Source of the DNA: Terriglobales bacterium
GTDB taxonomy: Bacteria > Acidobacteriota > Terriglobia > Terriglobales > Acidobacteriaceae
Direction of reading: 5' to 3'
Length of the DNA: 64,000 nt
Assembly (NCBI GenBank): GCA_025462725.1
Contig: JAOAPE010000005.1
Span: forward strand, 62,001-126,000
The number at the start of each line of letters is the position of its first letter. Positions within the stretch are counted from its first letter, which is position 1. Below, in pieces: positions 1 through 64,000 of this stretch. The position numbers were made by a program, and so were the translations under genes. Under the pieces are notes generated by a model. It was not told the DNA's origin. It searched no databases and worked only from the letters and a program-made list of their open reading frames with translations.

Positions 1-1362
1 CAAACGGTTATAGTTGAATTTGGATTGTGAGACGAGCGCTGCCCCGAACGTGTGCGTAAGGTTCAGCAGCACGTTTTGGTTCAAGGTGTTTTGCCCGGTG
101 TCAAATCCTACATATGGACTCAAGCTGTTCGATCCGGCAAAATCATTTTCGTGCTGGCCACCATAGCGCACGAAAAAGCTTGTCTTATCGCTGATGTTCC
201 AGTCCGCTCGGAGCACCCCAAAGTATGTGTTTTGCGGGACTCCGCCCCCTGAATCGGACGCCGTATTGAAACTGACCCTCTGCAATGCGCCGCCTTGAAA
301 TGTTGGGCCCAATACAACATCCGGTTTCAACGCCCCGAACGAATTGAAATACGCCTGCGTATTGGGCGCAGTCGTCGCCAGGAAAGAGGGGGTCACCACC
401 ACTCCCTGTGTTGTGGCATTACCGCGAACGCGGGTCCACTCCACGCTGTTGAAGAAGAACAACTTGTCCTTCACGATCGGTCCGCCGACGGAATATCCGA
501 ATTGGTTCCGGGTGAACCGCGGCTGCCCGATGCCCGTGGCATTGTTCTGGTAACTATTGGCAGCCAACGCAGAGATGCGGTTGAACTCGTACGCCGATCC
601 GTGTAACGAATTGGTCCCGGATTTCGTGGCTACGTTGATGATGCCGCCGCTGGCTCGACCATATTCTGCCGTGAAGGTGTTGCTGATCACGCGGAACTCC
701 TGGACTGAATCGAGTGGCACAGTGGTTCCCAGCGACGCCGAGAACTCGTCCCTGTTTTCACCGCCATCGAGCAGGAGGCTGTTACTGGCATTGCGCTGAC
801 CATTGAGATTGAAGCCCGCTCCCCTGGGAGTGCCCGGCGTTACGATCTGAGTGGGATCGGGTGATGCGTTTCCTGCTATCGCAACCAGATCGTACGGATC
901 ACGTGTCAATGTCGGAAGTCCCACAATCTGCGCTCCCGTTACCGCTTGCGATATGGATTGGTCTGTCGTGTTGACCTGTGCACCGCCTTCGGCAGTGACT
1001 TCCACCGTCGTTCCTGCCCCTTTCACCGCGAGGTGTGCATCGATGGTGTTTCTGGAACCAACGGTGACATCTACTCTTTGTTTGTATGTATCGAACCCTG
1101 GCTGCGCTATGGTTATTTCATAGGGGCCGGGTTCCAGGTTTGTGATTCGATACGAGCCGTTGCCACTCGCAACGGCGCTCCGCGTAAACCCCTTTCCTAG
1201 ACTCCTTACGGTGACGGTCACTCCCGGAACAACGGCACCGCTTGGGTCTGTCACTGTGCCCCCGATCTGTCCGGTTTCTGTTTGTGACCACACGAATGTA
1301 GAGGTAAGCACGAATAGGAAAAGAACGAACATTACTTTCCTTGCGCTGAAAGACCCTGACAT
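1..1362 (-). CDS. TonB-dependent receptor with carboxypeptidase-regulatory domain, N-terminal part
   Basis: Partial gene: the frame is open from the ATG at 1362 to the left window edge (454 codons seen), so the C-terminal beta-barrel is missing. The start has a good ribosome site (GGGAGG, 6 nt spacing). Residues 1-27 form a signal peptide ending in WSQ. Residues about 28-110 are a carboxypeptidase-regulatory-like (CarboxypepD_reg) domain, with GQIGGTVTDPSGAVVPGVTV. A plug domain follows (NLNGQRNASNSLLLDG, then AEYGRASGGIINVATKSGTN) and then barrel strands. This is the Oar-like outer-membrane receptor type expanded in Acidobacteria. The substrate cannot be told from sequence. It is transcribed away from the cox operon end and has its own upstream region. 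Confidence 0.92.
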   Translation of the reverse strand, partial: MSGSFSARKVMFVLFLFVLTSTFVWSQTETGQIGGTVTDPSGAVVPGVTVTVRSLGKGFTRSAVASGNGSYRITNLEPGPYEITIAQPGFDTYKQRVDVTVGSRNTIDAHLAVKGAGTTVEVTAEGGAQVNTTDQSISQAVTGAQIVGLPTLTRDPYDLVAIAGNASPDPTQIVTPGTPRGAGFNLNGQRNASNSLLLDGGENRDEFSASLGTTVPLDSVQEFRVISNTFTAEYGRASGGIINVATKSGTNSLHGSAYEFNRISALAANSYQNNATGIGQPRFTRNQFGYSVGGPIVKDKLFFFNSVEWTRVRGNATTQGVVVTPSFLATTAPNTQAYFNSFGALKPDVVLGPTFQGGALQRVSFNTASDSGGGVPQNTYFGVLRADWNISDKTSFFVRYGGQHENDFAGSNSLSPYVGFDTGQNTLNQNVLLNLTHTFGAALVSQSKFNYNRL

Positions 1363-1602
1363 GTACAACCTCCCAAATTGGCAGCCCTTCTACGCACGGA
1401 CTGCCCGCCTGGGATATTTGCATCCGAATTGCCAAACCGAAAATGACAGATCACAGGGACTTAACTGCCGATCCTTGACTCTGCATTTGGAAATTTGAAG
1501 AAAGGATCAACGCTGACTCTTGTTTAATAAATCCTGCAAACATTCATTTGGTGTTTCTTGGGTAAATGGTACAAACCTCAGAGCTGTCATGTTTTGCAAG
1601 TA

Positions 1603-1626
1603 ACAATGTTCCAAGTGGAACATTGT
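1603..1626. promoter_or_regulatory. 24-bp inverted repeat, possible operator
   Basis: Two perfect 11-bp arms (ACAATGTTCCA and its complement) are separated by AG. It lies about 240 nt upstream of the TonB receptor start, between that gene and the cox terminator. It is not followed by a T-run on either strand, so it does not look like a terminator. A dimeric regulator site is one reading, and no regulator can be named. Confidence 0.4.
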
Positions 1627-1642
1627 GGAAACCACTCACGCA

Positions 1643-1680
1643 GCAAGACAGCCCCTCTCTTGAGGGGCTGTCTCGCTTCA
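1643..1680 (-). terminator. Terminator hairpin at the end of the act-cox operon
   Basis: An 11-bp perfect stem (GACAGCCCCTC and its complement, 1647-1657 with 1662-1672) has a 4-nt loop and sits about 40 nt past the stop of the last cox gene. The T-rich tail is weak on both strands, so termination strength is uncertain. Confidence 0.6.
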
Positions 1681-1711
1681 CAGAACTTTGTAGTCGAAAT
1701 GCGAGGAGTAT

Positions 1712-2053
1712 TTAGTGCCAGGCGCGGGTCAGGAAGTCCGTCATCGTTAGTGTGAGCAGGATGCCGAGCCAGAACACGCCGGAGATTACCGTGATCTTCG
1801 TCAGACGACTCGAATCTTTCACGTGCATGAAGTAAAGAACGACCAATGTCGCTTTTACTGTGGCAATAATAAGCGCGATAGGCGCGTTCAAAGAGATACC
1901 GCCCACTTCGATGTTCTGGAACGCTGCCCATACCGTCAGGCCGGTGCCGATCAGCAGCGCTCCGAAGATCAAAGCATAGGTGAACAGCGAGCCGATGTGA
2001 TGGACGGACTCGTGGTGCGGTTGTTGATGCTCAGTCTGTTGATGTGCAGTCAT
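1712..2053 (-). CDS. Cytochrome c oxidase subunit IV (small caa3 subunit)
   Basis: Small membrane subunit of the caa3-type oxidase, 113 residues from the ATG at 2053. A longer reading to 2122 would run back into coxC and lacks family-like sequence. A His-rich N-terminus (MTAHQQTEHQQPHHESVHH) is followed by three hydrophobic segments, at about 25-45, 56-76 and 85-105. This matches prokaryotic COX4 in size and topology. It begins 14 nt after coxC and is the last gene of the operon, followed by a hairpin. In this family the subunit is thought to aid assembly or stability; it carries no metal ligands. Confidence 0.85.
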   Translation of the reverse strand: MTAHQQTEHQQPHHESVHHIGSLFTYALIFGALLIGTGLTVWAAFQNIEVGGISLNAPIALIIATVKATLVVLYFMHVKDSSRLTKITVISGVFWLGILLTLTMTDFLTRAWH

Positions 2054-2067
2054 CCGTGTCCTTAGTC

Positions 2068-3012
2068 TCAGTGTCCGCCGTGCCGGTTGATCAAGTACAA
2101 CAACGGGAACAAATAGATCCAAACGATGTCAACGAAGTGCCAGTACAGTCCGAAGTTTTCAATCGGCGTGTAATACGCGGCGGAATACATTCCCTTATGT
2201 GCGTTGTAGAGAAGCCACAACATCAGTCCCATGCCGATGATCATGTGCAGCGCGTGCATTCCCGTCATCGCGAAATACAGAGAGAAGTAGATTTCCGACC
2301 CTGGCATGGAGCGTTGACGCTCACTACCGCCAGGCAGCGGCGGCGGGCCCTCTTCTCCGCTAGAGTGTCCTTCGGGTGTGGTGACAGTCTCGCCGGGTAT
2401 CGATGCCGCTCCGTGCGCCAACGCAGAGTCGGATGGTTCACCCGGAGGATGTCCGAGACCACCTGTCATATAACGCTTAAGAAGATCCGGAATGGTCTCT
2501 TTTTCCTGCGCTTCGCTGACGCCGGCGCAACGACCGCCACCTTGTGGTTCGAAACAGAAATTTTGTCCCGGGATCTCGCGCTTTTCGAACTTCTGCGAGT
2601 ACTCAACAACTTTCACGCCAAGGAAGACCGTGCCGAGGATCATTGTGGCGATGATGAAGCCCATAAGCCGCTTCACCAGCCCGCGCTGCGCCGCGTTCAC
2701 GGCAAGCGCCATGGTCAAGCTGCTGCCGATCAGGACAACGGTATTGAATGTTCCCAGTTCGATGCTCAGTGTTGCGCTGGCTGCGCCAAACGCTGGAAAG
2801 AAGCGGTTGCGATAGACAAGGTAGGCGCAGAAAAGGCCGCCAAAGAACATGACTTCCTGGATCAGGAAGACCCACATGCCCAGGCCAGACGCGTCCTTCT
2901 GCTGGTCCATGGTGTCGAAGTGGTGCAGGTGCCGCGGATGATGGCCTTCATCACCGGCGTGGTGACCGTGCGCGCCAACGTCATGAACTTCGGGATCAGT
3001 GCGGGTAGCCAA
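2068..3012 (-). CDS. coxC: Cytochrome c oxidase subunit III with a large loop insertion
   Basis: Heme-copper oxidase subunit III, 314 residues. Residues 41-135 hold the conserved first helices (GLGMWVFLIQEVMFFGGLF is characteristic). Residues about 240-312 hold the last helices (SLYFAMTGMHALHMIIGMGL, then HFVDIVWIYLFPLLYL). Between them, residues about 145-238 form a hydrophilic Gly/Pro/Ser-rich insertion with two cysteines that ordinary caa3 subunit III (about 200 residues) lacks. The N-terminus is also His-rich (about residues 14-31). It starts 2 nt after coxA. The subunit has no redox centre; in the family it supports proton uptake and stability. Confidence 0.93.
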   Translation of the reverse strand: MATRTDPEVHDVGAHGHHAGDEGHHPRHLHHFDTMDQQKDASGLGMWVFLIQEVMFFGGLFCAYLVYRNRFFPAFGAASATLSIELGTFNTVVLIGSSLTMALAVNAAQRGLVKRLMGFIIATMILGTVFLGVKVVEYSQKFEKREIPGQNFCFEPQGGGRCAGVSEAQEKETIPDLLKRYMTGGLGHPPGEPSDSALAHGAASIPGETVTTPEGHSSGEEGPPPLPGGSERQRSMPGSEIYFSLYFAMTGMHALHMIIGMGLMLWLLYNAHKGMYSAAYYTPIENFGLYWHFVDIVWIYLFPLLYLINRHGGH

Positions 3013-3014
3013 CC

Positions 3015-4655
3015 TTAAACCTCTCCTTCTTTCTCACCATAGTTATACGGCTCGCTGGTGACTACGGGCGTTTCATGGAAGTTGTGTGATGGCGGCGGTG
3101 ACGAAGTCTCCCATTCCAATCCAGTGGATTCCCACGGATTCGGACCTGCGACCTGACCATACTTCAATGACCAAACCAGATACAGCATCGGCAATAGGAA
3201 ACCGATCGCCAAAATCGAAGCGCCCGCGGTGGACAGCACGTTCAACACCTGCCATTCCGGCGGATAAGAATGATAGCGGCGCGGCATGCCCAGGTATCCG
3301 AGAATGAACTGCGGCATGAACGTTAGATTGAATCCCACAAAGACCAACAGCGCGGAAAGCTTCGCCGGAAGCTCAGGATACAAACGCCCAGTCATCTTCG
3401 GCCACCAGTGATGAATTCCGCAAAGATACGCGAGCACCATGCCACCCACCATTACGTAATGGAAATGAGCGACGATGAAATAAGTCTCAGTAAGGTGAAC
3501 GTCCAAGCCAAGTGCAGCGAGGAAGAGTCCAGTGAGTCCGCCGATAGTGAACAATCCGATGAAGCCGAAGGCGTAGAGCATCGGCGTGTTCCAGCGAACC
3601 GAACCTTTATATAGTGTCGCCGACCAGTTGAAGACTTTGATCGCGGAAGGGATCGCAACTAAGAAACTGATGAGCGAGAAGATCAGCGCCGCATACATCG
3701 AGATGCCGGCGATGAACATATGGTGCGCCCAGACCAGGAACCCAAACACAGCGATGGCGACGCTCGAGAAGGCGATGGCCTTGTATCCGAAGATGCGCTT
3801 GTGCGAGAAAGTTGTGACAACCTCGCTGATCACGCCCATGCCCGGAAGGATCATGATGTACACAGCAGGATGCGAGTAGAACCAGAACATATGCTGGAAC
3901 AGAATGGGATCGCCGCCCAGCCGCGGATCGAAGATGCCGATGTGAAATCCACGTTCCAGCGCCACCAGTATCAGGGTAATGGCGATGACCGGAGTTCCCA
4001 GCACCATGATGATGCTGGCTGCGTAGTGCGCCCACACAAACAGCGGAAGCCGGAACCATGTTTGTCCCGGTGCGCGCATCTTGTGAATGGTGACAATGAA
4101 GTTAAGGCCGGTGAAGATGGAAGCGAATCCGGCAATCAGGATTCCAACAGCCGTAAGGATGACGTTTGTATTCGAGTACGTTGTGCTCAGCGGAGCGTAA
4201 AACGTCCAGCCTGTATCAACACCACCGGTGATCATTGCGGCGAGTCCAAAGCATGCGCCGACAACGAAAATGTACCAGCTCAGAAGATTGATTTTCGGGA
4301 ACGCCAAGTCCTTAGCGCCGATCATCATCGGGATAAGGAAGTTGCCGAGCGTAGCGGGCACTGACGGGATGAGGAAGAAGAAGATCATCATCACGCCGTG
4401 CATGGTGAAGGCTTTGTTGTAGGTATCGGATTCCAACAGGTCGCCAGCGGGGGTCAGCAACTCCAAACGCACTAACGATGCCATTATGCCGCCGACGAAG
4501 AAGAAGAACGTGATCGTCAGCATATAAAGGATGGCAATGCGCTTGTGGTCCTGGGTCAACAGCCAACTCTTGAGGCTGTGGTCCGCATTCAGGTAATGCT
4601 CTTCCGGCATTACATGCGTTTCTGTTACGACGACATCTGTTACAGCGGTGCTCAT
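3015..4655 (-). CDS. coxA: Cytochrome c oxidase subunit I (caa3 type, A-family)
   Basis: Catalytic subunit, 546 residues, with about 12 membrane helices carrying the low-spin heme and the heme-CuB centre. Visible signatures are the CuB-ligand and cross-linked His-Tyr segment [17 protein letters not shown], the two further CuB histidines in [12 protein letters not shown], and the heme-ligand segment [17 protein letters not shown]. The YSHP form of the Tyr motif points to the A2 subfamily, as in known caa3 enzymes. Its start overlaps the coxB stop by 4 nt, which implies translational coupling. It reduces O2 to water using electrons from the fused cytochrome of CoxB and pumps protons. Confidence 0.97.
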
Positions 4656-5665
4656 TTTGTTGGTTTCCCTTGTTTCGGTTCCGGGTTCGGGTTCGTGGTC
4701 GAACCGGCGACCGCTCCCGTGGTTGTTTGTTTTTCCGCTTGCAGGCTCTTCACATACGCCACTAACTGAATCAGGCTCTCCTCATTGATCTGTCCTGTAA
4801 AGGTTGGCATGATCGGGCCAAAACCAGCAACAATCTTGGCCTGCGGATTCAAGATCGATTCGCGGACGTAATTCTCATCGGCGACCACGGTACGCCCGTC
4901 GGCAAGTTTAACCGGATTTCCAAATGCTCCCGCGAGATTCGGCCCGCGGGCGCCGGATTGTCCTGAGTGGCAGGTAACGCACCCGAGGCTGGTGAAAAGC
5001 TTCTCTCCGTTGGAAGCTAGCGAGCCTTCACCGGAGCCTCCACTCAACCAGGCTTGGTACATCGCCGGTTCCATCACGATGATCTCGCCGATCATGCCGG
5101 AGTGCTTCGTCCCGCAATACTGTGTGCAGAAGAGATGGTACGTTCCGGTCTTGTTGGCGTTGAACCAGAGCTGCGTATAGCGGCCGGGCAGGACTTCGTG
5201 TTTCACGCGGAATTCAGGAATCGAGAAGCTGTGAAGCACATCCTGCGAAATCATCGTTAATCGGACGTTTTGGTCCACGGGAATATGCAGCTGGTTGATC
5301 TCACGCGGGCCTGATGGATGTTGCACCTTCCACATCCACTGCTTGCCGACAACGTAAATCTCCATCGCTTGTTTGGGAGCGCGTTCCATGTTGAAGTAGA
5401 GGATCGCCGCCCATACATAAATGACCATCGCGATGCCGAGTGGAATCACTGACCACATGATCTCCAGCGGCACCGAGCCTTCAATCTGTGTGGCAATCGG
5501 GTTCTTCTCCTTGCGGTACTTGATGGAGAAGGTCAGCACCATCGCGGCGACAAGGCCGGTAAAAAAGATGGTGATGGCGACCAGGAACAAGTACAACGCG
5601 TCCACCTGCCACGCGATGGTGGAGGCCTGGTCGGGAAAAAACGGTAGATACTTTGAAAACATCAT
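4652..5665 (-). CDS. coxB: Cytochrome c oxidase subunit II fused to cytochrome c (caa3)
   Basis: 337 residues. Two membrane helices (about 24-50 and 68-92) precede a periplasmic cupredoxin domain with CuA ligands H145, C180, C184, H188 and M191 ([13 protein letters not shown]). From about residue 215 there is a fused class I cytochrome c with heme motif C229-V-T-C-H233 and a likely axial Met in FGPIMPTF. The fusion defines caa3 oxidases and lets the enzyme take electrons without a separate soluble cytochrome. The C-terminal 25 residues are low complexity. It follows sco after a 37-nt gap and overlaps coxA by 4 nt. Confidence 0.97.
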
Positions 5666-5702
5666 TAGCGGTTTCTAGTTTCTCGTTTCTATTCTAGTTA
5701 CC

Positions 5703-6554
5703 CTAAACCGTGTGTCCGTCCGGGCCGTGGTGCTCACGCCGGATCGAAACGATCATGAACGTCAACAAAAGCAGAACTGTCAGGACTCCGCCGGCGCGCA
5801 CAAAGTTCATCGCAATCGCGCCGTACTTCCCTGTCATCGGATCGTAGTGGTAGCAGAAGAGTATCAACTGGTCAGTGACGTTTCCGATCTTCTCTTCCGA
5901 TGCTTCGATCATTCCCAGGCGCATGTCTTTAGGCGAATACTCGATTCCGTAGTAGTACTGCGCTAAGCGGCCGTCTGGAGTTGCAAGCATCAGTGCGCTG
6001 GCATGCGCAAACTGCTGGGTCTTGTCGTCCCAGACGTAGCGGAAACCCACCGCTTTCGTGAGCGCGGTAATGGACTCCTGCGAACCGGTCAGGAAATGCA
6101 TGCCCTGTTCCGCGCCGGGACGTCGGTAGCGGTCAATGTAAGTCTTCTTTTTCGCAGCGGCGATCTCTGGAGTCTCACGGGGATCGAAGCTGACCGCGAC
6201 TACATCGAATTCTTTTCCCGCACTGAACTTTAAAACACCCAGCGCGCTGGTCATGCCGTTCAATACTTGCGTGCACAGCATGGGGCAATCGTAATAAACC
6301 ATCGCCAGGACCACTGGACGCTTCTGGTTGAAGAAGCTGCCGAGCAGAACGTCTTTTCCGTGCTCATCTTTGAACGCAAGGTTCAGCGGAATCTGTTCGC
6401 CCAAGTGCTGGTCAATGCCGACTTGTGTAAGCACACTGGGGCGCGTATTTGACTGGACATCGCTAGACGAAGGAATGTTGCCGCCCAACTGAGCAAACGA
6501 CGCAGTACTGAGTGCGAGTATTACTGCGATTCGAATTGTGTTTCTTGTGATCAT
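5703..6554 (-). CDS. SCO1/SenC-type copper chaperone
   Basis: 283-residue secreted, membrane-tethered thioredoxin-fold protein. It has a signal peptide (residues 1-21), then the copper-binding C90-P-M-L-C94 motif in YYDCPMLCTQV and the conserved distal His184 in FAHASALMLATPDG. A C-terminal hydrophobic helix (about 250-272, GGVLTVLLLLTFMIV) should anchor it. Sco proteins deliver copper to, or keep reduced, the CuA site of subunit II. The gene lies directly upstream of coxB in the same operon, which fits that job. Confidence 0.93.
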   Translation of the reverse strand: MITRNTIRIAVILALSTASFAQLGGNIPSSSDVQSNTRPSVLTQVGIDQHLGEQIPLNLAFKDEHGKDVLLGSFFNQKRPVVLAMVYYDCPMLCTQVLNGMTSALGVLKFSAGKEFDVVAVSFDPRETPEIAAAKKKTYIDRYRRPGAEQGMHFLTGSQESITALTKAVGFRYVWDDKTQQFAHASALMLATPDGRLAQYYYGIEYSPKDMRLGMIEASEEKIGNVTDQLILFCYHYDPMTGKYGAIAMNFVRAGGVLTVLLLLTFMIVSIRREHHGPDGHTV

Positions 6555-6588
6555 GTCTTTCGGGGCCCGTGTTCCGTTTGCTACATTC

Positions 6589-7119
6589 TTACTTCTTTAC
6601 TACTGGCTGAACTGTACCCATCGCTTGTCCTACTGGTGCCGGAGTCACGCCTGCGGGAACGACCGGAAGCCCGTGCTCGAGAACCAACTCCATGGCGCGG
6701 TCAATCGGAACGCGGACTTTCCCTGTTTCCTTGTTCATCCACTGGTACTGCTCTAATTGTTTGTTTTGCTCTTCACGCATGATGTTCATGTCGCGAGTGT
6801 CGTCCACCTGCAAGCGCGGTTCGGGAAAGGTCGCCTTCAGGCGCTGCATGGTTTTTTGTTCCGTCTCAGCGGTCATTGTGGGCACTGCGCCTTCGGCAGC
6901 CGCCTTCTGCACCATCATCGGATTCGGTTCAGGGTTTCGCTTTTCCGCTTGCACATCCAGCCAGCGATACATTCCCCAAAGCAGAACGTGAATCACGATC
7001 GCGGAGAATACGAGAAACGCACCGAACGCGAGAATGGCGCGGATGTTGACGTCGCTGGTCTCGTGTCCATGCTGGGGATCAGTGGTGAATCCACCGGCTT
7101 GCGGTTTAATGCGCTCCAT
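6589..7119 (-). CDS. Conserved membrane-anchored protein of the ACIII-caa3 operon, unknown function
   Basis: 176 residues, no known domain recognised. One membrane helix (about 29-50) follows a short hydrophilic N-terminus. The rest is a soluble domain of about 120 residues with a Pro-rich region, a likely amphipathic helix and a C-terminal PIDRAMELVLEHGLPV segment. There are no cysteines or heme motifs. It overlaps actF by 14 nt and is followed after 34 nt by sco, so it is co-expressed with both enzyme complexes. An assembly factor or linker between ACIII and the oxidase is a guess from position only. Confidence 0.8.
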   Translation of the reverse strand: MERIKPQAGGFTTDPQHGHETSDVNIRAILAFGAFLVFSAIVIHVLLWGMYRWLDVQAEKRNPEPNPMMVQKAAAEGAVPTMTAETEQKTMQRLKATFPEPRLQVDDTRDMNIMREEQNKQLEQYQWMNKETGKVRVPIDRAMELVLEHGLPVVPAGVTPAPVGQAMGTVQPVVKK

Positions 7120-8383
7120 GCGAAGGCTCCAAAATCTCCGGTACTAAATGATGATATGCCGGAAGCAACGGGCGTTTCTTCAACTGGTAGAAGAAAGCAG
7201 TGATCCAGATCGCGGCAAGCGCAATCGGCAGTACCATATCCATGATGTTGGGATTGAAATGTCCCGTGATGCCACTGGTCTCTTTGAAATTCGGGTTGAC
7301 CTGCCAGAATATCTCGCCAACACGCGCGAACAATATAAGGATAGCCACGTTGCGCAAGCGCGTCGGGTTCTTTTTCAAATCGCGGTTCAGCAATAGCAAG
7401 AACGGGATAACGAAATGGATGACCACCAGCAACAGCATCACGGGCTTCCATCCATGCTGCGTTCGCGCCAGATACCACGTGATCTCTTCCGGCAGATTGC
7501 CTGACCAGATGATGATGAACTGCGAGAACGAGAGATAGGCGTAGAGCATGACGAACGCGAGCAGTAGTTTTCCGTTGTCATGCAATTCGGTCTTGCGCAG
7601 CAGCGACTTCATCGGCTCATATTTTGCCAGCAACGTGAGGACGACCAACATGAACGCCATGGTCGAGAGCGCCTGGCCCGCCATGTAAAGCATGCCCCAG
7701 ATGGTGGAGTACCAGACCGGATCAAGCGTCATCACCCAATCGATCGCCGCGAGTGAAACTGTGACTGCGTAAACAACCAGTCCGCCGCCGCCGAGACGCA
7801 TAAAGCGCAGACGAAGATCGTTGTAGGCTTCCGGCGACTCCGGAAGAACATCCTGCTTCAGCGACCACTTATTCAGCAGGTAGATGAAGATGCCCCAGAT
7901 GACGAAGTAAATCGCTGCGCGTCCCACAAACCACTTCGCGTTGAGATAATCGGCGCGAACATTCAGCGCGTGCTGACCATGAATATCGAGCGGCATGGAG
8001 CCAGCCCACGGGTAAAGGTATTGCATCCCGAAAATGATGGGAATGAACAACAGCACGACGATAGGCAGCGTGCGTGTTCCGGCTTCAAGCTGTCGGCGCA
8101 AGACCAGTCCCCATTTGCCGCCGGTAACATGCTGCAACATCAACAATGCGGTACTGCCGAGCATGAGACCGAAGCAGAAGATGTATCCGACAAGATAGGC
8201 GCGGAAGAATTGCTGGCGTCCTTCAAACGTTCCCGAATAATAAAGGTAGAGCGCGAAGCTAAGGATCGTCGCCAAGCCGGCGATGCCCATCCACCGCTTG
8301 CGCAGATGATCTACCACCCACGGCGGAGTCAGTTGCTCAGGAGTGACAGTGCGTGGAGCGGCATGCGTTTCGTGGACCGCCAT
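7106..8383 (-). CDS. actF: Alternative complex III subunit ActF (NrfD-like membrane subunit)
   Basis: 425-residue polytopic membrane protein with about 10 hydrophobic segments, of the NrfD/PsrC-related quinol:cytochrome c oxidoreductase subunit 2 type. Conserved-looking parts are SLAAIDWVMTLDPVWYSTIWG and the last two helices followed by KKRPLLPAYHHLVPEIL. In known ACIII structures ActF is the second NrfD-like subunit beside ActC. Its start shares one base with the stop of actE, and it overlaps the next gene by 14 nt. Confidence 0.93.
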   Translation of the reverse strand: MAVHETHAAPRTVTPEQLTPPWVVDHLRKRWMGIAGLATILSFALYLYYSGTFEGRQQFFRAYLVGYIFCFGLMLGSTALLMLQHVTGGKWGLVLRRQLEAGTRTLPIVVLLFIPIIFGMQYLYPWAGSMPLDIHGQHALNVRADYLNAKWFVGRAAIYFVIWGIFIYLLNKWSLKQDVLPESPEAYNDLRLRFMRLGGGGLVVYAVTVSLAAIDWVMTLDPVWYSTIWGMLYMAGQALSTMAFMLVVLTLLAKYEPMKSLLRKTELHDNGKLLLAFVMLYAYLSFSQFIIIWSGNLPEEITWYLARTQHGWKPVMLLLVVIHFVIPFLLLLNRDLKKNPTRLRNVAILILFARVGEIFWQVNPNFKETSGITGHFNPNIMDMVLPIALAAIWITAFFYQLKKRPLLPAYHHLVPEILEPSHGAH

Positions 8384-9156
8384 TAGCGCTTGTCCTCCTT
8401 CTTCGGTGTCTTATTTTCGTTGCCGCGGTTGTTGAGCGCCGGACGGGAATTCATATCCTGCGCCGGCGTGGGACTCGGGGCAACTGGCACCACATCGGTA
8501 GCATGCGGAGACGCCGTCGGCATGTTCGCAGGTTCCTGGATGTGGTTGCGATCCGCAGGCGGAACGTCCGACAAACTTGCATCCTCACTGACTTGCAACA
8601 CGCGGATGTAAGCAGCAATGGCCCAGCGGTCTTCCGGCTTGATCTGCGCTTGGTAGTTCAGCATCGCGCCGAAGCCGTTAGTCATGACGTCGTAGAAATG
8701 TCCGATGGGCGCCTTCTTCAAGCGCTCCTCATGATACGAAGGCGGACGCTTGATGCCGCGATTCACGATCATGCCGTTACCGTCGCCAACGCGCGAGTGA
8801 CAAGGAGTGCAGTAGATGTTGTAGCGCTCCTGTCCGCGCAAAAGGACTTCCTTTGTGAGCGGCAGCGGGAACTTATCGCCTTCGAGAGTGCCGATCTTTC
8901 CGGTGAGAAAGTAGTTGTCCAAATAAACGTCTTTCTCTTTGTAGAACTGATTGGCTTCAGCAGTGGTGCCGCGCGCGACCGTGTGCTCCACTGGCAATCG
9001 AGCGGAGCGTCCATCGTGGAAAAATTCGCTGGCTCGCAGCGGAATGTACTTGGGCTGGTTGTGCATGTCCTGACGGCAACCGGCGAGCCCGATGAAGGCG
9101 AGGCTGGTCAGCGCGAACAGGAACTTGCGGGAAGCGACCTGACGGAGAGCTTTAAT
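8383..9156 (-). CDS. actE: Alternative complex III subunit ActE, lipoprotein cytochrome c with ATT start
   Basis: Mono-heme cytochrome c of ACIII. The first in-frame ATG (9066) would give 227 residues without a signal peptide. Reading upstream in the same frame gives an ideal lipoprotein signal, MKALRQVASRKFLFALTSLA followed by a lipobox LAGC with Cys27, beginning at an ATT codon (9156-9154). No ATG, GTG or TTG lies in frame between. A strong Shine-Dalgarno (GGGAGG) lies just upstream, and the start overlaps the actD stop. From this start the protein is 257 residues with heme motif C116-T-P-C-H120. ActE homologues are periplasmic and often lipid-anchored. The C-terminus is Pro/Asn/Lys-rich and probably disordered. 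Confidence 0.85.
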   Translation of the reverse strand: MKALRQVASRKFLFALTSLAFIGLAGCRQDMHNQPKYIPLRASEFFHDGRSARLPVEHTVARGTTAEANQFYKEKDVYLDNYFLTGKIGTLEGDKFPLPLTKEVLLRGQERYNIYCTPCHSRVGDGNGMIVNRGIKRPPSYHEERLKKAPIGHFYDVMTNGFGAMLNYQAQIKPEDRWAIAAYIRVLQVSEDASLSDVPPADRNHIQEPANMPTASPHATDVVPVAPSPTPAQDMNSRPALNNRGNENKTPKKEDKR

Positions 9157-9691
9157 TAGGCACCTCCCAGACGCCTTGCGCCTGCAAGTTGGAGAGGAAC
9201 TGCTTGCTGGAATCGAGTTTGAACTTAGGATCTTTCGATTCGATCACGAGGAAGAATTTATCTTTCTGCGCGTGGTCCAAAAAACGATCGATATTGAATA
9301 CCGGATGATAGGGAAGCGGTAGTCCATTGAGCCCGAGCATTCCGATCACGGCAGTGAGTGACGCGCCAAGAACCGTTGTTTCAAACCACACAGGGATGAA
9401 ATTCGGCCACGAGTGCAGCGGCTTCCCACCGATGATCAGCGGAAAGTGGATGACCTGCGTCCAGTATTCAAGCCCGTATCCGGCCATGCCGCCGAAGAGT
9501 CCGCCAAAGAACACTAGCCACGGCAAAATCGTTTTCGGAATGCCGATCGCCTCATCGAGAGCTTCGATGGGGAACGGCGAATAGGCATCCATCTTGCGAT
9601 ACCCCTCGGCATAGGCCTTGTGAGCGGCCGTAACGAGCTCATCCGGCGTGTTGAACTCGGCCATTACTCCGTAAATTCCTGTCGGCTTCAT
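9152..9691 (-). CDS. actD: Alternative complex III subunit ActD (DUF3341)
   Basis: 179 residues. An N-terminal soluble segment (YGVMAEFNTPDELVTAAHKA) precedes two membrane helices at about 57-80 and 103-125, then a C-terminal region with GLPLPYHPVFNIDRF. This is the DUF3341 family, the small two-helix membrane subunit of ACIII without redox cofactors. It overlaps actC by 4 nt. Its last codons carry the probable ribosome site of actE. Confidence 0.93.
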   Translation of the reverse strand: MKPTGIYGVMAEFNTPDELVTAAHKAYAEGYRKMDAYSPFPIEALDEAIGIPKTILPWLVFFGGLFGGMAGYGLEYWTQVIHFPLIIGGKPLHSWPNFIPVWFETTVLGASLTAVIGMLGLNGLPLPYHPVFNIDRFLDHAQKDKFFLVIESKDPKFKLDSSKQFLSNLQAQGVWEVPN

Positions 9692-11097
9692 TCTACGGTC
9701 ACCTTCGATTGCGGCAACAGAGCGCGCACTTCAAATATTGAGATCATGGGCAGCACGCGGATGAACAGGAACAGCAGCGTGGTGAACAATCCGAGAGTGC
9801 CAACATATGTGGCCCAATCCCAAACCGTGGGGTGATACAGGCCCCATGACGAGGGCAGGAAATCCCGATGCAAGCTGGTGATAACGATCACGAACCGCTC
9901 CAGCCACATGCCTACATTGACGATCAGCGAAATGATGAAAAGAATCGGGACATTGCTGCGGACCTTTTTGAACCACAAGAACTGCGGCGTGATGATGTTG
10001 CAGAAGATCAACGCCCAGTAGGTCGGCGCGTAAGGGCCGGTCATGCGGTTCAGGATCATGAACGATTCATACTTGTTCGCGCTGAACCAGCCGAAGAAAG
10101 CTTCCGTCATGTATCCGTAACCGACGATCAGTCCCGTTGCGAGCATCACCTTGGCCATGTTGTTCAAGTGGCGGTCAGTGATGAAGTCCTTCATGTTGTA
10201 GGCTTCGCGGATGGGGATCGCCAGCGTGAGAACCATTGCGAATCCTGAGTAGATAGCGCCGGCGACAAAGTATGGCGGGAAGATCGTGGTGTGCCATCCG
10301 GGAATAACAGAGACGGCGAAATCCCAGCTGACGACTGTGTGGACGGAAAGCACCAGCGGTGTCGAAAGTCCGGCGAGCAGGATGTAAGCGTATTCGTAGC
10401 GATGCCAGTGTCGGGCAGAGCCGCGCCATCCCATTGAGAGAATGCCGTAGAAGAATTTCGCGAAGCCGTTCTTGGCTTTGTCGCGAAGGCTGGCCACGTC
10501 AGGAATCAATCCCGTGTACCAGAACAACAGAGAAACTGTCAGATATGTGGATACCGCGAATACGTCCCAAATGAGCGGACTACGGAACTGCGGCCACAAA
10601 CTCATCGTGTTCGGATAAGGCAACAGCCAATAGGCTGCGAGCCAGGGGCGTCCGGTGTGAATGAGCGGGAACATGCCCGCGCACATGACAGCGAACAACG
10701 TCATGGCTTCGGCGAAACGATTGATTGACGTACGCCAACTCTGCTTAAAAAGTAAAAGAATGGCGGAGATCAACGTACCGGCGTGTCCGATACCTATCCA
10801 CCAGACGAAGTTGATAATTGCGAATCCCCAACCGACCGGGATGTTGATGCCCCAAATGCCGGTGCCTTTTATGAAGAGGTATCCGACGGCAAGCATGAGG
10901 ATGTTCATGATGCCGAAGGCAATCAGGAAGCCGATGACCCAGCTCCACGGAGTGCGCTTGGTCAGGACAACGTTACCGATCTTGTCAGTAACTTGACCGA
11001 AGTCGTAGCCGGGAGCGATGACCGGCGGGCTGACGCCGGGCTGCGTTATGTCATCAACGCCAGGATCAGCGTTTTGTTGTTCCAACAAGCTAGCCAT
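9688..11097 (-). CDS. actC: Alternative complex III subunit ActC (NrfD/PsrC family quinol-binding subunit)
   Basis: 469-residue integral membrane protein with about 10 helices. NrfD-family features include VWWIGIGHAGTLISAILLL and a histidine-containing quinol-site region around FPLIHTGRPW, plus VLSVHTVVSWDFAVSVIPGW. In ACIII, ActC is the main NrfD-like subunit beside the Fe-S protein ActB and is thought to take part in quinol oxidation and possibly proton translocation. It overlaps actB by 8 nt and actD by 4 nt. Confidence 0.95.
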   Translation of the reverse strand: MASLLEQQNADPGVDDITQPGVSPPVIAPGYDFGQVTDKIGNVVLTKRTPWSWVIGFLIAFGIMNILMLAVGYLFIKGTGIWGINIPVGWGFAIINFVWWIGIGHAGTLISAILLLFKQSWRTSINRFAEAMTLFAVMCAGMFPLIHTGRPWLAAYWLLPYPNTMSLWPQFRSPLIWDVFAVSTYLTVSLLFWYTGLIPDVASLRDKAKNGFAKFFYGILSMGWRGSARHWHRYEYAYILLAGLSTPLVLSVHTVVSWDFAVSVIPGWHTTIFPPYFVAGAIYSGFAMVLTLAIPIREAYNMKDFITDRHLNNMAKVMLATGLIVGYGYMTEAFFGWFSANKYESFMILNRMTGPYAPTYWALIFCNIITPQFLWFKKVRSNVPILFIISLIVNVGMWLERFVIVITSLHRDFLPSSWGLYHPTVWDWATYVGTLGLFTTLLFLFIRVLPMISIFEVRALLPQSKVTVE

Positions 11098-14000
11098 GAG
11101 TCTCCGTCTGCTTGGTCTCTTCTAATTCCGCGTTGGGGTTTCTGACCGTGGCAATGTAAGTCGTCCGCGGCCGGGTGTTCAATTCCGCCAAGAGCGCGTA
11201 GTTGCGCGATTGCTTCTTGATCTGGCTCACGCGGCTGTTAGGGTCCCAAACATTTCCGAACACGATAGCTCCCGTGGGACACGTCTGCTGGCACGCGGTC
11301 TGCACGTGATCTTCTTCGTGGACTTTTCCGTCATGCGGCTGCCCGTTCGCGTCCGGTTTGCCGAGGCGCTTTTCCGCGTCGATCTTTGCGGAGTTGATGC
11401 GCTGCACGCAGTAAGTGCATTTTTCCATGACGCCGCGTGAACGCACGGTGACGTCAGGGTTGCGCATCGGATAGTAGCTTTGCGTGTCCCAATCCGAGTA
11501 AAGCAGGAAGTTGAAGCGTCGAACCTTGTAAGGACAATTGTTCGAACAATATCGTGTTCCGACACAGCGGTTGTACACCATGTCGTTCAAGCCTTCGGGA
11601 CTGTGCACCGTCGCGCCGACGGGGCAGACCGGTTCGCAAGGCGCGTTCTCGCACTGCATGCATGGAACAGGCTGGAAGTACGCTCTCGGATTGGCCACAT
11701 CCGCAGGGCCCTTCGACTCGAAATATGTGTCAATGCGGATCCAGTGCATCTCGCGTCCGGCAAGAACCTGGTCTTTGCCTACTACCGCAATATTGTTTTC
11801 GGCGACGCAAGCGATCACGCAAGCGTTGCAGCCGATGCAGGAGTTCATGTCAATCGCCATACCCCACTGATGAGCGCCCGTTTTGGTCGGATCTTCGGTC
11901 CAGTTTGGATAAAGCGTGATGTCTTTCGACACCGGCTCGTTAGCGCCCTCGACTGCGAACTCAGGGTTTTTGCGAAACTCTTCAAGCGTTGCCGCGCGGA
12001 TGATCTGCCGGCTGGCAGCCGCGTCGCCGGTGGTGGACTGTCCCGCTTTCGGCTTTCCCTGCTCCACCAAGTGATGGTGCTGGGTGACTGCGAGCGCCCA
12101 CTTCTTACCTGCAACGCGCTCGAGTGTTGCGCCCACTGCGTATCCGGAGTTTGCAAGCGTGCGAAGTTTGTAAGCGTTGAAGCCTGTATCTGATCCTACG
12201 CGCCCGGTATGTGTGCGTCCGTAGCCAAGATAGACCGTGATGGAATTGTCCGGATGCCCGGGAACCATCTTGATCGGTGCGTCAACCTTGCGTCCGCCAA
12301 GAGTGATGGTGGCGACAGACTGGTCTTCGTAACCAAGCTTGCCCGCCGTGACCGGACTCATGATGGCAGCGTTGTCCCAAGTGAGTTTCGTCACGGGCTT
12401 GGGGATTTCCTGCAGCCATCCATTATTGATAAAGCGTCCGTCGAAGATCGTCGGATCGGGACGGAAGACGATCTCCATCGCTGGATTGTTCTGTGCAGTG
12501 GATGCGGCTGCCGACTTTGCCGAAACAGTCTTCGGAGCGAAGGCGGTGTTAGCGATGAATCCGTCATGCAGAGTGCGCTTCCACCAAGCTTCGAATTCCG
12601 CGCCGGACAGCTTTCGCTGCGCCTTCCAATAATTCTGAACAGTCTCGAACGGAGTGATTCCTGGAGAATCCGAGAAGATCGTCAGGACCTCATGCGGATT
12701 GTGTCCGTTGTAAAGCGGCTCGATCAGCGGCTGCACGATGCTGATGGTGCCGTCATAGGCGCGAGCGTCGCTCCATGACTCAAGATAGTGCGTCGAGGGC
12801 ACATTCCAGTGGCTCAGACGCGATGTCTCGTCCATGTGCGTGGAAACATGCGCGCGTAGCGGGACCTTTGTATATGCGGCTTCGAAACTGAGATCGGCAG
12901 GCGCGTTGAAAACAGGATTGCCACCCAGCGTGATCAGCAGCGAGACCTTGCCAGCGTTCATGTCGGCAACCAGCTCTTTGAGTCCGGCACCTTGCTCGGT
13001 GGAATTTGTCTCGACCGTGTCGGTATAGACAACCGTCTTGCCGACCGCTCCCAGCGCAGAATTCATTGACGCCGCCAGTGCGTGCACCGCAGGCGACTGG
13101 TTCTCGCCGGGGATGACGACGCACTTCCCGCGGTTCGCCTTCAGATCATTTGCCACAACATCCAGGAATTTCTTTGCAGCTTCATTGCTGACGGTTCCAC
13201 CGCCACCTGCGCCAACTGCGGCGGCCAACGCAGAAGCAAATTGCTCGACATCAGAAGCCCGCATCGGGAGGCGATTGTCTGCCTTACTGCCCGTCGTGCT
13301 CATCTGGCTCTCGACCACGTAGAGCCGGTTCATTTCCGGATTGTTTTCTTCCGGCTTGCGGCGTGTCGCGAAATCGCTGGCAAGCTTCAGGAATCCCGGG
13401 AAATGCGGATATAGGAAATCTGCATCCAGGGAAACGATGACGTCTGCGGCTGCGAGCTGATATTGCGCCTCAACATATTGGCCGAAGGCCATGCGCGAAC
13501 CTGCGCGGGCATTGTCGCGATTCACCGGGTCGTACTGATACCACTTCGCCTGCGGATACAGCTTCAAAACGCCCTGCATCTGGTCAGCGAACGTTGGCGA
13601 AATGTTAGTTTCGGTCAGGAAACGCATCCCGCTTCCCTGTTTGGCTTTTTCCGCTGCGGCTGCGTCGCGCATCTCGCCCACAAATTCTCCCCAGGTGCGC
13701 GTGCCGCCAACTTTGCTGATGGCTTGCATGCGGTCGGGATCGTAAAGGTCGAGCAGCGAACCTTGCGTGTAGGTGTCGCATGCGCCTTTGCTCATCGCGT
13801 GGTCCGGATTGCCTTCGATCTTCACCGGACGATACATCTGCGACTTCACAAGAAGCGGTTGCGCTCCAAACGGCGTCGGACGAGCGGTAGCAAAGAATAA
13901 CGGCTTGCCGGGGATGAGATCTTCCGGCTGCTGTACGTAAGGGACGATTGCTTCTTCCGGCTGCTTCGTGCAGGCGGAGAGTCCGGCAAGAGCAAGCGAT

Positions 14001-14284
14001 GCCGACATCAACTTCAGGAATCCGCGACGCGACACAGGATCGAGCCATTCAGATGCTTGTCGCGGAAATTCGCGCTCCAACATCTGGTCGAAGCCTTCTT
14101 TGTTCGAGAGCTCTTCGAGACTGCGCCAATACTGAACGCCTTTGGCCCCGGCAAGCTGTTCGCGCACCGCTTCCAGTTCCAAAACAGGCGCAACAGGCGC
14201 AGCCGATTCAACTTCGGCAGGCGCGGCCTTTGCCGGCTTGACTGTCACCAGTTCGTTCATGTTCATGTTGCCGTCAGTGGCCAT
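11090..14284 (-). CDS. actB: Alternative complex III subunit ActB (molybdopterin-oxidoreductase-like and Fe-S fusion)
   Basis: 1064 residues. A Tat-like motif ([21 protein letters not shown], here split by a long N-terminal lead of about 83 residues) precedes a domain resembling molybdopterin oxidoreductases (about 100-750), which in ACIII lacks the cofactor. The C-terminal part is an NrfC-like ferredoxin region with four cysteine clusters: [42 protein letters not shown] and CTYC with CQQTCPTGA. These bind one 3Fe-4S and three 4Fe-4S clusters in known ACIII. It carries electrons from the quinol site to the ActA/ActE hemes. It starts 18 nt after actA. Confidence 0.95.
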
Positions 14285-14302
14285 GTCTTTTATCGGTCGT
14301 CG

Positions 14303-15001
14303 TTATCTGTGGCAAGTGTTGCAACTGATGAGCTCCTGGGTTCCCTTAACGTGATAAACCTTCTGTATCTCTGCGCCTAATTTTTCCTGGTCAAAGAACT
14401 GCACGCCGTTGAACGCGACCGCATGCGAGCGGTCCGGTTGCTTGTAAGTCATGTTGAAGACTTCTTCGCGCGGACGCAGGTTCTTCCCTGTATTGCGATG
14501 ACAATCCAAACACCATTCCATCTGCAACGAGTTCGCCTGATATGTAAGTGGCATCTCGTCAATGGGACCGTGACATGACTTGCAGCCTATCCCCTTGTTG
14601 ACGTGGATCTCATGGCTGAAATAAACGAAATCAGGCAGATCGTGTACGCGCGTCCAAACCAGGGACTTGTTATCACGGAAACTCGCGCGGACAGGCTCAA
14701 GCAGCGGAGCGTTTGTCCAGATCTGCGAGTGGCAGTTCATGCAAGTTTTCGTGGGAGGGATGTTGGCAAAACTGGAATTCTCAACTGTGGTGTGACAGTA
14801 GCGGCAATCGATGCCGAGCCCGGATACGTGATGCTGATGGCTGAATGGAACGGGTTGTTCCGGCCGGACACCTTCCCTCGTCACCCACGGAGAACTCGCC
14901 AACTCATATCCAGTGAGTCCGAGAGCGCCGCCGATCACAATAAGAAGAACAAGACTAGTCCGAGCGTATGCGTTCGCGCTGGGTGGAAAAAATTGCGCCA
15001 T
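14303..15001 (-). CDS. actA: Alternative complex III subunit ActA (pentaheme cytochrome c)
   Basis: 232 residues. One N-terminal hydrophobic anchor (about 15-32) precedes five CxxCH heme motifs at about residues 66-70, 87-91, 140-144, 164-168 and 227-231, the last two residues from the C-terminus. Five hemes plus one anchor is the ActA pattern. It is the first gene of the operon, preceded by an extended -10 promoter and an untranslated leader of about 85 nt. It receives electrons from the ActB clusters. Confidence 0.95.
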   Translation of the reverse strand: MAQFFPPSANAYARTSLVLLIVIGGALGLTGYELASSPWVTREGVRPEQPVPFSHQHHVSGLGIDCRYCHTTVENSSFANIPPTKTCMNCHSQIWTNAPLLEPVRASFRDNKSLVWTRVHDLPDFVYFSHEIHVNKGIGCKSCHGPIDEMPLTYQANSLQMEWCLDCHRNTGKNLRPREEVFNMTYKQPDRSHAVAFNGVQFFDQEKLGAEIQKVYHVKGTQELISCNTCHR

Positions 15002-15307
15002 CTAACCAGTTTTCCTGTCCTGACGGGAATTAAGAGTGCGACTTACGTATGAATGAATTGCCCGCCCGTAAAACACAGCTTATAAAAACAGACGATTATA
15101 ACAGCAGCCCAGCAACGCGATTGTCACTGAACCTTATCGCTTGTGAAGAAAAAATTGTTTGTGCGTAAGCAATGTAAATGTTGAATGGCTATTGTGGCAA
15201 GGGATTTGACTTTGCTCGGCACGGGCAGTGTGTTACACAAAGTGCAAAGTGGATTACTCCGCTCGGCAACCACAATAATTCTTCATGGGATTCACCGCAG
15301 TGACATC
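15002..15307. other. Divergent intergenic region between actA and the alkD-like gene
   Basis: About 300 nt without a convincing gene. A reading frame continuing upstream of the alkD-like ORF (to 15185) has no family-like sequence and is treated as non-coding. The segment is AT-rich and holds the act promoter on the minus strand. The plus-strand promoter of the alkD-like gene was not clearly recognised. Confidence 0.5.
15095..15103 (-). promoter_or_regulatory. Extended -10 promoter of the act-cox operon
   Basis: On the minus strand the sequence TGTTATAAT gives a perfect -10 hexamer with the TGn extension. No good -35 lies at 16-18 nt, as is usual for extended -10 promoters. Transcription would begin near 15088, giving a leader of about 87 nt before actA. 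Confidence 0.55.
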
Positions 15308-16120
15308 ATGAGAGACTCACACGCACCTGTTAGAAAGTCGCGGAAGAGATTGGTTGAAGGTAAGCCGGCAGACTGCGTTGTCCCGAAACGCCCGCTCACT
15401 GCACAAGTGAAGGAAGTCCTCGATCTTCTCAAGCGCCACGGAAGCAAGCAGGTTCGCGACTCCATGGGCCCGCGCTACGGCGTTCACACTGACAAAGCTT
15501 TTGGCGTACCCGTTGGCACTTTGCAAACCTTAGCGAAGCGCATTGGACGTGACCACGAACTCGCGGCAGAACTCTGGAAGACCGGGTGGTACGAAGCTCG
15601 AATGATGGCTGCGTTTATTGATGACCCGGAGCGGGTGACACCTGCGCAAATGGACCGTTGGTGCCGCGATTTCGACAATTGGGGCATCTGCGACACGGTC
15701 TGTTTTCATCTCTTCGACCGCACGCCGCACGCATTCGCCAAGATCACTCAATGGGCAGGACGGAAAGAAGAGTTTGTAAAGCGCGCCGCGTTTGCCCTGC
15801 TCGCCTGTCTTGCATTGCACGATCGCCGTGACGACAATCGGCCATTTATCGACGGCCTCGCGCTTGTGGAAGATGCCGCCAGCGACGAACGTAACTTCGT
15901 GAAGAAGGGCATCAGTTGGGCGCTGCGGTTGATCGGAAATCGCAATTCGGAATTACACTGCGCGGCTCTCGACGTAGCAAAACGGCTTTCACAATCCGAA
16001 GACGCAGCGGAGCGTTGGATCGGAAAAGATGCAGTGCGTGACCTTAACAGTGCTGCGACTAAGCGTCGAGTAGAAGGGCGAGCAGCAAAAGCGCGCAAAA
16101 AACTGCAAGTCGAAAAGTAA
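15308..16120 (+). CDS. DNA alkylation repair protein, AlkD-type glycosylase
   Basis: 270 residues from the ATG at 15308. It is made of HEAT-like helical repeats typical of AlkC/AlkD glycosylases, which excise N3- and N7-alkylated purines without base flipping. The segment RDFDNWGICDTVC matches the catalytic Trp/Asp region of AlkD, and WALRLIGNRN is also characteristic of the family. The last 25 residues are Lys/Arg-rich. It is monocistronic and convergent with the broken aldehyde dehydrogenase gene (22 nt between the ends). Confidence 0.85.
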   Translation: MRDSHAPVRKSRKRLVEGKPADCVVPKRPLTAQVKEVLDLLKRHGSKQVRDSMGPRYGVHTDKAFGVPVGTLQTLAKRIGRDHELAAELWKTGWYEARMMAAFIDDPERVTPAQMDRWCRDFDNWGICDTVCFHLFDRTPHAFAKITQWAGRKEEFVKRAAFALLACLALHDRRDDNRPFIDGLALVEDAASDERNFVKKGISWALRLIGNRNSELHCAALDVAKRLSQSEDAAERWIGKDAVRDLNSAATKRRVEGRAAKARKKLQVEK

Positions 16121-16142
16121 GCTCTCTTCGGCCTAGTCGCTC

Positions 16143-17564
16143 TTATCTGCTCGCTTGCTCGACCAGTAGTTTCATCTCCGTCATCTCTTCTATCGCATAT
16201 CGCACGCCTTCCCGGCCGAGTCCCGAATCCTTCACTCCGCCGTATGGCATCGCATCATGGCGAAACGTAGGCACATCATTCACGATCACACCTCCGACCT
16301 CGAGGTCGTCGAATGCGCGCGTAATCAGTTCCGGTGAGCTTGTGAAGACTCCCGCCTGCAACCCATAGCGGGATGCATTGGCCAGTTTCAGCGCGTCCTC
16401 GAACTCTTCATATGGTTCCACGGTAACCACCGGCCCAAAGATCTCTTCGCAATTCACGCGCTGTTCCGGCTTCGTATTTGTGAGGACAGCAGGCTCAATG
16501 AATCGCCCATCGGGCGAGAGCTTGCCGCCGCACAGAAGTTTGGCGCCGCCATTGACGGCTTCGCTGATCCACTGCTCAATGCGCTCGGCATCGGATCGGC
16601 GAATCAGCGGCCCGACATCCACCGTCTCGTCCAGCGGATCACCGCACTTCAGCGCGCGGACTTTTGGCACGAGTGCGTCAGTGAACTGCCGATACGAATC
16701 CTTTTGCACAAAAATCCGCTGCACTGAGATACAGCTCTGTCCCGCGTAGGTGAATCCTCCGAACGCGCAACGTGTTGCCGCATCGTTAACGTCCGCATCA
16801 CTGTGCACGATCACCGCGGCGTTTCCGCCCAACTCCAAGACGACGCGCTTCTTCCCCGACTTCTCCTTCAGCGCCCATCCCACGTTTGCGCTTCCCGTAA
16901 AGCTGAGCATCTCCAGCCGATCATCAGCGACCAGCGCCGCTGCATCTTCATTCGCCAGCGGCAACACATTCAGCGCACCCGCAGGCCATCCTGCATCTTG
17001 GATCACGCGCGCCAGCATCAGTGCGGTGATGGGAGTCTGCGGCGCTGGCTTCAGAACCACGGGACAGCCCACCGCCATCGCCGGCGCGACCTTGTGCACA
17101 ACCAAATTCAGTGGAAAATTAAATGGAGTGACAGCGGCAATCGGACCGATCGGAAATCAGCGGACTTGCCCAGTGCGGTTCGGATTACCCGGCAGCGAAA
17201 TCGTTTCGTCTGTATTTCGCGTGCTCTCCTCGGCTGCAAGCGAGAACGTCATCACCGCTCGCTCCACTTCCACCCTCGCGGCCTTCATCGGCTTCGCCGC
17301 TTCGAGCGCGATCATCCGTGCGAAAGCATCCTTGTTTTTAGCAATCTGTCCGGCAACCTCGCGCAGAATTCGTTGCCGCTCAAGCGCAGGCATCCGTCGC
17401 GTCTGCACAAACGCCTGCACCGAGCCCGCAATCGCGCGCTCAAGGTCATCGCGAGTGGCCTCGAATGTCTCCCCGACGACACTCCCGTCATAGGGCGACA
17501 GAATCGCAACCCGCTTGCCGCGGGCTATCCACTCACCGTGAACCAGGAATGCGTGTTCGGCCAT
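16143..17564 (-). pseudogene. Aldehyde dehydrogenase interrupted by a single in-frame TGA
   Basis: NAD(P)-dependent aldehyde dehydrogenase family. Two pieces lie in the same frame, codons 1-135 (from ATG 17564) and the rest to 16143, separated only by TGA at 17157-17159. The reading across it is GQVR-stop-FPIGPIAAVTPFNF, where relatives usually have a basic residue, so a CGA-to-TGA change is the simplest cause. Everything else looks intact: NFPLNLVVHKVAPAM, the Glu motif LELGGN, the catalytic Cys in GQSCISVQRIF and EEIFGPVV. The total would be 473 residues, a normal length. It could be a recent nonsense mutation, a sequencing error or, less likely, read-through. No IS or frameshift is present. 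Confidence 0.85.
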
Positions 17565-17661
17565 AGGTAGGTTTTACAGGGTTTGATGCGCCGGAAGCAA
17601 AGTTCATCCACGGGCCGATGTTCATCGCATTCCGCGCATCCAATCATCGGGAATATCCAGA

Positions 17662-20109
17662 GTGGAACGATACATCTGCATTCACGCACATTTTTATCAG
17701 CCGCCTCGCGAGAATCCGTGGCTGGAGACCGTCGAAGCTCAGTCCTCGGCGTATCCGTTCCATGACTGGAATGAGCGCATCACCGCTGAGTGTTACGCGC
17801 CAAACGGCGCGTCGCGCATCGTGGACGAGCAAGGCCTTATTCTCGAGATCGTCAACAACTACTCCAAGATCAGTTTCAACTTTGGGCCAACGCTACTTTC
17901 GTGGCTCGAAGAGCAATCGCCGGAAGTCTATCGCAGCATCCTCAAAGCTGACCGGTTGAGCCAGGAACATTTCTCCGGACACGGCTCAGCTATGGCGCAG
18001 GCTTACAACCATATGATCCTGCCCTTGGCCAACCGCCGCGACAAAGAAACGCAAGTGGCTTGGGGCGTTCGGGATTTCGAATCTCGTTTCCATCGCAGTC
18101 CTGAAGGCATGTGGCTGCCGGAGACGGCCGTAGATGTCGAATCACTCGACATCATGGCCGAGCACGGCATCAAGTTCACCGTTTTGGCGCAATATCAAGC
18201 CGCCAAAGTGCGGCGCATCGGCGGACGCGCATTCAAAGACGTGAGCGGCGTTCAGATCGATCCAACCCGCGCTTATTCCGTGAAGCTGCCCTCAGGACGC
18301 AAGATGGCGCTGTTTTTTTATGACGGCCCCATATCCCGCGCTGTCGCCTTTGAGAAGTTGCTCAACAGCGGAGAGCAGTTTGCGAACCGTTTGCTCTCAG
18401 GATTCTCAGACGAGCGCCAGTGGCCTGAACTCGTGCATATCGCCACGGACGGCGAATCCTATGGACACCATCACGCTCACGGCGACATGGCGCTCGCTTA
18501 CGCGCTGCGATATATAGAAGAAACCAAGCAAGCGCAGTTGACCAACTACGGTGAGTACCTGGCGAAGCATGCGCCGCTCATGGAAGTCCAGATCGCGGAG
18601 CGCACAGCTTGGAGTTGCAGCCATGGCATCGAGCGCTGGAACAGCGACTGCGGATGTCGCGCGGCAGATAACGGATGGAACCAGCAGTGGCGCGGTCCGC
18701 TACGTGCCGCGCTGGACTGGCTCCGCGATACGACTACAGGATTCTTCGCGGAAGAAGCTTCTAACTTCTTCCCGGATCCCTGGACGGCGCGCAACGACTA
18801 CATCGGCGTGATGCTGGATCGCTCGCGCGAAAACGTCGATCGATTTTTCGCCTTGCATAGTGGAGAAAACATTACTCCGGTGCAGCGCGTGTCCGCATTG
18901 AAACTCCTCGAAATGCAGCGACACGCCATGCTTATGTACACGAGCTGCGGATGGTTTTTCGATGAAGTCTCCGGAATAGAAACTGTGAAGGTCATGGAGT
19001 ACGCCGGGCGCGTGATCCAACTGGCCTGCGATCTGCTGCCGGAAACATGCGCCGGATTGGAATCGGCGTTTCTCGAGCGCCTCGCAAACGCGAAAAGCAA
19101 TATCCCCGAAAACGGAAATGGTGCGCAGATATATCTCAAGTGGGTGAGGCCAGCGATGGCCAGTGTCCGCGACGTAGGCGCACACTACGCCATCAGTTCG
19201 TTGTTCGAACGCACCAGCGAAGAGGTGCCAATATACTGCTACCACGTGGAGCGCTTGGATTTCGAAACCATGGAATCCGGACGGGCGCGAGTGGCCGTTG
19301 GCCGCGCACGGGTGACGTCACAGATCACCGAAGAGAGCGAGTTGCAAACATTCTGCGTGCTGCACTTCGGCGATCACAACCTCAACGCCGGAGTTAGGCA
19401 GTTCATCGATGACAATGCCTATGCGGAACTGCTCGCGGATGTCCAGGATGTCTTCTCCCGCGCCGATCTGCCTGGCGTAGTCCGGGCCATAGACAAACAT
19501 TTCGGCGACACCGCTTACACCTTGAAGTCACTATTTGGCGACGAGCGGAAACACATCGTCGACATCCTGCTAAGCCGGACACTACACGATGCCGAAGATG
19601 CCTATCGACAGATCTATGATGGCCACGCATCGTTGCTGCGTTATCTCGCAAGCGTGGGGATGGAGAAACCGCGCATCCTCACCATGACGGCGGAGTTTGT
19701 GCTCAACGCAAACCTCCAACGCGAGTTGCGGCGTAGAGACTTGGAACTCGTGCGTATCCGATTCTTAATGGAGCAAGCGAACGCGGAGGGCGTCCAACTT
19801 GACCGCCCGGGATTGGGTTACACCATTCAGAAATCGCTTACCTCCATGATGGAACGACTGAGCCGCGAACCGGAAAATCTTGAGTTGTTGGGAAATGTCT
19901 CCAATGCCGTGGAAGTGGCCAGCACCATGGATCTGCCAGTAAATCTTTGGCGCGTCCAAAACATCTATTTCGACATCGCCAAGGAATATGTCTCCGGCGG
20001 AAAGAGATTTCCTCCCGAATGGCCGGAACCGTTTCTGAGATTAGGCGAGCGCTTGCGCATTCGCACACATAGTTTCGAGCGCATCGGACAACTTTTACGC
20101 GCAGCTTGA
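17662..20109 (+). CDS. Glycoside hydrolase family 57 protein with DUF3536
   Basis: 815 residues. The N-terminal half is a GH57 (beta/alpha)7-barrel: opening IHAHFYQPPRENPWLE, a Trp-Pro-Glu motif in PEGMWLPETAVD, and a His-rich DGESYGHHHAHGD loop. The C-terminal half is the helical DUF3536 region that accompanies this GH57 subgroup. Members act on alpha-glucans (amylase or branching-type reactions); the exact specificity is not known for this subgroup. No signal peptide, so cytoplasmic. It is divergent from the aldehyde dehydrogenase and followed after 15 nt by an SDR gene. Confidence 0.88.
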   Translation: MERYICIHAHFYQPPRENPWLETVEAQSSAYPFHDWNERITAECYAPNGASRIVDEQGLILEIVNNYSKISFNFGPTLLSWLEEQSPEVYRSILKADRLSQEHFSGHGSAMAQAYNHMILPLANRRDKETQVAWGVRDFESRFHRSPEGMWLPETAVDVESLDIMAEHGIKFTVLAQYQAAKVRRIGGRAFKDVSGVQIDPTRAYSVKLPSGRKMALFFYDGPISRAVAFEKLLNSGEQFANRLLSGFSDERQWPELVHIATDGESYGHHHAHGDMALAYALRYIEETKQAQLTNYGEYLAKHAPLMEVQIAERTAWSCSHGIERWNSDCGCRAADNGWNQQWRGPLRAALDWLRDTTTGFFAEEASNFFPDPWTARNDYIGVMLDRSRENVDRFFALHSGENITPVQRVSALKLLEMQRHAMLMYTSCGWFFDEVSGIETVKVMEYAGRVIQLACDLLPETCAGLESAFLERLANAKSNIPENGNGAQIYLKWVRPAMASVRDVGAHYAISSLFERTSEEVPIYCYHVERLDFETMESGRARVAVGRARVTSQITEESELQTFCVLHFGDHNLNAGVRQFIDDNAYAELLADVQDVFSRADLPGVVRAIDKHFGDTAYTLKSLFGDERKHIVDILLSRTLHDAEDAYRQIYDGHASLLRYLASVGMEKPRILTMTAEFVLNANLQRELRRRDLELVRIRFLMEQANAEGVQLDRPGLGYTIQKSLTSMMERLSREPENLELLGNVSNAVEVASTMDLPVNLWRVQNIYFDIAKEYVSGGKRFPPEWPEPFLRLGERLRIRTHSFERIGQLLRAA

Positions 20110-20124
20110 ACTCTTTTATTCCTT

Positions 20125-21063
20125 ATGGCCATGAAAGCAAAGAAGTCGAACCATCGCAAAAACTCCGCGTCCAAGTCTGTGCTCGAAATGCCCAACCGAG
20201 ACCGCAAGCCGAAATCGCCCATGCCGGCGCAACATCAAGAAAAGCCAGGCATTGAATCCGAGATTTCGCCCCGTCCCAAATATGAGGCGCCACAATACAA
20301 AGGCTCAGAAAAACTGAAGGATAAAGTGGCGATCATCACCGGCGGAGACTCCGGCATCGGACGCGCAGTCTGCCTGCTCTACGCGCGCGAGGGAGCAGAT
20401 GTTGCAGTCGTCTACTTGCACGAAGAACAGCAGGACGCAGAAGAAACTCGCCAGGCCGTGGAGAACGAAGGGCAGCGGGCATTGTTGATTCCCGGCGATG
20501 TGACGGATCCCGAATTCTGCCGAGCAGCCGTCGAGCAGACGATTGAGGAGTTCGGAAAACTCGACATCCTTGTAAACAACGCAGCATTCCAGCAGCATCA
20601 GGAGAGTCTCGACGAGATCACCGAAGACCAATGGGACCGCACATTCAAGACCAACATCTACGGATACTTCCACATGGCCAAAGCAGCGTTGCCGCATCTC
20701 AAGTCGGGCGCTGCAATCGTCAACACGGGTTCCATCACCGGCCTGCAAGGCAGCAAGCAGTTGCTTGATTACGCTTCGACGAAAGGCGCCATTCACGCAT
20801 TTACGAAATCGCTCGCGCAAAATTTGGTGGAAAAAGGCATTCGCGTGAATTGCATTGCGCCGGGGCCGGTTTGGACACCACTCAACATCGCCGATCAAGA
20901 CGCAGAGAAGGTCAAAGAATTCGGTGCGGATACGCCGATGAAGCGCCCCGCACAACCTGAGGAGATTGCACCCGCATACGTCTTCTTCGCTTCCGCAGCC
21001 GACTCGAGCTATGTCACCGGCGAAGTGTTGACGCTCCTCGGCGGAGAAACTACCGCTGCATGA
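20125..21063 (+). CDS. SDR oxidoreductase, general-stress-protein-39 type
   Basis: 312 residues. A basic, Pro-rich N-terminal extension of about 60 residues precedes a classical Rossmann SDR: cofactor motif GGDSGIGRA, NNAAFQ, and the catalytic Tyr-Lys in YASTKGA. The GSxxTGLQGS segment supplies the Ser. The extension and EEQQDAEETRQ region resemble the YhdF/GSP39 group of NAD(P)-dependent stress SDRs. It starts 15 nt after the GH57 gene and overlaps the next small ORF by 4 nt (ATGA). Confidence 0.9.
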   Translation: MAMKAKKSNHRKNSASKSVLEMPNRDRKPKSPMPAQHQEKPGIESEISPRPKYEAPQYKGSEKLKDKVAIITGGDSGIGRAVCLLYAREGADVAVVYLHEEQQDAEETRQAVENEGQRALLIPGDVTDPEFCRAAVEQTIEEFGKLDILVNNAAFQQHQESLDEITEDQWDRTFKTNIYGYFHMAKAALPHLKSGAAIVNTGSITGLQGSKQLLDYASTKGAIHAFTKSLAQNLVEKGIRVNCIAPGPVWTPLNIADQDAEKVKEFGADTPMKRPAQPEEIAPAYVFFASAADSSYVTGEVLTLLGGETTAA

Positions 21064-21212
21064 CGCCACCTTTCATTCACTTGAAGTCCGATGGCCCACT
21101 ACCGCCGGGGGAAAATCCTCCAGTTCCGGTGAAAGAACCGCCCGATGGGCATCCGACTGAACCCGGCGCGCCAGTGGATGAACCTGCTGCGGACGAACCT
21201 ATGCGGCAGTAA
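21060..21212 (+). CDS. Small proline-rich protein translationally coupled to the SDR
   Basis: 50 residues, too small for most gene callers. The ATG overlaps the SDR stop in an ATGA arrangement. It begins MTPPFIHLKSDG and continues as a Pro/Glu/Asp-rich chain (LPPGENPPVPVKEPPDGHPT), ending EPMRQ. It is acidic, has no hydrophobic core and is probably disordered. Coupling and codon-phased Pro residues favour a real gene, but no homologue or function can be named. Confidence 0.5.
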   Translation: MTPPFIHLKSDGPLPPGENPPVPVKEPPDGHPTEPGAPVDEPAADEPMRQ

Positions 21213-21289
21213 TCCTAGCTTTTTACGAAATCGGGAAAGCGCATGAGTAGGCGATCCATGATGTGCACCTGACGCTATAATCCCCGTCC

Positions 21290-22969
21290 ATGAAAGCGAC
21301 AAGTTTAGGAATCGCGTGCGCGTTTTTCTGCGGAACAATCATTCTTGCCTTCGGCCAACTGCCAGATGCCGCATCTGGTAAACCGACCGCGAGCCAAAAA
21401 ACCAAGAGCCTCAGTACAGCCGAAAACCGAACTGCATATGCAATGCAGCTGCTGGGACGGGTTGAGTCCAAATTCCTTGCCCTTCCGCCCGCGACAGCTT
21501 CGACCATCTGTCTGCAAGTTGCGCAGGGATACGGCAAGGCGGGGCAGCGCAAGAAGGAATCGGAGTTGCTGGAACAGTGCTTTAGAACCACCCTGCTCAT
21601 TCAAGACGACAGCGAACAACGGTCCAGGACCCAAATGAATATTGCCTCCTTGATGTCTACTTATGACCAAAGCGGCTTGGACAGTTTTGTTGGGGTCGCA
21701 GAGCCTTCCGTCCGAGGAATGGTGGAAAGAATGAAGCTGGACAAAGATGTTATGGCCAAGAGATTCGATGAAGCATTAGTGAGGATAAACAATCTTTTAC
21801 ACCTGCCTCAATTTCCCTTCAACATGGCTGTCAAATTGATGTTGGCATTGCCGCCGGAGCGCGAGCAGGATAGGCGCGCGATTTTTCTTGCAGCTTCAGA
21901 AAACTATCGAGGGGCCGCTCACGACGCGCCCCGCATTGAAGATTTCGCGACCATGATCGTGCGCTATTGGAAACACTTTCCGCCCGAGCTAGTCATTGAC
22001 GCTATTGGTGACGTGCTCAAGCGCGACAAGAAACAAAGCGAAGGCAAGATTCCGATGTCTTTGACCATCGCGACCAAGGCAGGAGAAGCGAATTTCAGTT
22101 CTGGATATCAATACAGACTTTTCCAGTTTTTGCCTATCTTGCAAGAGATTGATCCGGGTAAGGCGAAGAGCTTGCTGAGCGAGAATCCTGCTGTTGAATC
22201 ATCGCTTAAGCGCTTCCGTTCAGGAATGGGATCACTCGCGCCATCCATGAACGATTCTGGAGATATTGATGACCGGTTTACGATGACCTACAACATGCGC
22301 CCGGAAAACGATCCGAAAATTCTGGAAGATGCGAGGCAGCAACGCGAGATAGCGGAAATAGCAGCTATTGCCGAGAAGTACCCTAAAGAGGCAATGAAAC
22401 GCGCCGCAGAAATGAAACACGATCAAGATCCGCATGAGGGATACGCAAAGACAGACGCCTTTCTAAACATCGCTTATGCTCTTTGGCGAACAGAACCGGA
22501 CACAGCCACCGTCGCGCTGATTCAGTCACTGACGCTAAGCAAGGAATTTCCGCCGCTGGCACGGTGTAACTACTTGTTTAGAGCCGCCGGCTTATTTGTC
22601 CAAATGAAGGACACAGCATCCGCTTCCAAGGTGCTGGAGGAAGCGGCAGCGCTTGCACAAAAAATGTATGAAATCGACACAGATAGCGACAAGCCAAATC
22701 TTGCGTTCAAGATCGATTGGCCATCAGCGGCGGCATGGCGCGGAGTAGCAGTATTGCGTAGCAAGGTTTCACTTCCTGAAGCATCGGAGATGGTTTCAAA
22801 ATTGCCAGATGAGGAGATTCGCGCCAGTGCAGAAGTGACATTGGCGAATTCGCTCTTGGGTGTCCCGCTGCCGTACAACCAAGTACGCGAAAAGTTCGAA
22901 AAGGAATACCCGGGGTCGTTTCGCGGACTGCCTATACCAGCACTTGCTGAAGCCTCTGATCCGCAATAA
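21290..22969 (+). CDS. Secreted helical-repeat protein, function unknown
   Basis: 559 residues with a signal peptide (residues 1-23, ending AFGQ). The rest looks mostly alpha-helical with TPR-like spacing (for example ARCNYLFRAAGLFVQMKDTA), but I cannot assign a domain with certainty. There are no catalytic motifs and few cysteines. It starts 77 nt after the small Pro-rich gene and may be read with it or from its own promoter. It is convergent with hpnI (4 nt between the stops). Best described as an exported protein of unknown function seen in this kind of genome. Confidence 0.75.
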   Translation: MKATSLGIACAFFCGTIILAFGQLPDAASGKPTASQKTKSLSTAENRTAYAMQLLGRVESKFLALPPATASTICLQVAQGYGKAGQRKKESELLEQCFRTTLLIQDDSEQRSRTQMNIASLMSTYDQSGLDSFVGVAEPSVRGMVERMKLDKDVMAKRFDEALVRINNLLHLPQFPFNMAVKLMLALPPEREQDRRAIFLAASENYRGAAHDAPRIEDFATMIVRYWKHFPPELVIDAIGDVLKRDKKQSEGKIPMSLTIATKAGEANFSSGYQYRLFQFLPILQEIDPGKAKSLLSENPAVESSLKRFRSGMGSLAPSMNDSGDIDDRFTMTYNMRPENDPKILEDARQQREIAEIAAIAEKYPKEAMKRAAEMKHDQDPHEGYAKTDAFLNIAYALWRTEPDTATVALIQSLTLSKEFPPLARCNYLFRAAGLFVQMKDTASASKVLEEAAALAQKMYEIDTDSDKPNLAFKIDWPSAAAWRGVAVLRSKVSLPEASEMVSKLPDEEIRASAEVTLANSLLGVPLPYNQVREKFEKEYPGSFRGLPIPALAEASDPQ

Positions 22970-22973
22970 CGAT

Positions 22974-24107
22974 TTACTTCCCCTGCAGTTTTCCATTTTG
23001 CAAGTGAAATTCCTCTCCGCGCCAGACAATCCGATTTCCGAACAGGCTTCCTAGCCAAACCACCGGCGCAATCAGGTCGCGCAGCGGCAAAAGCCATAGG
23101 TGCGCGAGAGCGTCCGGATCCAACAAGATATTCATACCCGTTCTTATTGCCACCGCCACTCGCACTAGGAGAACGCAGCCAAGCAACATCCACGACCACA
23201 AAGCTGCACCGCTCGCCACCACCGCCAGCAACGACCAAAGCAGACCAAAGGTCACGACCAGCCCAAAATAGCCGCCGGGACGCGAGCTGCGAACCGTGCG
23301 TCCCCATCGGAGCTGATGTTGAAAGAATTCGCGGAAGGTATAGTCGGGAAGAAAAGTTTCGACAACGCTGCGGGCGAGGACGACTTTGTAACCAGCGTTC
23401 GCAATGCGGTTGCCTAGTTCGAAATCGTCAGCCAGGTGATCGACTAATGGTTGCAGCCCCCCAATCAAATTGAGCGCTTCCCTGGTCACCACCATCGTCG
23501 ATCCAAGACCAAAACGGACTCCACGATCAATAAACCGCGCCACCAAAACACCCGGCATGAAATCCGTACTAATGCTGAGCGCCTCGATCTTTGACCAAAT
23601 GGAATTGCCCGCCACCGCGCGATACAGGCACGTGACCATCCCGACTTTCGCATCCGCGAAGTGGCTCATCACGTCACGTAGATAATTCACCGGCACGCGG
23701 ATGTCAGCGTCATTGATCAGAATGTGATTGAACTGCGCGACCTCGAGCATCTGCACAAGGTTGCTGACCTTGCGATTCGCCCCGAGGACTTGCGTAGAAA
23801 CCACCGTGCGAATCGGGATTTGCGGAAATTCCGATTTCAGCTTCTCGATAAACGGGATTGCCGGATCAGTCGCATCATTCACGCCAAAGATGATCTCGAA
23901 TTGCGGACACGCCTGATGACAATGCGTGAGCAGACTTTCATACATCCCCGGGTCGCAACCTTTAAGAGGCTTGAGGATGGAAACCGGCGGAGTCTGCGCG
24001 GATGGTGCTGATTGCTGCGAGAAGTTTCGTGCCGCCATTAGCGAAAGTAAGTAGTAGGCGAGCGCGGCGAGCGCAAGAATCGCGGGAATGATCGCAACGA
24101 GAGACAA
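22974..24107 (-). CDS. hpnI: HpnI-like hopanoid / ceramide-glucosyltransferase-type glycosyltransferase
   Basis: 377 residues. An N-terminal membrane helix precedes a GT-A domain: PVSILKPLKGCDPGMYESL, the metal-binding NDADIRVPVNYL, the DDFELGNRIANAG base region and QHQLRWGRTVR, the Q-x-x-R-W-type motif of GT2/GT21 enzymes. Two or three C-terminal helices follow. This pattern is shared by ceramide glucosyltransferases and HpnI, which in hopanoid producers adds N-acetylglucosamine to bacteriohopanetetrol. No other hopanoid gene is in the window, so the hpnI assignment rests on the sequence pattern alone. Confidence 0.75.
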   Translation of the reverse strand: MSLVAIIPAILALAALAYYLLSLMAARNFSQQSAPSAQTPPVSILKPLKGCDPGMYESLLTHCHQACPQFEIIFGVNDATDPAIPFIEKLKSEFPQIPIRTVVSTQVLGANRKVSNLVQMLEVAQFNHILINDADIRVPVNYLRDVMSHFADAKVGMVTCLYRAVAGNSIWSKIEALSISTDFMPGVLVARFIDRGVRFGLGSTMVVTREALNLIGGLQPLVDHLADDFELGNRIANAGYKVVLARSVVETFLPDYTFREFFQHQLRWGRTVRSSRPGGYFGLVVTFGLLWSLLAVVASGAALWSWMLLGCVLLVRVAVAIRTGMNILLDPDALAHLWLLPLRDLIAPVVWLGSLFGNRIVWRGEEFHLQNGKLQGK

Positions 24108-24154
24108 GGTGCTGGAATATTACACAATGGGAAAGAGCAACACCTACCGCTTCG

Positions 24155-25039
24155 TCACGCTGCGTTGTGGGCGCTGTCGCCTGCGGTCACATCGTATGTC
24201 GCACCGGAAACCATTCGCGCAGCATCGGACGCCAGGAAAACCACGACCGCTGCCACGTCTTCGGGCCCTATCCAAGGTACGACGAGCGGTGTCTTGGCTT
24301 CTAGCACCTTCTTGGCCTCTTCCTCGTCGTTGGACAATTCACCCGTCGGCTGCTTGCCGGCGTCTTGCAGCACTTGCGCATAACGTTCCTGATGCCGTGT
24401 TAGCGGCGTATCGATAAGGCCCGGAATGACGGCGTTGACCGTAATCTTATCGGGACCAAGTTCCAGCGCTGCTGACTTCATCAAGCCGATGATCCCCCAT
24501 TTTGACGCCGAGTAGGCCGCACCATATTTCATGCCGTGACGCCCCTGGGTCGACGAAGTCAAGATGATTCGGCCGCCGCCCCGTTTCACAATATAAGGAG
24601 CGCAGGCCCGGATGGCGTTTGCTGTGCCTGTCAGGTTGACATCGATCGTGATGTGCCAGTCCGGATCCTCCATCGCGAGCAACGGATGAAAGCTCTGGGT
24701 GCCAGCATTGGCGAACAAGATGTCGATGCCGCCGAATTCCTGTTCGCCTTTGGCAGCGGCTGCTTTGAGCGCGGGCAGATCACGCTGGTCGACCTTGATG
24801 CCCAACCAGCGTCGGGCGGCTGCTCTGACAAGTCGCCCTGTTTTCTCCAAATCTTCGGGGGTGGATGGTTCCACGCCGGAACGTGGATCCACCGCAGCGC
24901 AGATATCAACCCCAATCACGTCTGCACCCTCATTGGCGAAGGCGATTGAGGTGGCGCGGCCGATTCCGCGGGCGGCGCCGGTGACCACAGCAACCTTCCC
25001 TCGCAGCCGTTCGTCTGGTCCGGGAATTCCTCTGGTCAT
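24155..25039 (-). CDS. SDR family oxidoreductase
   Basis: 294 residues. Chosen start is the ATG at 25039, with AAAGGAG 5 nt upstream; the GTG 6 nt earlier overlaps that site. The Rossmann motif is GAARGIGRA, the Asp in GVDICAAVDP suggests NAD preference, and catalytic residues are S in TSSTQGRHG and Y/K in YSASKWG. An extra stretch (PRSGVEPSTPEDLEKTGRLV) after the second strand is typical of the mycofactocin-coupled SDR subgroup, though no mycofactocin genes are seen here. The substrate is unknown and the gene stands alone. Confidence 0.88.
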   Translation of the reverse strand: MTRGIPGPDERLRGKVAVVTGAARGIGRATSIAFANEGADVIGVDICAAVDPRSGVEPSTPEDLEKTGRLVRAAARRWLGIKVDQRDLPALKAAAAKGEQEFGGIDILFANAGTQSFHPLLAMEDPDWHITIDVNLTGTANAIRACAPYIVKRGGGRIILTSSTQGRHGMKYGAAYSASKWGIIGLMKSAALELGPDKITVNAVIPGLIDTPLTRHQERYAQVLQDAGKQPTGELSNDEEEAKKVLEAKTPLVVPWIGPEDVAAVVVFLASDAARMVSGATYDVTAGDSAHNAA

Positions 25040-25188
25040 GATCACTCCTTTGCATTGCTCTGCGCGTGCCTACACAAAGATTTGAGATGCGGGGATGTGA
25101 GTGCCAGAACATCACTAGCGCTTAGAAACGCAGTGGCTGGGAGGATGTAGTTTGTGGGTGTTTGAAACAGACGCGGTACTAAACCCGG

Positions 25189-26448
25189 TTACTCGTATCG
25201 CAGAGCCACGATCGGATCCAGGTTTGCCGCTTTCCACGCCGGATAGATCCCGAACACCAAGCCGATAATGCAGGAAATACTGAACGACGTCCCCGCCCAG
25301 AACAGTGTCATGTTCGCCGGTAGCGGCGAGAGGGACGCGATCATGAAAGTGATGGCCGCGCCGAATAGCACTCCAATGACTCCGCCCAGTGCAGTCAACG
25401 TGATCGCTTCAAGCGTGAATTGCAGCAGTACGTCACGCTTGGTCGCACCAATCGCTTTGCGCACGCCGATCTCCCTCGTGCGTTCTGTGACAGAAACCAG
25501 CATGATGTTCATCACGCCCACTCCGCCTACGATCAGCCCCACACTGGAGACAGCGAACATGAACACGAAAACACCGCCAGTGAGTTGTTTCCACAAATCC
25601 GAAAGCGCTTCCTGGCTGAAGACAGCAAAATTGTCAGGAGCATCGAATCGCAAGTGCCGACGTCGGCGCAGCAACTCGCGCATCTCGTCCATTACAACCG
25701 GCATGTTGTCATGCGTTGATGCCTTCACGCTGATCCAAACATCGCGGACCTCCGGGTGAAGCTTGTTAAATGTGGCCAGCGGAAACAAAACGATGTTGTC
25801 TTCCGGATTATCTCCCGCGCCGATCCCGCCCTTGCGCTTTTCAAATACGCCTACCACTTCGAAAAGCTGCCCTTCGATGTTGACCTCTTTACCCAGGCCA
25901 GTCTCATTGTCGAAGAGGAATTTCGCAGTATCGGAGCCGAGAACAACCACATTGGAACGGTTCTGGTCATCTAGGTCAGTGAACGAGCGGCCTTCCTTCA
26001 GTTCCAGGTCGTACACCTCTTTGATGGAAGCAGTATCGCCTTCAAGAATAGTGTTCTTGGCCTTCTTGTCTTTATATTTCACCGCGTACGTGCCCACACC
26101 GAACTGCGGCAAGAACAGCCTTTTCCCTGCGGCGACGGCGACCACATGCGGAAGATCACGCATCGCCATCGCGTCATCGTAAGTGAGTTCCTTGCGGGTG
26201 AGAAGTTCAGACGAGGGGCGTCCAAACGAAAAAACGTTGAACTTGAATGCCATCAGGATGTTCGAACCCAACGACTGCACCTGCTCATTGATGTTTGCGT
26301 TTAGTCCGTTGACGACAGAAGAGATCCCAATCACCGTGGTCACGCCAATGACGATGCCGAGCACGGTCAATCCGGAACGCAGCTTGTTCTTGTAGATGGT
26401 GTCCATCGCCATCCGGAAGATCTCGCCGTAATCTCTGCGGTGCAACAT
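25189..26448 (-). CDS. MacB/FtsX-type ABC transporter permease (second of pair)
   Basis: 419 residues. An N-terminal membrane helix (about 20-45), a large periplasmic MacB_PCD domain and three C-terminal helices form the usual type VII ABC layout. The conserved cytoplasmic loop [20 protein letters not shown] lies after the second helix, and it ends [20 protein letters not shown]. It follows its paralogue by 3 nt, so the two are coexpressed and may form a heterodimer. No ATP-binding gene is adjacent, so the ATPase must come from elsewhere. Confidence 0.92.
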
Positions 26449-26451
26449 GTC

Positions 26452-27693
26452 TTATAGTTCCGATCTCAAAGCAACAATGGGATCAAGGTCAGCAGCGCGC
26501 CGCGCCGGATAAACGCCAAAGAACAATCCCACGCTTGTGGACACCAACAACGCCGACAGCACCGCCCACAGTTCAATCCGCGATGGCATTCCGATCAGCG
26601 CCGTAACTACTTTTGCCACGGTAACGCCCAAAATTATTCCGAACGCCCCGCCGACTAAAGCCATCGTCCCGGACTCGATCAGAAACTGCCACAGCAAATC
26701 TGCCTTCTTCGCGCCCAGCGCTTTACGGATGCCGATCTCACGTGTGCGCTCCGTCACCGACACCAGCATGATGTTCATGATGACGATTCCGCCAACGACC
26801 AACGAGATTGACGCGATAGCTATCGTCACCGCGAAGAAACTGCTGCTGATGCTCTCCCACAAACTGAGGAAAGCGGCAGTGTTGTCAACTTGGAAGCTGT
26901 CCGGCTTGCCCGGCGCGTCATGCCGTCGCGCGCGCATCATCACTCGCACTTCATCCATAGAGTTGGACAGGTCAGTGCCCACCCCCGGCGCTTTCACGTA
27001 AAGATTAATGCTGTTGTTATTGGCCCCATACTGCTTCAACCACGCAGACATAGGGACAGCGATCCAGTTATCGCGGCTCTGGCCAAGCGTGGATCCTTCC
27101 TTCTTGCCCACTCCGATCACTCGATAGACGTGGCCGTCCGCCCGAATCTCGCGATTGATTGGATCAATGCTGCCGAGCACCTTCTCATAAATGTCGTACC
27201 CGATGACCGCAACTTGGTTCGCGCTGTTCTGGTCGGCTTCAGTGATTGATCGTCCGGCGATCAGGTCAAGGTCGTAAATGGTGGCCATCGTCGGCGTCCA
27301 CCCGCGGACCGCGCTGTCCGAACTCGATTCGGTGCCGTACTTAATTGTGCTGCGTCCGCTTGCAGGCGCGCTCGCCGCCACTACCAGGCAGCTCTTGCAG
27401 TTCTCAAGCACGTACCGGTAATCGTCCATCTCGAAGTTCTTGCGCTTTTGCGCTTCGAGGAAAACTTCCGCGCTCGTGATCACTGAAGGCGTCTTGCTTA
27501 CTTTGAAAACGTCTGCCCCAAGCCGGAAAACCTTCTCCGCGACGTAGCCATTGATCCCGCTCACAAAAGTGACGACCGCGATCACAGACGACACCCCGAT
27601 CACCACGCCCAAGAGCGTGAGAACGGAACGGAGTTTATTTGCCCAGAGTGATTGCAGGGCTATCCGCATGGCTTCTTTTATGTTTGCATGCAT
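26452..27693 (-). CDS. MacB/FtsX-type ABC transporter permease (first of pair)
   Basis: 413 residues with the same layout as the neighbour: helix at about 20-45, MacB_PCD domain and three C-terminal helices. [20 protein letters not shown] is the conserved loop, with [20 protein letters not shown] at the end. MacB-like proteins use mechanotransmission across the periplasm for export of peptides, lipoproteins or drugs. It is the first gene of a two-gene unit, and upstream (136 nt) is rnpB on the opposite strand. The missing ATPase and missing MacA-like adaptor leave the substrate open. Confidence 0.92.
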   Translation of the reverse strand: MHANIKEAMRIALQSLWANKLRSVLTLLGVVIGVSSVIAVVTFVSGINGYVAEKVFRLGADVFKVSKTPSVITSAEVFLEAQKRKNFEMDDYRYVLENCKSCLVVAASAPASGRSTIKYGTESSSDSAVRGWTPTMATIYDLDLIAGRSITEADQNSANQVAVIGYDIYEKVLGSIDPINREIRADGHVYRVIGVGKKEGSTLGQSRDNWIAVPMSAWLKQYGANNNSINLYVKAPGVGTDLSNSMDEVRVMMRARRHDAPGKPDSFQVDNTAAFLSLWESISSSFFAVTIAIASISLVVGGIVIMNIMLVSVTERTREIGIRKALGAKKADLLWQFLIESGTMALVGGAFGIILGVTVAKVVTALIGMPSRIELWAVLSALLVSTSVGLFFGVYPARRAADLDPIVALRSEL

Positions 27694-27813
27694 TGTGGGC
27701 TAGATATCTAGTGTAACAAGTTGCTGAGGCTATTAAGGATACGAGGAGCCGAGAAGGAAAGTTTCGGAGCGCTCTTACCCAGCTTATGAAGCGATAACCC
27801 GCGCCGAATCATC

Positions 27814-27819
27814 TATAAT
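27814..27819 (+). promoter_or_regulatory. -10 element of the rnpB promoter
   Basis: A perfect TATAAT lies 10 nt before the predicted 5' end of RNase P RNA, at the right spacing for the transcription start. A convincing -35 is not visible. Confidence 0.55.
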
Positions 27820-27829
27820 AATGAAGTTA

Positions 27830-28256
27830 GCAGGCGGACTGGACGGTCGCTGCCGCTCACGTGAACGCTGGCTCTGCCAGGCCGTACGAGAGCGGGGGAG
27901 GAAAGTCCGAACTCCGCAGAGCAATGTGCCGGATAACGTCCGGGGGGTCGGCTTCAAAGCCGATTTACGGAAAGTGCCACAGAGAATATACCGCCAGAGT
28001 GGAAACACTTCGGTAAGGGTGAAAAGGTGCGGTAAGAGCGCACCGCGCATGCAGTAATGCATGTGGCAGGGCAAACCCCACACGGAGCAAGACCAAATAG
28101 GGAGGGAGTAACGGCTCACGCCGTTACGTGTCTCTGCTCGAGACGCCACAACCTTCGGGTAGGTCGCTGATGATTGGGCCAGCAATGGTCCGGCTAGAGG
28201 AATGACCGTTACTGCGAGAGATCGCAGGAACAAAATTCGGCTTATAGGTCGCTTGC
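27830..28256 (+). ncRNA. rnpB: RNase P RNA, bacterial type A
   Basis: Catalytic RNA of RNase P, which makes the 5' ends of tRNAs. Conserved core elements appear in order: GAGGAAAGTCCGAACTC near 27898 (CR-I), the ACAGAGAA-ATACCGCC region near 27979, GGTAAGGGTGAAA with GGTGCGGTAAGAGCGCACCGC near 28011-28043, TAGAGGAATGACCG near 28195, and ACAAAATTCGGCTTATAG near the 3' end. The termini pair as P1 (27830-27840 with 28246-28256). The CR-V-like strand reads ACAAAATTCGGC rather than the common ACAGAACCCGGC. A -10 box lies upstream and a strong terminator just downstream. Confidence 0.95.
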
Positions 28257-28262
28257 TACTGT

Positions 28263-28301
28263 GCCCTTCCATTCTGAAAAGAGTGGAGGGGCTTCATTTT
28301 T
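28263..28301 (+). terminator. Rho-independent terminator of rnpB
   Basis: A 12-bp stem (GCCCTTCCATTC paired with GAGTGGAGGGGC, with a G-T pair) and TGAAAA loop, followed by TTCATTTTT. It lies 6 nt after the P1 stem and just before the stop of the convergent LolA-like gene. Confidence 0.85.
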
Positions 28302-28308
28302 GTAGGGT

Positions 28309-29142
28309 CTATTTGGATTGGGCGAACTCGTTTACTGGAACACCATTGCGGGGAATCATCACGCGCTGCGTTCGACGAACATTCGCCCGCGATTTCTCGT
28401 GATACGCCGGCACCGGGCTCGGCTCGTCCTGCAACGCCGCGACATCTTCCACCGGACGGAAATCAACATCACGCGAACTGAATCTCACATCGCCGCTGAA
28501 ACGAACTTTCGCGGAAGCTTGCGACGCCGTCCTCAGCCACATGCCATTCACGTAGTTGTACATCAGCGTGACGTGGACATCGTGTATCCACCACGACAGG
28601 TTTTTCGCAGGCTCGCCTTCCACGCGGCGTATCAAGTAGCTGTTTGCATCTACCCAAGCCTTGCCTTCGAGTAGGTCTTTGCTCTCGCGTTTGGGCTTCA
28701 GGCCGAGCACGAAACAACGATTTCCTTGCAGCGTTTCCTCACCCAGTAGCGTGAAGTCGTAATTCTGCGGACTGTAATCGCTCTGGCTGGGGTCTTGCGT
28801 AAGCTCCACTTCTCGCTGTAACGCGTTGCGCACTACCCGCTCGGCGATTCCGCCAGTGCTCTCAGCGATCTTGAATGTCTTCAAATGTGGTGGCAGAAAA
28901 CTTACCAGCGCGGTGACGTTCGTCTTGGGATTCGTCTCTTCCGGCTTGTATATCCGATAATTACGGACCACTTCATAGGCCGTGTGCTGCGCCCGATTCT
29001 GCGCCTGCGCCTGCATCATGCGCGTGACGATCGCATTCACATCAATAGCAGCAGTGCCGCTCGATGCAGCCGCCACTGCGGTCGCTAACAACAACGTTAC
29101 AAAACCGCAGAGAATTCCCGATGTTTTAATGCGAGTCCCCAC
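28309..29142 (-). CDS. Outer-membrane lipoprotein-sorting (LolA-fold) protein
   Basis: 277 residues from a GTG at 29142 (AGGA 9 nt upstream). A signal peptide (1-25) is followed by helix ARMMQAQAQNRAQ-like segments and then a beta-rich LolA/LppX-type half-barrel. Family-like segments are NYDFTLLGEETLQGNRCFVLGL and the WVDANSYLIRRVEGEP strand. Such proteins carry hydrophobic groups (lipoproteins or lipids) across the periplasm. The C-terminal 60 residues look unstructured. It is convergent with rnpB and alone in its unit. Confidence 0.75.
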   Translation of the reverse strand: MGTRIKTSGILCGFVTLLLATAVAAASSGTAAIDVNAIVTRMMQAQAQNRAQHTAYEVVRNYRIYKPEETNPKTNVTALVSFLPPHLKTFKIAESTGGIAERVVRNALQREVELTQDPSQSDYSPQNYDFTLLGEETLQGNRCFVLGLKPKRESKDLLEGKAWVDANSYLIRRVEGEPAKNLSWWIHDVHVTLMYNYVNGMWLRTASQASAKVRFSGDVRFSSRDVDFRPVEDVAALQDEPSPVPAYHEKSRANVRRTQRVMIPRNGVPVNEFAQSK

Positions 29143-29312
29143 AAACTAAGTCCTGCCGTACTTCCCGCCAGAGGTTGGGAGAATTGGCTTTTCGCTACGT
29201 CTTATTAGAAGCCGAAAAGCGGCGCCGGGTGGCGTGAGCGGAAGGTATTTACCGGATTATTACTAACAGAAACTAAGGTGAGCCTACGGCGGAGCCTTAG
29301 AAAATGCGCCCT

Positions 29313-30479
29313 TTAGCTTCTTACTGCCTGTTCATACACGTGCAGGATCTTCTCCACCGAGGCATCCCATGAGAACTTGGCTGCCTGCGTGTAGCCGCGC
29401 TGTTTCAGGACCTCCCGCAGCGGCTGGTCAAGCAACACCCTGTGCAGGGCATGCATGATCTCAAATACATTTTCAGGATTCACCAGCACCGCGGCATTGC
29501 CCACCACTTCCGGCAATGACGAAGTATTTGATGTCACCACCGGGGTCCCGTGCGCCATCGCCTCCAACGGAGGCAATCCGAATCCCTCGTACAACGATGG
29601 GAAAACGAATATCTTCGCCACGTCATAAAAGATCCGCAGAACATCGATCGGAACGAATCCGAGAAATCGCACATCATTCTGCACTGCGCTCTTGATCACC
29701 GTCCGACGCAGATCAGGATGCGACGAGAGGTCGTCCCCGATGATAATGAGCTTCAGGTCAGGAAATTTGTTGTCCTTCTTGAGTTCGCCTTTGAGCGCCG
29801 AAAAGGCCTCGATCAATCGCCCCAAGTTCTTGTGCGGCTTGATCGTTCCCGCATAAAGCAAGAAGGGATAATTCACCTGGTATCGCTCGGCGATGAATTC
29901 GCAGTCTTCCTGAGACGCATGCCCTCTTTGGAATCGCTCGTCAATGGCGTTGTAAGCGACTTCCACTTTGTGGTCGTAGTCAGGGGGCAGTCCCACACCG
30001 AACACACGTTGCATGTCGATCTTCGTCGAGTTCGACACAGCCAATATCTTTGACGCATGCCTCAGCGCGTATCGCGCCATCACCAACCGATACTGGCTCT
30101 GAAACGGAGTCTGCTGCGAGCGTCGCTGCAAGAACGCCAACAGATCATGCACCGTCACCACATACGGACACGGCGAAAACCTCGGCGTCTTATAAAGGTG
30201 AGGGATATGCAGCAGGTCGCAACGATGCTTCTTCACCAATCCGCGAAACGCCAGGTAGCTGCGCGGCGATGCTTGCGGCCATGGATACGGCTGCAATACA
30301 AAATTTTCCGGCAACGGACGTAGTTCCCGCAGCCTGTCAGGCTTTCCGATCAAGATGTACCGATTGCGAGTGGAGTTGGGATCCCCACCGTCGAGGCGCA
30401 CCAACCCGCGGATGATGTTGCGGATGTAAGTGGCAACGCCGAAATCAGTGCCGCCGCGAATGTCCAGCGCGATGTTCAC
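29313..30479 (-). CDS. Glycosyltransferase family 4 (GT-B) enzyme
   Basis: 388 residues. The N-terminal Rossmann domain begins MNIALDIRGGTDFGVATYIRN, and the C-terminal domain has the GT4 E-x7-E type motif in FPSLYEGFGLPPLEAMAHGT and the phosphate-contact Arg/Lys region YAGTIKPHKNLGRLIEAFS. Such enzymes move a sugar from an NDP-sugar to a glycan or lipid with retention, commonly in surface polysaccharide synthesis. It is a solitary gene here, so donor and acceptor are unknown. Confidence 0.92.
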   Translation of the reverse strand: MNIALDIRGGTDFGVATYIRNIIRGLVRLDGGDPNSTRNRYILIGKPDRLRELRPLPENFVLQPYPWPQASPRSYLAFRGLVKKHRCDLLHIPHLYKTPRFSPCPYVVTVHDLLAFLQRRSQQTPFQSQYRLVMARYALRHASKILAVSNSTKIDMQRVFGVGLPPDYDHKVEVAYNAIDERFQRGHASQEDCEFIAERYQVNYPFLLYAGTIKPHKNLGRLIEAFSALKGELKKDNKFPDLKLIIIGDDLSSHPDLRRTVIKSAVQNDVRFLGFVPIDVLRIFYDVAKIFVFPSLYEGFGLPPLEAMAHGTPVVTSNTSSLPEVVGNAAVLVNPENVFEIMHALHRVLLDQPLREVLKQRGYTQAAKFSWDASVEKILHVYEQAVRS

Positions 30480-30518
30480 GCGTTTAGTTTACGGGAAAAG
30501 TAGAGCCGAGCGATGCTG

Positions 30519-31355
30519 CTATCGCGCCCGCCACGTCCAATAATCGCGATAGCACTTGGCAACAAGACTATCGACGGCGGGGCGATTCAATTCGTCCGGC
30601 AACGGTGAGGTTTTTTGTGCGTCCATACACATGCGCTTCAGTTCATCAGCGTGCGAAATCACCTTTTCAAACGGCCAATTACCTTTTCTGATCTCAATCA
30701 GCAAACCGCGCTGAGGGTCCGGCAAAGAGATTTTGCCAGTCTGCATCAGTTCCAGACCTTCATAAAGAATGCGGATAACGTGCATGGCTGCTTTTGTGTC
30801 ATAGCCATGTTTGTCTTCGAGTTCTGGGCGCTGACCCTTTTTCCCTCTTCCCTTTTTCCCCGTCAACCTATCCATCTGATCATCACTGAAATGTATGATC
30901 GCTTCCAAATGAGATTTAGCGAGGAATAGTTCACGACTCGCGACGATCTCACCCCACAACGTCGCGCATACATCCTCTGCGGGCGGAACATTTACCAAAT
31001 TCTCGGCAAACAGGAAATGCATCTTTGTCAGGTTGCCCTTGCATGCAAGATAAGCCCACTTCTGCAAGGAAAATAAAGTGACATCGATGTCATCAGCCGT
31101 GTTGCGGGAATCATTCCCGGCGGTCGACCAAACAAAATGCTGGTGCTCTCGTTGCATTGCACCGGTGCCTAGAATCACTTCTGGCGCTTCGATGTATATG
31201 CCGTAAATATCGTGGTCATCAGTGCCTTCGAGTTTTGCGCCATGCAATTCGGAGCCACCAACGAACAGATGTACGAGGCTTGAGTAATCCGGAAAGCCGG
31301 ACTGCTCAATGTACTGCCGCATTGTCTTAGCTTTGCTTGCAGTGACTGAAGACAT
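30519..31355 (-). CDS. Predicted nucleotidyltransferase (DNA polymerase beta superfamily)
   Basis: 278 residues. The N-terminal nucleotidyltransferase motif is FVGGSELHGAKLEGTDDHDIYG: Gly-Ser followed by an Asp-x-Asp pair after about 12 residues, the metal-binding signature of the superfamily. The C-terminal part is helical (KAAMHVIRILYEGLELMQTG). Its start abuts the glyA stop without any gap, so it is cotranscribed and probably coupled. The substrate is unknown; related proteins include phage-type and RNA-repair-associated transferases. The stretch GKKGRGKKGQRPE is a basic loop that may contact nucleic acid. Confidence 0.8.
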   Translation of the reverse strand: MSSVTASKAKTMRQYIEQSGFPDYSSLVHLFVGGSELHGAKLEGTDDHDIYGIYIEAPEVILGTGAMQREHQHFVWSTAGNDSRNTADDIDVTLFSLQKWAYLACKGNLTKMHFLFAENLVNVPPAEDVCATLWGEIVASRELFLAKSHLEAIIHFSDDQMDRLTGKKGRGKKGQRPELEDKHGYDTKAAMHVIRILYEGLELMQTGKISLPDPQRGLLIEIRKGNWPFEKVISHADELKRMCMDAQKTSPLPDELNRPAVDSLVAKCYRDYWTWRAR

Positions 31356-32639
31356 CTACGCCTTCACCGTCATCTTCGCCCGGCGCTCTGCATACAGCGG
31401 AAATTGCTCGCACAGCTCCACAACCTGCTTGCGTATCCCCGTCAGCTTCTGCGCGTCGGTCCGGTTGTTAAGCGCTTGGCCGATCCACTTTGCAATCTGC
31501 TTCATCTCCGCTTCTTTCATGCCGCGCGTTGTCAGCGCTGGCGAACCAATGCGGATGCCACTCGGCTTCATCGGAGGATTCACGTCGAAGGGGATCGCGT
31601 TCTTGTTCACGGTAATGCCCGCTTCGCCGAGTGCATTCTCCGCTTCGCTGCCCAGCATGCCCTTTGAGAACACGTCAACCAGCATCAAGTGTGTGTCCGT
31701 CCCGCCCGATATAACGCGGAATCCTTCTTCCATCAGCGTTTGCGCCAGCACCTTCGCATTCGCCACCGTCTGCCGCGCGTAGTCCTTAAACTCCGGACGC
31801 AGCGCCTCACCAAAGCACACCGCCTTCGCCGCGATGATGTGCACCAGCGGCCCTCCCTGCGCACCGGGGAAAACGACTTTGTCGATCTCTTTCGCGAACT
31901 CCTGCTTGCTGAGGATCAATCCCGCGCGCGGACCGCGCAGCGTTTTGTGCGTCGTGGTCGTAACGATGTGCGCGTGCGGCACCGGCGAAGGATGCGCGCC
32001 ACCGGCAACCAGTCCGGCGAAGTGCGCCATGTCCACGAGGAAGAGCGCGCCTACTTTGTCCGCGATCTGGCGCATGCGCGGGAAATCAAAGATGCGAGCG
32101 TACGCGCTGCCGCCGCCGATGATCATCTTTGGACGTTCGCGCTCGGCGATCTGTTCCAGCTCGTCATAGTCAATGGTCTCGGTGTCCTTGCGAACCCCGT
32201 AAGGGACCACCTTGTATGTCTTCCCTGAAAAATTTAGCGGATGCCCATGCGTGAGGTGTCCGCCATGCGCAAGGTTCAGCCCCAGGATCGTGTCCCCCGG
32301 CTTCAGCACCGCGGAATACGCTTCCATATTTGCCGACGAGCCGGAGTGCGGCTGCACGTTGGCGTGTTCAGCGCCAAAGAGCTGCTTAGCGCGGTCACGC
32401 GTAAGGTTCTCGATGATGTCGGCGAACTCGCAACCACCGTAGTAGCGTTTGCCCGGATATCCCTCAGCGTATTTGTTGGTAAAGACGGAGCCGGCGGCTT
32501 CGAGCACAGCCTCGCTGACAAAATTTTCTGACGCGATCATCTCTAGTCCTTCATGCTGGCGCAGGACTTCAGCGTCAATGGCGGCGGCAACGTCAGGATC
32601 AGCAGCGGACAATGAGAGGGACATGCGGTTGGTGGACAT
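31356..32639 (-). CDS. glyA: Serine hydroxymethyltransferase
   Basis: PLP enzyme interconverting serine and glycine with tetrahydrofolate, the main source of one-carbon units. 427 residues from the ATG at 32639; a TTG-type upstream extension is not family-like. Visible are [30 protein letters not shown] (substrate site), the HSGSSANM phosphate region and the PLP lysine K232 in [14 protein letters not shown]. The ending [11 protein letters not shown] is typical. It is followed directly by the nucleotidyltransferase gene and is divergent from the RDD protein. Confidence 0.97.
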
Positions 32640-32745
32640 AGGTAAGAATTTTACAACGCTGGTCGCCAGCAGGCACAAATATGCGCTTTACTCCGCAATG
32701 CGAGTGGAATATGCTGCGCCCAATTCTTGATTCAGGAGACGACCT

Positions 32746-33231
32746 ATGGCCACTGCGGCACCCTCTACCATGCAAACTCCCATTCATTACGCTGGATTCT
32801 GGATCCGCTTTGTAGCTGCCTTTCTTGACAGCGTGATTCTTGGCATTGTCGGCTCTGTGATTGGCGTGTTCTTCGGCGGAGGCATCACTGCCGCGCTGAG
32901 TAAGAGCGGGAACCCCGCGGACGTGAACATTCCTGCCCTAATCGGCGCGCTCGGAACCTATCTACTGATCACCTTCGCTATGCACTTCGTTTACCACGCC
33001 TATTTTGAAAGCTCTGAGAAACAGGCCACCATCGGCAAGATGATATTGGGATTGAAAGTCACAGACGTGAACGGACAGCGCATCTCATTCGGAAGAGCTA
33101 CGGGACGGTTCTTTTCCAAGATCATCTCCGCCATGATCTGCTACATCGGGTTCATCATGGCCGGATTCACTGAGAAGAAACAGGCGCTGCATGACATGCT
33201 CGCCGGCACGCTAGTCGTTTACGGCAAATAG
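32746..33231 (+). CDS. RDD family membrane protein
   Basis: 161 residues. The RDD signature lies in YAGFWIRFVAAFLDSVILGI (Arg then Asp in the first helix), followed by two more hydrophobic segments (about 66-85 and 129-147) and the QATIGKMILGLKVTDVNG loop. RDD proteins are small integral membrane proteins; some act as ion antiporters, most are uncharacterised. Monocistronic, divergent from glyA. Confidence 0.88.
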   Translation: MATAAPSTMQTPIHYAGFWIRFVAAFLDSVILGIVGSVIGVFFGGGITAALSKSGNPADVNIPALIGALGTYLLITFAMHFVYHAYFESSEKQATIGKMILGLKVTDVNGQRISFGRATGRFFSKIISAMICYIGFIMAGFTEKKQALHDMLAGTLVVYGK

Positions 33232-33254
33232 CTGAGCGAACTCCCACTCACGGG

Positions 33255-33284
33255 CACGGCTACTCGCTGTGCCCATTGCATTGC
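33255..33284. repeat. 30-bp direct repeat, left copy
   Basis: Matches 34008-34037 at 28 of 30 positions, with an exact core of 22 bp (33259-33280) beginning GCTACTCGCTGTGCCC. The right copy is the 3' end of the DinB gene; this copy is in non-coding DNA 24 nt past the RDD stop. Together they bracket the gene at 33324-34001. Confidence 0.8.
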
Positions 33285-33323
33285 GGTGAATCGGTCGAGC
33301 AGACAAAGTCAACCAAGAGTCCT

Positions 33324-34001
33324 TCAATCTCTGCCGGCATCTCGAAGTTCTTTGCCTAGGTATTTCGAAAATCTTCTCTTCGCTTCGGCCTGACTGTAGG
33401 TGTGAACGATGTTGCCCTCCGGCAGTTGGATTTCGAAGAGCGTAAACGTTCCCATGTTGCGGCAAACTGAGTGATGAGGTACCTGTCCCGCCACGAGCAG
33501 GTGCTTTGAACTACGCAACCACGCGATTGCAATCACGTTCGCAGTTTGCTCCCAATCGCACCGTAATGTTGGATCGACAACATCGCGCACGAGGGCGGTG
33601 GGATTGACTTCGCGAATCTCGCCCGATTCAAGGTAATAGATGTGAGTCTCGTACGGACCATTTCCTCCAACATTGCTGGTGGTAACCGAAAAAGCTCTCG
33701 AATCGGGCGCCCACATTACTTCAGAGCCGATTCCTTTCCCTATCTGAATTGTTTTCGTAACTGAACGCGAGGCGAGAATCAGAGAAAGATCAGCGCTATA
33801 GCTGGGCCATTGAGTCTTCAGAACATTTAGACCATCGGGCGACTGAATGACCATTGGACGCGAGGGAGAGATATTGTCCCAGACATCAGTGGCGCGAGTG
33901 GAAAACAAGGAATAAGAAGTATGTGCTTTCTTTGAGGAAGCAGCCGAGCCGAGACTGGCGAGGACCAGAAGTGTTGAGCAAAATAGAATACTCGGTTTCA
34001 T
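33324..34001 (-). CDS. Secreted beta-propeller-like protein, unknown function
   Basis: 225 residues from the ATG at 34001; a longer frame to 34061 would overlap the DinB stop. A signal peptide (1-20, LVLASLGSAAS) is followed by strands resembling WD40/TolB-type blades (WAPDSRAFSVTTSNVGG, IAWLRSSKHLLVAGQ) and a C-terminal helix. No catalytic motif. It lies between two copies of a 30-bp direct repeat, so it may have been inserted or duplicated into place. Cysteines are few. Confidence 0.65.
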   Translation of the reverse strand: MKPSILFCSTLLVLASLGSAASSKKAHTSYSLFSTRATDVWDNISPSRPMVIQSPDGLNVLKTQWPSYSADLSLILASRSVTKTIQIGKGIGSEVMWAPDSRAFSVTTSNVGGNGPYETHIYYLESGEIREVNPTALVRDVVDPTLRCDWEQTANVIAIAWLRSSKHLLVAGQVPHHSVCRNMGTFTLFEIQLPEGNIVHTYSQAEAKRRFSKYLGKELRDAGRD

Positions 34002-34007
34002 ATTATT

Positions 34008-34037
34008 CACAGCTACTCGCTGTGCCCATTGCACTGC
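34008..34037. repeat. 30-bp direct repeat, right copy (3' end of DinB gene)
   Basis: The partner of 33255-33284. Here the sequence encodes the last residues of the DinB protein (MQCNGHSE and stop), so this copy is presumably the original. Confidence 0.8.
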
Positions 34038-34552
34038 ATCACGCCAAGAAACTTTGTCCACGGACCTACAGCGTCCCGATATTGATGCGCCATCACCCTT
34101 GATATCTGGTGCAGGTGCGTCAAGTCATGAGCCGCCCAAGTCGCTATCAGCTGTGACAGTGTGACCACGCCCAGCATCTGATGCCGACCCCGCCGCGAAA
34201 AATCATCAGCTTTGAGATTCAGCGCCCGAAGCGCAGCAATATTTTCCGCGCGCAGGCGCGCGAATTCATCCAGCAACTGCGGCAGTGTCTTTCCTATACT
34301 GTCGCGCTCCTGTGCCAACCGATCGAATTTGTCGAACGGAACACTCTCGCCCGACTCCAACAGCCGCTTCGTTCGCGGCATCCAGTCCGTGCGTTCGCCG
34401 TGGATCAGATGGCCCACAACATCAAATGCGCTAAAAGTGTTCTCCCCTTCATTGGGTGACGTCCACGCCTCCGGCAAATCACGCAATAAGGCATTAAGAG
34501 TCGCCGGAGTGCGCTCGAGCAAAGCGATCGTATGTTCCAAATTGTGTTCCAT
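34013..34552 (-). CDS. DinB-family (YfiT-like) four-helix protein
   Basis: 179 residues from the ATG at 34552. DinB/YfiT fold with three putative metal-binding histidines: one in VGHLIHGERTDW and two in WAAHDLTHLHQISR near the C-terminus. Members are metal-dependent hydrolases or thiol-transferases of uncertain substrate (for example bacillithiol transferases). A longer upstream reading is rejected because it crosses the small membrane gene. It ends within a repeat that is duplicated downstream. Confidence 0.88.
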   Translation of the reverse strand: MEHNLEHTIALLERTPATLNALLRDLPEAWTSPNEGENTFSAFDVVGHLIHGERTDWMPRTKRLLESGESVPFDKFDRLAQERDSIGKTLPQLLDEFARLRAENIAALRALNLKADDFSRRGRHQMLGVVTLSQLIATWAAHDLTHLHQISRVMAHQYRDAVGPWTKFLGVMQCNGHSE

Positions 34553-34614
34553 TGATTTCCTCAATTTCGGAAGATGACAATTTGACTGCGCGGTGCAGCT
34601 TAGCGATGCAGGAT

Positions 34615-34782
34615 TTAACTGAATACATGGAACAGCAGCGCCATCGCGGTTGCGGCGACCAAGCCAACTGCGATAAGCAGGGAGAAAAGATACAGCGCCC
34701 ACTTCTCCTCTTCATTTTTCTTCGGCGGCGTGACGCCGAAAAGGATGATGAAACTCCGCAGTAGTTGGATCAGGATAAACAC
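34615..34782 (-). CDS. Small two-helix membrane protein
   Basis: 55 residues from a GTG at 34782, missed by size cutoffs. N-terminal helix MFILIQLLRSFIILFGV, a charged linker PPKKNEEEKWALY and a second helix LFSLLIAVGLVAATAMALLF, ending HVFS. The split between two clean hydrophobic segments and a charged loop in this one frame suggests a real gene. The ribosome site is weak. It sits 62 nt ahead of the DinB start on the same strand. Function unknown. Confidence 0.5.
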   Translation of the reverse strand: MFILIQLLRSFIILFGVTPPKKNEEEKWALYLFSLLIAVGLVAATAMALLFHVFS

Positions 34783-34807
34783 GGCTCAACAATAACATCG
34801 CGACGTT

Positions 34808-35323
34808 TCACTCGCGTGCGGCATCTGGCCCCCACGGCCTGAAACGAGGGATCCAGCGCGGGACGTGAGCACGAAATAAGTCGTACTCGCTGCCGAATGT
34901 TCTCTTCAGCATGGGCTCCTCATACACCATCACCCAAAAATGGAACATGGCCCAAACACCTGCGGCGTACTCGAGTAGGTGAAGGTCTCCCAGCAGCAAC
35001 GCTTCACCTAATACGATCGAACACACGGCCACATACATCGGGTTTCTAACGTAGCGATAAAGGCATTTCACCACCAGGTGACTTGGCGGCGCCACCGGCG
35101 CCGGGGTTCCACAGCCGTCAACGACGAAACGAACAAAAGATTCCACCAATGCGGGAACGGCAAAGGCGATCATTAGTAATCCCACACCGCGTAGTGCAGG
35201 GACTCCTAAGAACGCGGGCCTCAACTCCCACCGCGATATCCAATAGGGAAAAAGACCGGCAATGCTCCCCGGCGCGATCACCAGAAAAAGCGCCGAACCG
35301 AATCCTGCGTAGACCTTTTTCAT
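34808..35323 (-). CDS. Isoprenylcysteine / phospholipid-type membrane methyltransferase
   Basis: 171 residues from the ATG at 35323. About four hydrophobic segments with the family motif LYRYVRNPMYVA (the RNPxY-type motif of ICMT/PEMT methyltransferases) and a C-terminal EEPMLKRTFGSEYDLFRAHVPRWIP that supplies SAM-binding residues. It would methylate a lipid or carboxyl group at the membrane. It begins 22 nt after the stop of the kinase gene and is probably cotranscribed with it. Confidence 0.85.
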   Translation of the reverse strand: MKKVYAGFGSALFLVIAPGSIAGLFPYWISRWELRPAFLGVPALRGVGLLMIAFAVPALVESFVRFVVDGCGTPAPVAPPSHLVVKCLYRYVRNPMYVAVCSIVLGEALLLGDLHLLEYAAGVWAMFHFWVMVYEEPMLKRTFGSEYDLFRAHVPRWIPRFRPWGPDAARE

Positions 35324-35345
35324 GGATCGTTTGCTCTTAGTGCAA

Positions 35346-37742
35346 TTACTGCAATCCGGCTGTCTTGAGCAATTCCGCAAAGTGCGGATCAGACCGTAGG
35401 GAATCGAACGCAAAATCCGCATTCACATGGATCATGCCCGGATCGCGCTCTTGCACCGCTTTATTCAGCCATTCGAATGCGTGCTCTTTGTCGCCCGCTT
35501 GCGCGTAGAATGCCGCTATCAAGGAAGCTGGAGCAAAACCCGCCTTCCTGGCTTGCAACTCCACTTCAACGGCCCGTTTCATCGCGCCCTTCCACCCATC
35601 TTCTCGAAAGCCCTTCTCCAGCGCTGCCCCCGACTCAATCTCGTGTTTGTCGCCCGAAAGCTGACCAGCAATCTTGTACTGCTCAATTGCCTCGGGGTAC
35701 ATCTTCTTTCCCACGTAAGCATTTCCCATGAAAACGTGGACTCTGGAAAACTCAGGATTGTCCGCAGCTACGCGCTTGAGTACCTCCAAAGCGCGGTCAT
35801 ATTGCCTTACATAGGTGTAGCCCCCGCCCAAGCTGGTACTCACGATCGGAGACAACGGATCTAGCTGCTGCGCCCGGATGCTTTCCGCGATCGCTTCTTC
35901 GCCCCTTCCGTTTCTGCCAACGATCGCTTCGGCGAACCACTGGTGTGCTGTCGCATCATTGGGATCGAGTGCCAGCGCCTTTCTGAACTCGGCTTCACCT
36001 TCCGCGAATTTCCATTCGTTCTCTATCAGGTTCGAACCCAGCAATGCATGCGGATGAGCAAGAGTGGGATCCAATTCCAAAGCCTTGCGCGCGGCCGCAT
36101 TCCCCTTGGGAACCGAATCTTGGGGATCTCCGCCATAGCCCGGCCATACCGAATAGGCATCCGCTAAGCCGGAATAGGCCATTGCGTATCCGGGGTCTTT
36201 GCCGATCGCCTGATTGAAATACGAAACCGCCTTTGCGATATCTGTATTTGTGCGCTTGTTCCAGTAATATCGGCCCTTGAGATACAGCGCATAAGCCTCG
36301 GAATCCTGCGTTCCCTGCTTCGTGACCTTTTGCATCTCCGACCCACTCATTTTGGATCGCAGCTTTTCTGCAATGTCCGATGCGATTTGCTGTTGCAGTG
36401 AGATGAGGTCTGTTGCCTTGCGCGTGTACTGCTCGCCCCACAACTGCGTATTGTCGCTGACGTTCGTCAATTCGGCGCTTACGTTGATATCGTCTCCGCG
36501 TTGCGTGATGCGCCCGGTTAGCAGCGCCGTCACACCGAGTTCACTGCCAATCTTCTGGATATCAATGTCCTTCCCTTTGTAGCGAAAGACAGAATTACGG
36601 GATTTCACCTTGAGTTGCGGCACGTGTGCCAGGCCGTTAATGAGGGAATCGGTGAGTCCGTCGCCCATGAAATCGGTCTCCGCATTGCCGCCGACACTCG
36701 TAAACGGCAACACCGCGATCGAATCAATCGCAGTCGCAGAAGGTTTCAGCAGAAACTTCGCTCCCACTGCGGTGATTGCAAGAACCGCTACCGCGGCTAT
36801 CGCTATCCATGCCAAGTTCTTCGATCTCGCGCGCTTTTGCGGAACCGTCGCAGCGACATTTTTTCCGGACTCCGTCTCCCGCTTCAGTCGCTTCAGTTGC
36901 GCGCGCAACTCCGCAGCCGACTGGCAACGCTCGTCGCGGTCCTTCTCCAGCGTGTGTTCAATGATGCGGTCCAATTCGGGTGGCACTGCCGGATTCACCC
37001 TCCCCGGTAGCACTGGCGCTTTGTGCAGGATCGCATCCGCAATTGCGATTCCCGTTTTCCCCGTGAACGCGCGCGTCCCCGTCGCCATCTCGTAAATCAC
37101 TGCGCCCAGCGAGAAGATGTCGCTGCGCGCATCGAGCTCTTCACCATGCGCCTGCTCGGGTGACATGTATCCCATCGTACCCATCGTGCTGCCTGGACTA
37201 GTCAGATCTCCCGGACTTCCCGTCATCGTCGCAATATCAGGAGACGGCGTCAGCGCATTCTTCCCACTATTGCTCTCAAGCTTCGCCAGCCCGAAATCCA
37301 TCACCTTCGCTTGATTGCGTTGCGTGATGAAAATGTTGGACGGCTTAATGTCGCGATGGACAATCCCTTTGCTGTGCGCCGCGTCGAGCGCGTCTGCAAT
37401 TTGGATAGACCAATCCAGCAACGTCTCGATGGGCAGCGGTTTTCCAGCCAGGCGATGGTCAAGGGTTTGCCCCTCGAGCAGTTCCATGGCGATAAAAGAT
37501 TTTCCGTCCTGCTCACCTATGTCGAACAGCGTGCAAATATTGGGATGGTTCAACGCGGATGCAGCCTGCGCCTCGCGCTGGAAACGCTCGAGTGCCATCG
37601 CACTTTTCGCCAGGTCATCTGGAAGGAATTTCAGCGCGACATGCCGATGAAGCCGCAGGTCTTCCGCTTCATAGACAATGCCCATGCCGCCGCTGCCCAG
37701 TTTGCCCAGTATCCGGTAATGGGAGATCGTCTGCCCTATCAC
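35346..37742 (-). CDS. Serine/threonine protein kinase with TolB-like and TPR domains
   Basis: 798 residues from a GTG at 37742 (family members usually open with [11 protein letters not shown]; an ATG at 37790 is an alternative). The Hanks-type kinase spans about 8-270: [13 protein letters not shown], the ATP Lys in [14 protein letters not shown], and DFGLA. One membrane helix (about 313-335) follows a Lys/Arg-rich segment, then a TolB/adenylate-cyclase-type domain ([20 protein letters not shown]), then TPR repeats to the end. A sensor kinase with an extracytoplasmic half is likely. This modular type is abundant in acidobacteria. Confidence 0.93.
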
Positions 37743-37909
37743 TTGTTCGTCGCCTCGGTCGCTGGCGCTAATGGTACGGACAACCGCCATAAAGGGCAAC
37801 GAGCAAAGCGTTGCAGAGTTCCGACCGAACTCACCGCCTACGCCGAAATTGCTCTATCCCAAATCTTTTCCTGAAGTACTATGTCCGCAGCAATCCCTTT
37901 CGAGAATCT

Positions 37910-38356
37910 ATGAAACGCCACGTGCTGTTCTATGGACTAATCGGTGGAATACTCATCACCCTCATGAAGTGGACGGAATACCGCTTCCTGGTCATCGAAC
38001 ATTCACTTGAGATCTATGGCGGAATCGTCGCCGCCACATTCGCCCTCCTCGGTATCTGGCTCGGATTAAAGCTCACGTCCACGCGGCAAGAGGTGGTAAT
38101 AAAGGAGGTCCAGGTTTCCGCCAAGGAACCCTTTGTTCTCGACGACAAAAAACTTGAGGACCTCGGCATCACCCGCCGTGAACTTGAGACTCTTGAGCTG
38201 ATGGCTGAAGGAATGAGCAATCGTGAGATCGCGGAAAAGCTCTTCGTCAGCGAGAACACGGTGAAGACGCATTCCAGCCGACTCTTTGACAAGTTAGGGG
38301 CTAAACGTCGAACCCAGGCGGTTCAACTCGGCAAGGAATTTGGCCTGCTGCCCTAA
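37910..38356 (+). CDS. Membrane-anchored LuxR-family transcriptional regulator
   Basis: 148 residues from the ATG at 37910. Two hydrophobic helices (about 5-20 and 34-54) precede a short linker, and a C-terminal LuxR/NarL helix-turn-helix: ITRRELETLELMAEGMSNRE, then FVSENTVKTHSSRLFDKL. There is no receiver or ligand domain, so the membrane part itself may sense. It is divergent from the kinase gene and lies about 120 nt ahead of the DUF4199 gene, which it may control. Confidence 0.85.
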   Translation: MKRHVLFYGLIGGILITLMKWTEYRFLVIEHSLEIYGGIVAATFALLGIWLGLKLTSTRQEVVIKEVQVSAKEPFVLDDKKLEDLGITRRELETLELMAEGMSNREIAEKLFVSENTVKTHSSRLFDKLGAKRRTQAVQLGKEFGLLP

Positions 38357-38479
38357 AACTCTCCCCTTAAAGAATGATTTTCATGCTCAAATGCCAAAAT
38401 CACCCGAAAGGATGACGACAAGTACCCCGCTCCTCGCTAACGTGTACCCACTTTGCGTTTACTTTTCAGGAGCTCCCAA

Positions 38480-39037
38480 ATGAAGAAAACAATACTCACC
38501 TTCGGACTGATCTCCGGCGTCCTCTCGTCCCTGATGATGGTGGCCACCGTGCCCTTCATGCACAACATCGGATTCGACCGCGGCATGCTCGTCGGTTATA
38601 CCGCTATTGTGCTCTCGTTCCTGCTCGTCTTCTTCGGTATCCGCTCTTACCGTGACAACGTCGGCAACGGACACATCACCTTCGGCAGGGCCTTCACCGT
38701 CGGCATCTGCATCACCGTGATCTCATGCCTCTTCTATGTGGGCACGTGGGAGATTCTCTACTTCAACTTCCTACCTGACTTCTGGGACAAATACTCCGCC
38801 TTCATCGTCGCGAAAATGAACGCCACTGGCGCAAGCCCGGCCGATGTCCAGGCCAAGGTTGAGGAATTGAAGAAGTTCAAAGTGATGTATGACAACCCAC
38901 TCATGAACGCCGCCATGACTTTCATCGAGCCCTTCCCGGTGGGACTCGTCATCACACTGCTCTCGGCCGCCATCCTGCGCAAGAAAGCGGGAACAGTGAG
39001 TGGTTCGACGTTAGCCGCAGGGAACGCTTCGGCTTAG
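38480..39037 (+). CDS. DUF4199 membrane protein
   Basis: 185 residues from the ATG at 38480, preceded by CAGGAG with 7-nt spacing. Four hydrophobic segments (about 5-24, 34-52, 67-90, 150-172) and segments such as VFFGIRSYRDNVGNGHITFG match DUF4199. Function unknown. It follows the LuxR-type regulator on the same strand and is convergent with the repeat protein downstream. Confidence 0.82.
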   Translation: MKKTILTFGLISGVLSSLMMVATVPFMHNIGFDRGMLVGYTAIVLSFLLVFFGIRSYRDNVGNGHITFGRAFTVGICITVISCLFYVGTWEILYFNFLPDFWDKYSAFIVAKMNATGASPADVQAKVEELKKFKVMYDNPLMNAAMTFIEPFPVGLVITLLSAAILRKKAGTVSGSTLAAGNASA

Positions 39038-39073
39038 CTAGCTCGGTGAGAGATCGGTTGACGGAGTCGGACT

Positions 39074-40234
39074 TTAGTAGTCCGCTCCGCGGTCTCCACG
39101 ATCGCGCAACCGGATCACTTCATCCAGTGACATGCCCTTATGCTGCCGGATAAGTGCCACGGTTACGCCGTGGTCACGCAGTCGCACAAGGTCACTGGCC
39201 GATATCTCGCGCGCAACCGTCTCTTTCACCTCGCGCGCGAACTCCGCATTCACGCCATGGTCGCGCAAGCGGGTGAGTTCCGGCGCATCGAGTTTGAATC
39301 CCAGGGCCGCCATCTCTCGGACAAATTCCGCATTCACGCCATGATCACGCAGACGCGTAAGTTCCGCAGGTCCTAGCTTTATTCCGATCGCCGCCATTTC
39401 CTTCGCGTACTCCGGAGTAACACCGTGATCACGCAGGCTAACCAGGCTTGAAAGATCACTGGACTTGTACCCAAGCTCTTTCCATCCGTTAATGAAATCC
39501 GGAGTCACGCCATGGTCGCGCGCCTTGAGCAGGTCGGAGGCAGACAGGTCTTTGAACCCTTCCGCGGCGAGTGCATTGATGTAAGCCTTGGTCACTCCGT
39601 GGTCGCGCATTTTGATTAGCGTGTCCACGTTATCGAATTTATATCCGGCCGACTTCATGTCGCGCACATAATCCAGATCAACACCGTGGTCCGCCATCTT
39701 CACCATGCGGTGGACATCAAATGTCCCATAACCCTGCGCCTTCAATTCATCGAGCAGCGCCAAGGAGAAATTGCCCATCGTCAGCCTGAACTGCTGGTCG
39801 TCGGTAGGCGCTTCGAATCCCCGCTTGCGTAATTCATTTGCGAACTGCGCATTCGCAACGTATTCAAAGTGTCCCGAGCCCTTGCCGCCCGCAAACCAGC
39901 CTTCGCTTTCCAGCGCTCCCGCATCGTGGACAATCTTGAATTTCACATGCGTGCCCGCCGACTTCATCTCCGCATCCGTCAGCCCGGTCAGTGACTTCGA
40001 TACCTCATCCCATGCGATGGTATGCGATTGCGTGTTGCCCCATCGTCCCCATCCATCACCGCGCTCCTGCTCGCCGCGCTCGCTGTATCGCAGGGTGATC
40101 TGCAATCTGTTTCCGCAAGGCTCAATCATCCACTGCCCGGAATGTGCGCTCTCAGCGCGGGCAACGAGGGTTACTGAACCGGATATCAACAGGATGAAAA
40201 CAATAACGATGGATTGCAGTTTGCGGGCGTTCAT
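39074..40234 (-). CDS. Secreted protein with tandem RDHGV repeats
   Basis: 386 residues. A signal peptide (1-28) precedes a unique N-terminal domain of about 120 residues (RLQITLRYSERG, SGHFEYVANAQFANELRKRG). Then about eight tandem repeats of 26-27 residues run from about 165 to the end, each with a core like LxxLRDHGVTxEFxxEMxALG. The repeats are predicted short helix pairs, probably a solenoid for protein binding. There is no membrane anchor beyond the signal. No catalytic residues are visible. Nearby genes give no hint of a partner. Confidence 0.75.
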   Translation of the reverse strand: MNARKLQSIVIVFILLISGSVTLVARAESAHSGQWMIEPCGNRLQITLRYSERGEQERGDGWGRWGNTQSHTIAWDEVSKSLTGLTDAEMKSAGTHVKFKIVHDAGALESEGWFAGGKGSGHFEYVANAQFANELRKRGFEAPTDDQQFRLTMGNFSLALLDELKAQGYGTFDVHRMVKMADHGVDLDYVRDMKSAGYKFDNVDTLIKMRDHGVTKAYINALAAEGFKDLSASDLLKARDHGVTPDFINGWKELGYKSSDLSSLVSLRDHGVTPEYAKEMAAIGIKLGPAELTRLRDHGVNAEFVREMAALGFKLDAPELTRLRDHGVNAEFAREVKETVAREISASDLVRLRDHGVTVALIRQHKGMSLDEVIRLRDRGDRGADY

Positions 40235-40326
40235 CGGCTACTCCTCAGTGTGTTTGGACGGCAGCTTGGGTCTCGCCGTTCGTTTCATGATTACTGAGTG
40301 AGGCGCGAAAGGTTACTTGCAAGAAA

Positions 40327-40352
40327 AAGGGCGGACATTTTCGTCCGCCCTT
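40327..40352 (-). terminator. Rho-independent terminator of the TonB receptor gene
   Basis: Perfect 10-bp stem (AAGGGCGGAC with its complement, 40327-40336 and 40343-40352), 6-nt loop and a minus-strand T-run (TTTTTCTT), about 20 nt past the receptor stop. Confidence 0.85.
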
Positions 40353-40370
40353 CTGAGTCGATCGCGCTGC

Positions 40371-42971
40371 TTAAAACGTGAATCCGATGCTCGCCTGGTA
40401 CGAGCGCGGAGTCACGAAGTGGGTTCCGCTGAAAGTAGAAAGGAAGTTGTAAAGCGCGCTCTTGTTCGTCAAGTTCACGACAGACAATTTCGCATTCCAC
40501 TTGTAATGATCTGTGCGGAAGAGGTTGTCAAAACCCATGCCCATATCAAACAGATGACGCGGAGCGATGCGCGGTGGGTTCTTGTCATCGTTCTCCGTTC
40601 CATCCGGCAAGATGTTGATCCGGGTTGCGCCACGATTCGGATCGCTGCATGAGGTGATTGGCGTGGCAAGTGTCGCAAAGACATTTCCGCAGAAGAGCCC
40701 GATCGCGGACTGCTGATCTGCAGTTAGCGAAAGTGCAGTGGCGTAATCGGGCACTGAGCCATTCACCAATCCGCTGTCATACCGCCACGTGAATGAGGCG
40801 AATCCACCCATCTTCTTGAGGAAGCTGTATTGGATGTTTGTAGTCTGCTGGAATGCCTGGTCATGATCGATGCGAAAAACGCCGGTCGGCGGGTTATTGT
40901 CAAAGAACAGTCCACCCACTTCCGGATTGAAGTATCGCGCGCGCGTATGGCCGATCGAGGTGTAAGCCCTGAAGCCGTGAATATCAGGTGTGCTCACTCG
41001 GATGGAAAAGCCATCCAGCTTTGACTTGTTCCATGCGATTGGGAAAGCGATAGGCGTATCCCCGAGCACGTTGAAGTCATAGGCATTGTGCGTGTACTTC
41101 CAAAAGTAGTCACCGTCGATGACAAGAAACTTACCCAACGCCTGCTCGAAGCCCGCATTGAATTGATTGCGGATACCCGGCTGCAATGGCGCAGTCACCG
41201 TCGCGCCGAAAATATTTGCCGCCAGTCCACCTGAACCGGTTGCGCTGGAGAACAGCAAGTTCTCGTTGTACGGAGTTTCGAGCGTGCGCGCATACGAGCC
41301 GCGGAGCACTGTATTCGTTTTGCCTAGGTGATAGGAAAAGCCCACGCGCGGGTTGAGCGCGTATTTTTCCGTCAGTCCGGCATAGTGATCTCCACGGACT
41401 CCCAACATCCATGTCCACGGGCCGATAGTCACATTGTCCTGCACGTACAAAGCCTGCTGATCAATGGAACCGTTGTCTTTGAACTGGAAAAGCTGTCCGT
41501 TACGAGTGAGGTCGAAGGGCACCAGTCCAACTTGCAGGTTCGGATTCGCGCTGAAGCCGCCAGCGGCGCAGGTATTCGGATCGGTGATCGTCGGGTCAGT
41601 TACCGCTGCGCCGGCATTGTCGAGACAAACAGGATTGATTGTTGGGTCAGTGATGCCAAAGCGGAAATTCTCTGAGAGCGCGGTATGCGAATACTGGAAT
41701 CCAGCTTTGAAGTTGTGATGGCCTTTGGCGTAGGAGATATCCGTTTTCAATCCGGAATTGGTTAGGCGGCGACCTTGTCCCGCGGTCTCAGGCTGATCAG
41801 AGAAAAGATTGCTGCTGGAGTAATACTGCAAGCGATCTTGCCGCACGAAAGCATTCACTGTGAAGAGCGTTGCCGCATTGAACAGATGCGTCCAGCCCGG
41901 TGCGATGTCAAAAGTCTTGATCTGCTGCCGCTGGTCTTGTCCTGACGCCTGCTGATCAAAAGTATTGGGGATCTGGAACCAAGAGCGAGCGGCGAAAAGA
42001 TTCAAGTGCAGTGAATCGGCGGCGCTGATCTGGTAATCGAGACGGTCAAATGCGTTTTCGGAATTTCCGCGATCATGCAGCGGTTGGAATTCAGGGCCAT
42101 CGAGAAAGCGTCCGGTTTGCAGTCCGTTGACAGAAATAAAGTTTCCGAACTTCGCATTCCCGACTCCCAGATTGAGTGTGGTGCCAGCGCTTCCGAATGA
42201 GCCATAGTCGAAGGAAACGCTGCCCGTTGGGCGAGTCAATCCCAGTCCGGATTTCGTAGTCGCAACTGCGATGAGGCTGGTCTTATCCCCGTACTCCGCC
42301 GGTGATACGCCAGTGATCAACTCGAGTGACTGGATCGCGCTGGGTGCAATCTGGTTGGAGTAAACACGGCTTTGCTGGTCGCCGATGGGCTGATTGTCAA
42401 TCGAGAACGATGCCTGGGCGTGGTCGCCAAGCGGATGGAAGAACCCATTGGAATCCGCCACCACTCCTGGCGACGACAGCGTGATCAACTGGCTCAATCC
42501 CGATGCGGTGTTCTCCATGGGAATACGCGACATGACTTTTTCATCCACATCCGTGTGCGCGCTGGGGTCCGACTCCAACAACGAACCACCATTCGATTCC
42601 ACTTCAACAGTTGTATTCGCGCCTGTCACTTTCATCGTGATGGCGAGATCAATAGGAACACCTGACCGGACATCTACGTCGTGTTGCTGAGCGGCGAAGC
42701 CTTCCGCCTTGACGAAAATGTGATAAGGATTCTGCGGCAGATTGCGGACTACAAAAGAACCTGTGGCGTCAGTGGTGGTAGTGCGTTGAAACCCGGTGAC
42801 CGGATTGTGGACATCGACGGATGCATTGGGAATGACTGCGCCCGATGCGTCAACTACTTTGCCTTGTATTGAGCCGGAAGCCCCTAAGCTCTGGGCGTTC
42901 AGGGCAGTGGAAGCGAGCATCAAAACGAAAATAGCAACAAATACAGATGTACGACTGCAAGAAGTCGGCAT
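40371..42971 (-). CDS. TonB-dependent receptor with carboxypeptidase-regulatory domain
   Basis: 866 residues from the ATG at 42971 (GGAG 6 nt upstream; the TTG 12 nt earlier is less likely). A signal peptide (to about 27) precedes a carboxypeptidase-regulatory domain (SIQGKVVDASGAVIPNASVD), a plug (ITGVSPAEYGDKTSLIAVAT) and a 22-strand-type barrel ending in the aromatic C-terminus SYQASIGFTF. It would import a ligand across the outer membrane with TonB energy. The neighbour upstream is a small DUF2946-like protein of the kind found near metal (copper) receptors, so a metal chelate is one possibility. Confidence 0.92.
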   Translation of the reverse strand: MPTSCSRTSVFVAIFVLMLASTALNAQSLGASGSIQGKVVDASGAVIPNASVDVHNPVTGFQRTTTTDATGSFVVRNLPQNPYHIFVKAEGFAAQQHDVDVRSGVPIDLAITMKVTGANTTVEVESNGGSLLESDPSAHTDVDEKVMSRIPMENTASGLSQLITLSSPGVVADSNGFFHPLGDHAQASFSIDNQPIGDQQSRVYSNQIAPSAIQSLELITGVSPAEYGDKTSLIAVATTKSGLGLTRPTGSVSFDYGSFGSAGTTLNLGVGNAKFGNFISVNGLQTGRFLDGPEFQPLHDRGNSENAFDRLDYQISAADSLHLNLFAARSWFQIPNTFDQQASGQDQRQQIKTFDIAPGWTHLFNAATLFTVNAFVRQDRLQYYSSSNLFSDQPETAGQGRRLTNSGLKTDISYAKGHHNFKAGFQYSHTALSENFRFGITDPTINPVCLDNAGAAVTDPTITDPNTCAAGGFSANPNLQVGLVPFDLTRNGQLFQFKDNGSIDQQALYVQDNVTIGPWTWMLGVRGDHYAGLTEKYALNPRVGFSYHLGKTNTVLRGSYARTLETPYNENLLFSSATGSGGLAANIFGATVTAPLQPGIRNQFNAGFEQALGKFLVIDGDYFWKYTHNAYDFNVLGDTPIAFPIAWNKSKLDGFSIRVSTPDIHGFRAYTSIGHTRARYFNPEVGGLFFDNNPPTGVFRIDHDQAFQQTTNIQYSFLKKMGGFASFTWRYDSGLVNGSVPDYATALSLTADQQSAIGLFCGNVFATLATPITSCSDPNRGATRINILPDGTENDDKNPPRIAPRHLFDMGMGFDNLFRTDHYKWNAKLSVVNLTNKSALYNFLSTFSGTHFVTPRSYQASIGFTF

Positions 42972-43025
42972 GATTTTCTCCAAACCAGGTGTGGACGTGC
43001 GTTATTCAGTTTTGGTGGAAGAGGT

Positions 43026-43325
43026 TTATGCCGAGAAAGGAGGAGGCCGAATATACAGCGCCGCTGCAAAGATGCGCGATTTCGATAAGACTTCTGGTTC
43101 GTAAGTAGACTCGACAGCAATCGATACTGGCGAGAACGCGATGATTGCTTTTGCCAGCGCTGTTGCGTGTGCGCTCGCGCACAGGACGCAATCGTGCGCC
43201 GTAGTTGCGCTCTTCTGATTGTGGATGTGTTGCGCCTGAACAATCGAACCCGCGCTCAACGCTACGACTGCAAGCAGCGCGATCCAAAGGAAGCTTCGTT
43301 TGCGGGATTGGGTGTGTTGGAGCAC
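43026..43325 (-). CDS. Small secreted DUF2946-like protein
   Basis: 99 residues if started at the GTG at 43325; an earlier TTG (43370) is possible. A signal peptide (LWIALLAVVALSAGSIVQAQ) is followed by HIHNQKSATTAHDCVLCASA, a His/Cys-containing segment with a CxxC pair, then a second hydrophobic stretch. This resembles DUF2946 proteins, which are often encoded next to TonB receptors in metal-responsive loci. It ends 54 nt before the receptor start on the same strand. A role in metal handling is inferred from context only. Confidence 0.6.
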   Translation of the reverse strand: MLQHTQSRKRSFLWIALLAVVALSAGSIVQAQHIHNQKSATTAHDCVLCASAHATALAKAIIAFSPVSIAVESTYEPEVLSKSRIFAAALYIRPPPFSA

Positions 43326-43487
43326 GTTGTTATCTGCGGTGATGATAAGCCGAAAACAGAGTAGAAGCAATTAACGCTTTCAATAACCCTACCAGAGGCG
43401 TTATGTTCCGCACCGGGTACACTGTCCCAACTCTAGTCGGGAATTTTCCTCCGTGTTCCTCTATGCCCTCTGTGGTAGGAGAAATTC

Positions 43488-43943
43488 CTACTTCGCCCCA
43501 CATTCTTCCTTCTCAATCTTCGCGATCTTAGCCACACGCTGGTCGTGACGTCCATGTGCGAACGCGGTATTCAGAAACCGCTCCACAATATCGATGGCCA
43601 AAGTCTCTTTCACAATGCGTGCGCCGATCGCCACGATGTTCGCGTCGTTGTGCTCGCGGCTCAACTGCGCTTCCACCTCGCTGCTTACATTCGCCGCACG
43701 GATTCCCGGCACCTTGTTCGCCGTGATCGCCATCCCGATCCCGCTCCCGCAGACCAGCACTCCATAATCCGCCTTACGTGAGGACACTTCATGCGCCACC
43801 TTCTGCGCAAAATCTGGATAGTCAACCGATTCGGTGCTGACCGTCCCCAGATCATTCACGTTCATTCCGCGCTTCATCAGGTGCTGCTTTACTTTTTCTT
43901 TCAGTTCAAATCCTGCGTGGTCTGCACCAATCGCGATCTTCAT
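43488..43943 (-). CDS. rpiB: Ribose-5-phosphate isomerase B
   Basis: 151 residues, normal length. It interconverts ribose 5-phosphate and ribulose 5-phosphate. Conserved parts are MKIAIGADHAGFELKE, the active-site Cys65 in GVLVCGSGIGMAITANKVPG, and SREHNDANIVAIGARI. No strong overlap with neighbours; monocistronic by appearance. Confidence 0.95.
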   Translation of the reverse strand: MKIAIGADHAGFELKEKVKQHLMKRGMNVNDLGTVSTESVDYPDFAQKVAHEVSSRKADYGVLVCGSGIGMAITANKVPGIRAANVSSEVEAQLSREHNDANIVAIGARIVKETLAIDIVERFLNTAFAHGRHDQRVAKIAKIEKEECGAK

Positions 43944-44094
43944 GACGGGATTGTAGCGAATGTCCCGTTGCTAGTCAGAAGTTTGTCTTCTGGTCTGCGG
44001 TTCTCGACAATGAAACTTGACATAACAACTACTGAGATATATGATGTTTTCTTAGCTTTTCTAATAGATATACATCCTAGCTTCGGGTCCGATT

Positions 44095-44191
44095 TGCAAC
44101 TCCTTTGTTTTCAATATTTTGATATGTAACTGGTCTGCTTTCAATATTTTGGCGACCGCCACTCTGTAACCCAAACAGAATCAATATTTTG
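44095..44191. repeat. Three related 27-nt repeats ending TCAATATTTTG
   Basis: Units at 44095-44121, 44125-44151 and 44165-44191. All begin TGYAAC, vary in the middle and end in the identical 11-mer TCAATATTTTG. They are 3 and 13 nt apart. This is not CRISPR-like: the spacers are too short and uneven. A dispersed intergenic repeat family or protein-binding array is more likely. Confidence 0.75.
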
Positions 44192-44396
44192 CGATTTTGG
44201 GGGGAGGGGGGTACCCCGTTATCTGACAAAACGTTAGGTTTTTACTTCGCTGCACTGAAAACTTGCCGCTTTAAGACTGAAAGCCGGCCGGTTTCAATCT
44301 TCGATCTTGGTTTCACTGACAGCTGAAACCTGAAAGCTTGGTTTAGCCGACAACCCCGCCTTTGCTGATGGCTGACGGCTCATGGCTCGGTTTTCC

Positions 44397-44426
44397 TGAC
44401 TACTGACTACTAACTACTGACTACTG
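44397..44426. repeat. Heptanucleotide microsatellite (TGACTAC)
   Basis: Four tandem units of TGACTAC, the third with one change (TAACTAC), plus a partial fifth. It lies about 70 nt upstream of the enoyl-CoA hydratase start. Confidence 0.85.
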
Positions 44427-44495
44427 CTCTATGTCATAATCGGCGGCGCAACCAGCTTTGATAAATATCCAATTTCCCAGTTCCAGAGGTGAGTA

Positions 44496-45299
44496 ATGGC
44501 ATCGGCTACCGACAGCACCCCCGCAGCAGCACAGGGCTATAAGTTCATACAATTTGACACTTCAACATTTCTCGCCCGGCTCACTCTGAACCATCCGCCT
44601 TACAACGTGCTCACCGTGCCTATGATGACGGAGATCGCCGAGGCCATCGAGGGCCTGAGCTCTCGAAGCGACATCAAGGCCATCCTGGTGAAGTCATCGC
44701 AGAAGATGTTTTCAGCGGGGATTTCGCTCGAAGATTCCAAATCTGACAGGGTCTTCCAGACCCTCGACGCATTTAATCGAGTCTTCAATGCCATCCGCGA
44801 GATCTCGAAACCTCTCGTGGTCGTTGTGAACGGTCCGGCGATCGGAGCCGGTTCCGAACTCGTCGCATTCGGTGACATGGTGATCGCCACCACGAACGCG
44901 AAATTCGCGCAGCCCGAAGTAAAGCTCGGGGTCTTCCCTCCCTTCGCAGCCGTGATGCTGCCCATCATGATTGGACCGAAGAAAACTTACGAACTCATCC
45001 TCACCGGCGAAGCGCTCAGTGCAGAAGAGGCGCAGCATTTGGGATTCGTAAACAAGGTCGTGCCCGAAGCGCAGCTCGACACATATGTCGAGTCCATCGT
45101 GAACAAGATTGGCGAATTCAGTGGCCCGGTGTTGGAGGTGACCAAGAAAGTCATCGCCAGTTCGCAAGGACTGCCGCTGCATGAGGCCATGAAGAAATCA
45201 CAGGACATCTACCTGAACCAGTTGCAATCCCTGGAAGACGTGCAGGAAGGTATCCGCGCGGTGCTAGAAAAGCGCAAGCCTGTGTGGAAGAACAAGTAG
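44496..45299 (+). CDS. Enoyl-CoA hydratase/isomerase family protein
   Basis: 267 residues of the crotonase superfamily. The oxyanion-hole regions are SAGISLED (first) and NGPAIGAGSEL (second), and PEVKLGVFPPFAAVMLP is the third conserved block, where the acidic catalytic position usual for enoyl-CoA hydratases is replaced by a Pro-Phe segment. That block resembles cyclohexadienoyl-CoA-hydratase-like members, but the substrate cannot be fixed. It acts on a CoA thioester in the cytoplasm. Monocistronic, ending at a bidirectional terminator. Confidence 0.88.
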   Translation: MASATDSTPAAAQGYKFIQFDTSTFLARLTLNHPPYNVLTVPMMTEIAEAIEGLSSRSDIKAILVKSSQKMFSAGISLEDSKSDRVFQTLDAFNRVFNAIREISKPLVVVVNGPAIGAGSELVAFGDMVIATTNAKFAQPEVKLGVFPPFAAVMLPIMIGPKKTYELILTGEALSAEEAQHLGFVNKVVPEAQLDTYVESIVNKIGEFSGPVLEVTKKVIASSQGLPLHEAMKKSQDIYLNQLQSLEDVQEGIRAVLEKRKPVWKNK

Positions 45300-45326
45300 C
45301 AATATTAAGAAATTTAAAAAAAAAGG

Positions 45327-45346
45327 GGGGTGCGATATCGCACCCC
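45327..45346. terminator. Bidirectional terminator between the hydratase and HhH genes
   Basis: Perfect 20-bp palindrome (GGGGTGCG-ATAT-CGCACCCC) with an A-run on its left (T-run on the minus strand) and TTGCTCATTTTT on its right. It serves the convergent genes on both sides. Confidence 0.85.
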
Positions 45347-45364
45347 TTGCTCATTTTTACGACG

Positions 45365-45661
45365 TTAGGCGACGTGGGCCACGGTCACCAGATGTTTGAT
45401 CGCCTCGTAATTCGCATCAGGAATCACTCGGCGTCCGATCAGATCGATCTTCGTCGCGTAAGGACGATTTTCCAAAATCCGCGAAGCCAAGTCAGCGTCG
45501 ATCCCGCAGCGCGCGATCAGATCTTGTTCGCTTGCATGATTGAGATCGAGCAGATCAAATGGCGCTGAGCCCACGGATGTTTCGCGTTGACGCGCCAAGT
45601 ATGCAGATGTGAGGAATGCTCCAACTCCGACCATTCCCAGGAAGATAAGTGCCTTTTTCAT
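45365..45661 (-). CDS. Helix-hairpin-helix (ComEA-like) small protein
   Basis: 98 residues. An N-terminal hydrophobic segment (4-22) may be a signal or anchor. The remainder resembles a ComEA/PsbU-type helix-hairpin-helix: FDLLDLNHASEQDLIARCGIDADLA, then SRILENRPYATKIDLIGRRV. Members bind DNA or act as small structural proteins at the membrane. No partner gene nearby. Confidence 0.78.
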   Translation of the reverse strand: MKKALIFLGMVGVGAFLTSAYLARQRETSVGSAPFDLLDLNHASEQDLIARCGIDADLASRILENRPYATKIDLIGRRVIPDANYEAIKHLVTVAHVA

Positions 45662-45725
45662 TCAGACCTCCGACAGATTGAATGAAGTCTGATGAGAGAT
45701 TCTTGCTGGCTGTTGCAACGCTCAG

Positions 45726-46856
45726 TTACAGCGAGGATTTCAGGAACTTGCCAATGTGCCAACCGTCCATGAACTTGAACGGAGTTTCACCGGTTGAGTA
45801 ATGTCCGCACGGAAGCACCTTAACTTTGTAGTCGATTCCATGTGCCGCAAACTGGTCAACAACTTGGAGCGAGTACTCAGGAAGGAATGTAAGGTCGTAA
45901 GTCGCGTAGATAACGAGGATCTTCTTGGCTTTCTGGCGAAATTTGTCGAAGTAATTCATGGGACTGATCGCGTCCCAAGCGTGTCGCAGGCGCTCAAGAT
46001 CGATCACCGGTTCAATCCCCGCGCGAACGTGGCGCGTGGATTGTCCCGTCCAGACAACGTCGGCAACATAAGTCGATGCGTGATTGAATGCGTTTACCTT
46101 GATGCGCTCATCATGCGCGCTCGCTAGAAACGCATAGCAGGAACCGAGACTAGTACCAACGATTCCGAAGCTCTCGTAACCTTGCTGCTCGAGCCAGTCA
46201 TAGCAGCATCGTGTGTCGATCACGGCTTGGCGAGTGGCATCAATCGTCCGGCCAATGTTCGGAGAAACAGCGTAATCGGAACGTTCCGTATCGGCCGGTA
46301 ATCGCGAGTCGTGATAAGGCAAGCTGAGTCGCAAAGTTGCAATTCCCAAGCGCGCCAGGATTCTGCACAGCGAAAGATAGCTGTGCGGCTTGGAATTCCA
46401 ATGCGGCAACAGCACGACAGCTTTCTTCGTCGGCTGCTTTGTCGGATACCACCGCGCCGTGACGGTGTTGTTTACCGGATGCGGTGTCTGTACCGGCGAT
46501 GTGAACTGCAGAAACTGCGAAGCGGTTCGTTCGCCGGGAACAACGCGATTTACGAGCCGGAAATCGGAAGGAGTTTCGTAAGAATAGAACTCATCGCTAT
46601 TGGCCAGAATATATTGGTTCAACGTTCGCAGATATTTTTCGTCTGCAGCAAAATCGTTTTTGAGTTCCGGGGTGAGCAGGTCGCCGTTGTGCGCATTGGG
46701 CCAATTGCGGGTCCAATCAAGGCCCCACTCAAACGGACGCACCACACGATTGGTGTCCCGCGTTGTCATGCGCGTTTCCCAGTCGAACATGTAGCGGGAA
46801 TAGATCCGGCGCAGCGGATGCTCAGCTTTTACGCGGTGATGAGGCTTGGAGTCCAC
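45726..46856 (-). CDS. Alpha/beta hydrolase family protein
   Basis: 376 residues from a GTG at 46856; an ATG at 46790 is an alternative. A longer frame to 47405 overlaps alr out of frame and is rejected. The nucleophile elbow is GIVGTSLGSCYAF (G-T-S-L-G), with the strand KKAVVLLPHWNSKPHSY before it, a later acid in VIYATYDLTFLPE and the catalytic His in LPCGHYSTGETP. The N-terminal WETRMTTRDTNRVVRPFEWG is a family-specific lead. Substrate unknown. It follows alr by about 50 nt and may be cotranscribed with it. Confidence 0.85.
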   Translation of the reverse strand: MDSKPHHRVKAEHPLRRIYSRYMFDWETRMTTRDTNRVVRPFEWGLDWTRNWPNAHNGDLLTPELKNDFAADEKYLRTLNQYILANSDEFYSYETPSDFRLVNRVVPGERTASQFLQFTSPVQTPHPVNNTVTARWYPTKQPTKKAVVLLPHWNSKPHSYLSLCRILARLGIATLRLSLPYHDSRLPADTERSDYAVSPNIGRTIDATRQAVIDTRCCYDWLEQQGYESFGIVGTSLGSCYAFLASAHDERIKVNAFNHASTYVADVVWTGQSTRHVRAGIEPVIDLERLRHAWDAISPMNYFDKFRQKAKKILVIYATYDLTFLPEYSLQVVDQFAAHGIDYKVKVLPCGHYSTGETPFKFMDGWHIGKFLKSSL

Positions 46857-46903
46857 ATGGAATGTTAGGGCATTCGAGTGAAGATTGTCTAGGCGCGAGC
46901 AGC

Positions 46904-48064
46904 TTACTCCACGGAAACTCGTGGAACCCGCGCAGTGATGGCACAGAGAATCTCGTATGGAATCGTCTGCGCGTGTCCGGCATGTTCCCATGCGGATATT
47001 TTTCGCGTTTCGGTTGCGCCGATCAAGATGACCTCGTCGCCTACATCGACGCCATGCATTCCGGTCACATCGACGAGCGTGATGTCCATGGAAACGTTGC
47101 CGACGATGCTGGCGTAATCGTTGCGAACAATGACGCGCCCGCGATTGGAGAGATGACGGTTCAATCCATCGCCGTAGCCAACCGGCAGAACGGCAATACG
47201 AGCCGGCGCTTGTGTCACGTATCCGCCGTTGTAGCCAAGCGGCTGACGCGCGCCAACATCGCGCACCGCAATGATGCGCGTCTTCCACGAGAGAACGGGA
47301 ATGATCGGCAGTTCGCGTGAGGCATCCGGCGAACCGGTTATGACGGACATGAAAGGAAGGTAATATCCGTAAAGCGAAATCCCGGGACGCACCATGTTCT
47401 TCCATGCGCGTTCGCGCGAAACGATGGCGGCGCTGTTGCAGATGTGGTAGTAGATCGGTGAAAGCCCGCTCTCAAGCACGGCTGTAACAGCATCGTCGAA
47501 GCGCACAAGTTGCGCCTCAACGTCGGGCGCATCGATCACTTCCGCCGACGCCAGATGCGAGAGCACACCTTCGAGCATCACGAAGTTGGCTGATTGCAAC
47601 ACCTGGACCATGTTCGGCAGATCGGCGATATCGACTCCAAGGCGTGCCATTCCAGTGTCAATCTTCAGGTGAACGGGAACAGATTGCGGCGCTTTGTCCA
47701 TCTTTTCAGCCGCATCTTCGAGAAGCTCGACATGGCTCCAGTCCCAGATCACCGGCGTGAGATTGTGCTCGATGATGGATTCTTCTTCGCCGCGGGAAAA
47801 TCCGCTGAGCAAGAGAATGCGTCCTGTTACACCAGCTTTGCGAAGTTCGATCGCTTCGGTTGCATCGGTAACGGCGAACCACTTTGCGCCTTCTTTCTGC
47901 AAAGCACGCGCGCACTCGGCGCCGCCATGTCCGTAAGCGTTGGCTTTGACGACCGCGCACACCGCGGCTGGGGTGACGAAGTCACGGATTGTTGCGTAGT
48001 TGTGCTGAAGAGCGGTTACAGAGATTTCCGCCCACGTGCGACGAGTGTTTGGATTTGAAGGCAC
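46904..48064 (-). CDS. alr: Alanine racemase
   Basis: 386 residues, PLP-dependent, making D-alanine for peptidoglycan. The PLP lysine is K40 in AVVKANAYGHG, the barrel segment HLKIDTGMARLGVD is typical, and the second catalytic Tyr lies in the C-terminal domain (RPGISLYGYY region). Normal length. It starts 47 nt after dnaB on the same strand, so the two are probably read together. Confidence 0.96.
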   Translation of the reverse strand: MPSNPNTRRTWAEISVTALQHNYATIRDFVTPAAVCAVVKANAYGHGGAECARALQKEGAKWFAVTDATEAIELRKAGVTGRILLLSGFSRGEEESIIEHNLTPVIWDWSHVELLEDAAEKMDKAPQSVPVHLKIDTGMARLGVDIADLPNMVQVLQSANFVMLEGVLSHLASAEVIDAPDVEAQLVRFDDAVTAVLESGLSPIYYHICNSAAIVSRERAWKNMVRPGISLYGYYLPFMSVITGSPDASRELPIIPVLSWKTRIIAVRDVGARQPLGYNGGYVTQAPARIAVLPVGYGDGLNRHLSNRGRVIVRNDYASIVGNVSMDITLVDVTGMHGVDVGDEVILIGATETRKISAWEHAGHAQTIPYEILCAITARVPRVSVE

Positions 48065-48111
48065 AGTAGATGCAGTCGCGAGCTGCTGCCGGAGATTATA
48101 CCGGAGCGATT

Positions 48112-49497
48112 CTAATAGTCATCGCCTGCGGGACCGATGTCGCCAGCCATGTTCTCAAACCGGGTGCTCTTCTTGATGAACGCCATCTTGATGGTTCCGG
48201 TTGGACCGTTGCGTTGTTTGGCGATGATGATTTCCGCGAGCCCTTCGAGTTCGGGATCGTCCTGCTTGTAAACCTCTTCGCGGAAGATGAACGCGACAAC
48301 GTCAGCGTCCTGCTCGATCGCGCCTGATTCGCGGAGATCAGAGAGTTGCGGACGGTTGTTTCCGGTACGTCCTTCAGGGGCACGGCTTAATTGGGAGAGC
48401 GCGACAACCGGCACGCGCATCTCCTTCGCGAGTGCTTTTAGCCCGCGCGAGATCGCGGAAACTTCCTGCGTGCGGTTTTCATATCGCTTGCCGCCGCCCG
48501 GAGGCGCCGCCGACATGAGCTGCAAGTAGTCAACGATAATCATGTCCAAGCGCTTCTGCGATTGCTGCAAGCGACGGACTTTGGCACGCATTTCGCTGAG
48601 CGAGATGCCCGGAGTGTCATCGATGAAGATCGGCGCTTGAGCCAGCGATTCGAGGCCGCTGGTGAGCTTGCCGAAATCGTCGCGACTGAGAAAACCCGTG
48701 CGAAGCTTGTGGGAGTCAACGCGCGACTGCGAACATAACATACGCAGAACAAGCGATTCGCGCGACATTTCCAGCGAGAACACAGCAACGCACTTGCCGT
48801 CCATCACCGCGGCATTTTCCGCGATGTTGATGGCGAATGCAGTCTTTCCCATAGAAGGACGCGCGGCGATGATGACCAAGTCAGAAGGTTGCAAACCGCT
48901 AGTCATCTCGTCCAGCTTGTCGTAGTGTGTTTCGAGGCCAGTGATGCGCTGTCCGCGCTGGTAGAGATTGTCGATGCTACCGAAGGAGTCCTTGACGATC
49001 TGCGGAATCCCGACGAATCCCTGGTTGATCCGGTCTTCGGCGATCTGGAAGATGGCGGATTCAGCAGAGTCGATGATCTCGGCCGCAGTGTCAGACTGCT
49101 CAAGAGCACGCGCAATCGCATTGTTCGAGGCGTGAATCAAGTTCCGCAGCAGCGACTTGTCTTTGACGATCTTGACGTACTGCTCGATCGAAGGCTGGTG
49201 AGGAACACCATCGATTAGCGACGAGATATAGGCAACACCGCCAACCGACTCGACTTCCTTCTTCCGTCCCAACTCTTCGGTGAGCGTGATGATGTCTATG
49301 GCCGCACCGCGCTCGTTCAGCTCCATCATCCGGGAGAAGATGCGGCGGTGCGCGTCGAGATAAAAGTCATCGGGACGAATGGACTCCGCGGCTTCGTTGC
49401 AAGAGGAGTTGTCGAGCAAGATGGCGCCGAGAATCGTGCGCTCAGCATCAACACTTGCCGGCAAACCGCGGTCGAGAGATTGGTCTAGTGTGGCCAA
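48112..49497 (-). CDS. dnaB: Replicative DNA helicase
   Basis: 461 residues. The N-terminal helicase-loader/primase-binding domain (PASVDAERTILGAILLD) is joined by a linker to a RecA-like ATPase: Walker A at about 212-219 (ARPSMGKT), Walker B in MIIVDYLQLM, and the arginine-finger region near the end. It unwinds DNA at the fork and binds DnaG, whose C-terminus is at the right edge of this window. No intein is present. First gene of a unit with alr. Confidence 0.97.
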   Translation of the reverse strand: MATLDQSLDRGLPASVDAERTILGAILLDNSSCNEAAESIRPDDFYLDAHRRIFSRMMELNERGAAIDIITLTEELGRKKEVESVGGVAYISSLIDGVPHQPSIEQYVKIVKDKSLLRNLIHASNNAIARALEQSDTAAEIIDSAESAIFQIAEDRINQGFVGIPQIVKDSFGSIDNLYQRGQRITGLETHYDKLDEMTSGLQPSDLVIIAARPSMGKTAFAINIAENAAVMDGKCVAVFSLEMSRESLVLRMLCSQSRVDSHKLRTGFLSRDDFGKLTSGLESLAQAPIFIDDTPGISLSEMRAKVRRLQQSQKRLDMIIVDYLQLMSAAPPGGGKRYENRTQEVSAISRGLKALAKEMRVPVVALSQLSRAPEGRTGNNRPQLSDLRESGAIEQDADVVAFIFREEVYKQDDPELEGLAEIIIAKQRNGPTGTIKMAFIKKSTRFENMAGDIGPAGDDY

Positions 49498-49711
49498 GGT
49501 ACTTACGTCAATTTCCAGAGTTTAGGGCGAAGGTACGGCGAAAGCAAGTGGGATTTCGTAAGCAAACCCCGAAGTGGCTACGGCTTATGTGGGTAGCGGA
49601 AGTGGATAGTAATGAAACAAGCGTCGTACTGCTATAGGTAAGTGGGTGCAGCTTCTGAGTAAGCTGTTGATAACGAAAACTAGCTGTGAATGACTGCGGA
49701 AAAGAAGGGCT

Positions 49712-49903
49712 CTACTGGAATCTTATCACCGCCGGCCGTGATCCCTCATCGAAATGGCATCTGACCGCATCGCGAACCATGGTTTTGAGCTCGTCCATGG
49801 TTTCAGCCTGGGTAAATATCGACTGCCCCAGTGCATGGGCCTCATAGCCGCCCTGTGGAGATTCTCGATAGCGAAGATGATTTCTGTTCTGCTCATGAAC
49901 CAT
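49712..49903 (-). CDS. HicB-like antitoxin-type protein, short C-terminus
   Basis: 63 residues. The HicB-type fold signature is YRESPQGGYEAHALGQSIFT, then a helix TMDELKTMVRDAVRCHFDEG and the start of the last strand (PAVIRF). Relatives usually continue about 8-10 residues past this point, so this copy looks clipped. No HicA-type toxin gene lies on either side, so this is a solitary or remnant member; many such solitary proteins are not antitoxins. The upstream start ATG gives MVHEQNRN. Confidence 0.65.
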   Translation of the reverse strand: MVHEQNRNHLRYRESPQGGYEAHALGQSIFTQAETMDELKTMVRDAVRCHFDEGSRPAVIRFQ

Positions 49904-49964
49904 TTTACAACGCGGAATGTGGCACTCCTCGGGAGTGCAGAATCAAAGTCCAAGGCGTTGTCCC

Positions 49965-50064
49965 TCGACTCCGGACTTTCGTCCTCCGCTCGGGATGACA
50001 GAGTATGGAGATTGCGATTTGCTTTTAGAGTAAAAGGGATCCTTCGCTGCGCTCAGGATGACAA
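49965..50064. repeat. REP-like intergenic words upstream of the ncRNA terminator
   Basis: Two related stretches, CCTCCGCTCGGGATGACA (near 49983) and CTTCGCTGCGCTCAGGATGACA (near 50042-50062), resemble the dispersed CTTCGCTGCGCTCAGGATGAC element found in many genomes. They lie between the hicB-like gene and the 3' end of the large RNA. Confidence 0.5.
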
Positions 50065-50069
50065 GGGCG

Positions 50070-50105
50070 CAAAAAACAATCGCGGTCTGATTGCTCAGAC
50101 CGCGA
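50070..50105 (-). terminator. Terminator of the candidate large ncRNA
   Basis: Perfect 11-bp stem TCGCGGTCTGA with its complement (50095-50105 and 50080-50090), closed by a GCAA tetraloop on the minus strand and followed by TTGTTTTTT. One of the strongest terminators in the window, with no protein gene ending before it. Confidence 0.88.
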
Positions 50106-51391
50106 CTATTTTGGTGGATGTCCTATCCCATCACCGACTCAGTTGCCTAAGCCGCCGTGGGTCACGCGTTTCGCCGGTTGATCAACCTGTGGGCCCCCTT
50201 CCGTTACCGGAAGTTTTACGTCAACATCGCCTCGCGGAAATGTTGCCGAGTGCTTTCACTGGCTGAAGCCTGCCGCCTGTTTCTTGCAGGCCTGCCGACG
50301 AGCGCCGCTCTTTCTTATTCCTTGCCCTCTCGGGTTCGGAATAGGGCCGCCCACCACTCTCACGACTTACGCCGTGTTTAGGTGTGCGGTCTCTAGGCTG
50401 ATAAGAATTCATCCTGCAGCTTTCGCCGCCTGATGCTTACCAGTCTTACCGGCCAACCCGGATTGCACAGCCCCTTTCGAAGCCACACATCGCAGTTGGT
50501 CTTTTGCCAGCGGTCTTGTGGCTCTCACCACCTATTTGCCTGCGCTCTCGCGTTGGCAATTCAATGTCCGCCAGACGTTTGCCTCGTGATCTCTATCTTC
50601 CGCGGCTTTCACCACTGAAGCCTTCCATCACCCAGGGCTTGCAACTCTTTACTTCGTCTTTGAACTCCTTCCGAAACCGAACTTGCGTTCGTTCTCTTCC
50701 GAAGTCTGTGCTGTTCCTAAGAACATCACTGACGAAACAGTCTTATCAACATTCGCCTTCGCCGACTCGCGCCGGTGAACACAATCTGCTGACAACCGCT
50801 TAGATCCAACCTCGCTGCAACCTGCGTTGCTGCGCCTTTCGATCCGCGATTTATCTACCGAACATCTTTTTCCAGTTGCGACTGCTTACGCTCCCGCAAC
50901 TTTTGGTCTTTCGACTAGCCCAACGTTGCCGTCATTTCGCCTTGCGGCTGATGACTCGAATACTCACCTTGCGATGAATACCCGCAACGCCTGGCCGATG
51001 CTGTTACCAGCACTGCTTCCGAATTACTTCGATCGCAGCTTTCGGCAGACTGGCTACGCTACGTCCGGTGCCTCCAGCCGAAGCCAAAGTCCGTTACCGT
51101 TGCGCACCGCCGTTGCCTCACATGCATTCTGAACCCGCCCATTAAAGTGCTGGCCCACTCTGCATCCTTGGCCCCGACAACCTGACAGCCTTCGCAGTTT
51201 TCACCGCTGTGCTGCCGGCCCTTTTGCATTTCAAGAACTCTCGGTGAAACCTCGCGTCAGAACAGGTTTTTCAACCCACCCTTACTCCGGCCCCACTGCG
51301 GGTCCCCAATGCTGTTTCCCTTCCCTGCCCCTCGCGGAACAGTTTCAGAAAACTCAGGCTCGAGCGATTCAGGACATCGCACGCTCGCGTT
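50070..51391 (-). ncRNA. Candidate large structured non-coding RNA, class unknown
   Basis: About 1.32 kb without a convincing protein gene in any frame, between the DUF6526 and hicB-like genes, read on the minus strand. At least ten short hairpins can be drawn, and most have GNRA loops only when read on this strand: GTAA (50198-50213, 50874-50901, 50999-51012), GAGA (50316-50343, 50536-50559), GCAA (50678-50691, 50923-50932, 50939-50948), GAAA (50416-50429, 50906-50915). A longer composite stem lies at 50813-50834 and a 6-bp closing-type stem near the 5' end (about 51361-51386). It ends in a strong terminator. I could not match it by eye to RNase P, tmRNA, rRNA, group I/II introns, OLE, GOLLD, ROOL or HEARO. 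Confidence 0.7.
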
Positions 51392-51397
51392 GAATGC

Positions 51398-51425
51398 AAT
51401 GTACTCCTGCTAGGAATAGGTTCAA
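51398..51425 (-). promoter_or_regulatory. Possible promoter of the large ncRNA
   Basis: On the minus strand TTGAAC (51420-51425) and TACATT (51398-51403) are separated by 16 nt, a fair sigma-70 pair. Initiation would fall near 51391, just before the first stem (CGAGCG with CGCTCG). Confidence 0.45.
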
Positions 51426-51578
51426 GAGAAAAGCGACTGTTTTTTGTGCTTAAGCTGTGCAGAATGAGTACAAGTTGTGGAAATAGGTGGAAAAGGAGGA
51501 AATCAATTCAATTTCGCCGTAGATCGCGAATATTTCACGCGTGATTTCCTCCCGGATTTGCACCAGAAGCGCTACAAA

Positions 51579-52010
51579 TCAGACGCGGAAATAGTCAGCC
51601 CGCCAACTTACGATCGCTTTCTTAATCTCTTTTCTTGAAAGCTTCTCATCCAGCGCACGTTTTGTAAGCGCTGGCACTTCTGCATCTGAAGCAAAGCGCA
51701 ATGCGATCAGTTGGTCGGTTGAAAGCTCACCAATGCGTGAACGCAGATTCTCAGGCAGCACCGTCGCGAGTCGCAAACGTTCCTCAAGACGAATGATGCG
51801 ATCCTGAACCTTCAGCGAATAGAGACGCATCTTGAACACAGCTACCAATGCGGTGATTGCGGCAGCGAGCAAAAGCACAGCCTGTTTTTCGGGATGGCGA
51901 TAAAGATGAACGCCACAATAGATGAGGAAAGCAGACGCCATTGGCGCGAGAAAGAAATGGAACGGCGGATCCCACTTGGCGTGGTTCGATAAATTCTGTT
52001 CGTCTGGCAT
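51579..52010 (-). CDS. DUF6526 membrane protein
   Basis: 143 residues from the ATG at 52010, with AGGAG 5 nt upstream. N-terminal motif EQNLSNHAKWDPPFHFFLAP, two helices (about 24-42 and 45-64), then a soluble helical C-terminus with RLEERLRLATVLP and SRKEIKKAIVSWRADYFRV. This matches DUF6526. Function unknown. It lies about 60 nt downstream of the response regulator, on the same strand, and upstream of the large ncRNA. Confidence 0.82.
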   Translation of the reverse strand: MPDEQNLSNHAKWDPPFHFFLAPMASAFLIYCGVHLYRHPEKQAVLLLAAAITALVAVFKMRLYSLKVQDRIIRLEERLRLATVLPENLRSRIGELSTDQLIALRFASDAEVPALTKRALDEKLSRKEIKKAIVSWRADYFRV

Positions 52011-52072
52011 GAACGCTCCTGGTTTATTTCTTGGGATTGTACTCAGACGCTGCAAAGACTCAAGCCGATGCT

Positions 52073-52843
52073 TTATTTCTTCGTCTTCGCCGGTTCAGGA
52101 ATGAACCGATAGCCGACTCCGCGCACCGTCACCAGATGTTTGGGCTCAGCGGGTTCGTCTTCAATGTATTTACGCAGACGCGCGATGAAGTTGTCTATGG
52201 CGCGGGTGTCAGTGTCTTCATGCAATCCCCACACATCTTCCAGCATCTGTTTGCGTGAGATCACCTTGTCGGCATTGGCCACGAGATAGCGCAGAAGTTG
52301 CACCTCCATGACGGTGAGACGATACTTCTCATTGTTCACGCGCAACTCCAGCCCCGCATAGTCCAGCGTCTTGCCACCAAATGTGAACAGCTCGGTTTCA
52401 GGAATGGTGCTGTCGGTTCTCTCGGTTTTCGGCCTTGCTGACTTTCTCGCAGTGTGTTCACCCTTACGCGACCACTCGCCTCTGCGGAGAAGTCCGTGCA
52501 GTCGAGCGATGAGAATCTTCAACTCAAACGGCTTGGGAAGATAGTCATCTGCACCTGCGTCGAATCCGTGCAGTACGTCCTCCGGACGGCCGCGTGCTGT
52601 CAGCATGAGAATCGGAACGAATTGCCCGGACTTGCGCAGATCCGCGGCAACTTCAAATCCGGAAATGCCGGGAAGCATCACATCGAGCACAACTGCATCG
52701 ACATCGCTGGTCTCGGCTTTTAACAATTTCAACGCACTCTCACCATCGCCGGCGACAAGAACCTTGTGTCCTTCAGCTTCAAGGTTGAAACGTAGGCCGT
52801 TGGCGAGGTGCTCTTCATCTTCCACGATCAGAATGGAACTCAT
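52073..52843 (-). CDS. OmpR/PhoP-family response regulator
   Basis: 256 residues. The receiver domain (1-120) has phospho-acceptor D54 in VVLDVMLPG, the acidic pocket VEDEE and K in PKPFE. A longer-than-usual linker (about 125-150, rich in Lys/Arg/Thr) joins the winged-helix DNA-binding domain (about 165-250, ending TVRGVGYRFIPE). It overlaps the sensor kinase gene by 4 nt and is its partner. Confidence 0.95.
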   Translation of the reverse strand: MSSILIVEDEEHLANGLRFNLEAEGHKVLVAGDGESALKLLKAETSDVDAVVLDVMLPGISGFEVAADLRKSGQFVPILMLTARGRPEDVLHGFDAGADDYLPKPFELKILIARLHGLLRRGEWSRKGEHTARKSARPKTERTDSTIPETELFTFGGKTLDYAGLELRVNNEKYRLTVMEVQLLRYLVANADKVISRKQMLEDVWGLHEDTDTRAIDNFIARLRKYIEDEPAEPKHLVTVRGVGYRFIPEPAKTKK

Positions 52844-53736
52844 GCTTCCACCTTGGGGAGTTCTAGGGTAAACGTGCTGCCTTTGCCTTCACCGGGGCTC
52901 TCTGCGAAAACGCGCCCGCCGTGTTTTTTGGCAATGGAACGCACGATGTACAGGCCCAATCCTGTTCCTTTCACTTGCCGCACCGCACGCAGCGGCACAC
53001 GATAGAACCGTTGGAAGACGAGCTTAAGCTGGTTCTGAGGAATTCCCACGCCGTTATCGCGGACACGCACCTGCACTCGCTTTGAGTCGAGTACGAGATC
53101 AACTCTTATTTTCACCTTCTCGTGCGAGTACTTGACCGCGTTGTCGAGCAGATTGGAAACGGCGGTGACCAACTCATCAGGATTACCCAGCACTATCGCT
53201 TCCGGATTGTAGTCAGGCACTGAGAACTCAAGCACGTCAGGCGAAAGATGGTGCCGTCCTCGTGCTAGATCAACACATTCGCCAACTAGGGAGACCATGT
53301 CCACTGAGACAAGGGCACCTTCCTGGTTCTTGTGTCCGGCGATTCCGGCTTTCAAGACTTGATCCACCGTGTAGTGAAGTCGGTCAGCGTCGGCGAGCAT
53401 GGTGGAATAGAACTCTTTTTTCTGGGCGTCGCTCACCTCACGTGATTGCAGAGTCTCAAGATAGAGGCGAATCGACGCGATCGGGGTCTTCAACTCGTGC
53501 GTGACCGCATTGATGAAGCTGTCCTGCTGTTCGCTGCGACGGATCTCTCGCACAAGAAAGATGGTGTAAAGCACCAGCCCCGCGATGATCAGCGCGAAAA
53601 AGATTATCCCTAGGATCAATGGGCCTAAGTGGCGGCCGTGGACCATGATCCAGCCGACATTCAAGAAGATTGCGACCGCCACGAGGCATGAGCCCAGGGT
53701 GATGAAAAATGCAATGGTCTTTTGCCGTCCGGTCAC
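52840..53736 (-). CDS. Sensor histidine kinase
   Basis: 298 residues. Two N-terminal membrane helices (about 8-32 and 38-62) with almost no periplasmic loop, then the H-box with His80 in FINAVTHELKTPIASIRLYL, and an HATPase domain with the N box (LLDNAVKYS), DNGVGIPQNQLKLVFQRFYR and GTGLGLYIVRS. With so small an external loop it may sense the membrane itself or an intracellular signal. It overlaps the response regulator by 4 nt. Confidence 0.94.
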   Translation of the reverse strand: MTGRQKTIAFFITLGSCLVAVAIFLNVGWIMVHGRHLGPLILGIIFFALIIAGLVLYTIFLVREIRRSEQQDSFINAVTHELKTPIASIRLYLETLQSREVSDAQKKEFYSTMLADADRLHYTVDQVLKAGIAGHKNQEGALVSVDMVSLVGECVDLARGRHHLSPDVLEFSVPDYNPEAIVLGNPDELVTAVSNLLDNAVKYSHEKVKIRVDLVLDSKRVQVRVRDNGVGIPQNQLKLVFQRFYRVPLRAVRQVKGTGLGLYIVRSIAKKHGGRVFAESPGEGKGSTFTLELPKVEA

Positions 53737-53854
53737 GCAGCCATTCTATTGCTTTTCACAAATTGCCGAGAAAAAGATGAATCGGCTCCGCCGGCTTCGA
53801 TATGCTACCTTGCAGGATTGGCCGAGAACTCGCGCCAGTAAAGGACGGTTTGCA

Positions 53855-55240
53855 ATGCAGGATCTGACCAAAGGCCCGGTCACTAAACATCTTTTGCAGT
53901 TCGCTGCATTCATGGCAGTGACCATGCTTTTCCAAACGTTGTATTTCCTAGCCGATCTCTATTGGGTGGGAAGGCTTGGGAAAGAATCCATTGCGGCTGT
54001 CGGACTTGCTGGCAATCTGACCTTCATTGTCTTAGCGCTAACGCAGACTTTAGGCGTGGGGACGACAGCACTCGTTTCGCATGCCGCCGGAGCGAAAGAC
54101 CGCGACCGGGTTGACCGCGTCTTCAATCAGTCTTTGGTAATGGCGTTGGCGGTGGGGTTGGTATTCGGGGTTATTGCTTTCTCCCTGCGCGGAATATTTG
54201 CAGATACCATTGCGTCCGATCGAGTCACTGCCGAACTCGGAAAGCAATACCTCACGTGGTTTATCCCCGCCATGTTTTTGCAATTCAGCGGCGTCGCTAT
54301 AGCATCCGCGCTGCGCGGGGCCGGAATCATCAAGCCAACGATGGTCATTCAGGTTGCGACCGTGCTGTTGAATATCGTGCTGGCCCCCGTCTTGATCTTC
54401 GGATGGGGAACGCACATCGCGATGGGAGTTGGAGGCGCTGCCATCGCAACATTCGTCGCAGTAGCAATGTTCATGATGATGCTGGGACTGTATGTAGCGC
54501 GAGGAAGCAGCGGCATCCATTTTCTTCCGGCGCAATGGCGACCAGATTTCAAACTGTGGTGGGCCATGGCCAAAATAGGACTTCCCGCCGGTGGAGAATT
54601 CGCCATTCTTTCCTGCTACATGATCTTGGTCTATTGGATCATCCGCGATTTCGGCTCAGCATCGCAGGCGGGATTCGGCATCGGTGCGCGATTGATGCAG
54701 GCGATGTTCCTGCCCGTGGTGGCAGTCGCATTTGCGGCAGCGCCGATCGCAGGACAAAACTTCGGCGCCCGCAATGCTGACCGCGTAAAACAGTCTTTCT
54801 ATTCGGCAGCGACGCTCGCGTCGGTGATCATGATCCTCTTGAGCATCCTCTGCCACGTGGATCCAGACAGACTGATTCGCCTGTTCTCTTCCGATCCGAA
54901 GGTCATCGCATTCGGCTCTGAGTATCTGCGCATCATCTCCTGGAATTTTCTCGCAGCGGGGTTGTCATTCACCTCGTCTAGCATCTTCCAGGGCCTCGGA
55001 AATACGCTGCCTCCGCTGATAAGCTCGGCAAGTAGATTTTTCCTGTTTGCGATTCCGGGATACATTTGGTCAACGATGCCGGGATTTCAGATTCGCTATC
55101 TCTGGTACTTGTCAGTGGCGTCGGTGGTCATACAAGCGGCAACGAATTTGATCCTGCTCAATCGGGAATTCAAGCGCAAGTTGCGGTTCGATGCGCCTGC
55201 TGCTATTGCCGCCCCGATCGCAGTCGCAGCGGTAGAATAA
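53855..55240 (+). CDS. MATE-family efflux transporter
   Basis: 461 residues from the ATG at 53855 (AAAGGA upstream); a longer frame to 53585 runs antisense to the histidine kinase and is rejected. Twelve hydrophobic segments with internal two-fold symmetry. The N-terminal DLTKGPVTKHLLQFAAFMAV and the repeat-2 opening FGIGARLMQAMFLPVVAVAFAAAPIAGQNFGA are typical of MATE proteins, which export drugs or metabolites using a Na+ or H+ gradient. It is divergent from the two-component system and followed by a VOC gene. Confidence 0.93.
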   Translation: MQDLTKGPVTKHLLQFAAFMAVTMLFQTLYFLADLYWVGRLGKESIAAVGLAGNLTFIVLALTQTLGVGTTALVSHAAGAKDRDRVDRVFNQSLVMALAVGLVFGVIAFSLRGIFADTIASDRVTAELGKQYLTWFIPAMFLQFSGVAIASALRGAGIIKPTMVIQVATVLLNIVLAPVLIFGWGTHIAMGVGGAAIATFVAVAMFMMMLGLYVARGSSGIHFLPAQWRPDFKLWWAMAKIGLPAGGEFAILSCYMILVYWIIRDFGSASQAGFGIGARLMQAMFLPVVAVAFAAAPIAGQNFGARNADRVKQSFYSAATLASVIMILLSILCHVDPDRLIRLFSSDPKVIAFGSEYLRIISWNFLAAGLSFTSSSIFQGLGNTLPPLISSASRFFLFAIPGYIWSTMPGFQIRYLWYLSVASVVIQAATNLILLNREFKRKLRFDAPAAIAAPIAVAAVE

Positions 55241-55274
55241 ATAATTCACAAAACAGGACGGAGTTCACATAAAC

Positions 55275-55748
55275 ATGAAAAGGATCACGCCATTCTTATG
55301 GTTCGACTCACAGGCAGAAGAAGCTATGAATTTCTATCTGTCCATCTTCAAGAATTCAAAAGTAGGAAAGATCTCGCGCTACGGTGAAGCTGGCCCCCAA
55401 CCGAAGGGAAGCGTTATGTCCGTGACCTTCGAGTTGGATGGGCAGGAATTCATGGCCCTCAACGCCGGTCCGCATTTCAAATTCACTGAGGCGATATCGT
55501 TCTTCGTGAATTGCGAGTCGCAGGAAGAGGTAGACCATTACTGGGATAGGCTGTCAGAAGATGGCACCAAGAGCAGATGCGGTTGGCTCAAAGACAAATT
55601 TGGATTGTCGTGGCAGGTAATTCCATCGGCATTGGGCAAGATGCTGGGAGACAAAGACCCTGAGAAATCAAAACGAGTAATGATGGCAATGTTGCAGATG
55701 GACAAGATTGATGTAAACAAACTTCAGCAGGCCTATGACGGAAACTGA
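55275..55748 (+). CDS. VOC superfamily (PhnB-like) protein
   Basis: 157 residues. Opening ITPFLWFDSQAEEAMNFYLSIF, FELDGQEFMALNAGPHFKFT and the ending DKFGLSWQVIPSALGKML match the PhnB/3-demethylubiquinone methyltransferase-like VOC family. These have a paired beta-alpha-beta-beta-beta fold; most have no known reaction despite the methyltransferase label. It starts 34 nt after the MATE gene and is probably cotranscribed. It ends at a strong bidirectional terminator. Confidence 0.9.
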   Translation: MKRITPFLWFDSQAEEAMNFYLSIFKNSKVGKISRYGEAGPQPKGSVMSVTFELDGQEFMALNAGPHFKFTEAISFFVNCESQEEVDHYWDRLSEDGTKSRCGWLKDKFGLSWQVIPSALGKMLGDKDPEKSKRVMMAMLQMDKIDVNKLQQAYDGN

Positions 55749-55762
55749 TAAGCAGTAAATAA

Positions 55763-55790
55763 AAAGCCCGCAGCGAATGCTGCGGGCTTT
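55763..55790. terminator. Bidirectional terminator
   Basis: Perfect 12-bp stem (AAAGCCCGCAGC with its complement, loop GAAT) flanked by an A-run on the left and T-rich DNA on the right, between the convergent VOC and desaturase genes. Confidence 0.9.
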
Positions 55791-55811
55791 GTTATTGCAT
55801 TGCCGATCTTG

Positions 55812-56741
55812 TTAGTCGTATCCAGCTGAAGTAGCAAGCGCGGCATCGGCAGGAACCAGGCTGTCATCGTTCTCGTCGGGAGCAACGATGATCGGCTGCG
55901 CGATCTTGGCCACACGGACATCCTCGGCTAATCCGAACATGCGCAGTGTTGCAATGCACATCCAGTTGATGTCGAACTCGTACCATGCAAGTCCATGACG
56001 GGCCGACGTCGGATGTGCGTGGTGGTTGTTGTGCCATCCTTCACCGAAGCTGAACGCAGCGACGAGCCAGTTGTTGGTGGAGTCGTCGCGGGTCTTGAAG
56101 CGGCGATTGCCCCAAACGTGGGTGATAGAGTTCACAGCCCAGGTCCAGTGCAGGCCGAAGCTCACGCGGAGGAAAATTCCCCAGAGAACATAGGCGACAC
56201 CAGTCATGATTCCGCCGGTTGCAAGGCCATAGCCCAACAACATGAGTCCGAGAATTACTTGCGGAACCCAGTGGTACTTCGTGAGGACCACGTGAAAATT
56301 GTCTTTGCTGAGATCCGGAACGTAGCGCTTCAGGATCGCGGTGTCATGGTGCATAGCCGCGCCGGTGAGGATCCATCCAGCGTGCGACCACCACATGCCT
56401 TCGCGGGGTGAATGTGGGTCGCCGTCGCGATCGGATTTTTGATGGTGAATGCGGTGCGTGGCCACCCAGAATATCGGGCCGCCTTCAAGAGCCAGTGTTG
56501 CGCAAGTGGTGAGGAAGTATTCCATCCACTTCGGCGTCTTGAATCCGCGATGCGTCAGAAGCCGGTGATATCCCACGCCGATGCCTAATCCAAAAGAGAC
56601 CCACCAGAGAAATAGTGTTATGAAGAAGATCTTCCAGCTGAAGAAAAATAGAGCGGCCACAGCGCCGATATGAAATAGGGCCATAAAGACAGTGGTGACC
56701 CAGTTGATGCCCTGTGAAGCTTTTTTGCCGTACATTTCCAT
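55812..56741 (-). CDS. Acyl-CoA (delta-9 type) fatty acid desaturase
   Basis: 309 residues from the ATG at 56741. The three histidine boxes are HRLLTH, HRIHHQKSD and HNNHH, with about four membrane helices around them. They bind the diiron centre that inserts a cis double bond into a membrane fatty acid. GVGYHRLLTHRGFKTPKWMEY and GEGWHNNHHAHPTSARHG are typical. Monocistronic; it ends at the shared terminator. Confidence 0.94.
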   Translation of the reverse strand: MEMYGKKASQGINWVTTVFMALFHIGAVAALFFFSWKIFFITLFLWWVSFGLGIGVGYHRLLTHRGFKTPKWMEYFLTTCATLALEGGPIFWVATHRIHHQKSDRDGDPHSPREGMWWSHAGWILTGAAMHHDTAILKRYVPDLSKDNFHVVLTKYHWVPQVILGLMLLGYGLATGGIMTGVAYVLWGIFLRVSFGLHWTWAVNSITHVWGNRRFKTRDDSTNNWLVAAFSFGEGWHNNHHAHPTSARHGLAWYEFDINWMCIATLRMFGLAEDVRVAKIAQPIIVAPDENDDSLVPADAALATSAGYD

Positions 56742-56902
56742 GTGTATGCGTCCCCTGAAATGTGTTGGATGATTTCCTTCATTCAAGGTAACAAGGATCA
56801 GGGGCTGGGTTTGTAATAGTTATGTAATTCCCCGTGCGCGATAGGTAATGGGCTTGGTTCAGCTATACTCCGCCGAAAGGCTATCGGGTTCACATCTAAT
56901 AA

Positions 56903-57733
56903 ATGTCGCCATTTCGCAAAAATCTAATTTATGACGTCGGCGCACACAGAGGCGAGGACACCGATTTCTATTTGAAAAAGGGTTTCGACGTGATCGCGGT
57001 TGAAGCCAATCCGGCACTCATTCCGGAAATCCGAAAACGCTTCAAATCACAGCTTGAGAACGGACAGTTATCACTGGTTGAGGCCGCTATTGCTGAACAC
57101 ACCGGAGAGGTGGACTTTTACCTAAGCGATACCGAATCTGTGTGGGGCACAACCAAGCCGGAGTGGGCAGAACGAAACAAACGACTGGGAGCGGAGTCGC
57201 GAAGAATCAGCGTTAAGGCTGTGACCTTCGGCAGTCTCTTGCAGGAGTATGGCGTCCCCTACTATTTGAAGATCGACATCGAAGGCACTGACCTTCTGTG
57301 CCTCGAATCACTGACCAATGTTTCGGATCGGCCACGATTCGTATCCATTGAGAGCAACAAGGAATCATGGGACTCGCTGCTACACGAGTTCGAGATGCTT
57401 CAATCGCTTGGCTACGAGAAATTTAAAATTATCGACCAGCGAAAAACTCATCTGCAGGTTGTTCCGAATCCCTCCCGTGAGGGGAAGTATGTAAGTCATC
57501 ACTTCGAACCGGAATGTACGGGACTGTTCGGCGATGAGTTGCCAGGCCGCTGGCTCACCGCCGAGGAAACGATAAACCAATACAAAGTCATCTTCGAGAA
57601 GTATCGGTTTTACGGAGATTCCGGAACGCTACGGAACAATTTAGGCGTGCGCTTCTTGCGCCGGTTACCCGTTATTGGCGACCACTTCAGAGCATCTTGG
57701 TTCGACACCCATGCAAGCCACGGAAGGTCTTAG
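56903..57733 (+). CDS. FkbM-family SAM-dependent methyltransferase
   Basis: 276 residues. The SAM-binding motif is LIYDVGAHRGEDTDFYLKKG, followed by the acidic EANP at strand 2 and LKIDIEGTDLLCLES, the FkbM hallmark. Such enzymes often methylate sugars or surface glycans. Its last codon overlaps the end of the next gene by 4 nt on the opposite strand. Confidence 0.9.
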   Translation: MSPFRKNLIYDVGAHRGEDTDFYLKKGFDVIAVEANPALIPEIRKRFKSQLENGQLSLVEAAIAEHTGEVDFYLSDTESVWGTTKPEWAERNKRLGAESRRISVKAVTFGSLLQEYGVPYYLKIDIEGTDLLCLESLTNVSDRPRFVSIESNKESWDSLLHEFEMLQSLGYEKFKIIDQRKTHLQVVPNPSREGKYVSHHFEPECTGLFGDELPGRWLTAEETINQYKVIFEKYRFYGDSGTLRNNLGVRFLRRLPVIGDHFRASWFDTHASHGRS

Positions 57734-58011
57734 GTTGCACGCCGCCCCTGAGCTGCGCGATATCCCTTCGCGTACCAACGAAACAACCATACAACGGTAA
57801 CCACGAAGGCGCTGCCAGAGAGCAGCGTTGAAATGCGCCAGAACCACGATCCCGGATCCTTGGAGAGATCAGTCGCGGAGTTTAGGGAACAAACCAGGGT
57901 TACCACTCCCGCTATGAAGAACCTCGCTAGCGGATAAATGAATGCCTGGACAATCACCATCAACACGCTTGCAATTCCGACGATGACGTAGAACCAATCT
58001 AGTTTAGACAC
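57730..58011 (-). CDS. Small membrane protein, unknown function
   Basis: 93 residues with three hydrophobic segments (about 4-24, 27-44, 60-80) and a basic C-terminus YAKGYRAAQGRRAT. No family recognised. It follows the DUF1761 gene by 13 nt on the same strand and its end overlaps the FkbM gene by 4 nt. Confidence 0.65.
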   Translation of the reverse strand: MSKLDWFYVIVGIASVLMVIVQAFIYPLARFFIAGVVTLVCSLNSATDLSKDPGSWFWRISTLLSGSAFVVTVVWLFRWYAKGYRAAQGRRAT

Positions 58012-58024
58012 TGGTTACTTTTCC

Positions 58025-58456
58025 TCACTGCCAGAGCGTCAGGATGGTTCCCATCAATAGATAGCACGCAAGCTGATATCCCGTATCGATCATGAACAGC
58101 TTCATCGGCTTCTTCCCGAATAGAGCATTTGTGAATTGAACTGTGGCAACGAAGCCCAGCCAGATGCCGAAGCTGATTTTTAGCCCCCGCATCAAGTCAT
58201 GACTTGGAACCGCCATACGAGTTAGAACGATTGCCAGGAATGTCGCGCTGATGAGCGTAGCGACTAGAGCTTGGCCGTACATCGGCCCAGCTTCTGCCTT
58301 CATTTTGTCCATGGCTTCTTTGTCGTCGGGGTTGTAGCCCATCAGAATCGTCCAGGGCTTAGCAAACAATAGAGGCGAATACCATAGAAACCCGACTGCC
58401 ATGGTTGAAAGCGTGGCCACAATAATGGCCATCCAATTGACCGAGTAGAAATGCAT
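58025..58456 (-). CDS. DUF1761 membrane protein
   Basis: 143 residues with four hydrophobic segments and the DUF1761 features VGFLWYSPLLFAKPWTILMG and FVATVQFTNALFGKKP with a C-terminal DTGYQLACYLLMGTILTLW. Function unknown. First gene of a pair with the 93-residue membrane protein. Confidence 0.85.
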   Translation of the reverse strand: MHFYSVNWMAIIVATLSTMAVGFLWYSPLLFAKPWTILMGYNPDDKEAMDKMKAEAGPMYGQALVATLISATFLAIVLTRMAVPSHDLMRGLKISFGIWLGFVATVQFTNALFGKKPMKLFMIDTGYQLACYLLMGTILTLWQ

Positions 58457-58553
58457 GGGGACACTCCTCGTCTGTTCCGGCTGAGTTGTTATTTCTTTGC
58501 CGCGTATGGTATTCCCGAAACACGGGCGAGGAAAGAGAAATTTGCAACAAAGA

Positions 58554-58583
58554 AAAAGCCCCTGCGCTCCTGCAGGGGCTTTT
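58554..58583 (-). terminator. Rho-independent terminator of rpoD
   Basis: Perfect 12-bp stem (AAAAGCCCCTGC with its complement, 6-nt loop) followed on the minus strand by TTTTTCTTT, about 18 nt past the rpoD stop. Confidence 0.9.
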
Positions 58584-58600
58584 GGTCTGATTTGCGAAAC

Positions 58601-60301
<1,701 letters not shown>

Positions 60302-60487
60302 GAAAAAATAACCTCAAATATCACAACACCCATGCTGATGCCTGTTAGACGCCCGGGCACCGGAAAGGGCAATTAACTTTTATGACTGCGGCGGAAGGTC
60401 AGGCAATGCGATTCAGACCCGGCTTTCTTCCCAGTAGCTTTGTACATGGGAGCCCCGGCTGAAAAGCGTACAGCCCCGAAGATACTC
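60302..60487 (-). promoter_or_regulatory. rpoD leader with two hairpins
   Basis: The expected untranslated leader (about 180 nt) can fold into a 5-bp GGCTG-CAGCC hairpin (60457-60475) and then a nested hairpin GGCT/CCCA/GTA (60421-60454) with a 5-nt asymmetric bulge (AAGAA). It ends near the start codon in a T-rich stretch. A regulatory leader is possible but no riboswitch class fits. Confidence 0.35.
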
Positions 60488-60517
60488 AGAATAGCACATT
60501 CATTGGGAGTCTCACAA
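60488..60517 (-). promoter_or_regulatory. Promoter of rpoD
   Basis: Minus-strand TTGTGA (60512-60517) and TATTCT (60488-60493) with an 18-nt spacer form a good sigma-70 promoter. Transcription would start near 60481. The rest of the gap up to the sensor stop at 60653 shows nothing else I can name. Confidence 0.55.
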
Positions 60518-60652
60518 TTCAGAGCACCCGTTTGGGTCGGGACTTGCTTTGTTTTTAGGGGCGTCGCACTCCCCTGATTAGATGAGGAAGGTGGCAAGAC
60601 AGTTTCGCGGTATCTGGGGAAAAACCAGCCCTGTCCAGAGCACCCTGACTGC

Positions 60653-63244
60653 TTAGACGTCAGCGAATGATGAACGTTCTGCCTCGTGGTGCTCTGGATA
60701 GAGCCGTTTCGAGCAATCTGGGCAGATCCCATGGGTGAAATCAACGTCCGCGTGGGCGCGCATGTAGACCTCTAAGTGGTTCCAGTCGCCGCCCGTATCC
60801 CGGATCTTCTTGCAAGCAGCGCAAATAGGCAACAATCCGTGCAGAACCTTGATTTTAGCCATCGCTTCTTCCACTCGACGGGAAAGTTCTGCCTCACGCT
60901 CTCTCAATCCTCGTACGCGCAGTAAGTAGATGCCCACCCCTGACATCACGAAAATCACCACAAAAAGAATGTTGAACCAGCGAGTCTGGTAGATGTGTGG
61001 CTCCAGGTAGAGCGCCAAGTCCGCGCCAGCTTCATTCCATACTCCGTCACTATTAGCAGCCTTCACGCGAAAGCGATATTGTCCTGGAGGCAAATTGGTG
61101 TAATACGCCTCACGGCGCGATCCGGCATCAATCCAATCCTGATCGAAGCCTTCCATCTGGTACTTAAAGCGAATCTTTTCCGGTGCCAGGAAGCTGAGCG
61201 CAGCGTAATGGAATTCCATGTCACGCTTGCCGGGCTTAAGGCTGAGCATGCCGCTCGTTGACATCGGAGCACGATCCACAAGCAAGGCAGCAACGTGCAC
61301 TGGCGGTGGCAAAGGATTCAGTTTGATATTTTCCGGATTGATGTTAACCGCGCCGCCAGCGGTGGCGAACCATATTTGGCCATCGCGCGTCTTCCATCCT
61401 GCTGGCTGCGATGTTCCGTTGCACTGGCTGCTCTTCAATCCATCCGCATTGTCATACGACTCTGACTTGACTGAAGTCCGCTCGCCGCGCGCAAACTCCT
61501 CAAGTTCTTTTCTGCTCACGCGGAAGATGCCGTTGTTGCTGCTCATCCAGAAATCGTGGCGATTGTCTTCCAATATCTGGAAGACGAAGTCAGTGAACAG
61601 CCCGTCTTTACTGGTGTAATTCGTGAACTTCCCTTTCGCAAAGCGGCTCAAACCGCCATCGGTGGCGATCCACAATGCGCCGCCATCGTCCTCGTAGATG
61701 GCGGTGACTTTCTTCCCGGCGAGTCCATCTTTCTCGCGATACTGCGTAAATTTTCCGTCTGAATAGAGATTTATCCCGTCCCGCGTGCCGACCCACAGCT
61801 TGCCCTGATGATCAGCGTATAAGGACAATATGAAATTTTGACTCAGACCATTCTCGGTTGTGAGCGTCGTGATTTTGCCGTTATTCAGTCGCACGAGCCC
61901 AGCCTGAGTTCCTGCCCAAACATTGCCTGCGTTGTCACTGGTGATGGCCCGAATCATGTTGTCCGGCAAACCATTTTTTCGCGAAAGGCCAGTAAACTTG
62001 CCGTTCTTGTATTTGTTCAACCCTGCGCCGGTGCCCACCCACAATGCACCGTCTTGGTCTTCATGCAATGCAAGAATGTAATCCGAAAGCAATCCATTCT
62101 TCTGATTGAAAGAATGCGTCTGTCCGTTTTGGATCTGGCTCAACCCACCCGCGCCGCCGATCCAAACCGCACCGGATTTATCCTGATAAATCGTGCGGAC
62201 GAAATCATCCAGCAATCCCTGCTTCGTAGTCAGCGTAGTGAACTTGCTGTCATTCAGGCGATTCAGGCCTGCATTCGTTCCGATCCAGAGACTGCCCTCG
62301 CGGTCCTCATAGATGTAGCGAACGGAGTGATCGGAGAGCCCATCCTGTGTACCGAAGGTGCTGAAGCGTTCTCCGTCTAGTCTGCTCAGGCCGCCACCAT
62401 AGGTTCCGACCCAAACCTTGCCGTCGCGGTCTTCAAAGATGGAAATCACGGCGCGATCTGCGAGACCGTCTTTAATATCGAAGTGGCGGATCGCGCCTTG
62501 CGCATCCACACGGATAAGCCCATCCTGCGTGCCGACCCAAAGATTTTTCCGCTTATCGCGCTTCAAGACCCAAACGGTGCTGCTGTTCAGTGAGTTTGAG
62601 ATTGGATGCCGGGAAAGTTTGCCGTCCTTGAATTCGTATAATCCCGCGCCTTCCGTCCCTACCCACAAACTGCCATCCGCATTCGCCACGACTGTCCGCA
62701 CCATGAATGAAGAGCCCACATCCGCGCGGTAGGCAGTAATGTGTCCGTCTTTGTAGCGGGCAAGACCACTATCCGTGCCAATCCATACCGAGCCATCTGC
62801 ACTAGTAGTGAGGGCGCGAATCGTGCCGTTGGGTAATCCATCCTCAACGCCGAACGTGATTATCTGGTTGTAGCTGAGCCTCGCTAATCCATCTTCGGTG
62901 CCGATCCAAAGATTTCCGTTTTGGTCTTCGCACATCGCACGGACTGCGATGTTTTTCAGCGCTGGTGAACTTCGTTTATTCAGAACTTTGAAATTAACGC
63001 CATCAAATCTCGCAATTCCCTCGTAGGTGGCGATCCAGAGATAGCCGTCACGCGTTTGCACAATGGCATTGACGGAGTTTTGCGGAAGTCCATTCTCGGT
63101 TTTCCAAACAGCGTGCCCATATTGGGTGATCGCTTTGCTGGGATCCAGCGCCAATCCGAAGTTCGACAAAAAACAGCAAAGAAGAAAAACGAGGAATGTT
63201 TTTGCCGGGTTGTTGCAGCGCAGTGGATTCATTTGTTCTGTCAT
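60653..63244 (-). CDS. Two-component-regulator propeller sensor with C-terminal CxxC/CPDC motif, no kinase
   Basis: 863 residues from the ATG at 63244. A signal or anchor segment (about 17-33) is followed by about 14 Reg_prop blades (units such as GYLWIATYEGIARFDG), a Y_Y_Y domain (about 690-755, IRFKYQMEGFDQDWIDAG) and one membrane helix (about 765-787). The cytoplasmic tail of about 75 residues has no histidine kinase but a coiled segment and a zinc-ribbon-like motif LLPICAACKKIRDTGGDW, then HGICPDCSKRLYP. This tail occurs on other bacterial signalling proteins. It lies between dnaG and rpoD on the same strand. Confidence 0.88.
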   Translation of the reverse strand: MTEQMNPLRCNNPAKTFLVFLLCCFLSNFGLALDPSKAITQYGHAVWKTENGLPQNSVNAIVQTRDGYLWIATYEGIARFDGVNFKVLNKRSSPALKNIAVRAMCEDQNGNLWIGTEDGLARLSYNQIITFGVEDGLPNGTIRALTTSADGSVWIGTDSGLARYKDGHITAYRADVGSSFMVRTVVANADGSLWVGTEGAGLYEFKDGKLSRHPISNSLNSSTVWVLKRDKRKNLWVGTQDGLIRVDAQGAIRHFDIKDGLADRAVISIFEDRDGKVWVGTYGGGLSRLDGERFSTFGTQDGLSDHSVRYIYEDREGSLWIGTNAGLNRLNDSKFTTLTTKQGLLDDFVRTIYQDKSGAVWIGGAGGLSQIQNGQTHSFNQKNGLLSDYILALHEDQDGALWVGTGAGLNKYKNGKFTGLSRKNGLPDNMIRAITSDNAGNVWAGTQAGLVRLNNGKITTLTTENGLSQNFILSLYADHQGKLWVGTRDGINLYSDGKFTQYREKDGLAGKKVTAIYEDDGGALWIATDGGLSRFAKGKFTNYTSKDGLFTDFVFQILEDNRHDFWMSSNNGIFRVSRKELEEFARGERTSVKSESYDNADGLKSSQCNGTSQPAGWKTRDGQIWFATAGGAVNINPENIKLNPLPPPVHVAALLVDRAPMSTSGMLSLKPGKRDMEFHYAALSFLAPEKIRFKYQMEGFDQDWIDAGSRREAYYTNLPPGQYRFRVKAANSDGVWNEAGADLALYLEPHIYQTRWFNILFVVIFVMSGVGIYLLRVRGLREREAELSRRVEEAMAKIKVLHGLLPICAACKKIRDTGGDWNHLEVYMRAHADVDFTHGICPDCSKRLYPEHHEAERSSFADV

Positions 63245-63324
63245 CTTGCCTGCGGAATCTACTGCCAGAGGGACAATAAAAATGCAGCGGGGAATATTGG
63301 AACAACTTACCATGAACCCGTCAG

Positions 63325-63374
63325 GAATTCACACAAGAATCAAGGTACTGAATTCACACAAGAATCAAGGTACT
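63325..63374. repeat. Perfect 25-bp tandem duplication upstream of the propeller gene
   Basis: GAATTCACACAAGAATCAAG plus GTACT occurs twice head to tail (63325-63349 and 63350-63374) in the gap between dnaG and the propeller gene. It may be a recent duplication in the sensor's promoter region. Confidence 0.9.
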
Positions 63375-63396
63375 AAAGTGCCAGTCTGGGCACTTT
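63375..63396 (-). terminator. Weak hairpin after dnaG
   Basis: An 8-bp stem AAAGTGCC with its complement and a 6-nt loop begins 10 nt after the dnaG stop. No good T-run follows on the minus strand, so it may only partly terminate. Confidence 0.4.
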
Positions 63397-63405
63397 TGGG
63401 AATGC

Positions 63406-64000
63406 CTATCGTCCTTGCCCGGCGCGCATGGATTCGTCCAGCGCGCGCTTCAACTTCAGCTTTTCCGCCGAGAGCTGTGTCAGCTCTAAGGTATTCCCCT
63501 GACGACCCGCCTCGTCTATCTGTGGCTGTAGCTGCTGCAGTGCGCGTTCGATGTGGGGACGTCGCATCGCGGCCAGAGCAACGCGGACGGTAGTAGCAGT
63601 AAGGTCCTCTCGTTCATCAGATCCCATTAGCAGGGCCGCAAGACGACTGCGGTCTGAATCCGACAATGCCAATTGCAGCGGCTCGCGTAACTCTTCTACC
63701 GAAGCATGAAGCAACGCGTCGAAGATCGGCTCTGTTGTCCAGCCTTCATGCAAATGCTCCGAGGTAAGCACATCGTGAACATTGGACTGCACAGCAGCGT
63801 CCTCTTTCGACTGCGACAGCAAGACGTGGATAAGGATTTTTTCGGCAGGCGAAGTCTGCTGTGCAGGGGCATCCGCCTTTACTTTTTGTGTCCGTGACGA
63901 TGCTGCCGATTTCAACTCCTGGCGCAACACAGCCGAGTCGATGGAGAGCCGTTGTGCGATCTCCGAAGCCAACTCGTCACGAACTATTCGGCTGGGAACA
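63406..64000 (-). CDS. dnaG: DNA primase DnaG, C-terminal part
   Basis: Partial gene running off the right edge (198 codons seen). The frame is open to 64000; an apparent start at 63972 is an internal Leu codon. The part seen is the linker end (DELASEIAQRLSIDSAVLRQ, typical of DnaG) and the helical DnaB-binding C-terminal domain (HLHEGWTTEPIFDALLHASV, and helices to the end). The position upstream of rpoD recalls the macromolecular synthesis operon. Confidence 0.85.
   Translation of the reverse strand, partial: VPSRIVRDELASEIAQRLSIDSAVLRQELKSAASSRTQKVKADAPAQQTSPAEKILIHVLLSQSKEDAAVQSNVHDVLTSEHLHEGWTTEPIFDALLHASVEELREPLQLALSDSDRSRLAALLMGSDEREDLTATTVRVALAAMRRPHIERALQQLQPQIDEAGRQGNTLELTQLSAEKLKLKRALDESMRAGQGR

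Follow-up and report, generated by a model that had tools for sequence, protein, structure and literature searches.

A non-coding interval between DUF6526 and dnaB

Within the window (the whole 64,000-nt stretch of DNA that was analysed), a DUF6526 gene (51579-52055, minus strand) and dnaB (48112-49497, minus strand) flank an interval in which, one small ORF excepted, there is no credible gene. That ORF (49712-49903, minus strand), on the dnaB side, resembles HicB-type antitoxins by eye and has no Pfam match; a similar ORF start can be seen by eye in G003, a genome of the same genus. The remainder is largely taken up by what appears to be the gene for a large structured RNA, here called the GNRA-rich RNA, which runs for about 1.32 kb from a predicted start to the predicted end of a T-run. 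The initial annotation had placed it at 50070-51391, and these coordinates proved accurate.

A nucleotide search among the relatives and the family of the source genome, of the kind that the initial annotation had called for in Acidobacteria, recovered homologues in nine further genomes from three related genera of one acidobacterial family: g1, the genus of the window (G003 and G004, both copies cut by contig ends); g8, a third genus (one species, G011); and g70, a distant genus (six of the six species examined). One copy was found per genome, that of G178 being split over two contigs. The resulting sample comprises ten carrier genomes, all or nearly all of them metagenome-assembled. Assembly breaks fall inside the RNA gene in three of the ten (L065 start, L066 end, L063 start and L064 end); co-occurring strains with related copies may have confused the assembly.

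That no credible protein is encoded for over 1.3 kb, as first claimed, is borne out by several observations. The longest ORF wholly inside the interval has 101 aa and lies on the opposite (plus) strand, and a conserved protein frame, looked for among the homologues, was not found. In comparisons of close homologues, indel lengths divisible by three numbered 1 of 14, 2 of 29 and 3 of 36, single-nucleotide indels predominated, and substitutions showed neither codon phase nor periodicity. Because the indels are mostly of a single base and codon periodicity is absent, a protein-coding reading was rejected. The minus strand of the locus is purine-rich (about 60%), the plus strand having a GC skew of about -0.26 and an AT skew of about -0.25.

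Predicted promoter, closing helix and terminator

The features of the gene are collected in Table 1. The proposed TTGAAC/TACATT pair is present as a weak sigma-70 match: TTGAAC-16-TACATT agrees with the consensus at 8 of 12 positions, which is why a consensus scanner called no promoter. Its position and core (CTTG ... GAGTAMATT) are nevertheless kept in three genera in an alignment of nine upstream regions, and the GNRA-rich RNA would be transcribed from this conserved region. Farther upstream, the element at 51475-51494 is a unique exact match in its own genome, and an ACAG/ACAGG-type element occurs in most of the nine regions. A promoter element shared with RNase P was considered and dismissed, TCCACAA...ACAG occurring once in the window, only upstream of the GNRA-rich RNA.

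Table 1. Features of the GNRA-rich RNA gene in window coordinates; the gene is given first, then its parts from upstream to downstream
Feature	Position	Strand	Basis
Large structured non-coding RNA gene	50071..51391	(-)	Homologues, covariation, folding, non-coding tests
Conserved upstream element TTTTCCAC-N5-TCCACAA; TCCACAA invariant, weakly DnaA-box-like	51475..51494	(-)	Nine upstream regions aligned
Second conserved upstream element TTCTGCACAG (TTTTGAACAGG in g70)	51455..51464	(-)	Alignment
-35 element TTGAAC, CTTG core conserved	51420..51425	(-)	Alignment; no consensus-scan call
-10 element TACATT (TAAATT in most of g70)	51398..51403	(-)	Alignment
Almost invariant 5' segment ACGCGAGCGTGMGATGTCCTGAATCGCTCGAGCCTGAG, 38 nt	51353..51390	(-)	Alignment
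Closing helix P1, 5' strand GATGTCCT	51371..51378	(-)	Predicted in both separate folds
GNRA hairpin, 7 compensatory pairs, inside long 5'-domain helix stack	51259..51282	(-)	Fold comparison
Hairpin with a GAAA tetraloop kept in every sequence, covarying stem	51195..51206	(-)	GNRA count and fold comparison
Hairpin with conserved internal-loop sequence around GACCAACTGYGATG ... TGCAATCC	50458..50495	(-)	Alignment and fold comparison
Conserved 3' core, basis of covariance model R1	50264..50401	(-)	Alignment
Invariant CCCGAGAGGG hairpin within 3' core	50325-50334	(-)	Alignment
CTTCCGGTAACGGAAG GNRA hairpin, kept in all sequences	50198..50213	(-)	Alignment and fold comparison
GCAA hairpin, 5 compensatory pairs, directly before closing strand	50135..50154	(-)	Fold comparison
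Closing helix P1, 3' strand AGGACATC	50117..50124	(-)	Predicted in both separate folds
Terminator-like GCAA-capped stem and T-run	50071..50105	(-)	Sequence, hairpin count, fold comparison

Around the 5' segment, g1 and most g70 genomes agree at about 98% of positions over a 41-nt stretch. Part of it is predicted to pair, as helix P1, with a strand 1246 nt away that lies directly before the terminator, thereby joining the 5' and 3' ends and closing the molecule. A GTG/CAC extension of P1 is visible in the sequences; P1 itself is without covariation of its own because its strands are invariant, and CGCTCG of the 5' segment may alternatively pair with CGAGCG as a local hairpin. The terminator that had been proposed, a GNRA-capped stem with a T-run, is likewise present, its stem TCGCGGTCTGA-GCAA-TCAGACCGCGA being followed by TTGTTTTTT. 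The scanner listed this stem solely in the plus-strand reading, since on the minus strand the T-run begins some bases past the stem; the T-runs are shorter in g70. Just 3' of the terminator, outside the gene, lies a 27-nt element (50038-50064; TGTCATCCTGAGCGCAGCGAAGGATCC on the minus strand) that recurs across many genomes of Acidobacteria, one genome having as many as about ten copies among the matches listed, in the manner of a REP-like dispersed repeat. As this repeat lies beyond the gene, its matches to many genomes were discarded as evidence of RNA homology.

The conserved promoter, the near-invariant 5' segment and the closing helix together argue for a stand-alone RNA gene. Some of the same features would suit a trans-acting regulatory RNA, or the precursor of one, that base-pairs through its 5' segment, for the promoter region is conserved and apparently regulated and the 38 nt are almost unchanging. 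Such a role would leave more than 1.2 kb of further conserved structure unexplained, and part of the pairing segment is predicted to be engaged in P1, so that this explanation is given only a slim chance.

Distribution and genomic neighbourhood

From the 5' motif to the closing 3' strand the RNA measures 1274 nt in the window, 1311 nt in g8 and 1447-1488 nt in g70. Members of g70 are 66-90% identical in sequence to one another; comparisons across the three genera give 50-60%. Conservation peaks towards both ends and is lowest mid-gene (about 50600-51000), where the g70 RNAs hold extra hairpins.

R1, a homemade covariance model of the 3' core whose E-values are rough, recovers all eight carriers that hold the core (E below 1e-32). 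A search with it of 398 genomes of the family and 349 of the class gave nothing convincing beyond the known carriers, and among 337 genomes of the phylum it found the window's own genome alone; weak hits in G342, G380 and G541 were set aside because the other conserved motifs were missing. When 84,980 species genomes were scanned with a pattern of 19 fixed bases taken from the near-invariant 5' segment, the matches were four of the known carriers, each of them acidobacterial, and one Moraniibacteriota contig; the latter has no match to the core model and was rejected as unrelated. The same pattern had no match in viral contigs. The class therefore looks rare and clade-restricted as judged by these searches. 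In a DnaB tree, g1, g8 and g70 share a supported clade with two long-branched genera, a pair that lacks the RNA; this topology fits, without proving, a single origin, vertical descent and a single loss.

In g1 and g8 the RNA gene lies between DUF6526 and dnaB, with an additional GNAT gene between them in g8. The g70 genomes have it at other sites, where several members show a response-regulator/Fis-type gene on the upstream side; the genes downstream are of the S4-domain or DUF4142 type or have no family assigned. The neighbours thus differ between g1/g8 and g70 and no gene is a constant neighbour, so a stand-alone RNA gene, and not the leader of one particular gene, is the best reading. Other genera hold different genes upstream of dnaB, with the result that no empty site can be read. 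A tRNA search of the window and the homologous loci found none near the RNA, and the sampled neighbours belong to ordinary chromosomal families, with no phage structural genes among them.

Hairpins and conserved fold

The initial annotation had claimed at least ten minus-strand hairpins with GNRA loops. When loops of this type on stems of at least 4 bp are counted, reading the minus strand of the locus gives 17 such hairpins and the plus strand gives 0, as against a mean of 0.9 (maximum 5) in dinucleotide shuffles. Among all bins of 1.3 kb in the window the 95th percentile lies at 3, and the locus is the extreme. The accompanying argument from strand bias holds in part. A GNRA loop can never be GNRA on the opposite strand, and the bias carries information only in that 17 such hairpins lie on one strand, where about one is expected by chance. 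The RNA homologues carry 17-22 GNRA-capped hairpins per molecule, or 11-14.5 per kb. A search for the 16S rRNA of the same genome as a yardstick found none, and E. coli rRNA was therefore used: counted in the same way, there are 8 such hairpins in 16S (5.2 per kb) and 7 in 23S (2.4 per kb). Folding of single sequences against shuffles gives z = -12.4 for the minus strand of the window RNA versus -3.6 for the plus strand; the three single-sequence values obtained for the RNA strand were z = -12.4, -12.3 and -11.8.

The five full-length g70 sequences have a consensus (alifold) folding energy of -990, whereas shuffling the alignment columns yields -598 +/- 12.6 (z = -31). On the reverse strand the energy is -763 (z = -19.6). 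For the window with g8 the corresponding values are z = -20 on the RNA strand versus -15 on the other. Covariation in homologues, which the initial annotation had named as a check, is abundant. The phylogeny-aware nulls were made by redistributing substitutions over the tree and re-folding every null alignment. Against them, the count of compensatory pairs is 130 in g70 (nulls 39-59), where 24 helices hold at least two clean ones (nulls 0-5); an alignment of all seven sequences has 170 pairs (nulls 48-93) and 20 helices (nulls 1-7). The fold derived from g70 only and that from the window with g8 have 156 exact pairs in common, and 231 within one base, whereas register shifts of 3 to 60 bases leave 0-2. 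A decayed gene or a chance structured spacer might be suspected from the few genomes and the patchy presence in the family; covariation so far above both shuffled and phylogeny-aware nulls, and the agreement of two separately derived folds on those 156 pairs, make a non-functional sequence extremely improbable.

Of the 31 hairpin loops in the g70 consensus, 23 keep the GNRA type in four or all five of the sequences, and they interchange among GAAA, GCAA, GTAA and GCGA while their stems covary. Two loops do not change in the aligned sequences, GAAA in the hairpin at 51195-51206 and GAGA in that at 50325-50334, and both may be sites of specific docking. Helices that span long distances and have compensatory pairs, for instance 51043-51050/50853-50860 and 50295-50301/50171-50177, point to a global fold.

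These helices also bear on whether the RNA might be a sponge that, in the manner of CsrB/RsmZ, soaks up a hairpin-binding protein. The two have in common many repeated hairpins with one loop type, and the 17-22 near-equivalent small hairpins per molecule, in which loops stay GNRA as stems change, are what titration would call for. A bead-like sponge, by contrast, needs no long-range compensatory helices such as 51043-51050/50853-50860, nor an invariant 5' segment or a conserved unique core. CsrA binds GGA, the loop type of CsrB/RsmZ, and not GNRA; the GNRA-rich RNA is several times longer and has long-range covarying helices, and no candidate protein was identified. On balance a sponge is unlikely.

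Relation to known RNAs

The locus has no match in Rfam 15 at gathering thresholds, and permissive searches with three divergent members (window, g70 and g8) gave no significant match, in keeping with the initial view that no known large-RNA class is present. Sub-threshold hits to ZNRD1-AS1_2, Qrr, SNORA71 and tfoR were discarded, being far below their own gathering scores. The only gathering-level match in the window is a bacterial RNase P class A RNA at 27830-28260 (plus strand).

A ribozyme, or the self-standing descendant of a mobile intron, could be large and could conserve internal-loop sequences as highly as the 3' core does, in the way expected around active sites; large conserved RNAs such as OLE have come under suspicion of being ribozymes (PMC11332333). 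Group I intron, group II intron and RNase P models do not match the locus even at permissive thresholds, though the true RNase P of the window was found, which agrees with the earlier reading, in which no domain V of a group II intron was seen. Neither an intron-encoded protein nor the multiple insertion sites that would mark a group II intron were found: there is a single copy per genome, and no reverse transcriptase or homing nuclease is among the identified neighbours. This reading, too, is improbable.

The GNRA-rich RNA is large and non-coding and has a complex conserved fold with covariation, a description that fits the large ornate RNAs, and no known class among them. As far as structure goes, the missing Rfam match, the abundant covariation and the lack of a protein frame lend good support to the proposed new class of ornate RNA; on this sequence evidence the GNRA-rich RNA almost certainly represents a new class, found in a clade of uncultured Acidobacteriales. 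To our knowledge it is larger than any described class of non-ribosomal structured bacterial RNA, GOLLD exceeding 800 nt.

Neither GOLLD, ROOL nor OLE recognises it through its Rfam covariance model. Like GOLLD (RF01998) it is a large ornate RNA whose parts differ strongly in conservation. GOLLD has a conserved 3' and a less conserved 5' portion and is over 800 nt long (PMC12286853), whereas the GNRA-rich RNA has both ends conserved around a variable middle and measures about 1.3-1.5 kb. GOLLD is encoded by phages or prophages, often near tRNAs, and forms a homo-oligomeric cage; the GNRA-rich RNA has no tRNA near it and no phage genes among its sampled neighbours, and is set apart by unusually many small GNRA hairpins. 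ROOL, another large ornate RNA, likewise has no protein gene as an obligatory neighbour; it is carried by phages and prophages, often close to tRNA islands (PMC12286853), in contrast to the chromosomal GNRA-rich RNA with no phage genes identified nearby. OLE, also a large ornate RNA, shares with it a place on bacterial chromosomes, where the GNRA-rich RNA is single-copy; OLE is about 600 nt long, occurs mostly in Bacillota and works with OapA and other proteins, while the GNRA-rich RNA has no constant protein neighbour. Acido-1 (RF01686) and Acido-Lenti-1 (RF01687), structured motifs from Acidobacteria that were described in 2010 and have Rfam accessions (PMC2864571), do not match it with either model. 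Acidobacteria are not mentioned in the main text of the 2021 and 2024 genome-wide RNA discovery papers, in their open-licence full text.

A possible architectural role

Very few structured non-ribosomal bacterial RNAs approach 1 kb, and GOLLD, ROOL and OLE among them formed unexpected RNA assemblies. GNRA loops are classic A-minor donors. Together with the long-range covarying helices, the analogy with OLE, ROOL and GOLLD suggests that the RNA would fold to a compact multi-domain body, in which many GNRA tetraloops may dock into helix minor grooves, and that it may act architecturally as a monomer, an RNA-only oligomer or an RNP scaffold, as those RNAs do. In the assemblies of OLE, ROOL and GOLLD, A-minor contacts and kissing loops hold the RNAs together (PMC12286853).

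Some observations count against this. Among conserved unpaired columns there is no additional pseudoknot or complementarity of at least 5 bp, and halves of the canonical 11-nt receptor (TATGG/CCTAAG) do not occur in consistent positions; the missing GAAA receptor and the missing extra complementarity both weigh against an architectural role. Sequence analysis of the RNA found no protein partner, ligand or oligomeric contact, and GNRA loops can cap stable hairpins without tertiary docking. By analogy, an architectural mechanism is held with moderate confidence, and the complete reading, a stand-alone gene for a large (1.3-1.5 kb), undescribed class of non-coding RNA that works in this way, is slightly favoured. 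That it is the largest structured non-ribosomal bacterial RNA class so far, near 16S in size, forming an RNA-based particle or machine of its own with a function unlike that of any known RNA, is a tentative and rather doubtful extension.

The GNRA-rich RNA ranks among the largest non-ribosomal folded RNAs known from bacteria. Its carriers are some uncultured soil and groundwater Acidobacteria, and the fold is kept across genera at the 50-60% identity given above; chromosomes of uncultured soil bacteria hold giant RNAs that are missing from Rfam. With about 20 GNRA tetraloops and strong covariation it is a ready target for cryo-EM, which would test how generally large RNAs form cages or particles; PMC12286853 explicitly leaves that question open.

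Elements resembling a replication origin

A palindrome, TGTTCCACGTGGAACA, occurs three times beside TTTTCCACA with a spacing of 85-87 nt (L090 1491-1701; G000:C4, about 281890-282110), and in single copies elsewhere in the genome. The clustered sites look like ParB parS sites beside DnaA-box-like sequences, and perhaps mark an origin region. The upstream element at 51475-51494 resembles the DnaA-box-like sequence at this putative origin, and the RNA gene adjoins dnaB in two genera; a link of the GNRA-rich RNA to replication control is possible.
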